Part shown: positions 1-64,000 of the stretch, piece by piece | How positions within the stretch are numbered: the stretch's first letter is position 1 | Layout: each line of letters starts with the position of its first letter | Assembly (NCBI RefSeq): GCF_003434055.1 | Contig: NZ_QVEX01000005.1 | Coordinates: 62,001-126,000, forward strand | Origin: Enterocloster aldenensis | GTDB taxonomy: Bacteria; Bacillota; Clostridia; Lachnospirales; Lachnospiraceae | Direction of reading: 5' to 3' | DNA: 64,000 nt | The notes under the pieces: model-generated | Database searches by the model: none | Told to the model about the DNA's origin: nothing | The model's input: only the letters and a program-made list of their open reading frames with translations | Translations under genes and position numbers: made by a program

Positions 1-1
1 A

Positions 2-559
2 AGGGATGCATTTACCGTTGCCCTTAAGATGGAGGGATACTCCTTAAACTCCACCAATCCGGATGAACTGGCCAAGGCCCGTGACCTTCTGATTGAGCAG
101 AAGCCCCTGGTCCAGGCCTATGTCATTGACCAGGTCAGGGATAAGATGATTGGCGGCGAGGCCGCTGTGGGTGTCATCTATTCCGGGGAAATGCTCTATA
201 TCCAGGAAGCTGTTGCTGACCAGGGCCTGGACTATGACCTGGAGTATGTGATTCCTGAGGAGGGAACCAATTACTGGATTGACTCCTGGGTCATCCCGGC
301 CAATGCCGAGCACAAGGAAAATGCAGAAAAATGGATTGACTTCCTGTGCCGCCCCGACATTGCCAAGAAAAACTTTGAATACATCACCTACGCAACCCCC
401 AACAAAGGCGCTTATGACCTGCTGGACGACGACCTGAAGAACAACAAGGCCCTGTTCCCGGATATAAACAGCCTGCCTAATTGTGAAATCATCAAGTATC
501 TTGGGGATGATGTGGATATGATTTATAATGATATGTGGAAGGAAATTAAGTCTGAATAA
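2..559 (+). CDS. potD: Spermidine/putrescine ABC transporter substrate-binding protein (PotD-like), 3' part
   Basis: This is the C-terminal part of an extracellular polyamine-binding protein; the 5' end lies outside the window. The open frame already runs at base 2 (reading R-D-A-F-T-V-A-L-K before the first internal Met), so the ATG at 29 is not the start. About 185 residues are visible. The text matches the C-terminal lobe of PotD/PotF proteins: an E-A-A-V-G-V-I-Y-S-G-E strand, a Y-V-I-P-E-E-G-T-N-Y-W-I-D-S-W-V-I-P segment that in PotD lines the ligand cleft, and a closing helix ending N-D-M-W-K-E-I. PotD delivers spermidine or putrescine to a PotABC membrane complex, presumably encoded upstream. 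A strong hairpin terminator follows directly, so this is the last gene of its operon. Family confidence is high; ligand preference cannot be read. Confidence 0.85.
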   Translation, partial: RDAFTVALKMEGYSLNSTNPDELAKARDLLIEQKPLVQAYVIDQVRDKMIGGEAAVGVIYSGEMLYIQEAVADQGLDYDLEYVIPEEGTNYWIDSWVIPANAEHKENAEKWIDFLCRPDIAKKNFEYITYATPNKGAYDLLDDDLKNNKALFPDINSLPNCEIIKYLGDDVDMIYNDMWKEIKSE

Positions 560-569
560 GTAAATATGG

Positions 570-618
570 AAGAGCGGCATCGGATGGTTTTCCCATTCCC
601 TGCCGCTCTTCTTTTTTC
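570..618 (+). terminator. Rho-independent terminator of the potD operon
   Basis: A perfect 10-bp stem (AAGAGCGGCA at 570-579 with TGCCGCTCTT at 601-610) has a 21-nt loop and runs into CTTTTTT. It begins 10 bases after the potD stop. The AT-rich stretch from 619 to 843 holds no gene that I can support. Confidence 0.9.
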
Positions 619-843
619 CGCATCCATTCTTGCAAGAGAAATTTCTGTTCTATAATGTTCGAACAAACATTTTTTACATGTAATAATGAATATAAAAACT
701 TTTTCTTCTATCTAATCAGACATTTTTTATGCATTATATACTAATTTATTCTTAAAATCCCCCTTCTAATGTCGCAATATTACCTATATTTTATTTGACT
801 ATATTCCTTTTTTCGATTATAATTCAAACATAAATCGCACTAT

Positions 844-1614
844 TCAAACATTCACAACAGTCAGTCCCACATGGTTCTCCCTGCAGCAGTCCGCAAAGTC
901 CCCGGAGATACCTGCATCTGTAATGATTGCATCCATTTCAGCAATGGTACCCAGCTGGAAAAACCTTGGTTCATGGATTTTACTGCTGTCAATCAAAGCA
1001 ATTGTTTTTTCTGAATGCTGCATGATCAGTTTCTTTATCTCCAGGTCGTTCACACTGTTGGTGGTAATCAGCCCGTCCTTGGTAATGCTGTAAAAACCAA
1101 GGAATGCAGTCTTAAAGTACATTGACTTAATAAGGTTCTGTGTTATGGGACCAAAACAGGAATGGGCCGTCTTATGAAGTTCCCCGCCCAGCGAAAACAC
1201 GGTGCACTTTGTGCATTTGTTAAATTCAAGGGCAGCGGTCAACGAGGTGGTTGTTATGATCAGGGGCTTACTGTACGGTATGAACTCCGCCATCCGAAGG
1301 CAGGTGGAACTGTCGTCAATGAACACGTTATCTCCTGGATTCAGGTATTTGACCGCTTCCATGGCAATGGCCCTTTTTTCTGCAATATGCTCCTTTGCAC
1401 GGGAAGTAAACGCCACTCCGTCAATATACTTTTCAGTGGGTATGGTGGCCCCGCCGTGGGTGCGGATAGCCTTTCCCTGGGACACCAGCATGTTAATATC
1501 CCTGCGTATGGTCATTTCCGAGACATGAAAAAGACTGCTCAGGTGCGAAACCTCAACAGAACCAACTGCGAATAATAGTTTTTCGATTTCCGATATACGT
1601 GTGCTCTTAGACAT
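844..1614 (-). CDS. DeoR-family transcriptional repressor
   Basis: 256-residue DeoR/GlpR-type regulator. The N-terminus carries the DeoR winged helix-turn-helix (V-S-H-L-S-S-L-F-H-V-S-E-M-T-I-R-R-D-I-N, residues about 20-39, followed by R-T-H-G-G-A). The rest is the sugar-phosphate isomerase-like effector domain, with V-F-I-D-D-S-S-T and L-G-G-E-L as phosphate-binding loops. Such proteins usually repress a neighbouring sugar catabolic operon and are released by a phosphorylated intermediate. It is divergent from the ADP-ribosylglycohydrolase/PfkB/ABC operon, 66 bp away, so it very likely controls that operon and possibly itself. The likely inducer, by inference, is the product of the PfkB kinase. 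Length is normal. Confidence 0.88.
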   Translation of the reverse strand: MSKSTRISEIEKLLFAVGSVEVSHLSSLFHVSEMTIRRDINMLVSQGKAIRTHGGATIPTEKYIDGVAFTSRAKEHIAEKRAIAMEAVKYLNPGDNVFIDDSSTCLRMAEFIPYSKPLIITTTSLTAALEFNKCTKCTVFSLGGELHKTAHSCFGPITQNLIKSMYFKTAFLGFYSITKDGLITTNSVNDLEIKKLIMQHSEKTIALIDSSKIHEPRFFQLGTIAEMDAIITDAGISGDFADCCRENHVGLTVVNV

Positions 1615-1625
1615 ACCATAAATAT

Positions 1626-1655
1626 AGTATACAAAAAATTAAAAAGCAATATCAA
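1626..1655 (-). promoter_or_regulatory. Candidate promoter of the DeoR regulator gene
   Basis: On the minus strand TTGATA (1655-1650) and TATACT (1631-1626) are separated by 18 bp, 12 bp upstream of the regulator start. The same 66-bp intergenic region must hold the promoter of the divergent operon, but no equally clear plus-strand -35/-10 pair is visible. Confidence 0.5.
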
Positions 1656-1680
1656 TTTATTATATCAGGAGGAAAAAATA

Positions 1681-2694
1681 ATGAGTAAGTACAACAAAAT
1701 TTTAGGAAGTATCATGGGCGCTGCCGTAGGGGATGCCATGGGAGCCGCAACAGAGACCCGGAGCGCCGAAAGGATCAAAGAGGACTTCGGGGGCTATGTG
1801 GATAAAATCATCACCCCGCCTTCAGACTGCTTTGCACGGGGATACGATGCCGGCACGGTCACGGACGACTTCAGCCTTGCTTATTTTACGGCAAAGGAAC
1901 TGGTGGCTTCCAAGGGCAATGTGGATGCGGAGGCAGCCAAAAGAGCACTTTTCACCTGGGCCTCCTATCCTCAATTCTTCCGGTTTGCCGGCCCCACCAC
2001 GGAAGCCGCCATCAAGAAACTGAAAGGCGAGGAAACCGTGAATCCCAAAGCCTATATTGCCGCTGATAATTTAAGGGCCACCAATGGGTCCGGCATGAAG
2101 ATATTCCCGGTAGGCCTGATTAATCCGGGCAATCTGGACAAGGCCGTTCAGGATACCATAACCATCTGTATGCCCACACACAACAATAACGTGGCCATCT
2201 CCGGCGCAGCAGCCATATCGGCGGCCGTTGCAAAGGCAATGGAGGACAACGCCACCCTGGAGGATGTGATTGAAGCAGGAATCTACGGGGCCCATAAGGG
2301 CTTTGAGGACAGTTCAAGAATTGCCCACAGGCTGGCCACCCCGTCCGTGGAAAAGAGAATCGGCCTTGCAGTGGAAATCGGCAGGAAGGGCGCTGACTGG
2401 GAGGGCGCCATGCTTGAATTAAGGAATATCATAGGCGCGGGGCTGATGGCAACCGAAGCCATCCCATGTGTATTCGGCATTCTTGCAGCCACGCCCGGCG
2501 ACCCCATGTCAGCCATTAAAATGGGTGTTAATATCGGTGACGACACGGATACGGTTGCTACCATGGTAGGCGCTGTTGCGGGCGCGCTTTACGGAATGGG
2601 CAACATACCAGACGAGTATATATCTTTGATTAATAAAGTAAATGACTTTGACCTCGAAGGACTGGCACGTGATATTGAAAGGGAGTTTTATTGA
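1681..2694 (+). CDS. ADP-ribosylglycohydrolase family protein
   Basis: 337-residue protein of the DraG/ADPRH fold, all-helical binuclear-Mg hydrolases that cleave N- or O-glycosidic bonds to ribose. Visible signatures: G-A-A-V-G-D-A-M-G-A (residues 13-22), T-D-D-F-S (61-65, normally TDDT) and G-D-D-T-D-T (about 286-291), the last two supplying the metal ligands. The fourth position of the first metal motif is Phe rather than Thr, which may mark a specificity change. It is the first gene of the operon, preceded by an AGGAGG site 8 nt from the ATG, and is followed by a PfkB kinase and a ribose-type importer. Within this operon it more plausibly hydrolyses an imported riboside than removes ADP-ribose from proteins; that is inference. 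Confidence 0.85.
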   Translation: MSKYNKILGSIMGAAVGDAMGAATETRSAERIKEDFGGYVDKIITPPSDCFARGYDAGTVTDDFSLAYFTAKELVASKGNVDAEAAKRALFTWASYPQFFRFAGPTTEAAIKKLKGEETVNPKAYIAADNLRATNGSGMKIFPVGLINPGNLDKAVQDTITICMPTHNNNVAISGAAAISAAVAKAMEDNATLEDVIEAGIYGAHKGFEDSSRIAHRLATPSVEKRIGLAVEIGRKGADWEGAMLELRNIIGAGLMATEAIPCVFGILAATPGDPMSAIKMGVNIGDDTDTVATMVGAVAGALYGMGNIPDEYISLINKVNDFDLEGLARDIEREFY

Positions 2695-3668
2695 TGGCCT
2701 GTAATACGGAACCTGACAGCAGATATGTCATTGCCATTGGCGCAGCCGCCCTGGACGAGTACTATACAGCGGATACCTGGCCGTCAGAAGGCGGCAAGGC
2801 AATGGTGGACTATAAGGAAGATATGATTGGGGGCATGATTCCCAATGCAGCCTGTGTATTTGCAGGATACGGCGTCCATACATATCTGGTGGACACACTG
2901 AAAAACAACAGCAAAAAGACGGATATGATTGTCAGTGACTTAAAGGCCCACGGTGTGAAGACAGGACTGCTCCGCTACCAGGATGATATCCCGGACGCCA
3001 GGACCATCATCATACTGACCCACAGGGAGCGTACCATACTGGTAGTTGAACCCCACAAGCCTTTACTCGATATAAAAGCCTGTGAACTGGACATATTCAG
3101 AAAAGCATCCTACATCTACACAACTCCTGTTGAACTTAAAAACATCAGGAACTACATGGAATTCGTGGATGACATGAAAAACCACCACGTGAAGCTGGCC
3201 TTTGATATTGAAGCCTCAACCGTGGATGCCTGCGACAAAGAACTGATTTATAAGGGTGATGTTCTTTTCTTTAATGAATTCGGGTTTGAAAAAATAAAGG
3301 GAAACCGCGGTGAAGAGGAAGCATTTTCAGAAATGTTTGAAAACGGTGTGGAAATAGCTACCATCACCCTGGGAGAAAAGGGAAGCTTTACAGCCACAAA
3401 AAACGAAACCTTCCGGACACCTGCCGTCAAACAGCAGGTCGTTGACACAACCGGTGCAGGGGATACGTTCAACAGTTCATTCATCACCTATCTCCTTATG
3501 GGAAAAAGCATACGGGAGGCAGCCCTGTTCGCCAATGCCGCGGGAGGTTATTCTGTTACGCAATATGGGCCCAAGGGCGGTGTCAATGATTTAAGCTTTA
3601 TAGAAGAACTGGTAACCAGGTACTATCAGGACAATGGAAGGAAAATGCTATGGGACAGGAAATCCTAA
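2694..3668 (+). CDS. PfkB-family carbohydrate kinase
   Basis: 324-residue ribokinase-superfamily sugar kinase. The diagnostic C-terminal motif D-T-T-G-A-G-D-T-F-N (about residues 249-258) contains the catalytic Asp and anion hole, and an N-terminal G-G-M-I-P-N-A segment corresponds to the sugar-binding glycine motif. The start is taken as the ATG at 2694, which overlaps the previous stop by one base (TGATG) and has GGGAG 8 nt upstream; an in-frame TTG three bases earlier is less likely. It probably phosphorylates the sugar released by the upstream glycohydrolase in the cytoplasm. The substrate (ribose, a nucleoside or another pentose) cannot be told from the sequence. The 3' end overlaps the ABC ATPase gene by 19 nt, showing translational coupling. 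Confidence 0.88.
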   Translation: MACNTEPDSRYVIAIGAAALDEYYTADTWPSEGGKAMVDYKEDMIGGMIPNAACVFAGYGVHTYLVDTLKNNSKKTDMIVSDLKAHGVKTGLLRYQDDIPDARTIIILTHRERTILVVEPHKPLLDIKACELDIFRKASYIYTTPVELKNIRNYMEFVDDMKNHHVKLAFDIEASTVDACDKELIYKGDVLFFNEFGFEKIKGNRGEEEAFSEMFENGVEIATITLGEKGSFTATKNETFRTPAVKQQVVDTTGAGDTFNSSFITYLLMGKSIREAALFANAAGGYSVTQYGPKGGVNDLSFIEELVTRYYQDNGRKMLWDRKS

Positions 3669-5140
3669 AGACAAAGGGGATTACGAAAAGCTTCTTTGGC
3701 AATGAAGTCTTAAAGGGCGTGGACCTCGATGTACTGAGCGGTGAGGTCCATGGACTTGTAGGCGAGAATGGCGCCGGTAAATCAACACTGATGAAAATCA
3801 TAACCGGTGTCTATACAAAAAACAGCGGACAGATTTTCCTTGATGGCAGGGAGGTTGATTTTTCCGACCCGGGCAAGGCGCGGCTTGCAGGTGTTTCCAT
3901 CATACATCAGGAATTTAACCAGTTTTCCAATCTGTCTGTTGCAGAAAATATTTTCCTGGACAGGAAAGAATACCGCAATTCCCTCGGGTTTGTCAACTGG
4001 AAAAAAATGAGGGATGATGCCAAGAAGGTTCTTGGGGATCTGGGCGCTTCCTTTGATGTGGAAATGCCGGAACGGCTTCTGTCCGTGCGGGAACAGCAGC
4101 TGGTGGAAATAGCTAAGGCTGTTTCATCCAACTGCCGCGTCCTTATTATGGACGAGCCCACGGCCGCCCTGCCGGAGAACGAGGTAGGTAAGCTGTTTGA
4201 AGTCATCCGGGTGCTGAAGGAAAAGGGGGTTGCGGTCATCTATATCTCCCACAGGATGAAGGAAATCGAACAGATCTGTGACCGTGTGACCGTGCTGCGG
4301 GATGGGAAAAAGGTCAGCACCCTGGAAATGGAAGCTGGCCGGATTGACGAAGTCATTTCCCAGATGATAGGAAAAAGCATCACCAACTATTACACCCACT
4401 CCCAGCGCACGGCCGGCGAAGCAATCCTTGAGGTAAGGAACCTGAGCGGACACGGGGTCCATGACGTATCCCTGGAACTGCACCGCGGGGAAGTCCTCGG
4501 GCTCTACGGCCTTGCAGGGTCCGGCGCTACTGAGACAGCGGAAATGATTATGGGCCTTTTGCGGCCATTGCAGGGCAGCGTGTTTATGGGCGGCAAAAAA
4601 CTTCTGATGAAAAACATCAACGAATCCATGAATGCGGGAATCGGATATGTTCCGTCTGACAGAAGGCAGGAAGGAATCATTGTAAATATGCCAATCAGCC
4701 AGAACACCATCCTGGCCAACCTGGATTCCTATGACGGCAGGGTCATGCTCAACTACAAAAAGATAGAGACCCGTGTGGCGGCTGCCATTGAAAGCCTGAA
4801 GATTAAATGTGTGTCATCTTCCCAGGAAGTCATGCGGCTTTCAGGCGGAAACCAGCAGAAGGTGGTCCTGGCAAAATGGCTGGACAGGAATCCCCAGGTG
4901 CTGATTTTAAACGAGCCCACAAGAGGTGTGGACGTGGGCGCCAAAAGTGAGATTTACAGACTGATTGACGACCTTGCAAACAACAATCTGGCAATTTTAT
5001 TCATATCCTCCGAACTTCCGGAAGTCATGGGGGTAAGCGACACCATCACGGTCATGTGCAGGGGCCATATTACCGGCAGCTTCACAAAAGCTGAAATCGG
5101 ACAGGATACTTTGCTGAAAGCGGCATCAGGGCGTATTTAG
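3650..5140 (+). CDS. Sugar ABC transporter ATP-binding protein (RbsA/MglA type)
   Basis: 496-residue protein with two fused nucleotide-binding domains, as in RbsA, MglA and XylG. The first half has Walker A G-E-N-G-A-G-K-S-T (38-46), a signature L-S-V-R-E-Q-Q and Walker B V-L-I-M-D-E-P. The second half has the degenerate Walker A G-L-A-G-S-G-A-T-E typical of this class, signature L-S-G-G-N-Q-Q-K and Walker B V-L-I-L-N-E-P-T-R-G-V-D-V-G-A. It powers the two permeases encoded next. In this class one site is normally hydrolytically impaired, so the degenerate second P-loop is expected. The start lies inside the end of the kinase gene. Confidence 0.95.
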   Translation: MGQEILKTKGITKSFFGNEVLKGVDLDVLSGEVHGLVGENGAGKSTLMKIITGVYTKNSGQIFLDGREVDFSDPGKARLAGVSIIHQEFNQFSNLSVAENIFLDRKEYRNSLGFVNWKKMRDDAKKVLGDLGASFDVEMPERLLSVREQQLVEIAKAVSSNCRVLIMDEPTAALPENEVGKLFEVIRVLKEKGVAVIYISHRMKEIEQICDRVTVLRDGKKVSTLEMEAGRIDEVISQMIGKSITNYYTHSQRTAGEAILEVRNLSGHGVHDVSLELHRGEVLGLYGLAGSGATETAEMIMGLLRPLQGSVFMGGKKLLMKNINESMNAGIGYVPSDRRQEGIIVNMPISQNTILANLDSYDGRVMLNYKKIETRVAAAIESLKIKCVSSSQEVMRLSGGNQQKVVLAKWLDRNPQVLILNEPTRGVDVGAKSEIYRLIDDLANNNLAILFISSELPEVMGVSDTITVMCRGHITGSFTKAEIGQDTLLKAASGRI

Positions 5141-5153
5141 GGGAGGAAACCAC

Positions 5154-6116
5154 ATGGATAAGGCTAAAATATTGAAGATTGTGAAAAGACAGGAGTTTAT
5201 CGTTGCGGCTTTCTCACTGCTGGTATTCATCTTCTTTTCCCTGTTTTCAGACAACTTCTACACTCCCACCAACCTGAGGCTGATCCTGCAGCAGTATGCG
5301 GTAAACGGCATCTGTGTTCTGGGAATATCAATTGTAATCATCCTTAATGGCATTGACCTTTCTGCAGGGGCAATCCTTGCCATGGCCGGGGCAGTATCCG
5401 GCACCATGGTAAAATCAGGCGTCCCCGTGATTCTTTGTATACTGGCAGGCGTGGCGCTGGGCATGCTGTTCAGCTTTATCAATGCGCTTATCATAACAAA
5501 ATGCAGGGTTCCTGCCATCGTTACCACCATTGCCACCAATTACCTGTTCCGCGGGCTGATTGTGGTCATAACCGGAGGATACTGGGTGAACCAGTTTCCC
5601 AAAGCATTCACCAGGATTGGCGCCGGCAGGCTGTTTGGCATATCAAACCTGTTCTGGATGGCAATGCTCCTGCTGATTGTGATGACCGTGTTCATGAAAT
5701 ATTTCAACACAGGCAGGAAGATATACGCGGTGGGCACCAATCCCCAGGGAGCCGACTTAAGCGGCATCAGTTCCGACAGGATACAGCTTATTGGCTATAC
5801 CATCTGCGGCGCCCTTATCGGCTTTGCCGGGGTCATGTATGCATCCTCCTATGGGGCAATCAACCCGTCATCCACAGGCACCACCCTTGGGACCACGGTT
5901 CTGGCAGCCGCCCTTGCCGGCGGTGTGAACTTTGGCGGAAAGGGCACCCTGCTGGGCGGGGCCATCGGCATGCTGATGATTACTATCATCAACAACGGGC
6001 TTATCCAGATTAAGGTATCGGAATACTGGGTTGACGCAATTACAGGAGCCATTATCCTGATTGCCCTGGTACTCAATGTCCTCAACGCCCGCGAGAAAAG
6101 AAAGGGGGATAACTGA
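5154..6116 (+). CDS. Sugar ABC transporter permease (RbsC type), first of two
   Basis: 320-residue polytopic membrane protein of the branched-chain/ribose permease family (BPD_transp_2). About eight to ten hydrophobic segments are visible and the conserved I-D-L-S-A-G-A-I-L-A-M-A-G motif is present near residue 65. It forms half of the membrane pore with the next gene product, with which it shares a one-base stop/start overlap (TGATG). The ribosome site GGGGAGG is 7-8 nt upstream of the ATG. The presence of two different RbsC-like permeases rather than one suggests a heterodimeric channel. Confidence 0.93.
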   Translation: MDKAKILKIVKRQEFIVAAFSLLVFIFFSLFSDNFYTPTNLRLILQQYAVNGICVLGISIVIILNGIDLSAGAILAMAGAVSGTMVKSGVPVILCILAGVALGMLFSFINALIITKCRVPAIVTTIATNYLFRGLIVVITGGYWVNQFPKAFTRIGAGRLFGISNLFWMAMLLLIVMTVFMKYFNTGRKIYAVGTNPQGADLSGISSDRIQLIGYTICGALIGFAGVMYASSYGAINPSSTGTTLGTTVLAAALAGGVNFGGKGTLLGGAIGMLMITIINNGLIQIKVSEYWVDAITGAIILIALVLNVLNAREKRKGDN

Positions 6117-7081
6117 TGGGGGCAGTAAACTCTATTGTTACAGGCATAAAGAATTACTCCAAAAAGGATGGCAATAAAAACATTGTCCTGCTGGCTGTAT
6201 ATCTCATCATCCAGACCAGTGTATTTGCCATGCTGACTCCATTCTTCATCACCGCGGCCAACTTCCAGAACCTGATGCGCCAGACCGCGGAACTGGGGAT
6301 GGTGACAATCCCTCTTGCAATCATACTGATGACAGGCAATATCGACCTGTCCATCGGTTCCGTGATGGGAGTCTGCGCCATCTCCCTGGCCAGGCTGTTA
6401 AAGACCGGCATGAACATCTGGCTGGCAGTACTGATAACCATATTAATCGGAGCCGCAATCGGAAGCCTTAACGGTTTCCTGGTGGCCAGGATGCATCTGG
6501 CCGGCATTGTGGCAACCCTTGGAACACAGGTCATGTTAAGAGGCGTGTGCAACATCCTCACCGGCGGCAGGCCGGTAAGCGGCCTTCCCCAGCAGTTCCT
6601 GTCCTGTGCAAATATCCGGATCCTGGGTATGCCTGTCAGCTTTATTTTCATGGTGGTTATCTTCATGATAGCAATCTTCATCATGCAGAAAACCAGCTTT
6701 GGCATACGGGTACATGCCATTGGATATAATCCCAAGACCAGTGTCTATTCAGGGCTTGGGTCCGACAAGATTAAGTTCATCATGTTTACCCTGTCCGGCG
6801 CGGTTGCCGCCATTGCAGCGGCCTTCATGCTGATGAGGTTTGCCAGCGCTGAGTCTAAATTTGCCAGCGGTTATGACACCGACACCCTTACATCCCTTCT
6901 GATTGGAGGAATCAGCATTGCCGGCGGTTCCGGCAACATGATCGGCGCGCTCCTGGGATTCATAACCATTGCAACCCTGAGGAACGGTCTGAACCATCTG
7001 GGAGTATCCGCAATCTTCCAGACCGTCATCCTTGGAGTACTTATCATAGTATCTGCTGTTAACTTTAAAAAGAAAAACTAA
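6116..7081 (+). CDS. Sugar ABC transporter permease (RbsC type), second of two
   Basis: 321-residue RbsC-like permease paralogous to the preceding gene. The family motif I-D-L-S-I-G-S-V-M-G-V appears near residue 78, and the C-terminal half repeats the L-I-G-G-I-S-I-A-G-G-S-G pattern. It probably pairs with the 5154-6116 product to form a heterodimeric channel driven by the upstream RbsA-like ATPase. Start and stop are tightly packed between neighbours, with 25 bp to the binding-protein gene. Confidence 0.93.
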   Translation: MGAVNSIVTGIKNYSKKDGNKNIVLLAVYLIIQTSVFAMLTPFFITAANFQNLMRQTAELGMVTIPLAIILMTGNIDLSIGSVMGVCAISLARLLKTGMNIWLAVLITILIGAAIGSLNGFLVARMHLAGIVATLGTQVMLRGVCNILTGGRPVSGLPQQFLSCANIRILGMPVSFIFMVVIFMIAIFIMQKTSFGIRVHAIGYNPKTSVYSGLGSDKIKFIMFTLSGAVAAIAAAFMLMRFASAESKFASGYDTDTLTSLLIGGISIAGGSGNMIGALLGFITIATLRNGLNHLGVSAIFQTVILGVLIIVSAVNFKKKN

Positions 7082-7106
7082 TTAACCTATCATAAGGAGG
7101 TACAAC

Positions 7107-8210
7107 ATGAAAAAAAGACATTTAGCAACAATGACAGCCATGGTACTCGCAGGTGCGCTCCTGGCGGGATGCAGCAGCGGGACAGCTGCCACCGAAGCAG
7201 CCAAAGCCCCCCAGTCTTCCCAGGCCGGAACCGAAAAAGGGACTGAAGATACGGCGGCTTCCGATACCCAGGACGGCAGCGGGGCTTCCGAAATAAACAG
7301 GAAGCTGTTCTTCTGCCCAAAAAGCGTGGGCTTTGACTACTGGACCTCCGCTGAAAAGGGTATTATGGAAGCAGCCAAAACCCTTGGCTATGATGCTGTG
7401 TTTAACGGTCCTGCGACCACGGACTCAGCCCAGCAGATCAGCATGATCCAGGATATGCTGGCACAGGGCATCGGCGGTCTGGCAATTGCCCCCAATGATG
7501 CGGAGGCAATCAGTGCAACTATTAAAGAGGCACAGGACAAGGGTGTCAATACCATCACCTTTGACACAGACGCCCCCAACTCTACCAGGTCTTACCTTGT
7601 ATGCCCGGATTCCGACTACTCCATGGGACAGGAACTGGGGAAAATGATTGCTGAGGAAATGGGGCAGGAAGGACAGCTGGCATTCATGGTCGCTTCCTTC
7701 AGCGCCGAAAATCAGGTGTCCAAGGTGGAAGGCGCAACCGATTATCTGAAAGAGAACTGCCCTGATATTGAAATCGTGACCACGGTCAACTCAGACGATG
7801 ACAACGAGACCGCCTTTGCCAATGCACAGACCCTGCTGACCACCTATCCTGATTTAAAGGGCATCCTGGGATTTGCAGGCGCAGAAGCCCCTCAGGCAGC
7901 AGAGGCGATTACACAGGCCATCAGCAACGGTGAAGTGAAGGAAGGACAGATTGCAGTCACAGGCATCGGATTCCCAAATCAGTGCCGTCCCTACATAAAG
8001 AGCGGCGTGTTAAAACAGGTCCTCAGCTGGAACCCCACGGAAACAGGTAAGGTGGCCTGCTATGTGCTTGCAGCCATGGCGGAAGGAAAACCCATTGACG
8101 CCACCTTTACAATCGAAGGAGTTGACCTAAAAATCGAGGACGGAACCAAAGTATATCACGGCTGTATCCTGCTGACCCCTGAAAACATTGATGAATATGA
8201 CTATTCATAA
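7107..8210 (+). CDS. Sugar ABC transporter substrate-binding lipoprotein (RbsB type)
   Basis: 367-residue periplasmic-binding-protein-like lipoprotein. The signal peptide ends with the lipobox L-L-A-G-C (Cys22), followed by a Ser/Thr/Ala/Glu-rich linker to about residue 60. The mature part has the Peripla_BP_4 fold of ribose- and autoinducer-2-type binding proteins (S-V-G-F-D-Y-W, D-M-L-A-Q-G-I-G-G-L-A-I-A-P-N-D, D-T-D-A-P-N-S). It captures the substrate at the cell surface for the two permeases. AGGAGG lies 9 nt upstream of the ATG. Ligand identity is unknown; the operon context suggests a ribosylated or ureido compound. Confidence 0.92.
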   Translation: MKKRHLATMTAMVLAGALLAGCSSGTAATEAAKAPQSSQAGTEKGTEDTAASDTQDGSGASEINRKLFFCPKSVGFDYWTSAEKGIMEAAKTLGYDAVFNGPATTDSAQQISMIQDMLAQGIGGLAIAPNDAEAISATIKEAQDKGVNTITFDTDAPNSTRSYLVCPDSDYSMGQELGKMIAEEMGQEGQLAFMVASFSAENQVSKVEGATDYLKENCPDIEIVTTVNSDDDNETAFANAQTLLTTYPDLKGILGFAGAEAPQAAEAITQAISNGEVKEGQIAVTGIGFPNQCRPYIKSGVLKQVLSWNPTETGKVACYVLAAMAEGKPIDATFTIEGVDLKIEDGTKVYHGCILLTPENIDEYDYS

Positions 8211-8221
8211 AGGAGTGCCCT

Positions 8222-8719
8222 ATGAAAACAATCAAGGCTGAACGGATTACCAAAGATAATTTTGCGCCTTACGGAAGATATTACAATGTATTTGAGGAAC
8301 GCAAAACAGAAAGTGAAGATTTTACAGCATATATGCTCAGGGAACTCCATACAGATGAACCCATGAACTTTGGCATTACCATCTGTAAGGCAGGGGACTT
8401 TGACAGCATCAGCATGGAGCGCCATTTCCTCACCGAAGAACCCCAGTTCTGCGGCGATGGCGACATGGTCCTGACCGTGGCGGACAGCGACCCCGAAAAC
8501 GCTCCTAAGGCCGGGGATGTGAAAGCATTCATCTTGAAACCGGGAGACCTTGCGGTCCTGGCAAAGGGCATCTGGCACGATGCAAACCACGGAATTGACA
8601 AGGACACCATGTATTATTTCATGGCCACCAACAAAGCGCCGGATTCAAGGGAAACCGAATGGGTCCAGGTCAGCCCCGAACCGGTACATGTTCTCGTACA
8701 CCAAGGAGGCGCCATATGA
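8222..8719 (+). CDS. Ureidoglycolate lyase (AllA)-like cupin protein, copy 1
   Basis: 165-residue protein resembling the AllA family, small beta-barrel proteins that split ureidoglycolate into glyoxylate and urea in purine/allantoin breakdown. Supporting features are the N-terminal F-A-P-Y-G segment (FxPFG in AllA), a central S-M-E-R-H motif, V-A-D-S-D-P, and the barrel strand A-F-I-L-K-P-G-D-L-A-V-L-A-K-G-I-W-H-D-A. It is followed by a second related gene with ATGA overlap. No other allantoin pathway enzyme is obvious, though the next gene is an M20 amidohydrolase, the superfamily that includes allantoate amidohydrolase. The reaction is therefore uncertain; membership of the cupin-like AllA family is moderately sure. 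Confidence 0.7.
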   Translation: MKTIKAERITKDNFAPYGRYYNVFEERKTESEDFTAYMLRELHTDEPMNFGITICKAGDFDSISMERHFLTEEPQFCGDGDMVLTVADSDPENAPKAGDVKAFILKPGDLAVLAKGIWHDANHGIDKDTMYYFMATNKAPDSRETEWVQVSPEPVHVLVHQGGAI

Positions 8720-9189
8720 AAATAAAAGCAGTTCCGGTAAACAGCACGAATTTTAAGCCTTTTGGGACATATTACAAAGTAATGGACGGCGCTCCCAGGA
8801 CAGGGACCGGTGGCTGGAAGGCCTGGATGACCCCGGGCGTATGTATGGATGATGTGGCCCACTTTGGTTTTACCATGGTAAAGGGAATGCCCTTTACAGT
8901 TGACACTATGGAACGCCACACAAAAACAACAGAGCTGATTGTATGCGGGGACAGGCCCCTTGTACTGGCAGTCGCGGATTCAGACCCTCAGGGACATGCC
9001 AAGGCCCAGGATATAAAGGCATTCATCGTCTCCCCCGGAGAGCTGGTCGTGATGGACCGGGGAATCTGGCATGATGCATGCAGATGTGCGGACGGCGATT
9101 CCTGTTACTACTATTTCCTTTCCCTTGAAACAGATGAAAAGGCGGTATTCCAGCCCGTGGAAGGCGGCTGCGTAGATGTCATCCTTTAA
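8716..9189 (+). CDS. Ureidoglycolate lyase (AllA)-like cupin protein, copy 2
   Basis: 157-residue paralogue of the preceding gene with the same layout: F-K-P-F-G-T-Y-Y, T-M-E-R-H, V-A-D-S-D-P and G-I-W-H-D-A. The ATG at 8716 overlaps the upstream stop (ATGA) and has AAGGAGG at a good distance; an upstream in-frame ATG at 8659 would overlap copy 1 by 60 bases and is rejected. The two copies are clearly diverged, so this is not a recent duplication. They might form a hetero-oligomer or handle successive intermediates. Function in this operon is inferred only from family and neighbours. Confidence 0.7.
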   Translation: MKIKAVPVNSTNFKPFGTYYKVMDGAPRTGTGGWKAWMTPGVCMDDVAHFGFTMVKGMPFTVDTMERHTKTTELIVCGDRPLVLAVADSDPQGHAKAQDIKAFIVSPGELVVMDRGIWHDACRCADGDSCYYYFLSLETDEKAVFQPVEGGCVDVIL

Positions 9190-9228
9190 CCGGGCCCTGC
9201 AGCACAGAATACTGAGAGGATACTACAT

Positions 9229-10527
9229 ATGGATACATTTTCACGGGTTGAAACCTGGATAGATGAAAATAAGGGACTGGCAGTAGACTTCCTGCAGCAG
9301 TTAATAAGGATACCGAGTATTAATCCATGGTTTTCTGACTATAAGGAATATACCACGGAAAAAGAGGTCCAGGAGTTTATTGCCAGGAACCTGAAAGAAC
9401 TGGGATTTGACGTCCGGCTCTGGGAAACAGATGCCGGCCTGCTTAAGGATTACAAGGGTTACCCCGGCTATTATGAAGGGCGCCCCATGCATGACAGGCC
9501 CATCCTCTATGCCTGTTACCAGGGAACCGGCAACGGCCGCTCCCTGCTCCTGACAGGACACGCCGATGTGGTAAAGACCGGCGAAGGCTGGACCCGGGAC
9601 CCGTTTGAAGGCGCTATTGAAGGAAACCGGATGTATGGGCGTGGTACCGTTGACATGAAAGGCGGTATTGCAGCCATGATCATGGCTGCAAGGGCTGTTA
9701 TCGAGTGCAGGATTGAACTTAGGGGAGACATCCAGATAAACACGGTGCCGGATGAAGAGGCAGGCGGAATGGGAAGCCTGGATTATGTACACAGGGGAAT
9801 CCATTCCGACGGCGCCATCATGACAGAGCCCACTAACCTTGAAATCGGTCCCATGTGCCGGGGCATACTGTGGGGCAAAATCACAATCCCCGGCAGGGCA
9901 GGACATATTGAGATGGCACAGTCCCATTGGTCACAGGGCGGTTGTGTGGACGCCGTAAAACTCCTGCAGCTTTATCTGAATGCAATTGACAACTTCAACC
10001 GGTACTGGGCTGCCAGGAAAACCCACCCTCTCATGAAGATTCCCTGCCAGCTTCTGGTGGCAGGCGTGCATGCAGGGGAATATCCGTCAGCCTACGCAGG
10101 AAGCGCTGAAATCATCTTCGACGCCCAGTACCTGCCCCAAGATCTGGATGAACGATACCGGGGAAGCCGGATAAAAAAGGAAATCGAGGACTTTGTGGAT
10201 AAGGTGGCTGACACCGATGAATGGCTCAGGGAAAACAGGCCCCATGTACAGTGGCTTCTGGACGCGGACTGCGCTGAGACGCCTGCAGACGGGGCGTTCG
10301 TAAAAGCCATGGCCGATGGCGCGGGAAGAGTCCAGTCCCCGGTCGTTATAAACGGTTTAGGCGCCCATTCAGACATGGGCTGGTACGTACATCAGGGGAT
10401 TCCCACCATCAATTTCGGCCCAGGCTCCCCTCTTATTGCCCATCAGGCAGACGAATACATCGAACTGGACCAATACATCACCAGTATTAAAATGCTTGCA
10501 GCAATGATCATCAATTGGTGTAAATAA
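9229..10527 (+). CDS. M20-family metallo-amidohydrolase (ArgE/DapE/allantoate hydrolase-like)
   Basis: 432-residue cytoplasmic Zn hydrolase. The family metal ligands are visible: L-L-T-G-H-A-D-V-V (first His/Asp), Y-G-R-G-T-V-D-M-K-G-G (bridging Asp with its usual M-K-G-G), P-D-E-E-A-G-G (catalytic Glu and ligand), and N-F-G-P-G near the C-terminus. Such enzymes cleave acyl-amide bonds, for example N-acetylornithine, succinyl-diaminopimelate, carbamoyl or allantoate compounds. The start ATG is preceded by GAGAGG. Position after two AllA-like genes suggests removal of an amide or carbamoyl group from the imported substrate. A hairpin follows the stop. Confidence 0.85.
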   Translation: MDTFSRVETWIDENKGLAVDFLQQLIRIPSINPWFSDYKEYTTEKEVQEFIARNLKELGFDVRLWETDAGLLKDYKGYPGYYEGRPMHDRPILYACYQGTGNGRSLLLTGHADVVKTGEGWTRDPFEGAIEGNRMYGRGTVDMKGGIAAMIMAARAVIECRIELRGDIQINTVPDEEAGGMGSLDYVHRGIHSDGAIMTEPTNLEIGPMCRGILWGKITIPGRAGHIEMAQSHWSQGGCVDAVKLLQLYLNAIDNFNRYWAARKTHPLMKIPCQLLVAGVHAGEYPSAYAGSAEIIFDAQYLPQDLDERYRGSRIKKEIEDFVDKVADTDEWLRENRPHVQWLLDADCAETPADGAFVKAMADGAGRVQSPVVINGLGAHSDMGWYVHQGIPTINFGPGSPLIAHQADEYIELDQYITSIKMLAAMIINWCK

Positions 10528-10529
10528 CC

Positions 10530-10570
10530 CCCTGCCCTTTCCGGATGTTAAAAAATACGGAAGGGCAGGG
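10530..10570 (+). other. Intercistronic hairpin without U-tract
   Basis: CCCTGCCCTT-T-CCG (10530-10543) pairs with CGGAAGGGCAGGG (10558-10570), leaving one bulged T. There is no T-run, and a ribosome site for the next gene follows, so it more likely stabilises or processes the mRNA than ends transcription. Confidence 0.55.
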
Positions 10571-10587
10571 CAGAAAAGAGGTGTAAA

Positions 10588-11334
10588 ATGGTAAAACGCA
10601 TCCTGCTTGCAGGAGAATCATGGATGAGCTATACAACCCACGTAAAGGGGGCTGACGCTTTCTATACATCAGTATATGAAACAGGCGAAAAGTACCTGAA
10701 GGCAGCGCTGGAAGAAGGAGGGTATGAATTTACCTTCCTGCCCAACCATCTTGCCACAGAGGAATTTCCATTTACCATGGATGGACTGAGGCAATATGAC
10801 CTTATCATACTATCGGATATAGGCGCCAACACGCTGCTCCTGCCCACCCTTACCTTTACCAGGAGCCAAATCCAGCCCAACCGGTGCAGCCTTATAAAGA
10901 ATTACGTGCTTGAGGGAGGGGCGCTCTTAATGATTGGAGGCTATCTTACATTTTCCGGCGTGGATGCCAAGGGAAAATGGCAGGATACCCCTGTCCAGGA
11001 CGTACTCCCTGTCCGGATCCTTCCAACGGACGACCGGATGGAACACTGCGAGGGTGTCCGCCCGGTCAAGGCGGCGGACCATGCAGTCTTAGACGGGATT
11101 GACACGGAATGGCCGCTTATACTGGGCTACAACAAAACCATTGCCAAACCGGAAGCAGTCATCCCGGTCAAGGTTGAGGACAACCCCTTTATCGCGCTTG
11201 GCGAATATGGAAAAGGGCGTTCTGCTGCTTTTACAACGGATTGTTCTCCTCACTGGGCCCCTCCTGGGTTCTGCCAATGGCCCGGGTACGGGAAAATCTT
11301 CTGTAATCTGGCAAAATGGCTCACGGACAGATAA
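10588..11334 (+). CDS. Glutamine amidotransferase-like class 1 fold protein (DUF1355/GATase1-like)
   Basis: 248-residue cytoplasmic protein of the GATase1-like family, related to putative amidotransferases and ThuA-like proteins. It begins R-I-L-L-A-G-E-S-W and contains Y-D-L-I-I-L-S-D-I-G-A-N (about 69-80) and E-G-G-A-L-L-M-I-G-G-Y (about 109-119), positions where classical amidotransferases have their oxyanion strand and nucleophile turn; the nucleophile Cys is not seen there. The C-terminus has H-W-A-P-P-G-F. It is the last gene of the operon before a strong hairpin. A catalytic role is unproven; it could be a hydrolase or a sensor of a sugar-like ligand. Confidence 0.65.
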   Translation: MVKRILLAGESWMSYTTHVKGADAFYTSVYETGEKYLKAALEEGGYEFTFLPNHLATEEFPFTMDGLRQYDLIILSDIGANTLLLPTLTFTRSQIQPNRCSLIKNYVLEGGALLMIGGYLTFSGVDAKGKWQDTPVQDVLPVRILPTDDRMEHCEGVRPVKAADHAVLDGIDTEWPLILGYNKTIAKPEAVIPVKVEDNPFIALGEYGKGRSAAFTTDCSPHWAPPGFCQWPGYGKIFCNLAKWLTDR

Positions 11335-11352
11335 AAACAGTGTATAAATAAT

Positions 11353-11407
11353 GGGATTGGATCCGGCAGTCACGCATACCATACGTACGCCTGCCGGATT
11401 CAATCCC
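11353..11407. terminator. Long hairpin, probable terminator of the DeoR-controlled operon
   Basis: A 17-bp stem with one G-U pair (GGGATTGGATCCGGCAG at 11353-11369 with CTGCCGGATTCAATCCC at 11391-11407) sits between the convergent ends of the operon and the Cys-rich peptide gene. The U-tract is poor on both sides, so termination strength is uncertain. Confidence 0.6.
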
Positions 11408-11436
11408 GTTATCTGTCCATCCCCCGTCTGTACTTC

Positions 11437-11607
11437 CTAATTACGCTCCATATGCGTATCCTGATGCGCTCCACAGCAGCCACCGCTGCTGCAGCCGGAA
11501 CAGCCGGAGCATCCCTTGCCCGCCTTCTTATCCTTTATCATCTTGCGCACCACCGCGCCTACAGCCACGGCCAATATAAGTAATATTACAAAGGTTGGAA
11601 GATTCAT
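11437..11607 (-). CDS. FeoB-associated Cys-rich membrane peptide
   Basis: 56-residue peptide with one N-terminal membrane helix (L-P-T-F-V-I-L-L-I-L-A-V-A-V-G-A-V-V) followed by a basic stretch and a Cys/Ser/Gly cluster (C-S-G-C-S-G-C-S-S-G-G-C-C-G). This matches the FeoB-associated Cys-rich family, normally encoded beside feoAB ferrous-iron uptake genes. The start is the ATG at 11607 because AAGGAG lies 7 nt upstream; the longer open frame reading to 11742 lacks a ribosome site and runs through the promoter. No feoA or feoB lies nearby. The promoter carries two metal-repressor-like boxes, consistent with iron or manganese control. The Cys cluster probably binds metal. Confidence 0.8.
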   Translation of the reverse strand: MNLPTFVILLILAVAVGAVVRKMIKDKKAGKGCSGCSGCSSGGCCGAHQDTHMERN

Positions 11608-11689
11608 ATCCATTCTCCTTTCCGTCTGGTCTGTTATCCGCCCCCGGCCGCCCGGAAAAACATCTGTGCAGCCGTTAAAACGCTTTTGG

Positions 11690-11730
11690 TTAGGTATTTC
11701 TAACTTTATACTCAGATTAGCACTTTCTAA
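11690..11730. promoter_or_regulatory. Two TTAG-N6-CTAA operator boxes for a DtxR-family repressor
   Basis: TTAGGTATTTCTAA (11690-11703) and TTAGCACTTTCTAA (11717-11730) share inverted TTAG/CTAA half-sites 6 bp apart, as in the outer parts of DtxR/IdeR boxes. Their centres are 27 bp apart. The second overlaps the -10 and spacer of the minus-strand promoter; the first covers about +4 to +17. They lie between a metal-related gene and a DtxR-family gene. Confidence 0.6.
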
Positions 11731-11742
11731 CTCTCTTGTCAA
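11714..11742 (-). promoter_or_regulatory. Promoter of the Cys-rich metal peptide gene
   Basis: Minus-strand TTGACA (11742-11737), a 17-bp spacer and extended -10 TGC-TAATCT (-10 at 11719-11714). It is overlapped by the TTAG-N6-CTAA box at 11717-11730, which would block RNA polymerase when a repressor is bound. Confidence 0.65.
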
Positions 11743-11825
11743 TCGTTTTTTTATATGTTACACTTAAGGATAATCAGCTGGTGCCGCCTTGCGGCATCAG
11801 ACAAAACTACGGGGGTGTTTACGCA

Positions 11826-12212
11826 TTGAAGATACAGGAGTCAGCAGAAAATTATCTGGAAACCATACTAATGCTTGGCAGGAAGAAGCCCTATGTACGT
11901 TCCATTGATATTGCCAATGAATTGAATTTCTCCAAGCCAAGTGTCAGTGTGGCCATGAAAAACCTGCGTGAGAACGGATATATCCTGGTTGATGAGCATG
12001 GATATATCACCCTTACCGCAGCGGGCCAGTCCATTGCGGATACCATGTACGAACGGCATACCATGCTTTCCAACTGGCTTATTTATCTTGGCGTGGACGC
12101 CAGGACAGCGGCCGAGGACGCATGCCGCATGGAGCATGTACTGAGCGCAGACACGTTCGAGGCAATTAAGCGCCATATTACCCAGGGGCACGAACTGCCG
12201 GAGGATATTTAG
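11826..12212 (+). CDS. DtxR/MntR-family metal-dependent transcriptional regulator
   Basis: 128-residue regulator of the short DtxR family (Fe- or Mn-responsive), with the N-terminal winged helix (R-S-I-D-I-A-N-E-L-N-F-S-K-P-S-V-S-V-A-M-K-N-L, about residues 25-48) and a dimerisation/metal domain containing D-A-C-R-M-E-H-V-L-S, whose Cys, Glu and His are conserved metal ligands. It lacks the C-terminal SH3-like domain of DtxR itself. A TTG start at 11826 is chosen: GGGGGTG precedes it and the family begins K-I-Q-E-S-A-E-N-Y-L-E here; the longer frame from 11736 adds a non-family leader that overlaps the divergent promoter. It is divergent from the Cys-rich peptide and likely binds the two boxes between them. 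Confidence 0.85.
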   Translation: MKIQESAENYLETILMLGRKKPYVRSIDIANELNFSKPSVSVAMKNLRENGYILVDEHGYITLTAAGQSIADTMYERHTMLSNWLIYLGVDARTAAEDACRMEHVLSADTFEAIKRHITQGHELPEDI

Positions 12213-12275
12213 CGGATACGGTTTTTGCAGCCCATCCGCAGATAATACAGCATACCAAGCAAGGAGGACAATGCC

Positions 12276-12845
12276 ATGATAAAAGATCTTGTTGCCAGCT
12301 GCCGTTCCTACCGGAGGTTTTATGAGGAGGAGCGCATACCTTATGAGGAACTGAAGGATATGGTGGATACTGCCAGGATTACAGGCAGCGCAGCCAATTC
12401 CCAGGCATTAAAGTATAAAATCATCTGCCGCAGGGAAGAATGCGCCCGGATTTTCCCAACCATCGGATGGGCTGCTGCCTTAACGGATTGGGACGGACCG
12501 GCGCCAGGTGAACGGCCCAGCGCATATATCATCATGGTCTGCGACCTTTCCATCGGGAAGAACCGGCAGTGGGATGAAGGCATCACGGCCCAGACCATCA
12601 TGCTCAGCGCCGTGGAAAAGGGTTACGGAGGCTGTATCATTGGAAACTGCCGCCGCGCCGAGCTTTTAAAGCTTCTGGACCTGAACCCGGAACAGTATTT
12701 TGTCAGCCTGGTCCTGGCCCTTGGAAAGCCAAAAGAAGAGGTTGTGCTGGTTCCGCTGGGCGAGGATGGCAGCACCACCTATTACAGGGACAATAACCAG
12801 ATTCACTATGTACCAAAACGCAGCCTGGATGATATCCTGATTTAG
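12276..12845 (+). CDS. Nitroreductase-family flavoprotein
   Basis: 189-residue protein resembling FMN-dependent nitroreductases. N-terminal S-C-R-S-Y-R-R-F corresponds to the R-S-x-R-x-F phosphate-binding motif, and the C-terminal G-Y-G-G-C-I-I-G-N-C is the family's flavin-binding loop (GLGxCWIG). AAGGAGG lies 11 nt before the ATG. It follows the DtxR-family gene by 63 bp and could be co-transcribed, though no direct functional link is apparent. The physiological substrate (a quinone, nitroaromatic or flavin) is not readable. Confidence 0.82.
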   Translation: MIKDLVASCRSYRRFYEEERIPYEELKDMVDTARITGSAANSQALKYKIICRREECARIFPTIGWAAALTDWDGPAPGERPSAYIIMVCDLSIGKNRQWDEGITAQTIMLSAVEKGYGGCIIGNCRRAELLKLLDLNPEQYFVSLVLALGKPKEEVVLVPLGEDGSTTYYRDNNQIHYVPKRSLDDILI

Positions 12846-12901
12846 CTGCATGGTCAGGAGGAAACATCATCTCCCACCAACTATCATCCGGACCATCTTA
12901 T

Positions 12902-12956
12902 CAAAAAAGTGCGCGCATTGCAAAGCCCTGCTTTTTGCTTCACAATACACGCACTT
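12902..12956 (-). terminator. Terminator of the Zn/Cd efflux operon
   Basis: On the minus strand AAGTGCG (12956-12950) pairs with CGCACTT (12913-12907) and runs into TTTTTTG; the large apical loop holds a smaller AGCAAA/TTTGC hairpin. It lies just after the P-type ATPase stop. Confidence 0.6.
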
Positions 12957-12966
12957 CCCTGTCATA

Positions 12967-14922
12967 CTATTTTAGTGACAAAGCCCTCATTGCATTAAGG
13001 ATTGCTATTACAGACACGCCCACGTCCGCAAACACGGCCTCCCACATGTTTGCCATTCCAAAGGCTCCCATCAAAAGTACGATGGCCTTGACTCCCAATG
13101 CAAAAATGATGTTCTGTTTGACAATCGACATGGTCCTGCGGGATATGCGGACCACATCCGATATCTTGGACGGGTCATCGTCCATAAGGACAATATCCGC
13201 TGCTTCAATGGCTGCATCGGAACCCATGCTTCCCATGGCAATCCCTATGTCGGCCCTGGAGAGCACCGGAGCGTCATTGATGCCGTCCCCTACAAATGCC
13301 AGCTTATCTTTACCGTGAAGGCCTGCCAGAAGTTCTTCCACCTTGGCCACCTTCCCATCGGGCAGAAGCTCTGCATGAACCTCATCCAGTCCCAGACGGG
13401 CTGCAACTGCCTCGCCAACCTCCTTCTTGTCACCGGTCAGCATGACGGTCCTTCTGACGCCTACCTTCTTAAGGTCACGGATGGCTTTATATGCCTCTTC
13501 CTTGATTGTATCCGAAATCACGATGGAACCTTTAAACACACCGTCCTGCGCCACATAAACCACGGTGCCGATGCTCGGGCACTCCTTGTAGTCCACCTGC
13601 ATTTCCTTCATCAGCTTACTGTTTCCTGCCAGGACCACATGACCGTCTATGACTGCCTTAACCCCATGACCGGAAATCTCCTCCGTGTCAGACACCCGGT
13701 TCATGTCAACGGCGCTGCCCCAGGCATCCTTGATTGAGCGTGAAATAGGGTGGTCGGAATAGCTTTCCGCCAGGGCCGCCAGTTCCAGAAGGCCGGCAGT
13801 TTCCCCGGACAGGTCATCGGCCCCTGTATTTCCGGCAGATATATTCCCGGCAGGCACCGTTCCTGCAGGTGCATTCCCGCCAGATACACCCCTATCCGCC
13901 AAATGAATCTCCGTCACCTTAAACTCACCCTTTGTCAGGGTGCCTGTCTTGTCAAATACAATGGTATCCATCTGGGACAATGCTTCCAGATAATTGCTTC
14001 CCTTAACCAGCACGCCTCTTCTGGACGCAGCGCCGATTCCTGAGAAAAAGCTCATGGGCACGGATATGACAAGGGCGCAGGGACAGGAGATCACAAGAAA
14101 GGTACATGCCCTTCTTATGCCCTCGGCCCATGACTGCCCCAGCATCAGGGGCGGAAGGACTGCCAGTACCACGGCGGCAATCACAACAATAGGCGTATAA
14201 TACCGGGCAAAACGGGTGATGAAATTCTCCACCTGCGCTTTCTTACTGCTGGCATTCTCCACCAGCTCCAGGATCTTGGCAACCGTGGAATCATCAAATT
14301 CCTTTGTGACCTGTACCCTGAGCAGCCCGCTCCCGTTGACACAGCCGCTGATGACATCGTCACCCACGCCGGCCTTCCTTGGGACCGACTCCCCGGTAAG
14401 GGCCGAGGTATCCACCATGGAATCCCCAAATACCACCCTGCCGTCCAGAGGAATCCTCTCCCCGGCTTTTACCACGATGATATCGCCCACCTCCACGTCA
14501 TCCGGGTCCACCTGCTTAAGCTGTCCGTCCTCCTCTATGTTGGCGTATTCAGGACAGATGTCCATAAGCTCCGTGATGGACTGCCTGGAGCGGTTCACCG
14601 CATAACTCTGGAACAGTTCGCCCACCTGATAGAACAGCATGACTGCCACTGCCTCAGAATATTCCCCTATTCCGAATGCGCCAAAGGTGGCTACTGTCAT
14701 GAGAAAATTCTCATCAAAAACCTGGCCGTTCTTAATGTTTCGGAATGCTTTGTATACAATATCCCAACCAATCAGCACATAGGGAACCAGATATACTGCC
14801 AGCCTGCCCCAGATACCTGGTCCTGCGGGCAGCGTACCCATATGGTCCGCCACAGCCAGAGGGATATATACAATGAATGTAGCTATGATACGGAAAAGCA
14901 TTGCCTTCTGTTTCTTTGTCAT
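12967..14922 (-). CDS. zntA: Zn/Cd/Pb-translocating P1B-type ATPase
   Basis: 651-residue heavy-metal efflux pump. Visible: phosphatase loop T-G-E-S (176-179), the metal-coordinating C-P-C in a membrane helix (280-282), phosphorylation site D-K-T-G-T (324-328), S-D-H-P (389-392), T-G-D-K and G-D-G-I-N-D-A-P-V hinge motifs. The last membrane helix ends D-V-G-V-S-V-I-A-I-L-N-A, the pattern of Zn/Cd/Pb pumps rather than Cu pumps. There is no N-terminal HMA domain; a separate 72-residue HMA protein is encoded upstream. A Gly/Ala/Asn-rich stretch (about 346-375) is inserted between the phosphorylation site and the HP motif. Third gene of the ArsR-HMA-ATPase operon, so induction by Zn or Cd is expected. 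Confidence 0.93.
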   Translation of the reverse strand: MTKKQKAMLFRIIATFIVYIPLAVADHMGTLPAGPGIWGRLAVYLVPYVLIGWDIVYKAFRNIKNGQVFDENFLMTVATFGAFGIGEYSEAVAVMLFYQVGELFQSYAVNRSRQSITELMDICPEYANIEEDGQLKQVDPDDVEVGDIIVVKAGERIPLDGRVVFGDSMVDTSALTGESVPRKAGVGDDVISGCVNGSGLLRVQVTKEFDDSTVAKILELVENASSKKAQVENFITRFARYYTPIVVIAAVVLAVLPPLMLGQSWAEGIRRACTFLVISCPCALVISVPMSFFSGIGAASRRGVLVKGSNYLEALSQMDTIVFDKTGTLTKGEFKVTEIHLADRGVSGGNAPAGTVPAGNISAGNTGADDLSGETAGLLELAALAESYSDHPISRSIKDAWGSAVDMNRVSDTEEISGHGVKAVIDGHVVLAGNSKLMKEMQVDYKECPSIGTVVYVAQDGVFKGSIVISDTIKEEAYKAIRDLKKVGVRRTVMLTGDKKEVGEAVAARLGLDEVHAELLPDGKVAKVEELLAGLHGKDKLAFVGDGINDAPVLSRADIGIAMGSMGSDAAIEAADIVLMDDDPSKISDVVRISRRTMSIVKQNIIFALGVKAIVLLMGAFGMANMWEAVFADVGVSVIAILNAMRALSLK

Positions 14923-14991
14923 AATGATTTCCTTTCCTGAACAGGCAGGGCCTGCTCCCTTTTATTAAGCGTAGGCGCCGCCTGACAGACC

Positions 14992-15210
14992 TTACATCTG
15001 GATGATGCAGTCCGGTTCAACCTTCCTGCACACAGCCACGACTTCCTTCATGATTTCATCGAACCTGCTTTCCTCTGCCTCGATTGTCATCTTCTGGGTC
15101 ATGAAGCTTACATTGGCATCTGCCACGCCCTCAATCCTCTTGATTGCTTCCTCCATCTTAGCTGCACAGTTTGCGCAGTCCAGGTCCTGTAATTTGAATT
15201 TCTTTTTCAT
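14992..15210 (-). CDS. Heavy-metal-associated (HMA) domain protein
   Basis: 72-residue single ferredoxin-like HMA domain with D-C-A-N-C (Cys12 and Cys15) after the first strand and V-A-D-A-N-V-S-F as the second strand. HMA domains bind soft metals through the CxxC pair and hand them to a P-type ATPase. Here it replaces the missing N-terminal domain of the ATPase encoded 69 bp downstream. The start is the ATG at 15210, 8 nt after GGAGG; two earlier in-frame Met codons are too close to or upstream of that site. The C-terminus ends with C-R-K-V-E-P-D-C, two further Cys residues that could add a metal site. Confidence 0.88.
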   Translation of the reverse strand: MKKKFKLQDLDCANCAAKMEEAIKRIEGVADANVSFMTQKMTIEAEESRFDEIMKEVVAVCRKVEPDCIIQM

Positions 15211-15251
15211 TATCATATCCTCCATTCATCATATTATTATAAAAATAGTTC

Positions 15252-15611
15252 CTATTCCTCAATGTGTTCCAGACCCTGGTTGATAATGGTCCTTACATGT
15301 CCGTCTGCCAGGGAGTAAAATACAGCTTTGCCTTCCCTGCGGCTCTTTACCAGGCGGCTCTGCTTGAGGATCTTCAGCTGATGGGAAATAGCTGACTGAT
15401 TCATGTTGAGAAGCTGCGCAATGTCACACACGCACATCTCCGACTCAAAGAGCACATACAGGATCTTAATCCTGGTAGAATCGCCGAATACCTTGAATAT
15501 CTCAGCCAGGTCATAGAGTTCATCTTCATCCGGCATCTTAGCCGTGACCGCCTTCACCACATCCTCATGGACCTGGTAAAAGTCACAGCACTCCACGTCA
15601 TTCATTGCCAT
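15252..15611 (-). CDS. ArsR/SmtB-family metal-sensing repressor (CzrA/CadC-like)
   Basis: 119-residue winged-helix repressor with the HTH at about residues 60-85 (I-A-Q-L-L-N-M-N-Q-S-A-I-S-H-Q-L). Two metal-site signatures are visible: E-M-C-V-C-D in the alpha-3 region, and D-G-H-x10-H-I-E-E near the C-terminus, the alpha-5 Asp/His/His/Glu zinc site of SmtB and CzrA; an N-terminal C-C pair resembles CadC. It should therefore sense Zn, Cd or Co and derepress the HMA and ATPase genes behind it. The start at 15611 is chosen because AAGGGGG lies 8 nt upstream; the longer frame to 15662 runs through the operator. Confidence 0.9.
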   Translation of the reverse strand: MAMNDVECCDFYQVHEDVVKAVTAKMPDEDELYDLAEIFKVFGDSTRIKILYVLFESEMCVCDIAQLLNMNQSAISHQLKILKQSRLVKSRREGKAVFYSLADGHVRTIINQGLEHIEE

Positions 15612-15643
15612 GCGGTTAACCCCCTTCTTTTTTGACATCTGTT

Positions 15644-15665
15644 CATATGAATGATTGTTCATATG
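15644..15665. promoter_or_regulatory. Operator for the ArsR/SmtB repressor
   Basis: Perfect 8-bp inverted repeat CATATGAA (15644-15651) / TTCATATG (15658-15665) with a 6-bp spacer, a typical ArsR/SmtB operator pattern. It lies at about +5 to +26 of the operon promoter. An additional TGTTCATATG direct copy starts at 15640. Confidence 0.75.
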
Positions 15666-15676
15666 TTTATATCTAC

Positions 15677-15704
15677 ATTATATTCATAATCCTGAAAATG
15701 TCAA
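15677..15704 (-). promoter_or_regulatory. Promoter of the ArsR-HMA-ATPase operon
   Basis: Minus-strand TTGACA (15704-15699) and TATAAT (15682-15677), both full consensus, with a 16-bp spacer. The repressor operator lies directly downstream. Confidence 0.8.
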
Positions 15705-15778
15705 CCCTTTTTTATGAATCAACATGACAAGTATTTCCCATCCGCTTCCCACAGGCACCAGACAGCCTTTCAGACATA

Positions 15779-15813
15779 TTAAAAAAGCGCACTCCATATA
15801 GAAATGCGCCTTT
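15779..15813 (-). terminator. Terminator after the NhaC gene
   Basis: Minus-strand AAAGGCGCA (15813-15805) pairs with TGCGCTTTT (15791-15783), and the T-run continues to 15781. It lies 15 bp beyond the NhaC stop and closes the peptide-importer operon. Confidence 0.8.
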
Positions 15814-15827
15814 AACCGATGATTATA

Positions 15828-17129
15828 TTATTTGCTGCGTTTTAAGAAAAAAGACTTCAGGACCATCCACAAGGGCACTAAATACAGATACACTGCAAAT
15901 GCCAGGCTTTCTTTCGGCGCCTCCACCACTGACAGAGGGAATGCACATGCAATGCTCCAGGGAAGGAGACCGGCAATCACAATAACCGACATCTCCAGGT
16001 TTACTGCCAGCGTCTCCTTTTTTTCCGTCAGGGTCTTGGTCATTTCACAGGTAAGCATGGTTGCCAGGGTCTGATTGCAGCTGATGGCGCAGGTAATGAA
16101 GGATACCAGCACGGTCACAAAAAAAACATTGCTGCGGCTTGCCAGTCCAAGCACCCACTGTTTCAGGTTGGACAGCAGGTTGGTGGCGCTGAAAATCCCA
16201 AAATAGGCGGATGAAATTGCCACAATGGCCCCAATGCTTACCATGGACTTAAGCCCTCCCCCGTCAATCAGCGCCGCCAGCTGCAAATCCCGGGCATGAT
16301 ACCCCCGGACCATGACATCCATGACCTGGATGATCCCCATATCCTGATATACCACGCAGATGGCTGCTGCTGCCACGATACTGACCAGCATGGTCAGTTC
16401 CACCCTGATTCTTAACATGGAAAATAGGATGATGATTCCAGCGGGAAGCAGCGTAACAGGAGCCAGGTAAAAAGTGGAGGTAAATATCCTTGTGCTCTCC
16501 ACCTCTGCGGCCCCGCTTCCCCATCCCCTGCCAAGATAGAGGTATAATGCGGCCGTAACCAGGAGCGGTACCAGCACCTGCCTTAAAACCTTTACAATAA
16601 TCACATATATATCCGTATCTGTCAGTTCACACACCAGCAATGCACTGGAGGACATGGGGGAACATTGTTCCCCGAAATAAATACCCGACATGACCGCGCC
16701 GCCAATGTACACGGATGGTATATCAAGGGCCCTGCCGATACTTGCGCAGATTACCCCCATGGTGGACGCGGTCCCGAAGGAAGTGCCGGTCAGCGCAGAC
16801 ATCCCGCAGCAGAGCAGGAATGTAAGCACCAGATAGTATCTGGGCGCCATGGATGACGCTGAATAATACACAATACATGGTATGGTGCCGGACGCCCTCC
16901 AGACAGCGGTCAGAAAACCGATAAGTACAAATACAACAAGTATGGTCCTTGAATCCTTCACCCCTTTCCACAGCATTTTTCCAAGCTGGGAAACCGGATA
17001 TTTATTGTATAAGGTATAAATACTAAAACAAGCCAGCCCTCCTATCAATGCATATATCACGGAAATATCTGTCAAGACACATCCTAGAAGCATAAGCACA
17101 AAAACCAGCAATGTAACTGCTTCTGCCAT
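15828..17129 (-). CDS. NhaC-family Na+/H+ antiporter
   Basis: 433-residue polytopic membrane protein with about ten to twelve hydrophobic segments. Family hallmarks are G-T-S-F-G-T-A-S-T-M-G (about residue 115), S-G-I-Y-F-G-E-Q-C-S-P-M-S-S-S (about 150) and the late E-M-S-V-I-V-I-A-G-L-L-P-W segment. NhaC proteins exchange Na+ for protons, and some exchange organic acids such as malate and lactate. It is the last gene of the operon that encodes a peptide-type importer and a PEP mutase-like enzyme, 28 bp behind the fused ATPase. In this setting an organic-anion or Na+ coupled role linked to the operon's substrate is plausible but not shown. Confidence 0.85.
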   Translation of the reverse strand: MAEAVTLLVFVLMLLGCVLTDISVIYALIGGLACFSIYTLYNKYPVSQLGKMLWKGVKDSRTILVVFVLIGFLTAVWRASGTIPCIVYYSASSMAPRYYLVLTFLLCCGMSALTGTSFGTASTMGVICASIGRALDIPSVYIGGAVMSGIYFGEQCSPMSSSALLVCELTDTDIYVIIVKVLRQVLVPLLVTAALYLYLGRGWGSGAAEVESTRIFTSTFYLAPVTLLPAGIIILFSMLRIRVELTMLVSIVAAAAICVVYQDMGIIQVMDVMVRGYHARDLQLAALIDGGGLKSMVSIGAIVAISSAYFGIFSATNLLSNLKQWVLGLASRSNVFFVTVLVSFITCAISCNQTLATMLTCEMTKTLTEKKETLAVNLEMSVIVIAGLLPWSIACAFPLSVVEAPKESLAFAVYLYLVPLWMVLKSFFLKRSK

Positions 17130-17156
17130 AATTGTTTCTCCTTGTTTTCCTGCTTT

Positions 17157-19184
17157 TTAATACACTGCACAGTGGCATGCGACCAGATGGCCTTTGCCGG
17201 CCTCCCTCAGCCTTGGCACTTCCTTCCTGCACTGTCCGGTGGCGTACGCACATCTTGGGTGGAAGGGACAGCCTTCCGGCATGTTCATGGGACTTGGGAC
17301 CTCGCCCTGAAGAATGATCCTCTCCCTCTTCTGTTCTTCATAATAATCCGTAATGGGCACTGCCGACAGCAGGGCCTGGGTATATGGATGTATGGGATTG
17401 GCATACAGGTCGGAGGACTTTGTGACCTCTACCAGGTGTCCCAGGTACATTACACCGATATTGTCACTTATGTGGCGGACCACCGCCAGGTCATGGGCCA
17501 CAAAGAGATAGGTAATCCCCAGTTCCCTCTGGATTTTCTTGAACAGGTTAATGATCTGGGCCTGAATGGATACATCCAGGGCCGATACAGGCTCATCGCA
17601 CACAATGACTTCCGGGTTGCAGGCCAGCGCCCTGGCAATACCCAGCCTCTGCCTCTGCCCCCCGCTCATCTCATGGGGGAACCTCTGGCTCATACCTGGA
17701 TCCAGGTCTACTATCCGCAACAGTTCATGGATGCGTTCCGATATTTCCTTCTGGGTCTTATTGACCCCGTCGCAGATAATGGCCTCCCTTAAAATGGAAT
17801 AAACTGAATTACGGGGATCCAGGGAGCTGTAGGGGTCTTGGAAAATCAGCTGTATCTCCCTTCTGTACGGCGCAAACTCACGGGCGGACACACCCCCTAT
17901 CTGCTTCCCTTTATAGTAAATCCTGCCGTCCGTGGGCTTATTGATTCCCAGGATACATTTTCCCGTGGTGGTTTTTCCGCATCCGCTCTCCCCCACCAGT
18001 CCAAATGTCTCCCCTTTCCTGATTGAAAAGGATATGTCGTCCACAGCCTTCACTGTTCCCGCATGTACCCCAAACACCCCTTTGGTAACAGGAAAATGCA
18101 TCTTAAGCCCCTCAATCTTCAGAAGGACCCCGCCCTTTTCCCTGGCACCATCCTTGGCCTTCCCGGATGTCTTAGGGGCGCCCGGCCCACTGTTTTCTTT
18201 ATCCCCCACGTTTATATGGCAGGCCACGAAGTGTCCATCCCCCACCTGCCTTAACTCCGGACACTTTTCCTTCCTGCATGTATCGCAGGCATACACACAC
18301 CTTGGCAGGAAGGCGCACTCCTGGGTTAACTTTGAAAGTACAGGCGGCGCTCCCATGATAGGAACCAGTTCCCCATCCTTGTCATCCTGAAGCCTTGGGA
18401 CGGATTTGAGAAGGCCCAGCGTGTACGGATGCTCCGGATGGGTCAATATCTTTTCCGTTGTACCGGATTCCACAATCTTCCCGGCATACATCACATAGAC
18501 CCTCTGGGCATACCGGGTCACCAGCCCCAGGTTATGGGTGATGATGATCAGGGATTTATTATATTTATGGACCATGTCAATCAGCAGGTCCATGACCTGT
18601 GCCTGGGTGGTCACATCCAGGGCAGTGGTGGGTTCATCCGCAATAATCAGTTTGGAATCACAGGCCACGCTGATGGCAATCATTACCCTCTGGCGCATGC
18701 CGCCGCTCATCTCAAAGGGATAACACCTCATCCTGGCCTCAGGCTCAGGTATGCCAACCGCAGCCAGGGCCTCTACGCCCTTTTTCCACGCCTCTTTTCT
18801 GCTCAGGTGGGAATGGGTGCATATGACATCCGACAGCTGTTCCCCAACCGTCAGCACGGGATTTAAGGAGGTCATGGGTTCCTGGAATATCATGGATATC
18901 CCCGCGCCCCGGACAGCCCGCATTTCTTTTGATTTTGCATCGTACTCCAGAAGGCTTTTCCCGTCAAACATGACCTCCCCGCCGATTATCTTTCCCGGCG
19001 GTGTCTGGACCAGCTGCATTACCGACATCTGTGTCACTGATTTGCCGCAGCCGCTTTCACCTACAATGGCAATGACTTCTCCCCGGTTTACATGATAGGA
19101 CACGTCACTTACCGACTTAACCTCTCCCTCAGCCGTAAAAAAAGAGGTCCTTAAATGATTCACTTCCAATAATTTTTCAGGCAT
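17157..19184 (-). CDS. Dipeptide/oligopeptide ABC transporter, fused DppD-DppF ATPase
   Basis: 675-residue protein in which the two ATPases of a peptide importer are joined, as in GsiA. Half one has Walker A G-E-S-G-C-G-K-S (38-45), signature M-S-G-G-M-R-Q-R and Walker B I-I-A-D-E-P, followed by an oligopeptide-type C-terminal region with spaced cysteines (about residues 295-325) typical of DppD. A linker rich in Gly, Lys and Glu (about 330-355) joins half two, with Walker A near 397-405, signature M-S-G-G-Q-R-Q-R and another Cys-containing tail. The second importer in this window encodes the same parts as two genes, so the fusion is specific to this operon. Confidence 0.95.
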   Translation of the reverse strand: MPEKLLEVNHLRTSFFTAEGEVKSVSDVSYHVNRGEVIAIVGESGCGKSVTQMSVMQLVQTPPGKIIGGEVMFDGKSLLEYDAKSKEMRAVRGAGISMIFQEPMTSLNPVLTVGEQLSDVICTHSHLSRKEAWKKGVEALAAVGIPEPEARMRCYPFEMSGGMRQRVMIAISVACDSKLIIADEPTTALDVTTQAQVMDLLIDMVHKYNKSLIIITHNLGLVTRYAQRVYVMYAGKIVESGTTEKILTHPEHPYTLGLLKSVPRLQDDKDGELVPIMGAPPVLSKLTQECAFLPRCVYACDTCRKEKCPELRQVGDGHFVACHINVGDKENSGPGAPKTSGKAKDGAREKGGVLLKIEGLKMHFPVTKGVFGVHAGTVKAVDDISFSIRKGETFGLVGESGCGKTTTGKCILGINKPTDGRIYYKGKQIGGVSAREFAPYRREIQLIFQDPYSSLDPRNSVYSILREAIICDGVNKTQKEISERIHELLRIVDLDPGMSQRFPHEMSGGQRQRLGIARALACNPEVIVCDEPVSALDVSIQAQIINLFKKIQRELGITYLFVAHDLAVVRHISDNIGVMYLGHLVEVTKSSDLYANPIHPYTQALLSAVPITDYYEEQKRERIILQGEVPSPMNMPEGCPFHPRCAYATGQCRKEVPRLREAGKGHLVACHCAVY

Positions 19185-20072
19185 TTACAACTTCCCCCTT
19201 AACCGAGGATCCAGCGCATCACGGAGGCCATCTCCTACAACATTAAATGAAATAATCAGTATGATAATACAGATTCCCGGAATCATTGCCAGCCACGGCG
19301 CCTGTAAAAGATAAGCATAGGCGTCGGAGACCATGTTGCCCCAGGTGGCTGTGGGCGGGTTAATGCCAACCCCCAGATAACTCAGGGACGACTCCGTCAT
19401 GATGGCATTGCCCAGGTTAATTGTATACAGTACCATCAGGGATGGGAATGCATTGGGAAGCAGATGTTTCAGCAGTATTTTGCTTTCCGACCTTCCCACC
19501 AGCTTAGATGCCACGATATAATCGTTTTCCTTAAGGGAAAGCACCAGTCCGTTCACCATGCGGATATAGGTGGGTATCATGCCGATTCCGATTGCCAGCG
19601 TAAGGCTCATGACGCCGGTCCCCATGATTGCCGCTATTATCAGTGTGAACACCATTCCAGGTATGCTGAGTATGATGTCCGTCATTCCCATGATTACCCT
19701 GCGCACGATACCGGTTACGTATCCGGCCACCAGTCCCAGGCCGATGCCGATGACAGCTGCAAACGAGCCGGACAGAAGACTTACATACATGGACACCCTG
19801 CCCCCGTATATGACGCGGCTCAGCACATCCCTTCCAAGGAAATCCGTGCCCAGCCAATGGCTGGCCGACGGGGTCTGCAGTTTTTCCACCAGGTTCTGGG
19901 CAGCAGGGTCATAGGGCGTTATCCAGTCCGCGAATACAGCCATGAAAATAAAACCTACCACCACAACCGTACACAGTTTCACGATGATACCACGTCCGAA
20001 AAAGATGCCCATGGCCTGCTTCCTGTTCCGTTTCCGTGTCTCCCGCTGTAGTTTTGCGAAATCATTATCCAT
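19185..20072 (-). CDS. Dipeptide/oligopeptide ABC transporter permease (DppC/OppC type)
   Basis: 295-residue inner-membrane permease with a cytoplasmic basic N-terminus, a first helix (G-R-G-I-I-V-K-L-C-T-V-V-V-V-G-F) and the DppC hallmark H-W-L-G-T-D-F-L-G-R-D-V-L-S-R. The EAA-type coupling loop is around A-S-K-L-V-G. The start is uncertain: GTG 20081, ATG 20078 and ATG 20072 are all in frame; the last has GGGG at 8 nt and is used here. It overlaps or abuts the DppB gene. It forms a heterodimeric pore with the 20078-21031 product. Confidence 0.93.
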   Translation of the reverse strand: MDNDFAKLQRETRKRNRKQAMGIFFGRGIIVKLCTVVVVGFIFMAVFADWITPYDPAAQNLVEKLQTPSASHWLGTDFLGRDVLSRVIYGGRVSMYVSLLSGSFAAVIGIGLGLVAGYVTGIVRRVIMGMTDIILSIPGMVFTLIIAAIMGTGVMSLTLAIGIGMIPTYIRMVNGLVLSLKENDYIVASKLVGRSESKILLKHLLPNAFPSLMVLYTINLGNAIMTESSLSYLGVGINPPTATWGNMVSDAYAYLLQAPWLAMIPGICIIILIISFNVVGDGLRDALDPRLRGKL

Positions 20073-20077
20073 TTTCA

Positions 20078-21031
20078 TCACCCCATTGACTTTCTTACCC
20101 GCGGGTCAATAAACCCATATGCGATATCCACAAACAGATTGCAGAATACAGTAACCATGGATATGATCAGCACACAGCCCTGGACAATAAAATAGTCCCT
20201 TTGCTGGATGCCCGATACAAGCATCTGTCCGATTCCAGGTATATTAAACACATTTTCAATGATAACCGCGCCTGCAACTATATTGCGCATCTGAAGCCCT
20301 ATGATGGTGATTACAGGTATCAGCGCATTTTTAAGGGTATACTTGAAAATAATCTTAGGCTCCGACAGTCCGTTGGCCCTTGCCGTCCTTACATAATCCT
20401 GGTTAATCACCTCCAGCATGTTGGAGCGGGTCTGTCTTGCAAGAATGGCTGTGGTGTAGATGGCATTGACCACCACAGGCCAAAATGCCTTATGTACATA
20501 TTCCCCAAAATCCACCCAGGGCGCCGTGTATCCCTGAAGGGGTATCAGGTGCAGCTGCAGTCCCAGGATGATGACTCCGAATATGGCAACCAGGAACCGG
20601 GGTGCGCCCAGAAAAAAGTTAACAATCAGGGTCAGCCCCTGGTCAATCCAGGTCCCCCTTTTTACGGCAGAGATAATACCAACTATAATACCGGCCAGAA
20701 CGCCAAACACAAGTCCCGGAAGCCCGATGGAGATTGTATTGGGAAGCCGTTCATTGATATAAGTAGTCACATCCCTTGCATTCAGTATGGATTTGCCGAA
20801 GTTCCACTTTAAAAATATATTCGTTATCCAGTTCCAGTACTGGACTAAAACCGGGTCATTAAGCCCGTAGGAGTTCCTGTAATCCTGAATTGCCTCAGCA
20901 CTGGCCGCATCCCCCAATGCAATGGTTGCCGGGTCTCCCGGCAGTCTCTGCATGAGGATGAATACCAGGAGTGAAACCAGCAGGATCAGGACTGCCGCTG
21001 TGGCGATTTTCTTACCAACATATTTTATCAT
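20078..21031 (-). CDS. Dipeptide/oligopeptide ABC transporter permease (DppB/OppB type)
   Basis: 317-residue permease beginning I-K-Y-V-G-K-K-I-A-T-A-A-V-L, with the L-P-G-D-P-A loop after the first helix that marks DppB/OppB proteins, and the C-terminal P-G-I-G-Q-M-L-V-S-G-I-Q-Q-R-D-Y. It pairs with the DppC-type subunit. It is separated from the upstream binding-protein gene by 85 bp containing a hairpin, which may set a lower level of membrane subunits relative to binding protein. Confidence 0.93.
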   Translation of the reverse strand: MIKYVGKKIATAAVLILLVSLLVFILMQRLPGDPATIALGDAASAEAIQDYRNSYGLNDPVLVQYWNWITNIFLKWNFGKSILNARDVTTYINERLPNTISIGLPGLVFGVLAGIIVGIISAVKRGTWIDQGLTLIVNFFLGAPRFLVAIFGVIILGLQLHLIPLQGYTAPWVDFGEYVHKAFWPVVVNAIYTTAILARQTRSNMLEVINQDYVRTARANGLSEPKIIFKYTLKNALIPVITIIGLQMRNIVAGAVIIENVFNIPGIGQMLVSGIQQRDYFIVQGCVLIISMVTVFCNLFVDIAYGFIDPRVRKSMG

Positions 21032-21066
21032 GCTACGCCCTCATCAAATATCTTTCCTATTATTCA

Positions 21067-21098
21067 ACTGCCGGTCTGGATTGCTCCCGGCCGGCAGT
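21067..21098 (-). other. Intercistronic hairpin between binding protein and permease genes
   Basis: ACTGCCGG (21067-21074) and CCGGCAGT (21091-21098) form an 8-bp stem in the transcript, without a following U-tract. It lies 18 bp after the binding-protein stop. Likely role is mRNA stabilisation or partial attenuation. Confidence 0.5.
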
Positions 21099-21116
21099 AT
21101 TTTCATCATATCCTGT

Positions 21117-22754
21117 TTACTTATCCAGCCAGGCATTTCCCAGGTCCGCAACTGAATAGAACACCTCGCCGATTCCTGAATCCTTCACATAATCATTCAC
21201 AGCAAAGAGGGTCGCAACCTCTGCCAGATTATATACGATGCAGTATTCATCTGTTAACAGGCGGTTGGCCTCACCCACCGATTTCACTGCCTCGTCCTCG
21301 TCTGCCGCCATGACAGAAGTGGCCAGGGCCGCCTCCACATCATCCGGACGGAGCAGGTTGTTGATTCCAAGGACATGGCCGGTCAGGTTCTGGCGGAACA
21401 TGGAGGCCATCTGCATAGGAACGCTGACATACACGCTGGAACCGTGGAGCCACATTCCCTCACCCCATCCGGCTTCAGCCGTATTGGCGTCCGCGCCGGA
21501 TAAAATGCTGAGGTTCACCTTAATCCCCACTTCCGCCAGATAGGACTGGATAATGGTCGCGGCATTCTTAAGTGCGGAGGTTTCCTCTGTTTTCAGGGAT
21601 ATCTCAAAACCGTCCGGGTAACCTGCCTCAGCCAGCAGTTCCTTTGCCTTTTCAGGATTATAGCCGTATCCTTTTACATCCTCACTATAATAATGGGTTC
21701 CGACGCCAAACTGATTCCTCACATCCCCGTAATCCCCCCAGACCGCCTGGACCAGCGCATCCGCATCAATTGCATGACAGATGGCCTGGCGTACCTTCAG
21801 GTCCCCTGTGGGGTCATCCCCGGTCTTATTCAGGGAGTTGAAACACAGGAGATAGGAATGTGATTTTACAGAGCAGGTCTTAATATCGTAACCGTAGGCC
21901 GCAAGCGCATCCGCACTCTCTGCGTTCAGTGCAAGGATTGCATCTATCTCACCGGACTGGAGGGCGGCGCTGGATACAAGGGCATCCTTGTAAATAATAT
22001 ACTCCACACTGTCCAGCTTTACGTCCCCGCCCCAGTAATCGTCCCTCTTGGTAAAGGTCTTGGATACATCGTAATCCCAACTTGTCAATTCGTAGGGCCC
22101 CGTACCACAGGGGTGTTCCTTGCAATACTCCTCCCCGTTCTTCTTAAAGAAGTCCGGTGAGAACATATAACCGCATTCCCTTGAAAATGCATATGGCAGG
22201 ATGGAACTCCACTTGTTCAGGTTCAACTGGACCGTATACCCGTCCACCACCTCCACGGATTCAATGGAAGACAGAAGCGCCTCTACCTTAGCGCCCACCT
22301 CCAGGTAATGGTCCAGGTTCCACTTAACCGCCTCCGCGTCCAGGACAGTGCCGTCCGAGAAGGTAACCCCTTTCCTCACATGGAACGTATAAGTCAAGGC
22401 CTCGGGGTCGTATGAATAATCCTCTAAAAGCCATGAGTCCACGGTTCCCTCTGCGTTTGGCTTAAACAGCGATTCGTACACGGGCCAGGAATAATAGTAA
22501 TCCACCCCTGCGCCGGTAAGGTCAAAACTCAGCATGGTATGTACACATTCCGTGTTGACACCGATTTTCAATGTTCCCCCTGCCTTTGCATCAGAGGCCG
22601 CTTCCATCTGCCCTGCCGCGCTTTCTGCTGATTCCCCGCCTGTAGCCGTTGTTGTGCCTTCCTGTCCTTTGGCGCCGGAAGCACTGCCCCCGCAGCCAGC
22701 CAGCAGACCTGCGGCCAATGCTGCCGCTACTACCAACGAAATACACTTTCTCAT
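21117..22754 (-). CDS. Peptide-type ABC transporter substrate-binding lipoprotein (SBP_bac_5)
   Basis: 545-residue cluster-C binding protein (DppA/OppA family). Signal peptide with lipobox L-L-A-G-C (Cys21), then a Gly/Ser/Thr/Glu-rich linker to about residue 55. The mature domain contains the family stretch V-R-K-G-V-T-F-S-D-G-T-V-L-D-A-E-A-V-K-W-N and the later A-G-Y-P-D-G-F-E. It presents peptides, nickel chelates, glycosides or other ligands to the DppBC pore. Given the PEP mutase-like and NhaC partners, a non-peptide ligand such as a small organic acid or phosphonate-like compound is possible. Second gene of the operon. Confidence 0.93.
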   Translation of the reverse strand: MRKCISLVVAAALAAGLLAGCGGSASGAKGQEGTTTATGGESAESAAGQMEAASDAKAGGTLKIGVNTECVHTMLSFDLTGAGVDYYYSWPVYESLFKPNAEGTVDSWLLEDYSYDPEALTYTFHVRKGVTFSDGTVLDAEAVKWNLDHYLEVGAKVEALLSSIESVEVVDGYTVQLNLNKWSSILPYAFSRECGYMFSPDFFKKNGEEYCKEHPCGTGPYELTSWDYDVSKTFTKRDDYWGGDVKLDSVEYIIYKDALVSSAALQSGEIDAILALNAESADALAAYGYDIKTCSVKSHSYLLCFNSLNKTGDDPTGDLKVRQAICHAIDADALVQAVWGDYGDVRNQFGVGTHYYSEDVKGYGYNPEKAKELLAEAGYPDGFEISLKTEETSALKNAATIIQSYLAEVGIKVNLSILSGADANTAEAGWGEGMWLHGSSVYVSVPMQMASMFRQNLTGHVLGINNLLRPDDVEAALATSVMAADEDEAVKSVGEANRLLTDEYCIVYNLAEVATLFAVNDYVKDSGIGEVFYSVADLGNAWLDK

Positions 22755-22783
22755 CCTAATCCTCCCTTTCTCTACTTTTCCGT

Positions 22784-23737
22784 TTATTCATTATCCGGCA
22801 CCAGCTTGTCAGTGGGTCCGCAGAACCCCTTCTGCTTGCGCACTGCCAACGCGTCTTCCGGTTTATCCACATACCTGGACTCCAGGTCCGCCCACTTCCC
22901 ATCACTGAGGAAACAGGTCATGGGTGAATAGTAAAAATGATATCCGGTATAGTCATAGTGTTCCATTACATAATCATTGGTACGGGTTTCAAACACATGG
23001 CGCCCCGTATCCAGCATGGCGTACATGGCTGAGCGGAAGGAATAGTGGATGCCTGTAAAATGATACCCCCATTTCAGAAGGTCTCCTGCGTCCTCCGCCT
23101 TATCACCCGGATCCAGGTCCGGGTACCAGAACGGTATCTTAACATGCTCCGCCACCTTCCTGGCAGCGCCCAGCTTGCCTCCGTACTTCCTGGAACGGTT
23201 GATTTCCAGGGGGCATATGATATCCGCGCCCGCTTCTATATACCGTTCACACCGCTCTACAAAGCCGTCAAAGTCCTCATCCACCTCATGCTTGCAGCTG
23301 GCCATCAAAAGGCAGTCGGTCCCCTCCATTCCGTCCTTTGCAGCCCGCAGCCGCCTGCAGGCATCCTCAATGGAGGCCAGGCCCGGGCGGCTTAGGTCGT
23401 TGCCGTCCGTAATCAGTATGCAGTCAGCGCCTGCCCTGGCCATGCGTTTACATCCGTGATAGGTCTGCAGCGGCCGTCCAAAACCTTCATCCGCATCCAC
23501 AAACAGGGGCATGTCCGTCATATAAGTAATCCGCTCTATCATATGGCAGTACTCATCCACGGACAATAGGTTCAAATCCGGTATACCGGTCTGGGAACAC
23601 GCAAAATCGCTGCTGGAAATCATAACCATCTGAAACCCATTCATTTCAGCTGCTCTTGTGGAGATACAATCATAAATTTCCGGGACATAAAAGAATTCAT
23701 TCTGATCCATATATTCCCTTAGGGTTTTCTTAGCCAT
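22784..23737 (-). CDS. Isocitrate lyase/PEP mutase superfamily enzyme
   Basis: 317-residue TIM-barrel protein of the isocitrate lyase/PEP mutase/oxaloacetate decarboxylase superfamily. Visible motifs: Y-D-C-I-S-T-R-A-A-E near the N-terminus, M-P-L-F-V-D-A-D-E-G-F-G (about 76-87; the D-A-D-x-G-[FY]-G Mg-binding loop), and M-A-S-C-K-H-E-V-D where lyase members have a [KR]-C-G-H or similar gating loop. These enzymes make or break C-C or C-P bonds next to a carboxylate (2-methylisocitrate, oxaloacetate, carboxyphosphonoenolpyruvate). First gene of the importer operon, divergent from the CdaR-type regulator, so it probably acts on the imported compound. The reaction is not assigned. Confidence 0.8.
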   Translation of the reverse strand: MAKKTLREYMDQNEFFYVPEIYDCISTRAAEMNGFQMVMISSSDFACSQTGIPDLNLLSVDEYCHMIERITYMTDMPLFVDADEGFGRPLQTYHGCKRMARAGADCILITDGNDLSRPGLASIEDACRRLRAAKDGMEGTDCLLMASCKHEVDEDFDGFVERCERYIEAGADIICPLEINRSRKYGGKLGAARKVAEHVKIPFWYPDLDPGDKAEDAGDLLKWGYHFTGIHYSFRSAMYAMLDTGRHVFETRTNDYVMEHYDYTGYHFYYSPMTCFLSDGKWADLESRYVDKPEDALAVRKQKGFCGPTDKLVPDNE

Positions 23738-23825
23738 TTTAATTACTTACCGCCTTTCCTCTTCGTTTTTTTTATAATACCATATAGTCACTTTGGCGAG
23801 AATGGAACACTATTCTATAAATATG

Positions 23826-23893
23826 TACATATTATTATCCTAGTTGGATATTCTTTTCTCATTATTAATTTAGTATCATAATAATAGTATGTA
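23826..23893. promoter_or_regulatory. Weak candidate operator pair between divergent operons
   Basis: TACATATTATTAT (23826-23838) and ATAATAGTATGTA (23881-23893) are inverted copies matching at 12 of 13 positions, with centres 55 bp apart, in the divergent region between the PEP mutase-like gene and the CdaR-type regulator gene. The region is very AT-rich, so chance matching is possible. The remainder of the 23738-23994 gap holds no gene. Confidence 0.3.
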
Positions 23894-23994
23894 AAATAAC
23901 CGGCCGCAGCCGCGGCCCTTACCATCGATAATGACCCACAGGATACAGGACTGCCCGGCATTGCCGGATGCCCGGACATAAAGGAGACCTTTCG

Positions 23995-25551
23995 TTGAAT
24001 TTTTCCATTATTCCTCACACAGCTAAAAAGCTATTGGCAGAATTTACCATATATTCATCCCTATATCCGTTAACCGCATCAGAGAAGACCTTCCATCATA
24101 TCTGCATATTGAGAAAACCCGTCCAGCTCCCCGGGGATATGGAGGAAGCAGACCTTTGCCTGTTTATTTTCTATGATTATGCCGAAGGCCCCTCCATGCG
24201 GAAAACCGGCCAGATTCCTGACGGCTTTAATATGTTATCCTATGTGGATGTCGGTTTAAGCTCTTTATGTCATATTCTTACCCAGCTTACAAAATCCTGT
24301 CCGGATCTTTATCCAATCCTTAAATCCCAGTACCAGCTTGTTTTAACCCAGCGTTTCCTGGAAACCCTTCAGAACGGCTATCACATCCGGATGAGGGACC
24401 TGCTTCAGGCAATCACCTCAAATCTGGAAAAAAAGGTACTGGTGATTGAGCCCACTATGAACCCAACCGATATGATGTCATCATCGGATTTCTTTGACCA
24501 GCTTCCGGAACATTCCCAGGTCATCGGTCATCTGGACCAAAGCCCTGTGTACATGGGGAAAATCCTGAAAAAGGATATGGGGACCTGCCTTATCATACCC
24601 CTGTACAGATTCGGGGAGATAATCGAGTTCCTGATTGTGGGAAACTGCAGGGAATTGCCGGACCCCCTGTTTTATTGCGCATTAAAGACAGTCATCTCCG
24701 CGCTGGCCATTGAATATGAGATGCGCCAGTCTGTGTTCACGGTCGTGAACCGGAGCCGCAACGGGCTGATGGACGCCATTACAAACTCAGGCCGCCTGAA
24801 TCCTGCAACCATATCAGAATGGGCGGGCCTGCTGGGCTTTAAGGACAAGCGCCTGTATATTGTGATTTACCTGGATTTTGTTGCGTATGGCAGCCAGAAA
24901 AAGATAGGGACGGCTGTCTATTATGAGATACTGGAATTCATGATCCATTATTACCATCCTGATGATTATTACTTTTTGCGTTCTTCCTCTGACAGCCTTT
25001 ATATGATAGGGCAGTTTCCACCCGATTCTCCGGAAACAGCCCAGAAGAAAGCCATTGTCACCTGCCAGCAGATAGAGCATCTGCTGAAGACAAAATCAAT
25101 CGTAAAGAAAATGTATTCAGGAATCGGAACCACACAGCAGCAGATTTCCGATATCAGCAAAAGCTATGAGGATTCGCTGAAGGCGCTGAAAATCGCCCAC
25201 ACCACGGATGAATCCATCATATGCTATGAGACATTGGGAATCCTGCGCCTGCTGGGCAACATACCTGCCAGGGAAGCCGCTGAAAATTATATCCCCGCCT
25301 GCCTGAAGCACCTGCAGGGCCATGACAGGAAATACAACACCAATCTGGTGGACACCCTTACCGCCTATTATTCGTCCAACTGTAATGCGGCCCGGGCAGC
25401 CAAATCGCTGTTCATCCACTATAAGACCATGCTGAACAGGCTGGACCGCATTGCCCAGATATTGGATTGTGATTATAATGACAGCCATATACGGCTGGAG
25501 ATTGAGATGGGACTTCAGATCATCCATATGCATCACAATGAATATGAATAA
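23995..25551 (+). CDS. CdaR/PucR-family transcriptional regulator
   Basis: 518-residue regulator. The C-terminus carries the PucR/CdaR HTH (N-L-V-D-T-L-T-A-Y-Y-S-S-N-C-N-A-A-R-A-A-K-S-L-F-I-H, about 454-479), and the region before it (about 290-410) has the GGDEF-like CdaR domain pattern ending Y-S-G-I-G-T-T...S-Y-E-D-S-L-K-A-L-K. The N-terminal third is of unassigned sensor type. The start is taken as TTG at 23995 because AAGGAG lies 8 nt upstream; the upstream in-frame ATG at 23968 lacks a ribosome site. Divergent from the PEP mutase-like/peptide-importer operon, which it probably activates in response to the substrate. Confidence 0.82.
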   Translation: MNFSIIPHTAKKLLAEFTIYSSLYPLTASEKTFHHICILRKPVQLPGDMEEADLCLFIFYDYAEGPSMRKTGQIPDGFNMLSYVDVGLSSLCHILTQLTKSCPDLYPILKSQYQLVLTQRFLETLQNGYHIRMRDLLQAITSNLEKKVLVIEPTMNPTDMMSSSDFFDQLPEHSQVIGHLDQSPVYMGKILKKDMGTCLIIPLYRFGEIIEFLIVGNCRELPDPLFYCALKTVISALAIEYEMRQSVFTVVNRSRNGLMDAITNSGRLNPATISEWAGLLGFKDKRLYIVIYLDFVAYGSQKKIGTAVYYEILEFMIHYYHPDDYYFLRSSSDSLYMIGQFPPDSPETAQKKAIVTCQQIEHLLKTKSIVKKMYSGIGTTQQQISDISKSYEDSLKALKIAHTTDESIICYETLGILRLLGNIPAREAAENYIPACLKHLQGHDRKYNTNLVDTLTAYYSSNCNAARAAKSLFIHYKTMLNRLDRIAQILDCDYNDSHIRLEIEMGLQIIHMHHNEYE

Positions 25552-25588
25552 GTGCCCTGTATGGCTGTTCCAGCCATACAGGGCACTT
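25550..25588. terminator. Bidirectional terminator between convergent genes
   Basis: A perfect 17-bp stem: AAGTGCCCTGTATGGCT (25550-25566) with AGCCATACAGGGCACTT (25572-25588), loop GTTCC. It includes the last bases of the regulator stop codon and lies 28 bp before the convergent M42 peptidase stop. The U-tract is short on both strands. Confidence 0.75.
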
Positions 25589-25616
25589 ATTCATCCACTT
25601 CTATTGACTTTATCCA

Positions 25617-26765
25617 TTATTCCAGGATATCCTTATGCATCAGCAGCCCAATCCTCCGGCTGTCCAGATTACGGATTACCTCCACAGCCATCCTGACTGC
25701 AGCCCCGATATCCTCTTCTGCGCAGAAGTTATAGTGGCTGTGCACATAACGGCTGGGGATTCCCAGCACCAGGGTGGGGACCGCGCGGCCTGCCAGGCTG
25801 ATTTTACCGGCATTGGTGCTGCCGCCCCTTCTCACTGTATCCTGGAAGGGGATTCCCTTTTCCCCGCCCAGTTCATGGGCGTACCTCAGGAATGCTGGAT
25901 TGGTTATATAGCTCTTATCCATGCACCGTATCTGCACCCCTGCCCTCATGACGCCCTGGGCCTTCTCCCTTCCATAGTAAAAATCATCTGCAGGGGAACC
26001 CTCAAAGACAATGGCTAAATCCGGCTGTATCCTGGCCGCGGTCACGCCCGCGCCCCTCATGCCCACTTCTTCCTGGGCAGCAAACGCCCCCGCCACATCC
26101 ACAGCCAGTTCCTGGTCGGCATCCTTAAGCTCACGCATGGTTTGGATGACACAGGCACAGCCCAAACGGTTGTCAAAGGCCTTGCCGAAACAAAGACCGT
26201 GGTCCCCGTCATAATCAAAGGCCACCTCGGGAGCGGCCGGGTCCCCGATATGGATGCCGTATGTTTCCTCAGCTTCCTCCCTGCTGGACGCCCCCACATC
26301 AATATAGAGGCCTTCTATGTCCAGGGGCGCATTCTTTTCTTTTTCCGTCATGAAGTGTACGGGGCGGGATGTGATAATCCCCCTTACCTTTTTTCCGCTC
26401 CTTGTCCGCACAAGGACTGTGTGGGCCGGCAGGCTGGCCAGGTCCATCCCCCCAAGCATGACCATGGATAGCAGGCCGTTATCCATGATTCCCTGCACCA
26501 TGAAACCGCATTCATCCGTGTGGGCGTCCAGCATGATCACAGGCCTTCTCCTGGAACCAGCGTTTCCGGGAAACCCGCTCCCGGTCCCGTACGTGTCCGG
26601 CGCGCCGGAATTCCTGAACCATGCATAGACATTGTTCATGGCGTCATTCTCCACTTCCATGTCCTTTAAGTATCTCCCGATTACCTTTACCACCTCTTCC
26701 TCAAACCCGCTGGGGCCAAAGGCGTTGGTCAGGTCCCTGATCATGTCAATATCAATCATGTTCAT
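25617..26765 (-). CDS. M42-family aminopeptidase
   Basis: 382-residue tetrahedral-type metallo-aminopeptidase of family M42 (PepA/FrvX/YsdC). Motifs: M-L-D-A-H-T-D-E-C-G-F-M-V (first metal His/Asp, about 77-89), F-D-N-R-L-G-C (bridging Asp), A-A-Q-E-E-V-G-M-R-G-A (catalytic Glu pair) and I-P-S-R-Y-V-H-S (last His). It removes N-terminal residues from peptides in the cytoplasm. A glycine/serine-rich insert (about residues 50-72) is unusual for the family. It overlaps the end of the isoaspartyl dipeptidase gene by 14 nt and is the last gene of the second peptide-uptake operon. Confidence 0.9.
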   Translation of the reverse strand: MNMIDIDMIRDLTNAFGPSGFEEEVVKVIGRYLKDMEVENDAMNNVYAWFRNSGAPDTYGTGSGFPGNAGSRRRPVIMLDAHTDECGFMVQGIMDNGLLSMVMLGGMDLASLPAHTVLVRTRSGKKVRGIITSRPVHFMTEKEKNAPLDIEGLYIDVGASSREEAEETYGIHIGDPAAPEVAFDYDGDHGLCFGKAFDNRLGCACVIQTMRELKDADQELAVDVAGAFAAQEEVGMRGAGVTAARIQPDLAIVFEGSPADDFYYGREKAQGVMRAGVQIRCMDKSYITNPAFLRYAHELGGEKGIPFQDTVRRGGSTNAGKISLAGRAVPTLVLGIPSRYVHSHYNFCAEEDIGAAVRMAVEVIRNLDSRRIGLLMHKDILE

Positions 26766-27921
26766 ATGTCCCCTTTTTCAGTACAATTCCATCACGCATC
26801 ATGACTGCGCCCCGGGCAATCACCGTGTCCAGGGTCAGGTCCGGACGGAGCAGCAGCATATCCGCGTCCGCGCCTCCGGCAATACATCCCTTTTTCGGGT
26901 AAATCTCCAGCGCCTTTGCCACATTTGATGTAAAGAAGGAAAGCGCCTGCGTCAGGTCCATGGCGCCATCCACCGCCAGATGCCGGAACTGCCGGAACAG
27001 GTTCCCCACATCCGTTACCCCGATTTCCTTTAAATGGCCGGATTCGTCATAGCTGGACCAGCTTCCCTGTCCGTCCGAGCTGAATGTCAGACGGTCCATG
27101 GGCACCCCTTCCTGCCCGGCCTTTTCCAGAAGCCGGAGCATTGCCCCTGTGCCCAGCTTTCCTTCCGGGATGCGCTGTATATCCTCACAGGTAATATCCA
27201 CATATCCGCCCATTTTCGCAAACCGGAACCCATCCTCCAAAAGTTCCTCTGTCCGGGACATATGGGTGGGATGGAATGTCTTTACCGGTATGTCCGTCCT
27301 CTTAAGGGCGTCAAAAATCGGTTCCAGGCGCCGGAAGCCGCTACCCATATGTACCACTATGATTCCAGGTTTTCCGCTGACCATGCCGGCCGTGCGCACG
27401 TCACTTGCCAGCCGGATTAATTCCTCCGTGGATATATTGGGCGCCCGGTGGTCGGAAAGCGCCAGTTTCACGCCTATGACCTCATCCACAAAAACAATGT
27501 CCTTCTTCACACTGCCTGTGATGGTTGGGGAGGGATATCCATAAGCCCCGCACAGGGCATACGCGCTGATTCCTTCCTCCTTCAGGGCCTTGGCCTTAGC
27601 CACCAGGTTTTCCACGCTTCTTGTCATGTCATCGGTTCCAAGAAGTCCCAGGACAGTGGTGATTCCTGCTTCAATCAGGGAGGACAGCTGTATCTCCGGC
27701 GACCTGGTGCAAAAGCTTCCCTCTCCCCCGCCGCCAATAATATGCTCATGCTGGTCAATAAATCCAGGAACAAGCAGGCAACCCCTGGCATCTATCTCCT
27801 GACAGCCATATCCTATCTCCAGATGGTCAGCCACCGCTTCTACCCGGCCTCCACATATGAGTACGTCCTGCTTTCCCAGGTATTCAGGATTGTACACTTC
27901 GGCCTGTCTTATTATTATCAT
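26752..27921 (-). CDS. iadA: Isoaspartyl dipeptidase
   Basis: 389-residue amidohydrolase that cleaves beta-aspartyl (isoaspartyl) dipeptides, products of damaged protein. The binuclear-metal ligands of the family are all visible: His58 and His60 in F-I-D-Q-H-E-H, Lys152 in G-V-K-L-A-L-S-D-H-R (the carbamylated Lys), His191, His220 and Asp283 in S-S-D-G-Q-G-S-W; the family loop I-I-G-G-G-G-E-G-S-F follows the first motif. GGAGAG is 5 nt upstream of the ATG. Encoded with M20 and M42 peptidases and a peptide importer, it points to import and salvage of isoaspartyl peptides. Confidence 0.93.
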   Translation of the reverse strand: MIIIRQAEVYNPEYLGKQDVLICGGRVEAVADHLEIGYGCQEIDARGCLLVPGFIDQHEHIIGGGGEGSFCTRSPEIQLSSLIEAGITTVLGLLGTDDMTRSVENLVAKAKALKEEGISAYALCGAYGYPSPTITGSVKKDIVFVDEVIGVKLALSDHRAPNISTEELIRLASDVRTAGMVSGKPGIIVVHMGSGFRRLEPIFDALKRTDIPVKTFHPTHMSRTEELLEDGFRFAKMGGYVDITCEDIQRIPEGKLGTGAMLRLLEKAGQEGVPMDRLTFSSDGQGSWSSYDESGHLKEIGVTDVGNLFRQFRHLAVDGAMDLTQALSFFTSNVAKALEIYPKKGCIAGGADADMLLLRPDLTLDTVIARGAVMMRDGIVLKKGTYEHD

Positions 27922-27932
27922 GATTGCTCTCC

Positions 27933-29168
27933 TTAATTGTAATTCCCTTTCTCTATTTTACCATAAAAGGAGGGGACTGTCTTTTTATGGTATGCAATGC
28001 TTTTCTCCCTTAAGCCTTTATCCTCCAGCAAATCCAGCCCTGTCATTGCCAGCCCCTCAGCCCCCAGGATACAGATCCTGTCTGCCTCTGGCCCGGCTGC
28101 CGCCCTGGCGTATCCAGATGAATGCGCTTCGATGGAAGCGTCATCCGTGATGGACAGATAGTCATGGATGGCCGGAATCCGGATGGATACATTGCCTATA
28201 TCCGATGAACCAAACAGCTCACCCGGCCGGGGCTCGCACATGCTGATTCCTAAAAGCCCCATGTTGTCCCTGAAGGCCTCGCACATGGGAAGGCATGGAT
28301 ACCGTTCCGCGTAAATCGGTTCTGTCTCTGTCTCAGCCCATGCGCCTGTCAGTTCCTCTGCCCGCTTCACACATCCCTTAATCAGGCCGATCAGTTCCTC
28401 TGCCCGTTTCATGGTTTCCGCGCGTATACAGAACTCACATCTGGAAAACTCCGGTATGATGTTCCCCGCCGTCCCTCCGTCAAGGATGACCCCGTTTATG
28501 TTATCCTGGATCTGGAAGGCGGGACGCAGCATGTCAATCTGGTTAAAAACACTGATGGCCGCGTTCAGCGCATTGATGCCGGAAGCCGGCGTGGATGAGT
28601 GGGCTGCCTTTCCATGGAAGGAAACCGTTACGGAGCCGCTTGCCCTGCCGCCCCGGTTCATATAGTTATACGCTTCCCCGCCGCCCGTGGGATGCATCAT
28701 AAGGGCAAAATCCACGCCGTCAAACCCTCCCCGCTCCAGCATCAGCACCTTGCCGGCACCGCCCTCCTCTGCCGGGGTTCCAATAAGCCATATTTCCCCG
28801 TCATGGGCCTCCATCCGGGAAGCCAGCCCTAAAAACGCACCCACGGCGCAGGCGGCAATGACATTGTGGCCGCAGCCATGACCGATTCCCCTAAGCGCAT
28901 CGTATTCAGCAAGGAACGCCACCACCGGTCCCTTTCCCCTTCCCTTCTTCACAGCACGGAACGCGGTGGGGATCTGACAGTAATCCCTCTCCATCACCAT
29001 CCCCTGTCCCTTTAAAAATGCCTCGATTGCTTCCACTGCGTGATATTCCTGAAATCCTGTTTCCGGGTGCCCATGGATATCATGTGACAGGCTGACCAGC
29101 CCTTCCCGCATGCTGTCTATTTTATCAGATATGGCCTTCTTTTCCCCGCTCAACTGCACTGATCCCAT
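27933..29168 (-). CDS. M20-family amidohydrolase (AbgB/hippurate hydrolase-like)
   Basis: 411-residue M20D-type metallohydrolase. Motifs: D-I-H-G-H-P-E-T-G-F-Q-E-Y (about 30-42), F-L-A-E-Y-D-A-L, G-H-G-C-G-H-N (metal Cys/His), A-E-E-G-G-A-G-K (catalytic Glu) and the lid-domain A-A-H-S-S-T-P. Relatives cleave N-acyl amino acids, p-aminobenzoyl-glutamate or hippurate. It probably trims N-acylated or modified peptides brought in by the importer encoded just upstream in the operon. GAGG lies 9-10 nt before the ATG. Confidence 0.88.
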   Translation of the reverse strand: MGSVQLSGEKKAISDKIDSMREGLVSLSHDIHGHPETGFQEYHAVEAIEAFLKGQGMVMERDYCQIPTAFRAVKKGRGKGPVVAFLAEYDALRGIGHGCGHNVIAACAVGAFLGLASRMEAHDGEIWLIGTPAEEGGAGKVLMLERGGFDGVDFALMMHPTGGGEAYNYMNRGGRASGSVTVSFHGKAAHSSTPASGINALNAAISVFNQIDMLRPAFQIQDNINGVILDGGTAGNIIPEFSRCEFCIRAETMKRAEELIGLIKGCVKRAEELTGAWAETETEPIYAERYPCLPMCEAFRDNMGLLGISMCEPRPGELFGSSDIGNVSIRIPAIHDYLSITDDASIEAHSSGYARAAAGPEADRICILGAEGLAMTGLDLLEDKGLREKSIAYHKKTVPSFYGKIEKGNYN

Positions 29169-29218
29169 CTCATTGTCCTCTTTTCTTCCTTACGTGTCAT
29201 TTTAAAGCAGAGCCAGAC

Positions 29219-30214
29219 TTACAATATATGGCAGGCCGCCTTATGCCCGGGTTCGATTTCCCTGAGCGCCGGACGTTCCCTGCTGCACCTGTCCATGGCG
29301 TACGGACACCGGTCGCAGAAAAAGCAGCCTTCCGGAAGGTTTACCGGGCTGGGGATTTCCCCCATTGCGTCAATGTGCTCTACCAGCGGTTTCTCCCCCA
29401 CCGTGGGCACAGCTGAAAACAGCACTTTGGTGTATGGGTGCAGGGGATTCCCAAACAAGGTGTGCTTGTCCCCCACCTCCACAATGGACCCCAGGTACAT
29501 CACTCCCAGCCGGTCGCTGATATGGCGCACCACGGAAAGGTCGTGGGCAATGAACAGACATGAGAAATGGAATTCATCCTTTAAATCCATCAGCAGGTTC
29601 AGGATCTGGGCCTGTATGGATACATCCAGGGCAGACACCGGTTCATCCGCAATAATGAACTCCGGCTTTACCGCCAGCGCCCTGGCAATGCCGATACGCT
29701 GCCTCTGTCCTCCTGAAAACTGGTGCGGATACCGTCCGGCCTGTTCAGGCCGCAGCCCCACCCGGTTCAATATATCCATGCACTGCTCCCTTGCATCCTT
29801 CCTATCCTTTGCAATCCCATGGAACAGCATGGGTTCCATGATGATTTCCTCCACACGCTGCCTTGGGTTTAAGGAGGCATAGGGGTCCTGGAAAATCATC
29901 TGCATGCTTTTGCGGTAAGGCAAAAGCTCATGGGCGCTTAAATGGCTGATATCCGTGCCCTTATACAGCACCTGGCCGCCCGATGGCTCCAGAAGCCGTA
30001 TGATGGTCCTGGCCGTGGTGGATTTGCCGCAGCCGGATTCCCCCACCAGGCTGAACACTTCTCCTTTTTCCATCTGGAAGCTCACCTGGTTGACCGCATG
30101 GACCACCTTGTCCTGCTTCACGATCCTGCCCTTTTCCAGGCGCAGTGACTGGAGAAGGCCCTTGGTCAGATGAAATTCCTGGCTTAAATCTTTGACTTCA
30201 ATCAATGGTTCCAT
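29219..30214 (-). CDS. Oligopeptide ABC transporter ATP-binding protein (OppF/DppF type)
   Basis: 331-residue ATPase with Walker A G-E-S-G-C-G-K-S-T, signature F-S-G-G-Q-R-Q-R, Walker B I-I-A-D-E-P and the OppF-type C-terminal region with C-x-F-C-D-R-C-P. The ATG at 30214 (overlapping the OppD stop by one base, with GGAGGG 6 nt upstream) is preferred to the ATG three bases earlier. It forms a heterodimer with the OppD-type subunit encoded directly before it. Confidence 0.95.
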   Translation of the reverse strand: MEPLIEVKDLSQEFHLTKGLLQSLRLEKGRIVKQDKVVHAVNQVSFQMEKGEVFSLVGESGCGKSTTARTIIRLLEPSGGQVLYKGTDISHLSAHELLPYRKSMQMIFQDPYASLNPRQRVEEIIMEPMLFHGIAKDRKDAREQCMDILNRVGLRPEQAGRYPHQFSGGQRQRIGIARALAVKPEFIIADEPVSALDVSIQAQILNLLMDLKDEFHFSCLFIAHDLSVVRHISDRLGVMYLGSIVEVGDKHTLFGNPLHPYTKVLFSAVPTVGEKPLVEHIDAMGEIPSPVNLPEGCFFCDRCPYAMDRCSRERPALREIEPGHKAACHIL

Positions 30215-31221
30215 CATTTACCCTCCTCCGTTTTGGCCGCCGCCTTCTTGTTTAACGGGAAATGGCAGGCAGCCAGGTGTCCCGGTCCCACCTCCCGCAT
30301 GACCGGCTGCTGATGCCTGCATATATCCTGGCAGTATCTGCACCGGGGCGCAAAGTAACAGCCCTCCGGCAGTTCAAACATATTCGGCACCATGCCCGGT
30401 ATGTAATCCAGGCGGCCCCTGTCCTCATACAGCTTGGGGATGGAGTTTAACAGCCCTTCCGTGTAGGGGTGTGCGTTAAACGCCACAATGTCCTCTGTAC
30501 TGCCTGTCTCCACCAGCTTGCCGCAGTACATGACATTAATGCGGTCCACCATCTGGGACACCACAGCCAGGTCATGGGTAATCAGGATCAGGGCCGTATT
30601 ATGCTCCTTCACAAGCTTCCTCATCAGCTCCAGTATCTGCTCCTGGATGGTCACATCCAGCGCAGTGGTGGGCTCGTCTGCAATCAGAAGCCTGGGATTG
30701 GTTGCCAGTGCAATGGCAATAATCACCCTCTGCCTCATGCCGCCGGAAAACTGGTTGGGGTATTCCTTTAACCGCTCCTGGGGATTGGGGATGCCCACGG
30801 CTGATAGAAGTTCCAGGCACCTGGCCTTTCTCTGGGCCGCGTTCATCTGGGGTTCATGGAGGATCAGAACCTCCTCCATCTGTCTCTGAATGGTATACAG
30901 CGGGTTTAAGGATGTCATGGGATCCTGGAACACCATGGAAATGTCCTTGCCCCTTATCTTTATCATATCCCTTTCACTGGCCCGGCTCAAATCCCTGCCG
31001 TCAAACAGGATCTGTTCCGCTTCCACCACGCCGGGTTCTTCCACCAGCTTAAGGATGGAGAAGCTGGTCACGGATTTCCCGCTGCCTGATTCCCCCACAA
31101 TTCCCAGTATCTCCCCCTCTTTCAGGGAAAAGCTTACGTCATCCACGGCCTTTACCACTCCCTTAAATGTGTGGAAATAGGTTTTCAGGCCCTTAACATC
31201 AAGTAAAATATTATTTTCCAT
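30214..31221 (-). CDS. Oligopeptide ABC transporter ATP-binding protein (OppD/DppD type)
   Basis: 335-residue ATPase: Walker A G-E-S-G-S-G-K-S (about 37-44), Q-D-P-M-T-S-L-N-P Q-loop, signature F-S-G-G-M-R-Q-R, Walker B L-I-A-D-E-P-T-T-A-L-D, and C-terminal Cys motif C-R-Y-C-Q-D-I-C. The start is taken at the ATG at 31221, which follows GAGGTGG; the in-frame GTG at 31230 overlaps that ribosome site. Partner of the OppF-type gene. Confidence 0.95.
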   Translation of the reverse strand: MENNILLDVKGLKTYFHTFKGVVKAVDDVSFSLKEGEILGIVGESGSGKSVTSFSILKLVEEPGVVEAEQILFDGRDLSRASERDMIKIRGKDISMVFQDPMTSLNPLYTIQRQMEEVLILHEPQMNAAQRKARCLELLSAVGIPNPQERLKEYPNQFSGGMRQRVIIAIALATNPRLLIADEPTTALDVTIQEQILELMRKLVKEHNTALILITHDLAVVSQMVDRINVMYCGKLVETGSTEDIVAFNAHPYTEGLLNSIPKLYEDRGRLDYIPGMVPNMFELPEGCYFAPRCRYCQDICRHQQPVMREVGPGHLAACHFPLNKKAAAKTEEGK

Positions 31222-31235
31222 CAAAGCCACCTCGC

Positions 31236-32144
31236 TTATTTCAGATTGGGGTTCAGCTCATCCCTGAGGAAATCCCCCAGCAGGTTTATGCCGAACACAA
31301 TGAGCATGATATACAGGCCCGGGAATACGGAAGCCCACCACAGGCCGGAAAACAGCACATCGAATCCGGTCTTTACCAAAAGACCCAGGGACGGTTCCGT
31401 AATGGGAACCCCGACTCCCAGGAAGCTTAAGGTGGCCTCTGTCAGGATAAAGTTGCCAATCTGTATGGTTGCAAGCACAATGATGGAATTAATTACATTG
31501 GGCAGCACATGTTTCAGTATGATGATGCGGTTGGGCAGTCCGATGGTCCTGGCCGCCTCCACATACTCCATCTTTTTAACAGACAGGGTCTCGCCCCTTA
31601 CCGTCCTGGCATAGGTGACCCACCCCACCATGGTAAGGGCAATTAAAAGCTTTCCCACGCCCCTTCCGAACACGGACATGATAAAAAGCGCAATGAGCAT
31701 GGAGGGGAATGACAGCTGGATGTCCGCAATCCTCATGATGACAGCATCCACCTTTCCCCCAAAATAACCGGCAATCAGTCCCAGGGTTGTGCCGATGCAG
31801 CAGGAGGCAGCCATGCCCACCAGGCCAATCATGATGGAGCTGGCGCTGCCGTAGATGATGGCGCTTAAAATATCCCTTCCCTGCTCATCCGTGCCCAGCA
31901 AGAATGACAGCTTGCCGCCGTCCAGCCAGGCCGGGGGAAGATAGGAGTCCATCAGGCTTATCTGGGTCAGGTCATATGGATTCTGGGGCGCCAGGAAACG
32001 GCCTGCAACCGCGGTCAGTATGGCAAACAGAACCAGGATGCTGCCGATGATGGCAGGGAGATTGTTTTTATAATGGTAGAAAAACTCAGATTTTATAAAA
32101 TGGTTCCACCAGCTTGTTTTTTCTGCACGTACTTCATGTTCCAT
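31236..32144 (-). CDS. Oligopeptide ABC transporter permease (OppC/DppC type)
   Basis: 302-residue permease with a long cytoplasmic N-terminus, first helix around A-I-I-G-S-I-L-V-L-F-A-I-L, hallmark L-L-G-T-D-E-Q-G-R-D-I-L-S-A, and coupling loop E-A-A-R-T-I-G-L-P. It forms the channel with the DppB-type subunit, whose gene ends 4 bp upstream; the start has GAGGTGATG just before it. Confidence 0.94.
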   Translation of the reverse strand: MEHEVRAEKTSWWNHFIKSEFFYHYKNNLPAIIGSILVLFAILTAVAGRFLAPQNPYDLTQISLMDSYLPPAWLDGGKLSFLLGTDEQGRDILSAIIYGSASSIMIGLVGMAASCCIGTTLGLIAGYFGGKVDAVIMRIADIQLSFPSMLIALFIMSVFGRGVGKLLIALTMVGWVTYARTVRGETLSVKKMEYVEAARTIGLPNRIIILKHVLPNVINSIIVLATIQIGNFILTEATLSFLGVGVPITEPSLGLLVKTGFDVLFSGLWWASVFPGLYIMLIVFGINLLGDFLRDELNPNLK

Positions 32145-32148
32145 GTCA

Positions 32149-33114
32149 TCACCTCAATTCTATTCTCGGATCAACCAGTGTGTAGAGAAGATCCACCACA
32201 AAGTTCAGCACCACGAACATACAGGCGGCCGTCATGAGATAGGCCACGATTATGGGGCGGTCTGATTTATTGATGGCGTCAATCAGCAGTTTCCCCATGC
32301 CGGGCCAGGCAAAGATGGTCTCCGTGATGGTGGTGAACGCAATCATATTGCCCAGATCCATCCCAAAGATGGTGATGACCGGAATCAGGGCGTTCTTCAG
32401 GGCATGCCCAAAGAGCAGGCTTCTGGAGGACACTCCCTTGGCCCTTGCAAACTTAATGTAATCCTGCCGCATGTTCTCCATGATCCCGGATCTGGTCAGA
32501 CGCAGGGTGGTGGCCACATTGGTAAGGGCCAGCGTCACGGCGGGAAGGATGATGAAACGCAGGCCGCCGGGTGCGAATATGCTTAAATTAACCCCCAGCA
32601 CATTTACCGTGTTCCCGCGCCCCGATGCCGGAAGCGCCCTCAGCATGACCGCAAAAATATAAATCATCATCATGCCCACCCAGAAGGAGGGCAGGGAAAT
32701 CCCCAATATGGACCCCGACATGATGATCTTGCTGCTCCTGCGTTTGGGATATGCGCCCGCATAAACGCCCAGGGGGATGGCAATGAACAGCACCAGAAGG
32801 GCTGCTATGGCAACCAGCTCAAGGGTTGCCGGCATACGCTCCATAATCAGGCCCATGGCTGGTTTTCCATAGGTATAGGACTTGCCGAAATTACCGTGCA
32901 GCACATCCCTTAAGAAAATACCATACTGTACGGGAAGGGGCTTATTAAGGCCCAGCCTTGCCCGTGCTGATTCCACCTGCTCCACTGTTGCATTTTCCGG
33001 CACCAGCATGTCCACAGGGTCCCCGATGAAATTCGTCAGCATGAATACCAGTATGGAAACCACAAACAGAACCACTATCATCTGCACAAATCGCTTAACA
33101 ATATATTTTAACAC
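32149..33114 (-). CDS. Oligopeptide ABC transporter permease (OppB/DppB type)
   Basis: 321-residue permease starting L-K-Y-I-V-K-R-F-V-Q-M-I-V-V-L-F, with I-G-D-P-V-D-M-L after the first helix, F-G-K-S-Y in the periplasmic-facing loop, and W-P-G-M-G-K-L-L-I-D-A near the C-terminus. The gene lies 130 bp behind the binding-protein gene, beyond a terminator-like hairpin that may lower its expression. Confidence 0.94.
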   Translation of the reverse strand: MLKYIVKRFVQMIVVLFVVSILVFMLTNFIGDPVDMLVPENATVEQVESARARLGLNKPLPVQYGIFLRDVLHGNFGKSYTYGKPAMGLIMERMPATLELVAIAALLVLFIAIPLGVYAGAYPKRRSSKIIMSGSILGISLPSFWVGMMMIYIFAVMLRALPASGRGNTVNVLGVNLSIFAPGGLRFIILPAVTLALTNVATTLRLTRSGIMENMRQDYIKFARAKGVSSRSLLFGHALKNALIPVITIFGMDLGNMIAFTTITETIFAWPGMGKLLIDAINKSDRPIIVAYLMTAACMFVVLNFVVDLLYTLVDPRIELR

Positions 33115-33150
33115 TCTGATTCACCTCGTCTTTATCTTGGGCCGGATTAC

Positions 33151-33199
33151 AAAAAGGGAACCGCTGCAAAAAATAGGTTTCCTGTTTTGCAGCAGTCCC
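33151..33199 (-). terminator. Internal attenuating terminator between binding protein and permease genes
   Basis: In the transcript GGGACTGCTGCAAAA (33199-33185) pairs with TTTTGCAGCGGTTCCC (33171-33156) around a central mismatch and runs into TTTTTG. It is a complete intrinsic terminator structure placed inside the operon, so only part of the transcripts should continue into the permease genes. Confidence 0.75.
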
Positions 33200-33244
33200 T
33201 CTTACCGTCTTAATCCTAACGCAGCGCCGGCAGTGCCAGGTACC

Positions 33245-34876
33245 TTATTTGTAGGAGAATTCCCAAGCCAGCACATATTTGTTCATTCTTGGGGTATAGT
33301 TAAGGGTATCCTTGATTGCATAGGTATCCTGCTCAAAATGCAGCGGGATGTACGCATAATCATCTCTTGCAATCTTATCTGCCTCTGCCACCAGTTCGCC
33401 CCTCTTGGCATCGTCAAATTCCGTAAATGCCTGACTGATAAGGGCATCCACTTCCGGATTGGAGTAGTGTCCCCTGTTAACAGTGCCCTGCCCGGCTTCC
33501 CTGTTATATGTACGGAGCATATCGTGCAGCAGTGACAGGCCATCACCGGAAGCATCGGACCATCCGGTCTGAAGCAGCATGGATTTATTTTCCGCCGGTT
33601 TGATGTAGGTAAAGAAATTAGATTTCGGCATCAGGTTCAGGTTTACTTTAATCCCCACCTTCTCCAGGTAGCCGGCAACCGCCTGGGCAATCTGTTCATC
33701 GTTCATATAGCGGTCATTGGATGCATCCAGGGTCACCTCAAAACCATCCGGGTATCCGGCCTCGGCCAACAGCTGCTTTGCCTTTTCAGGGTCATATGCC
33801 TCACGCTCCACCGGAGTATATCCCACATAGTTCTCCGGGATGATGGAGTTCATTTCAAAGGCGCACCCGTTCATGATATTCTTGATGATGGTATCCTCAT
33901 CAATGGCAAGGTACATGGCATGTCTGACCTTGGGGTCTGACATGGGGTTCTTCTGTCCCGGAAACAGCGGAGAGTCCTCACGGCTGTCCAGGTTCAGGTA
34001 AATCTCCCTCAGGCCCTGCTGTCTTAAAACGCTGATACCGTCCGTGCCATCCAGCCTGTCAATATCGCGTACGGAAATATCAATGGTAAAGTCCACCTCC
34101 CCGGTCAGCATGGTGGCTGTCCTGGTGGCCTCATTGGTAATGGGACGGAAACGTACATTCTTAATCTCCGGCACCTCGCCCCAGTAGTCCTCATTGGCGG
34201 TCAGGTCCAGGTGGTCTTCCTTTACCTGCTCCACAAATTTATAGCGTCCTGTGCCCACTACCACATCAGAAATCTCTTCCTCTGTCTTTCCTTCTACATT
34301 TTCCTGTTTCAGCACATAAATCTGAGCCACATGGAACAGCATCAGGGGATTGGGTGTCTCGGTTGTAATGGTGATTGTGTATGCATCCGGCGCCTCAACC
34401 TTGGAAAAGGTACTGGTGTAGCCGCTGAAGGCTGATGGGGAATCCGGATTCATGGCTGTTTTTATGGAAGCCAGCACATCAGCGGAGTCCATCTCCTCGC
34501 CGTCATGGAACTTAACGCCTTTTCTCAGGTGGAAGGTCCAGGTCAGGCCGTCGTCGGAAGTCTCCCAGCTCTCAGCCAGACATGGCTGGAACTTCATGTC
34601 CGCGTCCTGCATCAGCATTGCCTCATATATATGGAGCATTACCTGGTTGGTTGGCCCCTCATCATATTTATATGGATCCATGGACAGGATATCCGAGGCC
34701 ATGGCAATCACCAGGCTGTCCTTTCCTGAAGCGCTGTCCTGCGGACTGCCTGCATCTGCCTCTGTCCCCCCTGCCCCTGCTTCCGTGGTGGTGCCTGTGG
34801 TTCCCCCGCCGCAGCCGGCAAGACATCCTGCTGTAATCGCTGCCGCAACCAATAACGATATTGTTCTTTTTTTCAT
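33245..34876 (-). CDS. Peptide ABC transporter substrate-binding lipoprotein (SBP_bac_5)
   Basis: 543-residue DppA/OppA-family binding protein. Lipobox C-L-A-G-C (Cys21 with residues before it S-L-L-V-A-A-A-I-T-A-G), then a Gly/Thr/Glu-rich linker. Family signature L-R-K-G-V-K-F-H-D-G-E-E-M-D-S-A-D-V-L-A-S (about 105-125) and A-G-Y-P-D-G-F-E-V-T-L. First gene of the operon that includes isoaspartyl dipeptidase and two other peptidases, so the ligand is probably a short, perhaps modified, peptide. Divergent from the PAS/AAA regulator at 35143. Confidence 0.94.
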   Translation of the reverse strand: MKKRTISLLVAAAITAGCLAGCGGGTTGTTTEAGAGGTEADAGSPQDSASGKDSLVIAMASDILSMDPYKYDEGPTNQVMLHIYEAMLMQDADMKFQPCLAESWETSDDGLTWTFHLRKGVKFHDGEEMDSADVLASIKTAMNPDSPSAFSGYTSTFSKVEAPDAYTITITTETPNPLMLFHVAQIYVLKQENVEGKTEEEISDVVVGTGRYKFVEQVKEDHLDLTANEDYWGEVPEIKNVRFRPITNEATRTATMLTGEVDFTIDISVRDIDRLDGTDGISVLRQQGLREIYLNLDSREDSPLFPGQKNPMSDPKVRHAMYLAIDEDTIIKNIMNGCAFEMNSIIPENYVGYTPVEREAYDPEKAKQLLAEAGYPDGFEVTLDASNDRYMNDEQIAQAVAGYLEKVGIKVNLNLMPKSNFFTYIKPAENKSMLLQTGWSDASGDGLSLLHDMLRTYNREAGQGTVNRGHYSNPEVDALISQAFTEFDDAKRGELVAEADKIARDDYAYIPLHFEQDTYAIKDTLNYTPRMNKYVLAWEFSYK

Positions 34877-34940
34877 TCTGATACTCCTCCTTTTCTGAAA
34901 ATCAATTGCCTTTTCTTCATGTCCCCGTCACGAACGGATG

Positions 34941-34992
34941 ATAAAGAAAAAGCAAGGGCGCACTTGTATCGTACGAAAAAGCGCCTTGCTTT
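34941..34992 (-). terminator. Leader hairpin with U-tract at the 5' end of the peptide operon
   Basis: Minus-strand AAAGCAAGGCGC (34992-34981) pairs with GCGCCCTTGCTTT (34961-34949, one extra base) and is followed by TTTTCTTTAT. It begins at the predicted transcription start of the promoter at 34999-35027, so every transcript would carry it. It could be an attenuator or a 5' stabilising stem. Confidence 0.6.
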
Positions 34993-34998
34993 CCTTAA

Positions 34999-35027
34999 AT
35001 TTTAATGAATTAACGTACCGCTGTCAA
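34999..35027 (-). promoter_or_regulatory. Promoter of the second peptide-importer operon
   Basis: Minus-strand TTGACA (35027-35022) and TAAAAT (35004-34999), spacer 17 bp. Predicted start at about 34992, giving a leader of about 115 nt before the binding-protein ATG at 34876. Confidence 0.65.
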
Positions 35028-35080
35028 ATCCTATGAGGTAAAAACCTTTTTACTTTCTTATATTTCTTATTTTATTAATG

Positions 35081-35126
35081 TATTAGGTTGTTTATATGGT
35101 TTTTATGCGATATAATCAACCTAATA
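35081..35126 (+). promoter_or_regulatory. Promoter bracketed by a 10-bp inverted repeat, upstream of the PAS/AAA regulator
   Basis: TATTAGGTTG (35081-35090) and CAACCTAATA (35117-35126) are perfect inverted copies 26 bp apart. The -35 TTGTTT (35088-35093) overlaps the left copy; the -10 TATAAT (35111-35116) abuts the right one; spacer 17 bp. A protein binding both copies would straddle or loop the promoter, suggesting autoregulation of the gene starting at 35143. Confidence 0.6.
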
Positions 35127-35142
35127 TACAGGAGGCGTATTC

Positions 35143-37134
35143 ATGAAAAAGAAATTACTGATATTAACCAATAATCCGGTGGCAAAAATAGGCATTTCAT
35201 CCTATCTGTCCTCTATTTTTAATCAGTACCTGACCATCCAGTCTGCCCGGGGCGCTGATATCACCCCTGAAATCCTGGACCATGCGGACTGTATCCTGCT
35301 TTCCACGGAGAACATAAAGGATAATCTGCCTTATCCGATTCCCGAACATGTATACCAGTTGGTCTGTATGCGCACATTCAATCATACCTATCTCCACAAA
35401 ATCCTCCAGATTCCTCCCGGTTCATCCGTCTATCTGATTAATGATACGGAAAACAATGCCCACGAGGTCATTTTGCAGCTCCAGGAATTCGGTTTTTCCC
35501 AATACCGTTTCCTTCCCTGGTATCCTGGCTGCACTAACCCGGATGAGAGCATCCATTACGGGGTTACCCCCGGGGAGCTGCATCTGGTCCCTTCCACCCT
35601 CACCACGGTCATTGACATTGGCAACCGGGTGGTGGATATCTCCACCATCAATGAGATCATCGCCTGCTTCCATCTGCCCACCAGCCTGGCCGATGAGGTG
35701 ACCAGGAATTATATGAGCCACATTGTACAGGTATTAAAGCTCTCCAACCAGCAGCTGAGCCACGCCCTGGACATGAAACAGATTACCCAGATGATCCTTG
35801 ACAATGTGTCTGAAGGCTTCTGCCTTCTGGATGAAACCGGGATGATCAAGATGGTGAACCAGCCCTTCCAAAAGCTGACAGGATTTAAGGAAAAGAACCT
35901 GTCCGGCTGTAACTTCTGTGCGCTTTTGCGGTCCTACGGGATTGATTACGATTTCCCCAACAAGAGGGAAACCATCATCAGCCAGCCGGGACACGGGCGC
36001 ATACGCCTGTGGTTCCAGAAGTTCAGCCTGAATCCCAAGGCCGAGTTATATCTGATGCACGCCTCTGTCTGTGATGAGCAGGGACCCGGGGCCGGGGACG
36101 CTGCTTTTCCTTTCCGCGCCAGGACCCTGTATGACTTCAACAACATGATTACCAGGAATCCCACCCAGTCCCATCTTCTTGACACGGCCCGCAGGATATC
36201 CCTCAATGATTTTCCGGTCATCATCCAGGGGGAAAGCGGCACGGAAAAGGAAATGCTGGCCCAGGCCATCCACCGCAATTCAAGACGGCATGGCGGCCCT
36301 TTTATATCCCTGAACTTCTCATCCCTGAACCCATCCGGCATTGAGGCGGAGCTGCTGGGGACAGAGGAAAATCCATCCCTTGGAACCAGACGGCATATGG
36401 GGGCCTTTCAGGCCGCCTGCCGGGGAACACTGCTTATTAACGGAATCCAGCACACTGCCCTGCAGACCCAGCAGCTGCTGCTGAACGTGCTTCAGAACGG
36501 GTATTATATGCCCCTGGGCAGTTCCGTGCCATTGTCATTGGATGTGCGGATGATAGCAACCACCACAACGGATTTATACAGCCTGGTGCTGGAAGGGCGT
36601 TTTTTAGACGACCTGTTCTTTCTCCTGAACACATTTTCCCTGAATACAGTGCCGATCCGGCAGCGCAGGGACGATATCCCCCTCCTGTTAAATACCTTTC
36701 TAAGGGATGCCTTTAAGGACCCATCCCTTGTCATGGAGGATGTGCTCACCAGCAACCTGGCCGCCTTCCTAAAACAATATGACTGGCCCGGGAATGCGCA
36801 GGAGATACGCAACCTGAGCAATTACTTCTCCTGCATCTACCAGCGGGAGCCCATTCCCCTGGGCGACCTGCCCGGCTACATATTAAACCAGATACTGAGC
36901 CGACAGACCTCCCTTGATGTAACAGAAAAGCATATCCTTTCCCTGATCATCTCCCATCCCCGCATCGGCCGGAGCACGGTAATGGAGCAGCTGAAAAAGC
37001 AGGGTGTCAGCCTGACGGAGGGAAAAATACGCACGGTCTTAAGGAAGCTGGCAGATGCGGGATATATCAAGGTCCACCGCACCAGGGGCGGGTGTGAGGC
37101 CACGGAACTGGGAATCCTCATGAGCCGCGGATAA
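35143..37134 (+). CDS. PAS-domain, sigma-54-activator-like regulator with degenerate AAA+ domain
   Basis: 663 residues. Residues 1-200 are a sensor region I do not recognise; about 215-310 form a PAS domain (I-L-D-N-V-S-E-G-F-C-L-L-D-E-T-G). About 340-560 resemble the AAA+ domain of sigma-54 activators, but Walker A reads G-E-S-G-T-E-K-E (usually GESGTGKE), Walker B reads G-T-L-L-I-N-G-I (usually GTLFLDEI), and no G-A-F-T-G-A loop is present. ATP hydrolysis and sigma-54 contact are thus unlikely. The C-terminus (about 590-660) is a winged helix rather than a Fis-type HTH: R-S-T-V-M-E-Q-L-K-K-Q-G-V-S-L-T-E-G-K-I. It probably acts as an ordinary repressor or activator of the divergent peptide operon. 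AGGAGG is 8 nt upstream of the ATG. Confidence 0.8.
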   Translation: MKKKLLILTNNPVAKIGISSYLSSIFNQYLTIQSARGADITPEILDHADCILLSTENIKDNLPYPIPEHVYQLVCMRTFNHTYLHKILQIPPGSSVYLINDTENNAHEVILQLQEFGFSQYRFLPWYPGCTNPDESIHYGVTPGELHLVPSTLTTVIDIGNRVVDISTINEIIACFHLPTSLADEVTRNYMSHIVQVLKLSNQQLSHALDMKQITQMILDNVSEGFCLLDETGMIKMVNQPFQKLTGFKEKNLSGCNFCALLRSYGIDYDFPNKRETIISQPGHGRIRLWFQKFSLNPKAELYLMHASVCDEQGPGAGDAAFPFRARTLYDFNNMITRNPTQSHLLDTARRISLNDFPVIIQGESGTEKEMLAQAIHRNSRRHGGPFISLNFSSLNPSGIEAELLGTEENPSLGTRRHMGAFQAACRGTLLINGIQHTALQTQQLLLNVLQNGYYMPLGSSVPLSLDVRMIATTTTDLYSLVLEGRFLDDLFFLLNTFSLNTVPIRQRRDDIPLLLNTFLRDAFKDPSLVMEDVLTSNLAAFLKQYDWPGNAQEIRNLSNYFSCIYQREPIPLGDLPGYILNQILSRQTSLDVTEKHILSLIISHPRIGRSTVMEQLKKQGVSLTEGKIRTVLRKLADAGYIKVHRTRGGCEATELGILMSRG

Positions 37135-37140
37135 CAGCGC

Positions 37141-37412
37141 TTCCCGGAAAAGATTGATACGGTAAAGCTGACATTTTCCTATGATGAAGCGCCTAAGGCC
37201 GGGGAAGCCCCGGGGACCGTAACCGCCAGCACCACCAGCAGGGAATACACGGTTGAAAGCGCGGAATACATCAATGAGGCAGAGAAATGGTCATTAGGCG
37301 ATAAGCCAAGGGTAAAGGTTGTCTTAACGGCCGCGTGACTAACAGCTGGCAGGACATCAACAATACCTGGTACTATAATAAAAATAAGGATGTCCCCTGG
37401 CCTATCATCTAA
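37141..37412 (+). pseudogene. Remnant of a cell-surface protein with choline/cell-wall-binding-type repeat
   Basis: Two coding-like pieces in different frames. Frame 1 (37141-37338) reads F-P-E-K-I-D-T-V-K-L-T-F-S-Y-D-E-A-P and on to W-S-L-G-D-K-P-R-V-K-V-V-L-T-A-A before TGA, like a beta-sandwich domain. Frame 3 (37329-37412) reads V-T-N-S-W-Q-D-I-N-N-T-W-Y-Y, the pattern of cell-wall-binding (CW_binding) repeats, before TAA. No start codon or ribosome site precedes the first piece, which starts directly after, and in the same frame as, the regulator stop. This is probably a decayed surface protein with 5' loss and an internal deletion. From 37413 to 37499 only a 14-bp AT palindrome (37429-37442) and short CCCGGG repeats are seen. 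Confidence 0.6.
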
Positions 37413-37499
37413 CCATCCGGACATCCTCATCTAAATTTAGATCATTTCTATATGCTGTCAATCCCGGGACTATTGATTCCGGGTCCTTTAAGCCCGGGG

Positions 37500-39314
37500 C
37501 TATTCTGCCCCGTTTCCTTCAGCCTCCGCTTCCCCAGCCGCAATCTCTATACCCAGCTCCTGAAGCTGCTTCTCATCCACCTCGCCCGGCGCTTCCGTCA
37601 TAAGGCAGGACGCGTCCTTAACCTTAGGAAATGCGATTACGTCACGGATACTGTCAGCACCCACCATCAGCATGACAACGCGGTCCAGGCCATAAGCCAG
37701 ACCTGCATGGGGCGGCACACCGTACTTAAACGCACTCAACAGGAAGCCGAACTGCTCATTGGCACGTTCCGGCGTAAAGCCCAGCACCTCAAACATCTTG
37801 GACTGGATATCCGCCTGATGGATACGGACAGAACCTCCGCCCATCTCAACACCGTTCAGCACGATATCATAAGCCTTGGCGCGCACACGTCCCGGATCCG
37901 TATCAATATACTGTATATCCTCATCCATGGGCATGGTAAATGGATGGTGCATGGCCACATAGCGGTCTTCCTCTTCCGAATATTCAAGCAGCGGGAACTC
38001 AGTTACCCAAAGGAACTTAAAGTCATCCTTCTTTAACAGGTCCAGCTGTCTTGCCAGTTCCAGACGCAGGCTGCCCAGCACATCAAATACAACCTTGTCC
38101 CTGTCAGCGGCAAACAGCAGCAGGTCGCCTGGTTTTCCGTCCATGGCGGCAATCAGGGCCCTCATCTCATCATCCGTCATGAACTTGGCAAAGGAGGACT
38201 TAAAGGAACCGTCTTCTGCAAGAGCCACATAGGCAAGGCCCTTGGCCCCGAATCCCTTGGCATATTCCACCAGGGCGTCAATTTTCTTCCTTGGCATATG
38301 GCCCTGTCCCTCTGCGTTAATGCCGCGGACAGAACCGCCGTTCTCCAGAGCACCCTTAAATACCACAAATCCGCAGTCCTTCACAACCTGGGACACATTC
38401 TTAAGCTCCATGCCAAAACGAAGGTCCGGCTTATCAGAGCCGTAGCGGTCCATGGCCTCCCTCCAGGTCATGCGCTGGATGGGCAGCTGTACATCAAAGT
38501 TGCAGATTTCCTTGAACAGCTTCTGTAAAAGACGTTCATTCACATCCAGCACATCATCCACATCCACAAAGGAAAGCTCCATGTCAATCTGTGTAAACTC
38601 CGGCTGGCGGTCCGCCCTCAGGTCCTCATCCCTGTAGCAGCGTGCCAGCTGGAAATAACGGTCATAACCGGAACACATTAACAGCTGCTTAAACAGCTGG
38701 GGCGACTGGGGCAGCGCATAAAAGGAACCTGGGTGCACACGGCTTGGCACCAGATAATCGCGGGCGCCTTCCGGCGTGCTCTTAATCAGGGTCGGTGTCT
38801 CAATCTCAAGAAACCCCTCCTCTGCCAGGAATGCCCTGGTAAGGGTCGCCACCCTGCTTCTGGTAATCAGGTTTCTCTGGAGATCCGGTCTTCTAAGGTC
38901 CAGGAAACGGTACTTAAGGCGAAGCTCCTCCTTGGTCCTTAAGTTCTCCTCAATGGGGAAAGGCGGCGTCTCAGACTCTGCCAGCACCCTCATGGAATGA
39001 GCCCTTACTTCAATGGCTCCCGTGGCCAGGTTTTCATTTACAGCGCCGGACCGTGCTTCCACACGGCCTGTAACGGCAACCACGAACTCGCTTCTCAGCT
39101 TCTCTGCCTTTGCAAAGTCCTCTGCACCGCAGTCACTCTCTTCAAATATAATCTGCAGGATACCGGAACGGTCGCGTAAATCCACGAATATGATCCCGCC
39201 CTTATTCCTGCTCTTCTGGACCCATCCCATAACGGTCACTTCCCGGCCGATATCAGCGGTTGTTACTTCTGTACATCTGTGGGACCGCTTTAAACCCATC
39301 ATTGATTCTGCCAT
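37500..39314 (-). CDS. aspS: Aspartyl-tRNA synthetase
   Basis: 604-residue class II synthetase of the bacterial type. N-terminal OB-fold anticodon-binding domain (V-M-G-W-V-Q-K-S-R-N-K-G-G-I-I-F-V-D-L-R-D-R), motif 2 region F-Q-L-A-R-C-Y-R-D-E-D-L-R-A-D-R-Q-P-E-F, the bacterial GAD insertion domain in the middle, and motif 3 G-L-A-Y-G-L-D-R near the C-terminus. It charges tRNA-Asp; whether it also charges tRNA-Asn cannot be judged. AAGGAG precedes the ATG by 8 nt. It follows hisS by 15 bp, a very common Firmicute order. Confidence 0.97.
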   Translation of the reverse strand: MAESMMGLKRSHRCTEVTTADIGREVTVMGWVQKSRNKGGIIFVDLRDRSGILQIIFEESDCGAEDFAKAEKLRSEFVVAVTGRVEARSGAVNENLATGAIEVRAHSMRVLAESETPPFPIEENLRTKEELRLKYRFLDLRRPDLQRNLITRSRVATLTRAFLAEEGFLEIETPTLIKSTPEGARDYLVPSRVHPGSFYALPQSPQLFKQLLMCSGYDRYFQLARCYRDEDLRADRQPEFTQIDMELSFVDVDDVLDVNERLLQKLFKEICNFDVQLPIQRMTWREAMDRYGSDKPDLRFGMELKNVSQVVKDCGFVVFKGALENGGSVRGINAEGQGHMPRKKIDALVEYAKGFGAKGLAYVALAEDGSFKSSFAKFMTDDEMRALIAAMDGKPGDLLLFAADRDKVVFDVLGSLRLELARQLDLLKKDDFKFLWVTEFPLLEYSEEEDRYVAMHHPFTMPMDEDIQYIDTDPGRVRAKAYDIVLNGVEMGGGSVRIHQADIQSKMFEVLGFTPERANEQFGFLLSAFKYGVPPHAGLAYGLDRVVMLMVGADSIRDVIAFPKVKDASCLMTEAPGEVDEKQLQELGIEIAAGEAEAEGNGAE

Positions 39315-39329
39315 GATATTATCTCCTTT

Positions 39330-40595
39330 TTATTTCTTCAGGCTTTCCTTGTAGAATTCCTTGAAATCCGTGTATCCCTCTTTACTGAGCTGTTCCTTCT
39401 GGAACTTCTTATTCTTATTCATCTGGGCAACCAGGACCTGGACGCCCTTTCTACGCTCTGCCATGGCTTCACGTATCACACCGGCCAATGCAGCGCTGTC
39501 CACACCCTTTTCAAAGAGGAATGCTTTCTTATCCGACGCGCCCGGCACTTCAAAACCATTCTCCAGAAGAATGGTTACAATGCGCTCAAACCCGATGGAA
39601 AACCCGCAGGCCGGTGTCTCCATGCCTGTGAACTTGCCAATCATCTTATCATACCGTCCGCCGCCTGCAACCGAGCCGCCGAACCCTTCCATGGATACCT
39701 CGAAAATGGTTCCTGTGTAATAAGACATCCCGCGTACCAGGGTGGGGTCGAATTCCAGCCCGAACTCGGCTTCGGCCACCTCGGTAACCGTGTCCATGAT
39801 GTGGGCCAGGTTCTCACTTACCTCCAAGGGCATGACCTCCCCCAGCATTTCGCCAAGCGCGCGCACGCCTGCCGCGTCCTTTGTCACATTCTTAAGCATG
39901 TCCAGATATCTGTCAACACTTTCCTTCTGATGTCCTGCCTCCAGAAGTTCCTTTTCCACGCCCTCGAATCCAATCTTATCCATCTTGTCCAGGATAATGA
40001 ATACCTGGTCCATGGATTCCTCCCGGAACCCGCAGTAGAGGGCCATTCCCCGCAGGATTTCCCTGTCGTTGATCCTCACTGTAAATCCGTTGTCCGGGCA
40101 GATTTTTCCCAGGGCCGTGGTGGTGGCCAGAATCAGTTCAATTTCAGCAAGGCTGGTGGCATCGCCCAGGATATCGATATCACACTGGACAAACTGGCGG
40201 AAGCGCCCTCTCTGGGGCTTGTCGGCACGCCATACGCTGCCCATCTGCAATGCCTTGAAGGGCTTTGGAAGGCTGGCCGCATTGTTCGCATAATAGCGTG
40301 AAAGGGGAAGGGTCAGGTCATAGCGCAGCCCGCTGTCCGTCAGGTCGTTCTCGCACCCGGCGGTTTCCAGGTTCAGCTTGTCCCCCCTTTTCAGGATTTT
40401 GAATATAAGCTTCTCATTATCCCCGCCCTGCTTGCTGGTCAGGTTCTCTATATGCTCCACGCAGGGAGTCTCTATCTGTGAAAATCCAAATCCCCTGTAT
40501 GTCTCCTTAATCTGGTCCATCACATATTCGCGGATCTGCATTTCCGCAGGAGTGATATCCTTCATTCCGGTAACCGGTTTCTTCGCCAATGCCAT
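39330..40595 (-). CDS. hisS: Histidyl-tRNA synthetase
   Basis: 421-residue class II synthetase. It begins A-L-A-K-K-P-V-T-G-M-K-D-I-T-P, contains L-R-Y-D-L-T-L-P-L-S-R-Y, motif 2 S-V-W-R-A-D-K-P-Q-R-G-R-F-R-Q-F-V-Q-C-D-I-D, the HisA-type loop G-M-S-Y-Y-T-G-T-I-F-E and motif 3 G-F-S-I-G-F-E-R. The ATG at 40595 has GGGAG 7 nt upstream and is preferred to the ATG two codons earlier. The C-terminal anticodon domain is slightly atypical (A-F-L-F-E-K-G-V-D-S-A) but full length. First gene of the hisS-aspS operon. Confidence 0.96.
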   Translation of the reverse strand: MALAKKPVTGMKDITPAEMQIREYVMDQIKETYRGFGFSQIETPCVEHIENLTSKQGGDNEKLIFKILKRGDKLNLETAGCENDLTDSGLRYDLTLPLSRYYANNAASLPKPFKALQMGSVWRADKPQRGRFRQFVQCDIDILGDATSLAEIELILATTTALGKICPDNGFTVRINDREILRGMALYCGFREESMDQVFIILDKMDKIGFEGVEKELLEAGHQKESVDRYLDMLKNVTKDAAGVRALGEMLGEVMPLEVSENLAHIMDTVTEVAEAEFGLEFDPTLVRGMSYYTGTIFEVSMEGFGGSVAGGGRYDKMIGKFTGMETPACGFSIGFERIVTILLENGFEVPGASDKKAFLFEKGVDSAALAGVIREAMAERRKGVQVLVAQMNKNKKFQKEQLSKEGYTDFKEFYKESLKK

Positions 40596-40639
40596 ATGCA
40601 TTCTCCCATTCTATCGTTCTGATTTTAGTCAATACATAT

Positions 40640-40667
40640 ATTTTAATGAACTTTCACGATTTTGCAA
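40640..40667 (-). promoter_or_regulatory. Promoter of hisS-aspS
   Basis: Minus-strand TTGCAA (40667-40662) and TAAAAT (40645-40640), spacer 16 bp. The predicted leader is only about 35-40 nt, too short for a T-box. Confidence 0.5.
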
Positions 40668-40739
40668 GTGTTTTGGGGAAATAAGATGTATTTCACATAA
40701 ATTTACCATAAAATCGAAGAATTTTGGCATGCTTCCCTC

Positions 40740-41009
40740 TTATCTGAGGCGTTCATATTCAAATGCATCCAGGATCAGGGCTGTCAGCCGTTCCTTTTCC
40801 TCTTTGCCAAGGACAAGGACCGGCAGCCTTTTATTTTCCTTTATCAGGTAAGGATAAACCACGCTTAACCTCCCCCGGCAGTAATAAATCCTGATACCGC
40901 AGATGGTAATCCCGTCGCTTATCCTGACAGAGGCAATCCCGCACAGATAATCCTCCTCATCCTTCTTTAAACGGACGCACACATGGATTTTATCATTATC
41001 TGTTCCCAT
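40740..41009 (-). CDS. SpoVG-like protein
   Basis: 89-residue small protein with the overall pattern of SpoVG, an RNA/DNA-binding regulator first linked to sporulation septation. Matching features are I-H-V-C-V-R-L-K-K at the N-terminus, G-I-A-S-V-R-I-S-D-G-I-T-I-C-G-I-R-I-Y-Y as the central two strands, R-L-S-V-V-Y-P and a C-terminal helix R-L-T-A-L-I-L-D-A-F-E. The ATG at 41009 has GGAGG 6 nt upstream and overlaps the previous gene by 14 nt. A longer open frame to 41330 is an out-of-frame reading of the upstream gene and is rejected. It appears to be transcribed from the invertible promoter at 41500-41527. Similarity is recognised by eye; identity with true spoVG is not claimed. Confidence 0.55.
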   Translation of the reverse strand: MGTDNDKIHVCVRLKKDEEDYLCGIASVRISDGITICGIRIYYCRGRLSVVYPYLIKENKRLPVLVLGKEEKERLTALILDAFEYERLR

Positions 41010-41352
41010 ACCATTCCTCCCGGCTTCTGTATATACCGTTTTCAGCCTTTTCCCTTGAAAATGCCACAAGGGCCTCCCTTGCCTTGGCGCTGTCCGGATA
41101 GGCGCATTCCGTTCCCATGATATATGCGGCCGCCCGGTTCCATTCCTCAATGCTGTACCGTCCCGGATCCAGGCAGGGCAGCACGAACCGCAGCGCAGAC
41201 TGGCAATAACCGTACCTGAGGTCTGACAGGTACAGACATTCAAGGCCTGCGGCCAGGTCTTCCAGCAGACCGCCTCCGCCCCGCAGCTGGCTGTCCTGTC
41301 CGATTGTCCCTTTTTCCATTCCATTACCATTCATTTTGTCCCTATCCTCCAT
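40996..41352 (-). CDS. Uncharacterised protein co-transcribed with the SpoVG-like gene
   Basis: 118-residue protein that I do not recognise. It is mildly acidic, without membrane segments. A central stretch L-E-D-L-A-A-G-L-E-C-L-Y-L-S-D-L-R-Y (about 33-50) is followed by Y-S-I-E-E-W-N-R-A-A-A-Y-I-M and a helical C-terminus ending E-E-W-Y-G-N-R, suggesting a small all-helical fold. Start at ATG 41352 (AAGGAAGG about 10 nt upstream); an alternative Met lies six codons later and another at 41391. It overlaps the SpoVG-like gene by 14 nt, so the two are translationally coupled. It is the first gene downstream of the invertible segment. Confidence 0.6.
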   Translation of the reverse strand: MEDRDKMNGNGMEKGTIGQDSQLRGGGGLLEDLAAGLECLYLSDLRYGYCQSALRFVLPCLDPGRYSIEEWNRAAAYIMGTECAYPDSAKAREALVAFSREKAENGIYRSREEWYGNR

Positions 41353-41419
41353 ATAATCCAATCCTTCCTTTCGGGTGTGCTTATACATCAAGCTGCCGCC
41401 AGCAGACGGACAGACTGTT

Positions 41420-41447
41420 TTACGACATAATACATATTATGTTTTAA
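41420..41447. repeat. Recombination site A of the candidate invertible switch
   Basis: 28-bp imperfect palindrome read as 11-6-11: left arm TTACGACATAA (41420-41430), spacer TACATA (41431-41436), right arm TTATGTTTTAA (41437-41447). Twenty-one bases (41422-41442) are repeated exactly, in inverted orientation, at 41615-41635. The 11-6-11 layout is that of Xer-type tyrosine recombinase core sites. Confidence 0.75.
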
Positions 41448-41499
41448 ATCAGATAAAACCAGCCTATATCCTATGCCGTAAACAAAAATCCATATACAC

Positions 41500-41527
41500 A
41501 TTATACCACAAAATGAATGTCAGACAA
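41500..41527 (-). promoter_or_regulatory. Promoter inside the invertible segment
   Basis: Minus-strand TTGTCT (41527-41522), spacer 16 bp, extended -10 TGG-TATAAT (TATAAT at 41505-41500). Transcripts would start near 41493, cross site A and reach the ATG at 41352 after about 140 nt. Confidence 0.7.
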
Positions 41528-41609
41528 TATTTATTTCATATCCGCTAACGGATATGTTTCTATGATATCTTAATTATCATGTTTATCGTGTTTTTGTCCC
41601 TATATCCAT

Positions 41610-41637
41610 AAACGACATAATATGTATTATGTCGTTT
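41610..41637. repeat. Recombination site B of the candidate invertible switch
   Basis: Perfect 28-bp palindrome apart from its central dinucleotide: left arm AAACGACATAA (41610-41620), spacer TATGTA (41621-41626), right arm TTATGTCGTTT (41627-41637). The spacer is the reverse complement of the site A spacer, so the two sites are in inverted orientation. On the plus strand the palindrome is followed by CTTTTTTAT, so it could also terminate transcripts heading towards the recombinase gene. Confidence 0.75.
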
Positions 41638-41642
41638 CTTTT

Positions 41643-42488
41643 TTATATAATCATTTCCATTTTCTGCATGACCTCCTGCTGCTCTTCCCCGGTTGAAATA
41701 GTATAAATCCTGGTAGTCTCAACACTTGAATGCCCCAATATATCCGCCAGATGGACCAGGTCCTTATCAACCCCATAATAGGTATAGGCAAACAGATGCC
41801 TGAGATTATGGGGATATACCTTTTGTTCCGGGATGCCGGCCTTAATGCACAGCCGCTTCATCTCCGCCCATATATTGCTGCGGTTCACGGACATACCTCC
41901 CGACGTGACAAACACAGGACCGGAAGTCAGACCGTTATCACGGCAATACGCGCGCAGACGGCACCGCAGTTTTTCAATCATGAAAATGGTTCTGAATTTC
42001 CCTTTATTATATATCTCCACCCGCCCCGTATCCAGGGCTTCCACTGTGATAAAAGGCAGTTCGCTTATGCGTATCCCCGTATTGCCTATGGTCTCCATAA
42101 TCATGGCCAGCCTCTGGTTGTCCAGATGCAGGGCCGTTGTCACCAGCCTTGCGTACTCTTCCTTGGATAGCCTCCGCTCTTCGCCTCCCATCAGACGGCG
42201 TTGCACCTTAAACTGGCTTACCCTGTACCTGTCCCAGTTCTTATAATGAAAAAAACAGTTCAGCGCAGCCAGCATGGAGTTGGCGCTTGATATCTTGTAC
42301 GCCCCCTGCAGATAACTTTTATACTCTATGACCGTTTCCCTGGTCACCAATTTCCCCGGTGCAAGATATTGTATAAATGCCCCAACATCCCTGCAATACT
42401 TGTCAATGGTCCGCGCCGAGCGTTCCATGTTAATCAGATACGTTCTAAAACCAAGTATATCAGCCCTTACGATTTCATTTTCCTGCAT
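41643..42488 (-). CDS. Tyrosine recombinase (Xer-like, probable DNA invertase)
   Basis: 281-residue tyrosine recombinase. An N-terminal SAM-like core-binding domain (about 1-90) precedes the catalytic domain with all active-site residues: Arg140 in N-T-G-I-R-I-S-E-L, Lys164 in N-K-G-K-F-R, His227 and Arg230 in H-N-L-R-H-L-F, His253 in L-G-H-S-S-V and the nucleophile Tyr262 in T-R-I-Y-T. Length fits XerC/D and the phase-variation invertases. AAGGAGG is 6-7 nt upstream of the ATG. The stop lies 5 bp from an 11-6-11 palindrome whose inverted partner is 190 bp further on, so this enzyme most likely inverts that segment. It could also have been involved in acquiring the surrounding accessory block. 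Confidence 0.92.
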   Translation of the reverse strand: MQENEIVRADILGFRTYLINMERSARTIDKYCRDVGAFIQYLAPGKLVTRETVIEYKSYLQGAYKISSANSMLAALNCFFHYKNWDRYRVSQFKVQRRLMGGEERRLSKEEYARLVTTALHLDNQRLAMIMETIGNTGIRISELPFITVEALDTGRVEIYNKGKFRTIFMIEKLRCRLRAYCRDNGLTSGPVFVTSGGMSVNRSNIWAEMKRLCIKAGIPEQKVYPHNLRHLFAYTYYGVDKDLVHLADILGHSSVETTRIYTISTGEEQQEVMQKMEMII

Positions 42489-42610
42489 ATAAATCCTCCT
42501 TTTGCATTGTCGTAATAATCCATTTTATACTTATATTGCCCAAAATAAAATGATTATACGGATGGCAGGAGGAAAACCGGCTGACCTCATGGGGAGGGGG
42601 ATTTGGTCCT

Positions 42611-42648
42611 GAAAATAAAAGACACCGGATGATTTTAGTATCCGGTGT
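42611..42648 (-). terminator. Terminator of the GntR/TRAP operon
   Basis: Minus-strand ACACCGGAT (42648-42640) pairs with ATCCGGTGT (42630-42622), followed by CTTTTATTTTC. It lies about 105 bp past the GntR gene and separates it from the recombinase gene. The rest of 42489-42753 holds no gene I can support. Confidence 0.75.
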
Positions 42649-42753
42649 ACCCTTGGCCTGCTGTTTCATTGAAGGGCCACCTATTTCCAAGGCGGCCCTC
42701 CATGCGATGATTCTTCGAAATATGTATCTGTCTGCCACATGTCTCTTTACATG

Positions 42754-43476
42754 TCACTGCTTATTAATCCGCTTAAACTGGTCTATATGTTCTTTCATGC
42801 ATTCAACCGCCCTTGTCTCCGACTGGTCGATAATGCACTGCAGTATCTCCATATGGCACTGAATCAGGATATCCTGCTCCTTCTTATAATTATCCGGCCC
42901 CATACGCATGATACTATGTGCGATTGTATTCTGCATGGGGTTTCGCAATGCCCTGACAAGAATCTCAAATATACTGTTCTTAGATGCTTTTGCAATCAGC
43001 TCATGAAAATCCCGGTCCAGAGATGTGAACAGTTCTATATTATCCACACAGGCTTTCTCCCGTTCAATCAGTTCCTTCAGCTCCCCGATGTCCTCCTGCG
43101 TACGTTTACTTGCCGCGAAACGGATTGTGGTCAGCTCCAGCATGTTCCTTGCATCATACATCTCCTCCGGGGTAATATCATGCATGGCCAGCATAATCTT
43201 AAGTGTCTCCTCAAGCTGTGAGGTCTCGGGCCTGCATATAACGGTGCCCCCTCCTCCGGTCACGGAAATCAGCCCCTTCATCTCAAGGACCCTGAGGGCC
43301 TCCCTGACCGTCGGCCTGCTTCTGGCAAACATCTTAATCAATTCGCGTTCCGGCGGCAGTGAATCCCCCGGTTTCAGTTTTCCTGCTAATATCGAATCCT
43401 GAATCTGGTTTACAATTTCCTCTGAAGCTTTTTGTACTACTGCGGGTTCAAACCCTAATGTATTGGAAGTCTGCAT
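42754..43476 (-). CDS. GntR-family (FadR subfamily) transcriptional regulator
   Basis: 240-residue regulator. N-terminal winged HTH: I-L-A-G-K-L-K-P-G-D-S-L-P-P-E-R-E-L-I-K-M-F-A-R-S-R-P-T-V-R-E-A-L-R (about 33-66), split here only for reading. The C-terminal FCD domain has Y-D-A-R-N-M-L-E, D-R-D-F-H-E-L-I and H-x-x-I-L-Q residues that bind a metal in this class. FadR-type regulators usually respond to carboxylates or sugar acids. It lies at the 3' end of the TRAP transporter operon, 82 bp after the cyclase gene, and probably controls the operon through the palindrome at 49929-49954. Confidence 0.9.
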   Translation of the reverse strand: MQTSNTLGFEPAVVQKASEEIVNQIQDSILAGKLKPGDSLPPERELIKMFARSRPTVREALRVLEMKGLISVTGGGGTVICRPETSQLEETLKIMLAMHDITPEEMYDARNMLELTTIRFAASKRTQEDIGELKELIEREKACVDNIELFTSLDRDFHELIAKASKNSIFEILVRALRNPMQNTIAHSIMRMGPDNYKKEQDILIQCHMEILQCIIDQSETRAVECMKEHIDQFKRINKQ

Positions 43477-43557
43477 CTATAACCTCAAATCCTTCAAATT
43501 TTATTATCCCCTTCCCTATAAAGTACCACAATTCAGGGGATAAAACAAGATTAGCCC

Positions 43558-44346
43558 TTAGATTTCTTCTGCTATCACGCTGCACGGCGCACCTCTGGCG
43601 CCTTTTAACTTCATGGGAACAACGGAAAGTTTTACCCTCATCTTGGATATCTGGTTCAGATTCACCATTGCGCCGATAAAGCTTATATTGTTGGTTGTCA
43701 TTACATTGGGGGATTCCCAGTCCTCAATGGCTTTCTCAGCCGTATACTGAGCCAGGAAACGTCTTGCCTCGATGGATGGGAAGGGGTTTCTTTCCCAGGC
43801 CGGCCTGTCGGCCCAGAGCGGTCCCTGATACTTATCACCCCTGCCCCAGTATGCAACATCGGAACCAGCCAGGCTGGATTCATTTTCGTGCATGATCCTG
43901 CAAAGTTCCTCTGCCCCTTCTTTGGAAATACAGGGTCCCCTCCTGGCATATGCATCACCCAGTTCAAGATAACGCTCATCGTCACCCCAGCCTGTCCTCA
44001 GGATGAATATATCCCCTTTCCTGATATCTGCATTCCCCGCCGCACTGCGGACCTGTTCTGCTGTCACGGCGCCGTCCATGCCGCATGGGACATCCAGTAT
44101 CACCGCATCACGGTTCAGGAATTCATTTAGGGGAAGCCTGTCCACAGTAGGCGCGTTGGGATCCTGCATTGCCTTGATCATAAGCCGGGTTCCTGTCTCA
44201 GAATGCATGGTAATCATCCATAATTCATAAGAATTCTTTTCATGGGTGGTAATTGGTTCCGTGCGGAAGGGTACATCCCATGCCCAAACATTCCCCACAG
44301 GCATGTAATCATAAAACGGCATGGTACAATCAATATACTTTGACAT
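43558..44346 (-). CDS. Cyclase-family (kynurenine formamidase-like) protein with atypical metal motif
   Basis: 262-residue protein of the cyclase fold (Cyclase superfamily, KynB-like hydrolases). Visible features are A-V-I-L-D-V-P, G-D-I-F-I-L-R-T-G-W-G-D and the later L-A-G-S-D-V-A-Y-W segment. The family's usual H-x-G-T-H-x-D-x-P-x-H zinc motif is replaced by H-S-E-T-G-T-R-L-M-I-K-A, so the metal site is at least altered. The ATG at 44346 is preferred (GGAGAG 7 nt upstream) over the Met five codons earlier, which overlaps the ribosome site. Last enzyme gene of the TRAP operon; substrate unknown, perhaps a lactone, amide or hydroxy acid. Confidence 0.72.
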   Translation of the reverse strand: MSKYIDCTMPFYDYMPVGNVWAWDVPFRTEPITTHEKNSYELWMITMHSETGTRLMIKAMQDPNAPTVDRLPLNEFLNRDAVILDVPCGMDGAVTAEQVRSAAGNADIRKGDIFILRTGWGDDERYLELGDAYARRGPCISKEGAEELCRIMHENESSLAGSDVAYWGRGDKYQGPLWADRPAWERNPFPSIEARRFLAQYTAEKAIEDWESPNVMTTNNISFIGAMVNLNQISKMRVKLSVVPMKLKGARGAPCSVIAEEI

Positions 44347-44385
44347 AAAGTTTCTCTCCATTTCTATTTATTATATTTTTATTTC

Positions 44386-45666
44386 CTACATAACAATTGA
44401 CGGCAGCCAGGTAACAAGGGCGGGCATGAAGATAATCATGAGCAGCACCACAAGAAGGACGGGGATAAATGGAAGGATTGCCTTAACCGTCTTCTCTACC
44501 GGCAGTTTAGCCACCTGGCTCACAGTAAACAGCCCCATTCCAAAAGGCGGTGTGGCAAGCCCTATCATCAGGTTCAGGACCATCATGACCCCAAAATAAA
44601 CAAGATCAATACCCATGGCCTGTGCAACCGGCACCAGCACAGGAGTGATGACAATAAGGATTGCCGTTGACTCCATGAACATGCCCAGGATTAAAAGCAG
44701 GACGTTGACCACAATTATAAATGTAATGGCATTGGGCATGGCTGCCGCCATGTCGGTCAGTACGTTTCCCAGCTTACAAATGGTAAGCACATAGGAAAAA
44801 GCATTGGCAGCAGCTACAATGAACATGACAATTCCTGTGGTCATCATGGTTTCCTTAAATATCCTGGGAAGATAGGACAGTTTCAGTTCCTTGTACACAA
44901 AGAAACCCAGAATAAATGCATAGAGCACAATGACTGCGGCTGCCTCGGTAGGGGTAAACCAACCGAATGTTATGCCAAACAGGATGATTGCAGGGGACAG
45001 GATGGGAAGAAAGGATTCCCTGAAACAGTCCCATATCTGTATGGGCGTCATCCGCTCATCTCTTGGATATTTATTTTTAACAGACAGGATATGGTTCAGC
45101 ACCATAAGCGCCAGGGCAATAATCAATCCGGGAACCACGCCGCCCATAAACAGTTTTCCAACTGAAACGCTGGCTATGCCTGCATAAATGACCAACGGTA
45201 TGCTGGGCGGGAAGATTGGGCCGATGGTAGCTGATGCCACGGTAATGGCTGCCGCATATTCTGCGGGATATCCCTGGTCCTCCATGGACTTGATTTCGAT
45301 ATTCCCCAAGGAGGCGCTGTCTGCGATGGCGGAGCCCGAGATACCGGCGAAAACCACGCTGGCAACCACGTTGGCATGTCCCAATGCCCCGGGCATGCTT
45401 CCTACAATGGCCCTGGCGAAGCGGAAGATACGTTCTGTCACGCCTGAATAATTCATAATATTGGCTGCCAGGATAAATAACGGCACCGCCATCATCAGGT
45501 AAGAATCCGCACCCAGCTGGACCTTCTGCGCAATGACAACCAGCAGCATATCCGTTGTCAGGGCCAGTGAAACAAAGGTTGACAGTCCAAGGGCCAAAGC
45601 CAGAGGCACTCCAATCACTGCCAGAACAGCAAACAGCACGATAAGCAGTACAAGTGTTACATTCAC
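44386..45666 (-). CDS. TRAP transporter large permease (DctM)
   Basis: 426-residue protein with about 12 hydrophobic segments, the DctM subunit that forms the Na+-driven elevator transport domain. Family landmarks are G-V-P-L-A-L-A-L-G near the N-terminus, F-A-G-I-S-G-S-A-I-A-D near residue 120, I-G-P-I-F-P-P-S-I-P-L-V and N-L-M-I-G-L-A-T-P-P-F-G-M-G-L-F near the C-terminus. The start is GTG at 45666, with AAAGGAGG 7 nt upstream, overlapping the DctQ stop (GTGA). Confidence 0.95.
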   Translation of the reverse strand: MNVTLVLLIVLFAVLAVIGVPLALALGLSTFVSLALTTDMLLVVIAQKVQLGADSYLMMAVPLFILAANIMNYSGVTERIFRFARAIVGSMPGALGHANVVASVVFAGISGSAIADSASLGNIEIKSMEDQGYPAEYAAAITVASATIGPIFPPSIPLVIYAGIASVSVGKLFMGGVVPGLIIALALMVLNHILSVKNKYPRDERMTPIQIWDCFRESFLPILSPAIILFGITFGWFTPTEAAAVIVLYAFILGFFVYKELKLSYLPRIFKETMMTTGIVMFIVAAANAFSYVLTICKLGNVLTDMAAAMPNAITFIIVVNVLLLILGMFMESTAILIVITPVLVPVAQAMGIDLVYFGVMMVLNLMIGLATPPFGMGLFTVSQVAKLPVEKTVKAILPFIPVLLVVLLMIIFMPALVTWLPSIVM

Positions 45667-46151
45667 GTCTCCGCCTCCTTTCCCAAAACCTCCTCAGATA
45701 TAAACCTGACAGAATGGACAATCAGCACAAACATACTCAGTGAAAAAAATATGTACAGCCAGAAATTTGATATGCCGGAGGAGGCCAGCCTGGTTTCCCA
45801 CAGGCTGATACTTAATTTTAATCCTTCTGACCCTAACACCCCAAAGAACAGGATTCCGGCTGCATTGAGCAGTATCTGGAATATCCGTTTCAACATTGGG
45901 GGATAGTGGTCGTAGAGCACCACGAACTTTACGTGTTCCTGCTCGTGGTAAACCATGCATGTGCAGAAGAATACCAGTGCAATCATCAGGACCCTCAGCA
46001 CATCATAGGCCCATATGATACCCGTGTTAAACACATACCGCATCACCGCATTGGCGATTATGACTGCAAACATTCCTGCAAGGCAGATGATCCCGAGTAC
46101 CTTTGTCACGGTATTTAAAAAATCACTAATACGTTGCAACACTTTCATCAT
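45663..46151 (-). CDS. TRAP transporter small permease (DctQ)
   Basis: 162-residue protein with four predicted membrane helices, including I-I-C-L-A-G-M-F-A-V-I-I-A-N-A-V-M-R-Y and F-F-S-L-S-M-F-V-L-I-V-H-S-V. The Asn-Ala-x-Met-Arg-Tyr motif in helix 1 is typical of DctQ. It scaffolds the DctM subunit, with which it overlaps by 4 nt. A start three bases later is equally possible. Confidence 0.93.
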   Translation of the reverse strand: MMKVLQRISDFLNTVTKVLGIICLAGMFAVIIANAVMRYVFNTGIIWAYDVLRVLMIALVFFCTCMVYHEQEHVKFVVLYDHYPPMLKRIFQILLNAAGILFFGVLGSEGLKLSISLWETRLASSGISNFWLYIFFSLSMFVLIVHSVRFISEEVLGKEAET

Positions 46152-46186
46152 TTTAAGTACTCCTATTTACAAAGCTTTTAACCAGG

Positions 46187-47269
46187 TTACCACCCCATGT
46201 CCCTTACGTTTTGGATCAGGTCAGCATCCAACTCCTTCTCCCATTTTTCATAGACAGGTCTGACTGCCTGGATCCAAGGCGCATAATCTTCAATGGGAGT
46301 TATCTTCACGCCGCCTTCTTCCAACAGGCCACGGTACTTATCGTCCGATTCGGCAACCAGGTCAGCGTACATATCACAGCCTTCGGCAACCACTTCATCA
46401 ATCAGCTTCTGGTCTTCGGCTGACAGGGAATCCCAAAACTTCTGGTTAAATGCAACCACGTCAAAGTTCATCATATGATGGGTCTCTGTTTTGTATTTCT
46501 CAATTTCAAAAAAGCTCATGGTATAGGTGTTCAGGAATGGATTCTCCTCCCCGTCCAAAGCGCCGGTCTGAAGTGCCACATACACCTCGCTCACATTCAT
46601 CACAGTGGTATTGGCTCCCAGGGCCTTTAAGGTATCTATCAGTATTTCATTATCAAATGCCCGGATTAAAAGTCCCTTTAAGTCGGCTGGTGATTTGACT
46701 TCACGTTTATTATTCCCTATGTTCCTCCATCCCACGGGCCACCATCCATTTGCATGGACCCCCTTTGCATCAAGCTGGGACAGAAGCTGTGCGGATTCCT
46801 CACTGTGCATGAACTTCTTGACATGGTCAAAGCCGGAAAACAGATAGGGAAGCTCCACTGTATAAATGTTCTTTTCAAGAGTACCAAAGGTGGAGGTGAC
46901 ACAGCTCTCTATGGTTCCATTGGTAACGCTGTTCATCAATTCATTAGATGTTCCCAGCTGCCCTGACGGGTAGGTCTCCAGCACAATCCTTCCTCCTGAT
47001 TTTTCTGCCAGCTGGCCGCCCATCCACTGTCCTACAATTTCTGCCGGATGATCCACGGAATAGTTGTGCCCAAACTTGATAACCACTGTTTCACCGGACT
47101 GGGCCTCTGCCTCCGGCTTTCCCTCTGCTTCTGCCTGGGCTTTGGGGTCTGTCTCTTTGTTGTTTTCCGACACTGCCTGGGTACCGGCCGGCGCCTTACC
47201 GGAACACCCTGTAAGCGTGGATGCAATGACTGCTGCCCCCAATAATATGGCAATTCTTCTTTTCCTCAT
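46187..47269 (-). CDS. TRAP transporter solute-binding lipoprotein (DctP)
   Basis: 360-residue DctP-family binding protein. Lipobox L-T-G-C (Cys22) and a Glu/Ala/Lys-rich linker to about residue 58. The mature domain begins V-I-K-F-G-H-N-Y-S-V-D-H-P and contains P-L-K-G-L-like L-K-G-L-L-I-R-A-F-D-N and the G-A-L-D-G-E-E-N-P region; the Arg in L-I-R is the residue that holds the ligand carboxylate in DctP proteins. The ligand is therefore expected to be an organic acid. Accompanying enzymes suggest a hydroxy or sugar acid. Confidence 0.93.
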   Translation of the reverse strand: MRKRRIAILLGAAVIASTLTGCSGKAPAGTQAVSENNKETDPKAQAEAEGKPEAEAQSGETVVIKFGHNYSVDHPAEIVGQWMGGQLAEKSGGRIVLETYPSGQLGTSNELMNSVTNGTIESCVTSTFGTLEKNIYTVELPYLFSGFDHVKKFMHSEESAQLLSQLDAKGVHANGWWPVGWRNIGNNKREVKSPADLKGLLIRAFDNEILIDTLKALGANTTVMNVSEVYVALQTGALDGEENPFLNTYTMSFFEIEKYKTETHHMMNFDVVAFNQKFWDSLSAEDQKLIDEVVAEGCDMYADLVAESDDKYRGLLEEGGVKITPIEDYAPWIQAVRPVYEKWEKELDADLIQNVRDMGW

Positions 47270-47295
47270 AATTCCACTCCTTTATCTGATTGATA

Positions 47296-48243
47296 TTATA
47301 GTGTTTCATTGCTTGTTTTTAATAACTGTATGGCCTTCATCAGGTACCTGTTCCTCTTTTCCGTAATTTCCTCCATATCCTTTCCTGACCAGTCATAGAA
47401 CCCCTGACCATCCTTATAACCGCGTCTGCCAGATTCAATGAGCCCTGCCAGATACGTGGAAGCCGACCTGGCTGCCGATATCTCAGGCAGCACCGTGTCC
47501 TGGACAGAAGCTGTCAATTCCAGGCCAATGGTATCCATATGTTCCAGCGGCCCCATGATAGGGAACCTGAGCCCCATACCCATCTTGATTGCCGTGTCAA
47601 CGTCCTCTGCATCCGCCAGTCCCATGGATACGATCTGGATGGCTTCCCTTATGATTGCCTGATAAATCCGGTTGGCAAGCTGGCCCGGCAGATCCTTCTT
47701 CACAAGGACAGGAGACTTTCCCCATGTTTCCAACCTTTCCTTAACCTGTTTTGCCACCTGGATATCCGTGTGTTCCCCAACCACTACCTCAACCAGCGGA
47801 ATCAGGTGTCCCGGGAACCAAAAATGAGTAGAAACCGTGCGTTCCGGGTACTTTGTATATCTTGCAATATCAGATATCCGAAGTCCTGATGTATTGGAGG
47901 TGATAGGGATTTCCCTGGGAAGCAGTTCATCCAGCTGTTTAAAAACCGTCTGCTTTAATTCAAGATTTTCTGATACAGCCTCAATTACCATGTTGGCTTT
48001 TTTTAATGCCGCAGCCATATCTGCCTCCGGCTCAAGCAGTCCCTCTGCCTGTTCTGCCGACCGGTCAGAAGCCAGACCATTGGAACAAAGCTCCCGCACA
48101 CATTTTAAGGCATCCATCACACCCCCTTTTGCCTTATCCCTATCCACATCCACAATAATAGTGGGATTTCCAGCCAGTGCACTGACTGCTGCTATCCCGC
48201 TGCCCATGAGGCCGCCTCCCATAATCACTATACTATCTCTCAT
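47296..48243 (-). CDS. 3-hydroxyacyl-CoA dehydrogenase-family NAD-dependent oxidoreductase
   Basis: 315-residue dehydrogenase with an N-terminal Rossmann fold, I-V-I-M-G-G-G-L-M-G-S-G-I-A (dinucleotide loop, residues 5-18), and the catalytic region S-N-T-S-G-L...S-T-H-F-W-F-P, where the His is the general base of the family. The C-terminal helical domain includes G-L-R-F-P-I-M-G-P-L-E. Relatives oxidise 3-hydroxyacyl-CoAs but also free hydroxy acids such as L-gulonate and carnitine. With a TRAP importer for organic acids, oxidation of a 3-hydroxy acid is the better guess. Start ATG 48243 has AAGGAG 6 nt upstream. Confidence 0.85.
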   Translation of the reverse strand: MRDSIVIMGGGLMGSGIAAVSALAGNPTIIVDVDRDKAKGGVMDALKCVRELCSNGLASDRSAEQAEGLLEPEADMAAALKKANMVIEAVSENLELKQTVFKQLDELLPREIPITSNTSGLRISDIARYTKYPERTVSTHFWFPGHLIPLVEVVVGEHTDIQVAKQVKERLETWGKSPVLVKKDLPGQLANRIYQAIIREAIQIVSMGLADAEDVDTAIKMGMGLRFPIMGPLEHMDTIGLELTASVQDTVLPEISAARSASTYLAGLIESGRRGYKDGQGFYDWSGKDMEEITEKRNRYLMKAIQLLKTSNETL

Positions 48244-48254
48244 AAACATCTCCT

Positions 48255-49037
48255 TTAACAGTTCAATACCTTCTTCAGGAAATAACAGGACCGGACACAC
48301 AGTTGGGTATCCGGCGGACCATCCACCTCCAGGCTGACGGTCCCGTCATATCCAGCCTCCATCAGATTATGAAGCCGTCTTTCATGGCAGGCATATTTGT
48401 CAGGTTTCAGGAAACCGCGTCTGTCCGGACATCCCTCATCATCCGATATATGTACATGTGCGGCAAATGGTATATATTGCTTCAGGTCCATATCGGCCTC
48501 CCCGCTCTGTTCCATATTATAAAAGTCCAGAACCAGGCGCAGGAAAGGATGTTGCACTGTTTCCACCATATCCTTTGCTTCCTCCAGATGGTTAATATAA
48601 TTACAGTAGCATTCTCCCACTGCCTCCAGGGAAACATATATATCATAGGCTGCGAACTCGTCCACCGTATACCGCAGGAACTCCTCCATCTGCTGATTGG
48701 CAAGGGCCCTGTCATATCCCTTTGGCAGCTTTCTGGATCCGGGCGATCCGATTCCCACCTGGGACACAGACAGCTCTGAGGCATAGGCAGCTATCTTCCT
48801 GGCGTATGCCCTTGCCTCATCCAGGTTCTGTCCTGGCCCAGCCATGATGATATGATCCGGACAATATGCATTCAGGCTCTTACACCTAAGGCCCCGGTCA
48901 TCCAGACTGCGCCGTAATGCGGCGATGCGGCCGGGTTCCATCTGAAACAGTTCCCTTCCCGGCAGCTCCACGAAATCAAAACCACATTCAGGAATCTTCT
49001 CAATATTCCCTACCGATACACAACAGCCAATCTCCAT
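48255..49037 (-). CDS. Sugar phosphate isomerase/epimerase-like TIM-barrel protein
   Basis: 260-residue xylose-isomerase-like TIM barrel (AP_endonuc_2 superfamily). It begins E-I-G-C-C-V-S-V-G-N and shows C-G-F-D-F-V-E-L-P-G, V-S-L-E-A-V-G-E (metal Glu), L-V-L-D-F-Y-N-M (metal Asp), A-A-H-V-H-I-S-D (metal His) and V-S-L-E-V-D-G (last Glu). Such enzymes isomerise or epimerise keto acids and sugars. Start ATG 49037 is chosen because the family begins here and GGAGGGGG lies upstream; a start at 49106 overlapping the previous gene is possible. Middle gene of the operon. Confidence 0.8.
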   Translation of the reverse strand: MEIGCCVSVGNIEKIPECGFDFVELPGRELFQMEPGRIAALRRSLDDRGLRCKSLNAYCPDHIIMAGPGQNLDEARAYARKIAAYASELSVSQVGIGSPGSRKLPKGYDRALANQQMEEFLRYTVDEFAAYDIYVSLEAVGECYCNYINHLEEAKDMVETVQHPFLRLVLDFYNMEQSGEADMDLKQYIPFAAHVHISDDEGCPDRRGFLKPDKYACHERRLHNLMEAGYDGTVSLEVDGPPDTQLCVRSCYFLKKVLNC

Positions 49038-49098
49038 ATACCCAATCCCCCTCCGCTCAGCATGATTGGCAGACACCATATCCGGTTTCCCGGATATA

Positions 49099-49866
49099 TC
49101 ATCCAATCCCCAGCACCCTGCTTATATTTTTGTGGAATATCAACTCCTTTTCCTCTTCACCCACAACGCCCTGCAGCAGGGCCTTATACTTGGCAACCTC
49201 CGCCCTCATTACTTCAAATGGCGTGTCGCTTCCAAAGCATATCCGGTCCGGGCCCACCTCACGGATTCCTTTCAGCAGGGACCTGGCTCTTATATCGCTG
49301 CCTATGATTGTTACGTTCGGGCACTCCTTGGCCACTTCGATGGCCGATGCGCTAAGGTCTGAGAGGGCCGCTCCTCCCATGTGCACCATAAGGATTTTTA
49401 ACTCCGGATACCGCTTTGCTATGTTCCTTACCCGGTGAGGATGGGTACCCTCGTACGCATCCGCGCCCGTATGCAGCGCCAGCACCGCATTGCATCTGGC
49501 AACCTCCTCTACCAGCGGAAGTACCATCTCCGAATCATCATTCATATGTTCATTCTGTGCCCCATTAAATTTGACACCATAAAATCCATACTCATACAGG
49601 CACCGGTGAAGCTCATCCCTGGCATTGTCCTGTCCCAGCCTTGGGTCAACCCAGCCAAAACCCAGGATTTTCCCAGGATACCGTTTGGATGATTCATACA
49701 GGTAGCGCTGTACCTCCGGCAGCATGGACCGGATGTAGGGCCTGTGTACCCAACAGAGGGCCTTGTCAACTCCCGCTTCTTCCATGGATTCCATGAGCAT
49801 CTCAGCGTTCATGTTGGTCTCATACTCACGAAGGGGCGAAAGATGCACATCTGCGTCAATTATCAT
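49099..49866 (-). CDS. Amidohydrolase-2 family metallo-hydrolase/decarboxylase
   Basis: 255-residue TIM-barrel amidohydrolase (PF04909 type). N-terminal I-I-D-A-D-V-H has D-x-H in place of the more usual H-x-H, then V-K-F-N-G at strand 4, A-L-H-T-G-A-D (metal His), M-V-H-M-G-G and F-G-S-D-T-P-F-E (catalytic Asp). Members hydrolyse lactones or decarboxylate aromatic acids. First gene of the operon, directly downstream of the promoter/operator at 49929-49982. A lactonase step before the isomerase and dehydrogenase would fit uptake of sugar-acid derivatives; this is inference. Confidence 0.82.
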   Translation of the reverse strand: MIIDADVHLSPLREYETNMNAEMLMESMEEAGVDKALCWVHRPYIRSMLPEVQRYLYESSKRYPGKILGFGWVDPRLGQDNARDELHRCLYEYGFYGVKFNGAQNEHMNDDSEMVLPLVEEVARCNAVLALHTGADAYEGTHPHRVRNIAKRYPELKILMVHMGGAALSDLSASAIEVAKECPNVTIIGSDIRARSLLKGIREVGPDRICFGSDTPFEVMRAEVAKYKALLQGVVGEEEKELIFHKNISRVLGIG

Positions 49867-49928
49867 AGCATTTCCTCCTTTGCCGGTCAGATATCCTGAC
49901 CTTAAGATTGCAATTAATGAGTCATCTC

Positions 49929-49982
49929 ATATAACCTATCTAACTTGGTTATATTATATACATACTTTACGTGCATTTACAA
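49929..49982 (-). promoter_or_regulatory. Promoter and operator of the GntR-controlled TRAP operon
   Basis: Minus-strand TTGTAA (49982-49977) and TATAAT (49958-49953), spacer 18 bp. A perfect 8-bp inverted repeat ATATAACC (49929-49936) / GGTTATAT (49947-49954), with a 10-bp spacer, overlaps the end of the -10 and extends to about +17. It is the best candidate binding site of the GntR protein. The rest of 49867-50065 is AT-rich and has no gene. Confidence 0.65.
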
Positions 49983-50065
49983 GAGCATTTTTTATTTTTG
50001 TCTAAATTTTGCAAATATGCTACTGATTTTTGCAGCATAATATACAAAAATTTTTAAACTAAATT

Positions 50066-50093
50066 TAAAAAGCACCTCCCGCAGGAAGTGCTT
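50066..50093 (-). terminator. Terminator of the URO-D/sugar ABC operon
   Basis: Minus-strand AAGCACTTCC (50093-50084) pairs with GGAGGTGCTT (50079-50070) with one mismatch, followed by TTTAAATTT. It lies about 70 bp after the permease stop. Confidence 0.75.
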
Positions 50094-50165
50094 CTCACTC
50101 TAAAATCACAATATCCATGTCTTTATTATCCATCAAGCCTCAATCTATCCCTGACCAGTACGCGC

Positions 50166-51008
50166 CTACCCTTTCACCGCCCCCAAGGTCAGCCCATCCT
50201 TCATAAAGGCCTGTAACACAATAAAGATGATAATGACCGGCAGGGTTGCCAGTGCGGTCCCGGCCATGGTGACAGGCCATGGCGTTGACATGCCCTCGCT
50301 GAAGGGAAGCATGGTAATCGCCACCATCAGGGTATATTTCTCGCTCTTGCGGAGGAAAATCAGGGGCCAGAAGAAATCATTCCATCTGGCTATGACTGTC
50401 AGGATGCCCCAGGAAGCCAGCGCAGGCTTGATAATGGGCATTACGATGCTGGTGTAAATCTTAAAATCATGGCAGCCGTCAATGCGGGCCGACTCGATGA
50501 TTTCATCCGGCACATCCATGATGTACTGTCTCATGTAGAAAATACCGATTGCAGTTGCCATCCTCGGGATGACCAGGGACCACAGGCTGTTAATCAGCTC
50601 CATCTTCCTCATGACCAGGAACATGGGGATTGAACCCACCTCAGGCGGGATCAGCATGGTTGCCACGCAGAAATAAAACAATGTCTTATTGCCCGGGAAC
50701 TTGTATTTTGCAAACGCAAAACCAGCCAGGGAGCAAAAAAACAGGGATGTGACCGTGCCGAAAAACGTGGTGAACACGCTGTTATAAAAGTTCTTCCAGA
50801 AGTTAGGAAGCAGTTCGAAAAGACGTTTCAGGTTCCCCAGGGAAGGATTCTTAAGAATCAGGGAATTGAATCCGCTGACGCTCTCCCCTGCTCCTTTCAG
50901 TGCAATCATGCACATCCATATGATTGGGAACATGGAAAATATAACTATGATGATAAGCAGCGTATGTACCAGTATATCCACCAGCTGCCTTCTTGTTCTG
51001 TAACCCAT
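50166..51008 (-). CDS. Carbohydrate ABC transporter permease (MalG/UgpE type)
   Basis: 280-residue CUT1-family permease with six membrane segments. The EAA coupling loop E-S-A-R-I-D-G-C-H-D-F-K-I-Y (about 180-193) and I-P-R-M-A-T-A-I-G upstream of it mark the MalG half. GGAGGTGGG precedes the ATG. It works with the next permease and the 52004-53425 binding protein. No ATPase gene is present in the operon, so a shared MsmK/UgpC-type ATPase encoded elsewhere must energise it, as is common for CUT1 systems in Firmicutes. Confidence 0.94.
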   Translation of the reverse strand: MGYRTRRQLVDILVHTLLIIIVIFSMFPIIWMCMIALKGAGESVSGFNSLILKNPSLGNLKRLFELLPNFWKNFYNSVFTTFFGTVTSLFFCSLAGFAFAKYKFPGNKTLFYFCVATMLIPPEVGSIPMFLVMRKMELINSLWSLVIPRMATAIGIFYMRQYIMDVPDEIIESARIDGCHDFKIYTSIVMPIIKPALASWGILTVIARWNDFFWPLIFLRKSEKYTLMVAITMLPFSEGMSTPWPVTMAGTALATLPVIIIFIVLQAFMKDGLTLGAVKG

Positions 51009-51021
51009 ATACCCACCTCCC

Positions 51022-51891
51022 TTATACTTCGCCCTGTTTCATGCGGATGATAAACTGGATAACGGAAACAATCAGCAGGATAAGGGTCAGCATACAGCCG
51101 ATTGAACTTGCATATCCCAGCTTAAACACATTGAAACCAGATTCATACATGTACTGGAACAAGGATACGTTGGACGTACCAGGCCCCTGCAGCATAAATG
51201 GCTCATTGAATATCTTCCAGCTGTCAGCAGTCAGTGTGATGAAGCAGAAAAACATGACATTGGACAGGGAGGGCAGCGTAATCTTGAAGAAACGCTGGAA
51301 TGCATTGGCCCCGTCCACCTTTGCCGCCTCATAATATTCAGGCGATATGTTGAGCAGTCCTGACAGCAGTATCATGGTAAACCAGGGAGTATTCCTCCAT
51401 ACATTCAGCGCAATGACCGGAATCTTGGAAAACCTGGTGCCTGTAAGCCAGTCTACCTTGTTTCCGCCCATGGCAAAGATGACCTCGTTAATAAGGCCGG
51501 TATTCTTCTCAAACAGCATGCTGAAAATAATGCCCATGGCAATCACTGCGCAGATATTAGGCAGATAGGTGGCGCTTTTGAAAAATGCCTTGCCCCTTAG
51601 CCTGTTATAATTGAGCAGCCCTGATATCAGAAGCCCCAGGGCCAGTATCAGTATGACACCTGTAATCCAGTAAATCACCGTGTTCTTAAGCGCATCCCAA
51701 AACATATAATCCTTAAAAAGCATGCGGTAGTTCTGCGCGCCGGTAAACCGCGGCTCCCCAATTCCGTTCCACTCCGTCAGGCTGATATACACGGTCCAGA
51801 GATTGGGTACCAGCTGAAACACCAGGAACAGAATAAAAAAGGGCATGATGAACAGATAAGGATACCGGTACCGTTTTAGAAATTTAGCCAT
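51022..51891 (-). CDS. Carbohydrate ABC transporter permease (MalF/UgpA type)
   Basis: 289-residue CUT1 permease starting A-K-F-L-K-R-Y-R-Y-P-Y-L-F-I-M-P-F-F-I-L-F, with L-T-E-W-N in the first outer loop and the EAA loop E-A-A-K-V-D-G-A-N-A-F-Q-R-F-F (about 205-219). The ATG at 51891 with AAGGGG 9 nt upstream is preferred; an open frame to 51936 adds a non-family leader. It forms a heterodimer with the MalG-type subunit. Confidence 0.94.
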   Translation of the reverse strand: MAKFLKRYRYPYLFIMPFFILFLVFQLVPNLWTVYISLTEWNGIGEPRFTGAQNYRMLFKDYMFWDALKNTVIYWITGVILILALGLLISGLLNYNRLRGKAFFKSATYLPNICAVIAMGIIFSMLFEKNTGLINEVIFAMGGNKVDWLTGTRFSKIPVIALNVWRNTPWFTMILLSGLLNISPEYYEAAKVDGANAFQRFFKITLPSLSNVMFFCFITLTADSWKIFNEPFMLQGPGTSNVSLFQYMYESGFNVFKLGYASSIGCMLTLILLIVSVIQFIIRMKQGEV

Positions 51892-51926
51892 GATTTGCCA
51901 CCCCTTCTTCTCATATAAATATAACA

Positions 51927-51969
51927 GGCGCGGCACGGATTGATTCAGTGCCTTGCTCCGTGCCGCGCC
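51927..51969 (-). other. Strong intercistronic hairpin between binding protein and permease genes
   Basis: Perfect 13-bp stem GGCGCGGCACGGA (51927-51939) / TCCGTGCCGCGCC (51957-51969). It is followed on the minus strand by TGTTATATTT, a weak U-tract. It lies 35 bp past the binding-protein stop and could attenuate or protect the mRNA. Confidence 0.65.
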
Positions 51970-52003
51970 ATTTGACTCCCCTCAGATTAACTATCCAAGA
52001 AGA

Positions 52004-53425
52004 TTATTCGATTGTTGCCTTTCCAATCTTCGCTTCCAGATTCTTCTGCATATTTGCAATCGCATCGTCCATGCTCTGATCTCCTGCAACATACTTTTCC
52101 AGCTCAGCGCTTATAATGGTGTCTGCTTCCGCATCCTGTGGTGTCACCACCAGGTTCTTGGAACTGTTCTCAAGTCCCTTTCCTTCCATTTCCCTAAAGG
52201 ACTGACCGCCGTAGAAATCAGATGGTTCTTTCCAGAATGGGTCTTCCAGCATGGAAAGGGATACCGGGTTCGCATACGGTCCGTTCTGTGACTCAACCTC
52301 ATTGACCCATTCCTTGCGGGCATCATTATCAAACTGGAAATCATACCACAGCTTCTGGAACAGGGAGGTATATGGGTCGTCCGGATTGTTGATGACTGCC
52401 CAGTACTGTGAGACAGGCGCTCCCCCGGTTCCGATTTCCTTGAACACAGGCGCCTTCATCACACGCCAGTCCCCGGCCGTCTCCGGTACGTTCAGGCGCA
52501 GGAACTCATCCCAGAATGCACCGATATAGAAGGTTGCAATCTTATCTTCCCGGATGGAATCATACATGGGCGGCTCCAGGATTGCGGACTTAAACAGCAG
52601 GTCTTCCTGGCAGAGTGTATCCAGTGTTGTAAATGCCAGCTTGGCGCCTGGGTCGCTTCCGATTACCACATTGCCCTGGTCATCCCAGATATGGGCGTCC
52701 GCCTGGGGCATGAGACCGCGGCGTCCATAATAACGCCAGGTACGGCTTGTGGGATCGATATAGGAAAGGTATGTCTCCCCATTGCTCTTTTCCTTTAACT
52801 GGCGTCCTGCTTCAATCCAGCCCTCGATGGTTTCCATCTGAGCAGGGTCAACGCCGTATTTGTCAAAAATCCTCTGGTTATAGAACAGCAGCTGGGGACG
52901 TACGGAATCAGGATATCCGTAAATCTTCCCGCCAAGGGTGGCGTCGCTGCAGGCGCCGTCAACCATATTGGGCACCTGCGGGGAGATGTCGTCTGTCACA
53001 TCCATCACAATACCGCCCTTTGCCAGGTCGATGAGGCTAACCGGGTCTATCATGGTAGCGGTTGGCAGGTCGTCCATGGCTCCGGACAGGTATGTCATAC
53101 TGATTTTCTCACGGGCGTCATTGACATCCTTGGTCTGGACAATCTCAATCTTTACACCCGGCGCGATATCACGGTTGCGCTCCAGCCAGTTGTCAAAGTA
53201 AATCTGCAGATACTGGGGCTGTCCATAAGCGTAAATGGTCATGGTGCCATCCGGATAGGCCTGCTTGTCCTCCCCTGCCGCCTGGCTGCCCCCATCGGCT
53301 GCCGGTGCCTGTGTTTCCTTTGGCGCCGCGGTATCCGCAGGCTTGTCAGAGCCGGAACCGCCGCAGGCCGTTGCCGACAGCACCATTGAGCCGATTAGGA
53401 TTGCTGATAAAATTCGTTTCTTCAT
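52004..53425 (-). CDS. Carbohydrate ABC transporter substrate-binding lipoprotein (family 1)
   Basis: 473-residue extracellular solute-binding protein of family 1. The signal peptide has the lipobox L-S-A-T-A-C (Cys21), followed by a Ser/Asp/Pro/Ala linker. The mature domain shows M-T-I-Y-A-Y-G-Q-P-Q-Y, A-G-R-Q-L-K-E-K, Y-I-G-A-F-W-D-E and aromatic residues typical of oligosaccharide or glycoside binders. The ligand is unknown. Second gene of the operon behind the URO-D family protein. Confidence 0.92.
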   Translation of the reverse strand: MKKRILSAILIGSMVLSATACGGSGSDKPADTAAPKETQAPAADGGSQAAGEDKQAYPDGTMTIYAYGQPQYLQIYFDNWLERNRDIAPGVKIEIVQTKDVNDAREKISMTYLSGAMDDLPTATMIDPVSLIDLAKGGIVMDVTDDISPQVPNMVDGACSDATLGGKIYGYPDSVRPQLLFYNQRIFDKYGVDPAQMETIEGWIEAGRQLKEKSNGETYLSYIDPTSRTWRYYGRRGLMPQADAHIWDDQGNVVIGSDPGAKLAFTTLDTLCQEDLLFKSAILEPPMYDSIREDKIATFYIGAFWDEFLRLNVPETAGDWRVMKAPVFKEIGTGGAPVSQYWAVINNPDDPYTSLFQKLWYDFQFDNDARKEWVNEVESQNGPYANPVSLSMLEDPFWKEPSDFYGGQSFREMEGKGLENSSKNLVVTPQDAEADTIISAELEKYVAGDQSMDDAIANMQKNLEAKIGKATIE

Positions 53426-53511
53426 ATTAGAATCTCCCTCCCACCATGGTCTTCCATGGCTTTTATATTAACATTATATTGCTTACAGGATTCCGGCTGC
53501 CGCATGGACGG

Positions 53512-54471
53512 TCACAGCCCTTCCAGGGCATCCACCGCGGTCCTGAGACGGTCATAGGATGTTCCTGTGGGAATGGTGCAGTCCGTACCCAGGATAAACC
53601 CGGTCCTTCCGGCCTCCGCCACCACGCGTCTTACCTCTTCCCTTATCTCATCCGCAGTGCCCTCAATCAACGGACCCATATGGTTGGAGAGCCCGCCCAT
53701 GATTGCACAGTCCGTAAATATCCTGCGTCCCTCCGCCAGGCTTAAACCGGCCTCATACACGCCCCAGTTGGCAATGGTATAAAGGCCCTTATAGCTCTTA
53801 TACCGGTCAAAATTCACATCGGTCTTGCACATGTGCAGGATGTTGTTCCCGCCTGCCTCCAGGCACGCATTCATGATCTGCTTATCAAACGGCATTATGT
53901 ATTCTTCAAATTCCTGGTCCGTAAACAGGAAACGCTCACCGCCCAGTCCCGCATACAGGATTCCGTCCAGGCCCAGTTCCACAAACTTCCCGGCCAGCTG
54001 GCACAGCCCGTCGGCAATCCGCTTCATGGCATCCAGCACCGGCGCCTTATCCTGACGCAGATGGCTTACCAGCAGCTGCCTTACAGGCATATATCCATAA
54101 TCCGGTTCAATGGGATGGATGGTGGACGCCACAATGCCGTGGAGCGTGCCGATGTTATAGGCATCCATGTCACACCGGTCCAGCACCCGCTTCACCAGTT
54201 CGATTTCATCCTGCATGAACTTGTCATTCAGGGAAATGCTCCTGATGCACTTCCAGTCATCCGGTGTCTTGATTGAGCCCATATTGGGAACCAGGTTTTC
54301 ATTCATGATTTTCTGGATATCCGGATTTACCTCTTTAAAAAACTTGAGATGTTCCTCCACGGCAGCTTCACCAAATGCCACTTCCCTTGGAAAATGCATG
54401 GTAAAATAGCTGGGAACCTTATCCACGGGCTGATTCTTCATTGCCGCAAAAACTCGCTCTCTTTTCTTCAC
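53512..54471 (-). CDS. Uroporphyrinogen decarboxylase (URO-D) family protein
   Basis: 319-residue TIM-barrel protein of the URO-D/MtaA family. It begins K-K-R-E-R-V-F-A-A-M-K-N-Q-P-V-D-K-V-P, the usual opening of this group, and has I-L-H-M-C-K-T-D and G-T-D-C-T-I-P-T-G-T near the C-terminus, the His and Cys being candidate Zn ligands as in methylcobamide:CoM methyltransferases. Such homologues in anaerobes often demethylate methoxylated or methylated substrates rather than make haem. As first gene of a sugar-type ABC operon with no corrinoid protein nearby, the exact role is open. Confidence 0.8.
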   Translation of the reverse strand: MKKRERVFAAMKNQPVDKVPSYFTMHFPREVAFGEAAVEEHLKFFKEVNPDIQKIMNENLVPNMGSIKTPDDWKCIRSISLNDKFMQDEIELVKRVLDRCDMDAYNIGTLHGIVASTIHPIEPDYGYMPVRQLLVSHLRQDKAPVLDAMKRIADGLCQLAGKFVELGLDGILYAGLGGERFLFTDQEFEEYIMPFDKQIMNACLEAGGNNILHMCKTDVNFDRYKSYKGLYTIANWGVYEAGLSLAEGRRIFTDCAIMGGLSNHMGPLIEGTADEIREEVRRVVAEAGRTGFILGTDCTIPTGTSYDRLRTAVDALEGL

Positions 54472-54524
54472 GTCCCTTTACTCCTTTATATTTATTTCAC
54501 CGAATATACTTTTTTCATTTCTAA

Positions 54525-54553
54525 ATAATATCACATACTTGTGAAATTTTCAA
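54525..54553 (-). promoter_or_regulatory. Promoter of the URO-D/sugar ABC operon
   Basis: Minus-strand TTGAAA (54553-54548) and TATTAT (54530-54525), spacer 17 bp. The spacer contains the inverted repeat CACA-TACT-TGTG (54532-54543), a possible operator. Confidence 0.5.
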
Positions 54554-54623
54554 TATATTCGGAATTTTTTATGTGCATTTCGACTATTTGCGACACATTT
54601 TCCATCTTTTTCTCCGTAGTTTT

Positions 54624-54938
54624 TCACAATACGCTCAAAACCCTCTCGCTTATATAAACCACAATGCAGCAGGCAGCCGACACCTTTAAGAGTCCTCCCC
54701 CGGCCAGCGCCGCAAGGATTCCTGTAATCAGGGCCGCCAGGGCCGATACAGGACTTCTGGTAGCTTCCAGGATGGACGGGAATGTCATTACCGCCAGTGT
54801 CACATACGGCACATAATATAAGAATGACCGGATCATTGTATTTTTTAATTCATGCCGGATGAAAATCAGCGGAACCGCCCGAACCAGGTAAGTGGCGGCT
54901 CCCATGACCAATATGTAGATATATACGTTATGCTCCAT
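54624..54938 (-). CDS. azlD: Branched-chain amino acid exporter small subunit (AzlD)
   Basis: 104-residue membrane protein with three or four helices, matching AzlD: Y-L-V-R-A-V-P-L-I-F near the N-terminus, Y-V-P-Y-V-T-L-A-V-M-T-F-P, and a C-terminal A-A-C-C-I-V-V-Y-I-S-E-R. With AzlC it exports branched-chain amino acids or related compounds. It overlaps azlC by 11 nt. Confidence 0.88.
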   Translation of the reverse strand: MEHNVYIYILVMGAATYLVRAVPLIFIRHELKNTMIRSFLYYVPYVTLAVMTFPSILEATRSPVSALAALITGILAALAGGGLLKVSAACCIVVYISERVLSVL

Positions 54939-55644
54939 TTTCCCTCTCCTCTTTTATCGGAAACAGTATGGCTGCCGCCCCGGCTATGATGACGGTCAGC
55001 GCCATGATCCGCGTACCCGGTGAGATACCGCTGCACAGTATGGACATGGCATAACTGGCAGCCATGGAAACTGCAATCAGTACGCCCAGGACCCGTTCCC
55101 TGGCAGCCGGAGGCACAATCACTGCCAGGAACATTCCGTAAAGCCCTACCCCCAGGGCGCTCACAAGCCCCTCAGAAAGGGCATTCCCCGCAACCACGCC
55201 AAGGCATGTGCCTGCCGCCCATCCGGGCATGGATATAAGCATCATCCCATAATAATAACAGGGATCCAGCTTTCCCGGAACCAGGATGGATGCGCCGAAC
55301 AGCTCATCCGTAACATCATATCCCATAAGCATGCGGTGAAGCACGGATGCACTGCTTCCAAGCTTCTGGCTCAGGGCACATGACATCAGGAGATACCGGG
55401 CATTGATGATCAGCATCATGATTCCGGCCTCCACATATCCGGCCTTCCCGGAAATCATGGTAAAGCCTGCAAATTCTCCTGCCGAGGCATTCATGAACAG
55501 GCTGGTAATGGTTGCCTGGAAGGGCGTAAGCCCTGCGTGCCGGGCCGTTATGCCAAGGGTAAAGCCCACGGACAGATACCCAAGGGCAATCGGTATCCCG
55601 TCATGTATTCCCTTTTTCAGCCAAAATGAATTCTTTGTATCCAT
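54928..55644 (-). CDS. azlC: Branched-chain amino acid exporter large subunit (AzlC)
   Basis: 238-residue membrane protein of the AzlC/YgaZ family. Conserved features: G-I-H-D-G-I-P-I-A-L-G-Y-L-S-V-G-F-T-L-G near the N-terminus, F-M-N-A-S-A-G-E-F-A, N-A-R-Y-L-L-M-S and D-E-L-F near residue 115. The start is the ATG at 55644; the longer frame begins with a GTG that overlaps the only possible ribosome site. Divergent from a LysR regulator that probably controls it. Confidence 0.9.
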   Translation of the reverse strand: MDTKNSFWLKKGIHDGIPIALGYLSVGFTLGITARHAGLTPFQATITSLFMNASAGEFAGFTMISGKAGYVEAGIMMLIINARYLLMSCALSQKLGSSASVLHRMLMGYDVTDELFGASILVPGKLDPCYYYGMMLISMPGWAAGTCLGVVAGNALSEGLVSALGVGLYGMFLAVIVPPAARERVLGVLIAVSMAASYAMSILCSGISPGTRIMALTVIIAGAAAILFPIKEERENGA

Positions 55645-55691
55645 TGTTTTTCCCACTTGTATTTTGTGATGGCTTTATTATAACTCTGGGA

Positions 55692-55730
55692 TTGAAATAA
55701 GAAAAACGAAAGTTTATAATGAATACATTA
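55692..55730 (+). promoter_or_regulatory. Promoter of the LysR gene with overlapping inverted repeat
   Basis: TTGAAA (55692-55697) and TATAAT (55715-55720), spacer 17 bp. The inverted repeat TAATG-AATA-CATTA (55717-55730) overlaps the -10 and could be the LysR binding site. On the other strand TATAAT (55682-55677) may serve azlCD, with a weak -35. Confidence 0.5.
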
Positions 55731-55769
55731 GATTGACTTATGTTTAGGAAATGATGAAAGGAGATGGCC

Positions 55770-56636
55770 ATGAACCGATATGATGTGTTTATAAGGATTG
55801 TGGAAACCGGCAGTTTTACCCAGGCAGCGGCCGAGTCAGGTTACACCCAGTCTGCCGTAAGCCAGATGATACGCACATTGGAACACGAACTGAATACCAC
55901 CCTGTTCCTGCGCTCCAAGACCGGCGCAGAGCTGACGCCGGACGGCAGGGAATATCTGCCTTACATACAGTCAGTCAGCAATGCCAGACGTGAATTAGAC
56001 GTAAAATGCCAGGAAATGCAGGGACTTGAACGGGGCCTGATACGCGTTGGGACATTTACCAGCGTCAGCCGTACCTGGCTCCCCAGGTTCATAAAGGAAT
56101 TCAAGAAAATGTATCCCTCCGTACAGTTCATCCTGCGGCAGGGGGATTACACCAGCATCTGCCAGTGGGTGGCGGAGGGAAGCGTTGATTTTGGCTTTAC
56201 CAATCCGGACGTCACATCCAGGCTTACCATCATCCCCCTGTGTACGGACCGCATGCAGGCCGTCCTTCCGCCGGACCACTATCTGGCAGGGGAAGAATCC
56301 ATCTCCCTGAAGACCCTGGCGTCCCTGCCCTATATCCTTTTGGATGAGGGAGTGGAACTGAGCGTTCCCCTGTCCGCCTTTTACAGGCATGGACTGAACC
56401 CCAACATACAGTACACGGTAGTGGATGACTACACCATCATGTCCATGGTGGAGCAGGGCCTGGGTGTCTCCAGTCTCTATGACCTGGTATTAGAGGGGTA
56501 TCACCAGAACATCGTTACCAAACCCATCTATCCCCAAGTCACCCGCACCCTGGCCCTGGTATATAAAAATAAGAAGGTGCTGCCCATTGCCAGCAGATAT
56601 TTCATCGATTATATACTGGACTACTTTAAGGTATAG
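55770..56636 (+). CDS. LysR-family transcriptional regulator
   Basis: 288-residue LysR protein. N-terminal HTH: F-I-R-I-V-E-T-G-S-F-T-Q-A-A-A-E-S-G-Y-T-Q-S-A-V-S-Q (about 7-32), then the linker helix and a two-lobed effector domain with R-V-G-T-F-T-S-V and D-F-G-F-T-N-P. ATG 55770 is used because AAAGGAG lies 6 nt upstream; the Met two codons earlier touches that site. It is divergent from azlCD, a common arrangement in which LysR activates the exporter when the exported amino acid or an analogue accumulates. Confidence 0.9.
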   Translation: MNRYDVFIRIVETGSFTQAAAESGYTQSAVSQMIRTLEHELNTTLFLRSKTGAELTPDGREYLPYIQSVSNARRELDVKCQEMQGLERGLIRVGTFTSVSRTWLPRFIKEFKKMYPSVQFILRQGDYTSICQWVAEGSVDFGFTNPDVTSRLTIIPLCTDRMQAVLPPDHYLAGEESISLKTLASLPYILLDEGVELSVPLSAFYRHGLNPNIQYTVVDDYTIMSMVEQGLGVSSLYDLVLEGYHQNIVTKPIYPQVTRTLALVYKNKKVLPIASRYFIDYILDYFKV

Positions 56637-56639
56637 GAA

Positions 56640-58169
56640 TTAGGCAAGGATTTTCTCCTTGCGCCCTATCATCTCATCAATCCGGCTGATATACTGCTCC
56701 ACTTCCTTCACGTTCTCACACCGTTCCCGCCTGTTTTCAGATGGGAACACCACCTTGGTGGTGGTGCCGGCGCCGCAGGCCGCAATGGTCTGCATTTCCT
56801 CCATGATAAGGATGTTATAGATACAGGCCTTGCCCGGAAGGGAGTATCCCACATTCTCAAAGTTGCCGGCCATGTTCTTCTGGCGGTAGAGATAATATGG
56901 CTCCATCCCCATCTCCCTGGCGCATGCCGCGCTCAGGTCAATCATCTCAGGCGTATTGCTGATTTTCAGGTCCCCGTACTGTTCCTTAAACATGTTCAGG
57001 CGGGCAGCCCGCTTAATGGCAAGGGAATGGACGGTAAGGGAGTCCGGCGCCAGCTTCTTTACCTCATGAAGGGTATGGCGCACATCGTCCATATCCTCTT
57101 CAGGAAGTCCCATGATCAGGTCCATGTTGATGTTGTCAAATCCCATCTCCCTTGCCATCCAAAACCGCTCCTTAACCATTTCCACGGTATGACGGCGTCC
57201 AATCAGATCCAGGGTCTTCTGGTTCATGGTCTGGGGATTAATGGAAATTCGGGTAATCCCATGGTCCCTCAGCACCTGCAGTTTTTCCTCAGTTATGCTG
57301 TCCGGCCGTCCGGCTTCCACGGTAAACTCCAGGGCGTGCGCTGTGTCAAACAGGTCTTCCAGCTTACATAAGATGGCATGGATATCTTCTGCCGGAAGGG
57401 ACGTCGGCGTGCCGCCGCCAAAATAAATGGTATCCAGCGGGCGTCCCTTCATCTTCCCTGCGGTGTATTCCAGTTCCTTAAACAGCGCCTCCAGATAAAG
57501 CCCTGTGCGCCCCGTCCATTTGCTGATGGGATAAGAGGTAAAGGAACAGTACAGGCAGGTGGTGGGACAGAACGGGATTCCCACGTAAAGGCTGTATCCC
57601 CTCTCATAATCCAGGGGTTCAAGCAGCTTCTTTTCCCTGGCCGCAATCTCCAAACTCAGGTTAATCTTCTCATCGCTGGCCATGTAGGTTTCTTTCATGA
57701 AGGAGCGTATATCGTCCCCGCTCCAGCCTTCCTCCAGCCTGGTAAGGGCAATCTTGGTGGGACGGATTCCTGTAAGGGAACCCCAGGGAAGCCTGGTTCC
57801 CGTGCGCTCCATAAGCATCTGATAGAACATCTTCTTAACCACATTCTTGGTGGCTGAGTGGTCAGACAGGTCGGAGGCACCGGTACGGGCCATTGCCAGT
57901 TTCCAGGATACAGGTCCTTCTTCCTCCGGGCTTGTCCCGGCCGGACAATCCTCGCCCCTGCCCTGATCCAGTCCATTCCTGCCGCCATCCCCGCCGCCGT
58001 CCCTGTCCCATATGAGGACCGAGATTTCCCCCTGCCCCAGCCTTGTCTCCACGTAAAACCACAGTTCATCCCTAACCTCATGGGCATAGGTTTCCCCCGG
58101 ATAAAAGGACATCAGAAGTTCTCTGATGTCCTGTTCATATGCATTATCCTGTATTAATAATCCAATCAT
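56640..58169 (-). CDS. hemZ: Oxygen-independent coproporphyrinogen III oxidase-like radical SAM protein
   Basis: 509-residue HemZ-type radical SAM enzyme. The 4Fe-4S motif is C-P-T-T-C-L-Y-C-S-F (CxxxCxxC, about residues 180-187), followed by Y-F-G-G-G-T-P-T-S, V-E-A-G-R-P-D and M-D-L-I-M-G-L-P-E. The N-terminal extension of about 150 residues is typical of HemZ, though an Asp/Gly/Glu-rich stretch (about 75-110) looks like a local expansion. Start ATG 58169 follows GCAGG; a longer frame to 58271 would overlap the metallo-hydrolase gene. Clostridia commonly carry it next to hisS, but here hisS is 16 kb away. Confidence 0.88.
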   Translation of the reverse strand: MIGLLIQDNAYEQDIRELLMSFYPGETYAHEVRDELWFYVETRLGQGEISVLIWDRDGGGDGGRNGLDQGRGEDCPAGTSPEEEGPVSWKLAMARTGASDLSDHSATKNVVKKMFYQMLMERTGTRLPWGSLTGIRPTKIALTRLEEGWSGDDIRSFMKETYMASDEKINLSLEIAAREKKLLEPLDYERGYSLYVGIPFCPTTCLYCSFTSYPISKWTGRTGLYLEALFKELEYTAGKMKGRPLDTIYFGGGTPTSLPAEDIHAILCKLEDLFDTAHALEFTVEAGRPDSITEEKLQVLRDHGITRISINPQTMNQKTLDLIGRRHTVEMVKERFWMAREMGFDNINMDLIMGLPEEDMDDVRHTLHEVKKLAPDSLTVHSLAIKRAARLNMFKEQYGDLKISNTPEMIDLSAACAREMGMEPYYLYRQKNMAGNFENVGYSLPGKACIYNILIMEEMQTIAACGAGTTTKVVFPSENRRERCENVKEVEQYISRIDEMIGRKEKILA

Positions 58170-58185
58170 ATAAGTCCTGCTTTCA

Positions 58186-58827
58186 TTATCTGTAAAATGC
58201 AATGGGATTGCTCTGTTTCTCATGTCCAATGGTGGTTGGCTCCCCATGTCCCGGATATACCATGGTATCATCCGGCAGCGGGAATACCTTATTTATGATG
58301 GAATCCACAATCTGGCTGCTGCTTCCCGTGGGAAGGTCCGTCCTTCCATAGGATTCACAGAACAGGGTGTCTCCTGCAAAGACCACCTCTTCCTCAGGAA
58401 CATAGTAGCACACTGACCCGGATGTATGTCCGGGCGTCCCTATCACCTTCCAGCCAAACCCAATCAGGTCAAGCCCATCCCCGTCCTTTAACAGCACGTC
58501 TGCATGGAAGCTGACCTGCATGCCGCCCCAGCTGCCGGACATGTTAAGCCCCCCGTCTGCCAGCATGGCATCCTCTGTCTCAGAAGCATATATCTTAATA
58601 TGGAATGTACGCCGTATATCCTCTGCCGCCATGATATGGTCAAAATGGCCGTGGGTCAGAAGCACTGCCCTGGGTGAAATCCCCAGTTCACTGCATTTAT
58701 TCAGGATATAATGTGCATTGTCGGCCGGGTCTATGATCACGGCCTCCTTTGTAGTATCATGATAGACCAGGAAACAATTGGTGCTCACCGCTCCCAGCAC
58801 ACATGTCTTAACACGCATATCATTCAT
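58186..58827 (-). CDS. MBL-fold metallo-hydrolase (glyoxalase II-like)
   Basis: 213-residue beta-lactamase-fold hydrolase with the di-metal motif L-T-H-G-H-F-D-H (HxHxDH), G-T-P-G-H-T-S-G (third His), F-A-G-D-T-L-F (bridging Asp) and Y-P-G-H-G-E (last His). It resembles YcbL/GloB-like hydroxyacyl-glutathione hydrolases that are encoded between relA and hemZ in many Clostridia. The start is ATG 58827, 7 nt after AAGGGG; earlier in-frame Met codons lack a ribosome site. Confidence 0.9.
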   Translation of the reverse strand: MNDMRVKTCVLGAVSTNCFLVYHDTTKEAVIIDPADNAHYILNKCSELGISPRAVLLTHGHFDHIMAAEDIRRTFHIKIYASETEDAMLADGGLNMSGSWGGMQVSFHADVLLKDGDGLDLIGFGWKVIGTPGHTSGSVCYYVPEEEVVFAGDTLFCESYGRTDLPTGSSSQIVDSIINKVFPLPDDTMVYPGHGEPTTIGHEKQSNPIAFYR

Positions 58828-58879
58828 ATCGGTTCCCCTTTCCATATGGCAGCCGTCCATACCTTATATATCCGCATCA

Positions 58880-58957
58880 GCCGCCTGGCTCCGGCCATAC
58901 CAGGCGGCATCCAATATCACCAGGCAGCAGCCCGCGTCACCAGACAGCAGCCCACAT
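58880..58957. repeat. Hairpin and 20-bp tandem repeat between relA and the metallo-hydrolase gene
   Basis: GCCGCCTGG (58880-58888) pairs with CCAGGCGGC (58900-58908). Next come two 20-bp direct repeats (58918-58937 and 58938-58957) matching at 17 of 20 positions, ending at the relA stop codon. No U-tract follows the hairpin on either strand. Confidence 0.6.
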
Positions 58958-61242
58958 TATCCGGCAGTACGCGCAATATCCAGCACCCCTTCTATCTGGC
59001 GTATCTTATCCGTGAGACGGTTCAGTTCCTCCGTGCCATGGATGTCAAATGTCATGATGATGGTTGCCTTGCCCTGTTTGCTGGTCCTCACATTCATGGA
59101 GGTGATGTCAATCTGTTTTTCCGTGAACACCTTGGATATATCGGCAAACATGCCAATCCTGTTATTGGCAAATATCTTGATTTCCGTGGAATACTGCTCG
59201 TTGTTGGTAGCGCCTTCGGCCATCTGCCACTCCGCGTCAATGAGCCTGCCCCGCTCATCCTCAGGCAGGTTAATCATGTTGATGCAGTCCGTGCGGTGGA
59301 TGGATACGCCTCTGCCCCTGGTGACAAATCCCACGATTTCATCGCCCGGAACAGGGTTACAGCACTTGGAAAAACGCACTGCCAGGTCATGGATGCCCTT
59401 AACCACGATTCCGCTCTTGGACTTGCGCACCGTTGCCTCGCCTGAACGCCCGGCCGTATCCGCAATTCCGTTCAGCACATCCTCGTCCGTTATCTCGCGC
59501 TTTAATTTCTTCTCACGCTCTTCAAGCATCTTGTTGATGACCTGGCCTTCCTTCAGGCCGCCGTGCCCGATGGATGCCAGCACGGAATCCCAGTCCTTGA
59601 ACGCATAGCGGTTCATGACCTTTTCCATGAACTCGGGCTTGCTTATCTCAGACCAGTTAATTCCCTTGGCCTTGCAATAGCGCTCAATGGAGTCACGGCC
59701 CCGGACGATATTGTCATCCTTCATCTGGTTCTTAAACCACTGGTTAATCTTATTCTTAGCCTGTGTGCTCTTAACAATGTTCAGCCAGTCCCTGCTGGGG
59801 CCTTTGGAATTCTGGGAAGTGAGGATTTCCAGCTGGTCGCCGTTCTGGATTACGTACTCTATGGGCACCAGCTTGCCGTTCACCCTGGCCCCCACCATCT
59901 TGTTGCCCACTGCACTATGTATACAGTATGCAAAATCAATGGGGGTGGAACCGCTGGGAAGCGTCTTCACATCACCGGATGGCGTAAAACAGTATACGCT
60001 GTCCGAAAACAGGTCCAAATCACCCTTGACCATGCTCAGGAACTCCTTGGAATCATCCGTGTCCCTCTGCCATTCCAGTATCTGGCGCAGCCAGCTGAGC
60101 TTTGCCTCCTCACTGCCCGCCGCCACCTGCCCGCTGCCGCTCTCCTTGTACTTCCAATGGGCGGCAATACCGTATTCCGCGGTCCTGTGCATTTCATAGG
60201 TGCGGATCTGTATCTCAAAGGGCTGTCCATTGCTGCCGATCAGGGTGGTGTGCAGTGACTGGTACATATTCTGCTTGGGCATGGCAATGTAGTCCTTAAA
60301 ACGCCCGGGTATGGGCTTATACATCTCATGAATCACGCCCAGGGCCGCATAGCAGTCCTTTACGTTATCCACCATGATCCTTACCGCGAATAAATCATAT
60401 ATCTGATCCAGGGTCTTATTCTGGTTCACCATCTTCTTATAGATACTGAAGAAATGCTTCACCCTTCCGCCGACCGTGGCGTCCACGCCCGCTTCCTTCA
60501 TATGGTTCTTAACTTCATCCACAATTTCCTGGACAAAGGCCTCCCTGGCATCCTTGCGCAGGTCTACCTTTTCCACCAGATCATAATAAACATCCGGCTT
60601 CAGGAATTTAAGTGACAGATCGTCCAGTTCAATCTTAATCTTGGAAATACCCAGCCTGTCGGCAATGGGCGCATATATCTCCATGGTCTCCCTGGCTTTT
60701 TCCTTCTGCTTCTCCGGTTTCCAGTACTGTCCCGTGCGCATGTTGTGCAGGCGGTCGGCCAGTTTGATGATGATGACGCGGATATCCTTAGCCATGGCAA
60801 GGAACATCTTGCGCAGGTTATCTGCCTGAATCTCCACCTTATCCTTGTCCCAGTTGAGCTGGGTCAGCTTTGTAACTCCGTCCACCAGAAATGAAACCTC
60901 GGAACCAAACTCTTTGGTCAGCTGGTCCAGGGTCATGATTGTGTCCTCCACCACATCGTGGAGCAGCCCTGCGGCAATGGTTTCCTTATCCATCTCAAGA
61001 TCTGCCAGCACAATGGCCACACAGAGCGGATGGATGATGTACGGCTCGCCTGACTTGCGCTTCTGTTCCTTGTGCGCCTCATTGGCAATCCTGTACGCTT
61101 TTTCAATCATGGTTATATCATCGGACGGATGGTATTTACGGATGGTATGAATCAGGTCCTGATACAGTTCTTCAGGGCTGGTAAAGTCCGCCGGAGCTTC
61201 CAGTTCAATATCCAGTTTTTCTTTTGTTCCCTTTTCTGCCAT
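58957..61242 (-). CDS. relA: Bifunctional (p)ppGpp synthetase/hydrolase (RelA/SpoT homologue)
   Basis: 761-residue Rsh protein. Order of domains: HD hydrolase (A-A-G-L-L-H-D-V-V-E-D-T at about 75-86, an intact HDxxED site), synthetase (G-R-V-K-H-F-F-S-I-Y-K-K, Y-I-A-M-P-K-Q-N-M-Y-Q-S-L-H-T-T), TGS (F-T-P-S-G-D-V-K-T-L-P-S-G-S-T-P-I-D-F-A-Y), then zinc-finger/helical and ACT domains (Y-S-T-E-I-K-I-F-A-N-N-R-I-G-M). Both activities should be present. Start ATG 61242 is placed after AAAAGGTG; a GTG four codons upstream overlaps it. Confidence 0.95.
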   Translation of the reverse strand: MAEKGTKEKLDIELEAPADFTSPEELYQDLIHTIRKYHPSDDITMIEKAYRIANEAHKEQKRKSGEPYIIHPLCVAIVLADLEMDKETIAAGLLHDVVEDTIMTLDQLTKEFGSEVSFLVDGVTKLTQLNWDKDKVEIQADNLRKMFLAMAKDIRVIIIKLADRLHNMRTGQYWKPEKQKEKARETMEIYAPIADRLGISKIKIELDDLSLKFLKPDVYYDLVEKVDLRKDAREAFVQEIVDEVKNHMKEAGVDATVGGRVKHFFSIYKKMVNQNKTLDQIYDLFAVRIMVDNVKDCYAALGVIHEMYKPIPGRFKDYIAMPKQNMYQSLHTTLIGSNGQPFEIQIRTYEMHRTAEYGIAAHWKYKESGSGQVAAGSEEAKLSWLRQILEWQRDTDDSKEFLSMVKGDLDLFSDSVYCFTPSGDVKTLPSGSTPIDFAYCIHSAVGNKMVGARVNGKLVPIEYVIQNGDQLEILTSQNSKGPSRDWLNIVKSTQAKNKINQWFKNQMKDDNIVRGRDSIERYCKAKGINWSEISKPEFMEKVMNRYAFKDWDSVLASIGHGGLKEGQVINKMLEEREKKLKREITDEDVLNGIADTAGRSGEATVRKSKSGIVVKGIHDLAVRFSKCCNPVPGDEIVGFVTRGRGVSIHRTDCINMINLPEDERGRLIDAEWQMAEGATNNEQYSTEIKIFANNRIGMFADISKVFTEKQIDITSMNVRTSKQGKATIIMTFDIHGTEELNRLTDKIRQIEGVLDIARTAG

Positions 61243-61318
61243 ATCTGCGGTCACCTTTTCCTATGGATAGTCAAGATACATTATAATTTTTTTTATGTAA
61301 AAAAGCAAGGGTAGGATA

Positions 61319-61354
61319 GAAAAAACCTAAGCGGGGCTTATGCCGGCCCCGCTT
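61319..61354 (-). terminator. Terminator overlapping the stop codon of the diguanylate cyclase gene
   Basis: Minus-strand AAGCGGGGC (61354-61346) pairs with GCCCCGCTT (61337-61329), then AGGTTTTTTC. The stop codon (61340-61338) lies in the loop, so termination is built into the last codons. Confidence 0.85.
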
Positions 61355-63296
61355 CATCTGACTTATCATACACTGCTATCCCATTTTTATTGCCGTGCTT
61401 CACACGGTACATGGCCCTGTCCGCACGGTTGATCAGGTCGTCCATGCGCTCTGTTTCCCTCTGGGCAAAGGCCAGACCCACCGATGCGTTGATTCTGTGA
61501 TTGGTCCCGTCAGGCAGATGTATGAGGGGACGCTGCCCATACCCCTCTTCCACCTTATTGAGGATGGTCTCCCTGTCGCTGTACCCATAGAAGAAAAGTA
61601 CGAACTCATCCCCGGACAGCCGCACTGCAACGCACTGTTCCTGGGCCGCCATGTCCGCAAGCATGTCCGCCATGGCCTTTAAGTACCGGTCCCCCATCTC
61701 ATGGCCGAAGTTGTCATTAATATACTTCAGGTTATCCAGGTCACAGAACACCAGGGCATTGACCATGTTCCTGTTGTCATCCAGTATCTTCTGCCCTTCC
61801 TTTTTCAGATAAGCCGCATTGTACAGGCCCGTCAGCTGGTCATGCTGGGAAATGTTCCTGAGGCGCACAATCTCCTTGTACGCATCCGTCTTGTCTATCA
61901 TCATGCCGAACACGCCGTTTTCCTCGGTCCTCTGCCGGATGGACACGGCCCGTCTGTTGCCGCTCTGGTCCACAAAGGAATAACCGTCCTCCAGCTCATG
62001 GATACGTTCCATACGCCCAAGGATATCCTGCCACTGTCCATAATCCATCTCACCCACCGGTTTCCTCCGGTCCGGCCGGATATCCAGAAGGTGCCAGATG
62101 GACGGGCTCAGTTTGACCTTTCCTGCTTTGTCCTGGTACTCAAAGCTTCCCACATTATCCCCAGCGGACTCCATGGCAAAGGAATATCTGGAATAACTCT
62201 GCTCCAGCTTTGCAGCCATGTCATTCAGGGCCTGGTGAATCCTGTCAATCTCCACAATCCCGCTTTCCTTAAAATGGACCTCCTCCGGCTTCTGGTCCGT
62301 TATATCCTCCTGAAGCTTCTGGATGGGCTTAAGTACGATCCAGATGGCGATATAGGAAAAAATCATGGCAATCAGAATAGAAAACAGATACACCCCCGCC
62401 ACCATGATGACCGTGGAATAAGAAAGGGCCGCCAGTTCCGAATGGTGGCATACGGCCGCCACGTACACAGCCCCGCCGTCCATGTAGCCATAGGTCTGGA
62501 GCACGCTGCGCACCCCGTCATAGGCCGTGCCCTTATAATTCAGGGAAATGTGGCCGCTCTTTTCATCATATGTATATCCGGTGCCCTCCAGCTCCGGGTC
62601 AACGCTGTATCTTATATTGTCCTCTGAAAGCAGCAGGACAGCCATTCCCCCATAAGGGGGATTGTCCAGCTTGAGATATGTGTCCAGCATATCCCTGCTG
62701 ATTTCCAGTCCCATGATCAGACGGTCCCCCTTCTTTTCCTGGGTCAGGACATAATACATGCGTTCATCGTTAAAGAACCAGGTCCCGCCGCTGCCCCTCA
62801 TATCCCAGAACTGTCCTGCATCGGCCCAGTCCTCATCCGACAGCTTAGGCCTCCAGTTCCTGGCCAGGGCAATGGAGTAGCTGCTCTCCGGCTTTCCGAT
62901 CACACAGCTGATATCGCCGTAGGTGGAGGAATAGATATCCGGTTCGCCATCGTGGAATACCAGCGCCTCCCGGTTGTCTAAATCAATATAGAATATCCCA
63001 TCTGCTGATGAAGAATGGTTCAGGTTATCAATCAGCCGGTTCTGGATTTCCTCCTTATCTGACATCCGCCCCAGTTCCTTTTCCATGGTATTGGACAGCA
63101 GGAGTACGTTGTTCATGTAACCGGACAAAAGAGAATTCTTTTCAGATACCTGGGACTCCATTACCTTATATGGACGGTTGACCGTCCCGGAAAATGTGCC
63201 GGTTACCAACAGGCCAATACCAAATATGACGCTCTGCAGCAGTATGGCAAGCAGTATTGCATTCCTCACCCTGTTGCTCAACAAATATTTCTTCAT
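61338..63296 (-). CDS. Membrane diguanylate cyclase with extracellular Cache-type sensor
   Basis: 652-residue signalling protein. An N-terminal membrane helix (about 12-32), a large extracytoplasmic domain to about residue 285 resembling dCache sensors (I-F-Y-I-D-L-D-N-R, W-F-F-N-D-E-R-M-Y-Y-V), a second helix (V-I-M-V-A-G-V-Y-L-F-S-I-L-I-A-M-I-F), a HAMP-like segment, a PAS-like region (about 375-480) and a C-terminal GGDEF domain. The active-site motif is S-G-D-E-F, an accepted variant for c-di-GMP synthesis; no R-x-x-D inhibitory site precedes it. Start ATG 63296 has GGAG 9 nt upstream. It follows a solute-binding protein gene by 38 bp. Confidence 0.88.
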   Translation of the reverse strand: MKKYLLSNRVRNAILLAILLQSVIFGIGLLVTGTFSGTVNRPYKVMESQVSEKNSLLSGYMNNVLLLSNTMEKELGRMSDKEEIQNRLIDNLNHSSSADGIFYIDLDNREALVFHDGEPDIYSSTYGDISCVIGKPESSYSIALARNWRPKLSDEDWADAGQFWDMRGSGGTWFFNDERMYYVLTQEKKGDRLIMGLEISRDMLDTYLKLDNPPYGGMAVLLLSEDNIRYSVDPELEGTGYTYDEKSGHISLNYKGTAYDGVRSVLQTYGYMDGGAVYVAAVCHHSELAALSYSTVIMVAGVYLFSILIAMIFSYIAIWIVLKPIQKLQEDITDQKPEEVHFKESGIVEIDRIHQALNDMAAKLEQSYSRYSFAMESAGDNVGSFEYQDKAGKVKLSPSIWHLLDIRPDRRKPVGEMDYGQWQDILGRMERIHELEDGYSFVDQSGNRRAVSIRQRTEENGVFGMMIDKTDAYKEIVRLRNISQHDQLTGLYNAAYLKKEGQKILDDNRNMVNALVFCDLDNLKYINDNFGHEMGDRYLKAMADMLADMAAQEQCVAVRLSGDEFVLFFYGYSDRETILNKVEEGYGQRPLIHLPDGTNHRINASVGLAFAQRETERMDDLINRADRAMYRVKHGNKNGIAVYDKSDEAGPA

Positions 63297-63334
63297 AGGA
63301 CGAATCTCCATTCCAGCAGGAAGCCGGGCATATG

Positions 63335-64000
63335 TTACTGTCCAAATATTTCATTTACCTGCTCATAAAACGCCTCAGCCTTGCTGTCATATGCCATGGC
63401 TTGTGCGGCTTCCTCCATGGTCATCCCCTGATCCAGATATCCGACGAATTCTGCACGGCCTTCCTTAAGGAATGTGCTGAAACAATCATTCAGGTCAGTC
63501 CTGACATCATAGGAATCCTCAAAATCAAAACCATATACCATCTGATAGGTACTGCTCTGCTCCAATCCGACCTCAATCCCCTTTAAGACCTTTGGGCTTT
63601 CAATGAGTTTCTCCTGGTCCTGGGTCATGGGCTCATGGTCCACCGGCATATAGGACATGGAGGAGGCCAGTTCAAATCCCTTGTCAACCGTCAGCCAGCG
63701 GATAAAGTCCATGCTGGCCTGGTTCTCTTCCTGGCTGCGGTTGAACACCACCACGCCGGCGCCCTGCTGGATGGCGGTTTCCCTGCTCCCGGACAGCACC
63801 GGATACTTATAAACCCCGATTTCCACAGGAACCATGTTCCCGTCCCGGTCGGCAACCTCATCGGGAAAATACAGCACGCTGGAGGAGGAACCCACATATC
63901 CCGCCAGTACGGACTGTTTGATATCATCACTTCTGTACTTGCCGCTGGCCCCATAATATCCCTTAGTAAAAGGAATATAATAATTCAGGAATAACCGCCT
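63335..64000 (-). CDS. Extracellular solute-binding protein (family 1), 3' part
   Basis: C-terminal 221 residues of a binding protein whose start lies beyond the right edge of the window; the frame is open to base 64000 (reading L-F-L-N-Y-Y-I-P-F-T-K-G-Y-Y-G-A). The Met reported at 63895 is an internal GTG. Features of family 1 sugar-type binders: S-S-S-V-L-Y-F-P, Q-Q-G-A-G-V-V-V-F-N-R-S, A-S-M-D-F-I-R-W-L-T and Y-M-P-V. Lying 38 bp before a Cache-GGDEF gene with no terminator between, it may feed ligand information to that sensor rather than to a transporter. Confidence 0.85.
   Translation of the reverse strand, partial: RRLFLNYYIPFTKGYYGASGKYRSDDIKQSVLAGYVGSSSSVLYFPDEVADRDGNMVPVEIGVYKYPVLSGSRETAIQQGAGVVVFNRSQEENQASMDFIRWLTVDKGFELASSMSYMPVDHEPMTQDQEKLIESPKVLKGIEVGLEQSSTYQMVYGFDFEDSYDVRTDLNDCFSTFLKEGRAEFVGYLDQGMTMEEAAQAMAYDSKAEAFYEQVNEIFGQ

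Follow-up and report, generated by a model that had tools for sequence, protein, structure and literature searches.

Within a 64-kb stretch of Enterocloster aldenensis DNA (the whole stretch analysed, called the window throughout), a 162-bp promoter-bearing segment between two inverted sites very probably forms a phase-variation switch run by the adjacent recombinase and fitted with a terminator and a regulator output; from the sequence comparisons below we put the probability of this reading at about 0.88. Promoter inversion by the adjacent tyrosine recombinase was the core of the original prediction for this DNA, and it is supported by both orientations in one ortholog, an assembly gap over the segment in another, two flips among relatives, and co-occurrence and co-variation of sites and recombinases across a family. 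The finding also proved more general than first described, extending to many related bacteria and to other genes. Table 1 lists the features.

Table 1. Features of the switch locus (positions in the 64-kb window)
Feature	Position	Strand	Description
ORF2, SpoVG-fold protein (predicted)	40740-41009	-	89 aa; overlaps the ORF1 end; from Foldseek and a weak Pfam match
ORF1, first switched gene (putative)	40996-41352	-	118 aa; unnamed family of small helical proteins; from homologs and a predicted model
Site A, distal	41420-41447		imperfect palindrome; spacer TACATA; outward T-run absent
Invertible segment	41448-41609		162 bp between the 28-bp sites; from the orthologous segment seen in both orientations in E. 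citroniae
Promoter (predicted)	41527-41500	-	TTGTCT-16-TATAAT with TG extension (TGG before TATAAT); 10/12; faces the gene pair
Second short hairpin, inside the segment	41537-41556	+	tail TTTCTATGAT, TTTCT tail; upstream of the promoter
Site B, recombinase side	41610-41637		perfect 11-6-11 palindrome; spacer TATGTA; terminator-like on the + strand, tail CTTTTTTATA
Tyrosine recombinase, likely cognate invertase	41643-42488	-	281 aa; Pfam Phage_integrase and SAM_1

A 21-nt perfect inverted repeat (41422-41442 and 41615-41635) lies in the two sites, as had been predicted, and no second exact inverted repeat of at least 13 nt with 50-500 nt between its arms occurs anywhere in the 64 kb. Scanning both strands with the site pattern (up to three mismatches) matched both sites and nothing else in the window, with a mean of 0.02 matches in 100 shuffles. 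The 11-6-11 geometry claimed for both sites held in full for site B; site A is less regular, its arms falling below ten of 11 pairs in the palindrome scan, with nine of 11 arm bases pairing by reading. The inner pattern ACATAAT-N4-ATTATGT is common to the two, the irregularity of site A lying in its outer arms. Their spacers are mutually inverse, as described, and the reading of a 6-bp spacer is backed by the family analysed below, where the central 6 bp are equal within the pair in 87 of 87 site pairs, the inner 4 being required to match by selection. The window also holds two pairs of 12-nt repeats (41334-41345/41592-41603 and 41328-41339/41508-41519), which we set aside as probable chance; four more 12-nt inverted pairs lie elsewhere in it.

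The segment carries one good, not perfect, promoter on the minus strand, directed toward the 40740-41352 gene pair; its score was reached in 1.5% of 200 shuffles (p = 0.015). The best promoter on the opposite strand had a score reached in 89% of shuffles, so that both the single promoter and the lack of a comparable one facing the other way agree with the original prediction. Two 9/12 matches, one on each strand, overlap the segment or site B. Because the promoter points at the gene pair, the window is read as being in the ON state, the orientation first proposed. Terminator-like sites within the segment show no excess as a class (two found, shuffle mean 2.0).

Judged by its sequence, the protein encoded beside site B is a Xer-like tyrosine recombinase. 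It scored 76.2 bits against Phage_integrase (PF00589; cutoff 27.1) and 29.5 bits against SAM_1. In an alignment with E. coli XerD (structure 1a0p, compared by sequence), residues R140, K162, H227, R230, H253 and Y262 fall on the corresponding motifs, which we take to be catalytic in that enzyme; with a score above the Pfam cutoff and R-K-H-R-H-Y kept, the protein belongs to PF00589. Against the NCBIfam equivalog models it stayed below the cutoffs, at 98.4 bits versus 329.6 for XerD and 97.3 versus 335.15 for XerC. The recombinase had been described as complete, with all six catalytic residues, and as ending 5 bp from site B; the alignment and the gene end at 41643 bear out both statements.

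We scanned species genomes and obtained two syntenic orthologs in the order recombinase, segment, gene pair: Clostridiales bacterium 1_7_47_FAA (L002, 91%) and Enterocloster citroniae WAL-17108 (L001, 71%). In L002, the closest relative, a run of N lies exactly over both sites and the segment. L001 holds two copies of the segment, one behind the recombinase and one behind a repeated recombinase end that follows an N gap, and these copies are mutually inverse at 242 of 242 bases inside the segment and at 267 of 268 when the near site is included. Their sole mismatch falls in the outer arm, where it is expected because exchange within the core should leave the outer arm in place. The copy called ON carries TTGCCT-16-TATAAT toward the gene pair, as in the window. 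Given the N gap and the duplicated recombinase end, the copies may be two alleles joined by assembly; they look like alleles of a mixed culture set side by side by the assembler, which would still mean that both orientations existed.

Inverted segments were also found between family members. Recombinase and downstream DNA are collinear between L158 (genome G006) and L172 (G012) with the segment inverted, and L166 and L171 present the same flip between collinear flanks, at weaker scores. Among 30 comparable pairs, some of them copies of one genome or paralogs, 24 had the same orientation and six were inverted; in another comparison, the 20 best segment pairs, again including such cases, gave 19 with the same orientation, the exception being the two L001 copies. 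This evidence comes from the L001 ortholog and family members, and the nearest of 17 genomes of the genus is 94% identical over aspS-hisS. The window thus has the inverted repeats around a promoter-bearing segment that mark invertible promoters, and both orientations occur in nature for L001 and for family members; on these alignments, inversion for this type of locus appears close to established. A comparison of assemblies had been proposed as a check on the prediction, and the pattern that would have spoken against it, one orientation in all relatives and palindromes not conserved, is not what the relatives gave.

Site pairs accompany the recombinase across its family. A first set of 50 oriented loci comprised the window, L001-L041 and eight paralogs from the L001 and L002 genomes; sites were sought with an arms motif learned from repeats in these same loci, and for that reason the set is no independent test. 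A site pair with inverse 4-nt cores lay 3' of the recombinase in 42 of the 50. Of the eight misses, L002 has an N gap; in L004, L006, L015 and L040 the contig stops 88-199 bp past the recombinase; and L018, L019 and L039 have one site or none. A second set gave a site pair in 45 of 54 further loci, at least two of which (L195, L204) equal first-set loci; it was drawn from 17 Enterocloster genomes (45 matches) and 291 Clostridia genomes (72 matches). Pairs at L056 and L057 in the first set and L165 in the second appeared only at a looser arm threshold, and L001 entered the first set with its ON copy, chosen by hand. Left out of the 50 were L042-L049 of 49 scanned loci (fragments or below 30% identity) and, of 21 matches, L050-L051 (which coincide with L002 and L001), L059, L061-L069 and a match lacking a locus; examination of L059 and L061-L069 found no inverted repeat. 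At L052, L055-L058 and L060, the sites lie 3' of the recombinase once the loci are oriented. None of ten distant recombinases (28-35% identity) in the L001 and L002 genomes had an inverted repeat, and the site scan away from recombinases returned seven matches in 253 kb. Of the 17 Enterocloster genomes, 14 have a family member at E ≤ 1e-40 and two have the locus type of the window itself; of the 291 Clostridia genomes, 49 have a family member at this threshold.

The sites follow a common code, CCACATAAT-NNNN-ATTATGTGG, with CCACATAAT-like arms and a free, non-palindromic core. Cores are equal within a locus and varied between loci: the 87 pairs contain 53 distinct cores, none self-complementary, in keeping with a need to distinguish inversion from misaligned exchange. 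At site position 3, all 19 departures from the consensus were shared by both sites, and agreement fades from position 9-10 outward. Similarity between recombinases correlated with similarity between arms (r = 0.43, reached by none of 2000 permutations), a relation that could come partly from shared descent. The pairing of sites with recombinases throughout the family is seen in the sequences themselves.

Family segments mostly carry a single strong promoter. The stronger strand had a promoter at p ≤ 0.05 in 27 of 42 segments and the weaker strand in eight; 15 of the 42 had none that passed this 0.05 threshold of significance. Promoters pointed toward the recombinase (OFF) in 23 loci of the first set, away in seven, with 12 undecided, and the corresponding numbers in the second set were 26, 12 and seven. 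The first mechanically called ORF past the far site faces away in 39 of 42 loci. S-layer, BspA-like, collagen-like and capsule genes, of the kinds commonly subject to phase variation, are among the family's targets at other loci. Several loci depart from the two-site layout. Three to six sites, as tandem copies on one or both sides, occur at L031, L054, L055 and L060, which might allow more than two arrangements. At the end of a contig in L004, two sites with equal cores (+57 and +151 after the recombinase) are directly repeated, an arrangement that would predict deletion, not inversion. An inverton in Blautia parvula (L036, 6354-6644) precedes small ORFs, one of them with an HU-like DNA-binding match slightly over the Pfam cutoff (25.6 bits, cutoff 22.4) and possibly another regulator target.

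Site B with its T-run had been proposed to stop antisense transcripts in the OFF state. In the window, its hairpin folds at -12.2 kcal/mol (z = -4.9) and is followed by the tail CTTTTTTATA. We scored a T-run as at least five T in the 8 nt directly after the palindrome, reading from the site. First-set loci had such a run after the near site toward the recombinase in 28 of 42 cases, compared with five, six and five for the three remaining directions; the second set gave 28 of 45, compared with ten, six and seven. For control, it occurred behind 238 of 970 other genes of the same loci and at 27.6% of random segment positions. The proposal therefore stands as a family trend and not as a rule, the T-run being absent in 14 of 42 and 17 of 45 loci. 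In E. citroniae the run is weak and short (five T in 8).

Three other explanations deserve weighing against inversion by the adjacent enzyme. Inversion of the segment could depend chiefly on a master recombinase that is encoded at another locus and acts in trans, with the adjacent gene incidental. Genomes of the family do hold paralogs at E ≤ 1e-40 (six in G001, four in G002), and parts of two C. difficile studies describe RecV working in trans on several switches (PMC5903667; PMC2784873). Against this stand the adjacency of recombinase and sites (42/50 and 45/54 loci), the different arms found with paralogs of a single genome (CGACATAAT, TTACATAAT, CCACAGAAT, CAACAAAAG) and the correlation of recombinases with arms (r 0.43), and we regard a trans-acting enzyme as unlikely. 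We give still less weight to the idea that the palindromes serve only as terminators or operators of the recombinase gene, with no inversion. The fold of site B (-12.2 kcal/mol, z -4.9) and its T-run would suit a terminator, but a terminator needs no second, core-matched site. The cores match within a pair while differing between loci; L001 has both orientations with the exchange inside the core, and the relatives L158/L172 and L166/L171 are inverted, which leaves this reading very improbable.

Least probable of all, with hardly any weight in our estimate, is a mobile-element origin, in which the recombinase would be an integrase and the sites remnants of its attachment sites. The surrounding region does vary: in at least eight of 15 other Enterocloster loci hisS adjoins the gene that lies at 56646 in the window, that gene starting no more than about 60 bp from a stretch conserved ahead of hisS (at about 40674-40693 in the window), and the region between is lineage-specific. 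This insert takes up about 16 kb of the window (40.7-56.6 kb) and includes the switch and transporter genes. Yet no phage record matches the DNA, and no recombinase turned up in the viral contigs scanned for close relatives; the sites are inverted, not direct, stand 190 bp apart around a promoter, and keep this arrangement across Clostridia with different cargo. Local inversion by the neighboring recombinase remains the reading that we prefer.

We next consider the genes that the switch would control. ORF2 is predicted to have a SpoVG fold: its ten best Foldseek matches are all SpoVG chains (probability 1.00, E 0.011-0.057, TM by query length 0.64-0.75), although none reaches E 0.001. The Pfam SpoVG model (PF04026, cutoff 29.6) gave 16.2 bits for the window protein and 16.7 for P0121, both below the cutoff; ten of 12 ORF2 homologs matched the model weakly (best E 0.0012), and a profile of ORF2 found no match among PDB sequences. 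NCBI annotates a homolog with 80% identity as a SpoVG family protein. DNA and RNA binding is a property of the SpoVG family, and by its modeled fold ORF2 is probably a SpoVG-like nucleic-acid-binding regulator. A scan located no terminator-like site between ORF2 and hisS, so ON transcripts might reach hisS.

ORF1 had no credible match to Pfam, NCBIfam or a PDB fold. Its predicted model is confident over residues 31-100 (block mean pLDDT 90-97), and a structure search with it gave 41 matches at E ≤ 10, the best at 2.2, and no fold. Among 397 Lachnospiraceae genomes, 25 encode a relative of ORF1, as do 11 among 391 Clostridia genomes, and loci were taken from part of these matches. A recombinase lies directly upstream on the same strand in 21 of 43 such loci, 11 of the tyrosine and ten of the serine type, a count in which rows are partly dependent (L112, L113 and L144 nearly duplicate one another, L003 is matched by L116, and L128 is the L002 locus) and several helped build the query. 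Between recombinase and ORF1, an inverted repeat unreached by 200 shuffles occurs in ten of the 11 tyrosine and seven of the ten serine loci; among the 22 loci that lack such a recombinase, three (L119, L137, L145) likewise have a significant inverted repeat. The serine recombinases (L093/L118, L094/L121, L101/L125, L102/L127, L111, L120, L129, L133, L134, L143) appear from these sequences to mark a second, unrelated type of switch before the same protein family, with the inverted repeat of several built around AAAGTAGACTTT. No promoter in their segments matches the best of the tyrosine family, the top score being 10.6 (L118 and L120). At L093, L094 and L097, ORF1 is followed by a convergent gene, which leaves ORF1 as the only evident target there.

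Two further observations concern ORF1 relatives. Homologs P0141-P0156, and L002 at about 6090-6240, have N-terminal QCGTxN-like hexapeptide repeats (18-bp units) in variable number, which the window ORF1 lacks and which are a possible second source of variation. At L098, L103, L105 and L106, ORF1-like proteins stand, by reading, beside genes resembling those of conjugative elements and may have a different role in the family.

These results suggest a simple working cycle. The XerD-like recombinase would bind both palindromic sites, pair their identical asymmetric 6-bp centres, exchange strands there and so invert the 162-bp segment. When ON, the promoter would read across site A, a hairpin without a T-run, into ORF1 and then ORF2. 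When OFF, it would read toward the recombinase gene from the 3' side; intrinsic termination at site B, followed by its T-run, would then keep antisense transcripts out of that gene. Expression of a SpoVG-like regulator and its small helical partner would be the output, and because that output is a regulator, the switch probably toggles a wider cell state. We hold more tentatively, at somewhat worse than even odds, a broader proposal in which ORF1 founds an unnamed clostridial family of small, phase-variable regulators that tyrosine and serine recombinases, though unrelated, have both placed behind invertible DNA; its SpoVG-like partner in the Enterocloster lineage makes the switch set a cell-wide regulatory state and not a single surface structure; and the sites double as one-way terminators that protect the recombinase gene from a promoter turned toward it.

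If the main reading is right, a gut commensal flips a SpoVG-fold regulator together with its partner, and clonal populations split into two regulatory states. The compact recombinase-site code could then be searched for in Clostridia genomes, predicting switches and the genes that they control, and the idea of a site that is also a terminator would explain how a recombinase gene tolerates a promoter aimed at it. The switch itself is of a known kind; its regulator target, the site-terminator and the link of ORF1 to two recombinase types are the parts worth following. A literature search on invertible promoters and invertons, and on Clostridia including Enterocloster, judged largely by titles and abstracts, returned no paper on this switch.

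Several known systems share elements with the window. The dif sites of XerC and XerD have 11-6-11 geometry, and the likeness extends to the catalytic domain; the window differs in using one enzyme on paired inverted sites for what would be a local inversion, not chromosome dimer resolution. The E. coli fimS element has two recombinases and accessory proteins, whereas the window has one Xer-like enzyme and palindromic sites. As described in part of PMC2784873, fimS, with FimB and FimE, likewise carries its promoter on the invertible segment with the recombinase genes nearby. The same source gives C. difficile cwpV 21-bp inverted repeats around a 195-bp segment, with the promoter outside that segment and an intrinsic terminator proposed in the OFF transcript (PMC2784873). 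The RecV switches (cwpV and flagellar) and the window thus have in common a clostridial tyrosine recombinase and 21-bp inverted repeats. However, recV does not lie near cwpV, and several switches are affected by RecV (PMC2784873; PMC5903667), whereas in the window the promoter lies inside the segment, the recombinase is adjacent, and the terminator-like element faces the recombinase.

Closest to the window is inverton group 139 of Jin et al. 2025 (PMC11892184), with the same architecture and host class. According to the portions of that paper that treat it, 32 of its 33 invertons are in Clostridia, a group 35 tyrosine recombinase is near nearly all of them, the nearby tyrosine recombinases are oriented such that the inverton promoter could not drive them, and two members shifted orientation in read data (PMC11892184). 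The word SpoVG does not occur in its main text, and a site acting as a terminator, an idea put forward here, is not part of the description of group 139 in those portions. By architecture and host class, the switch in the window is probably a member of inverton group 139, served by invertase group 35.
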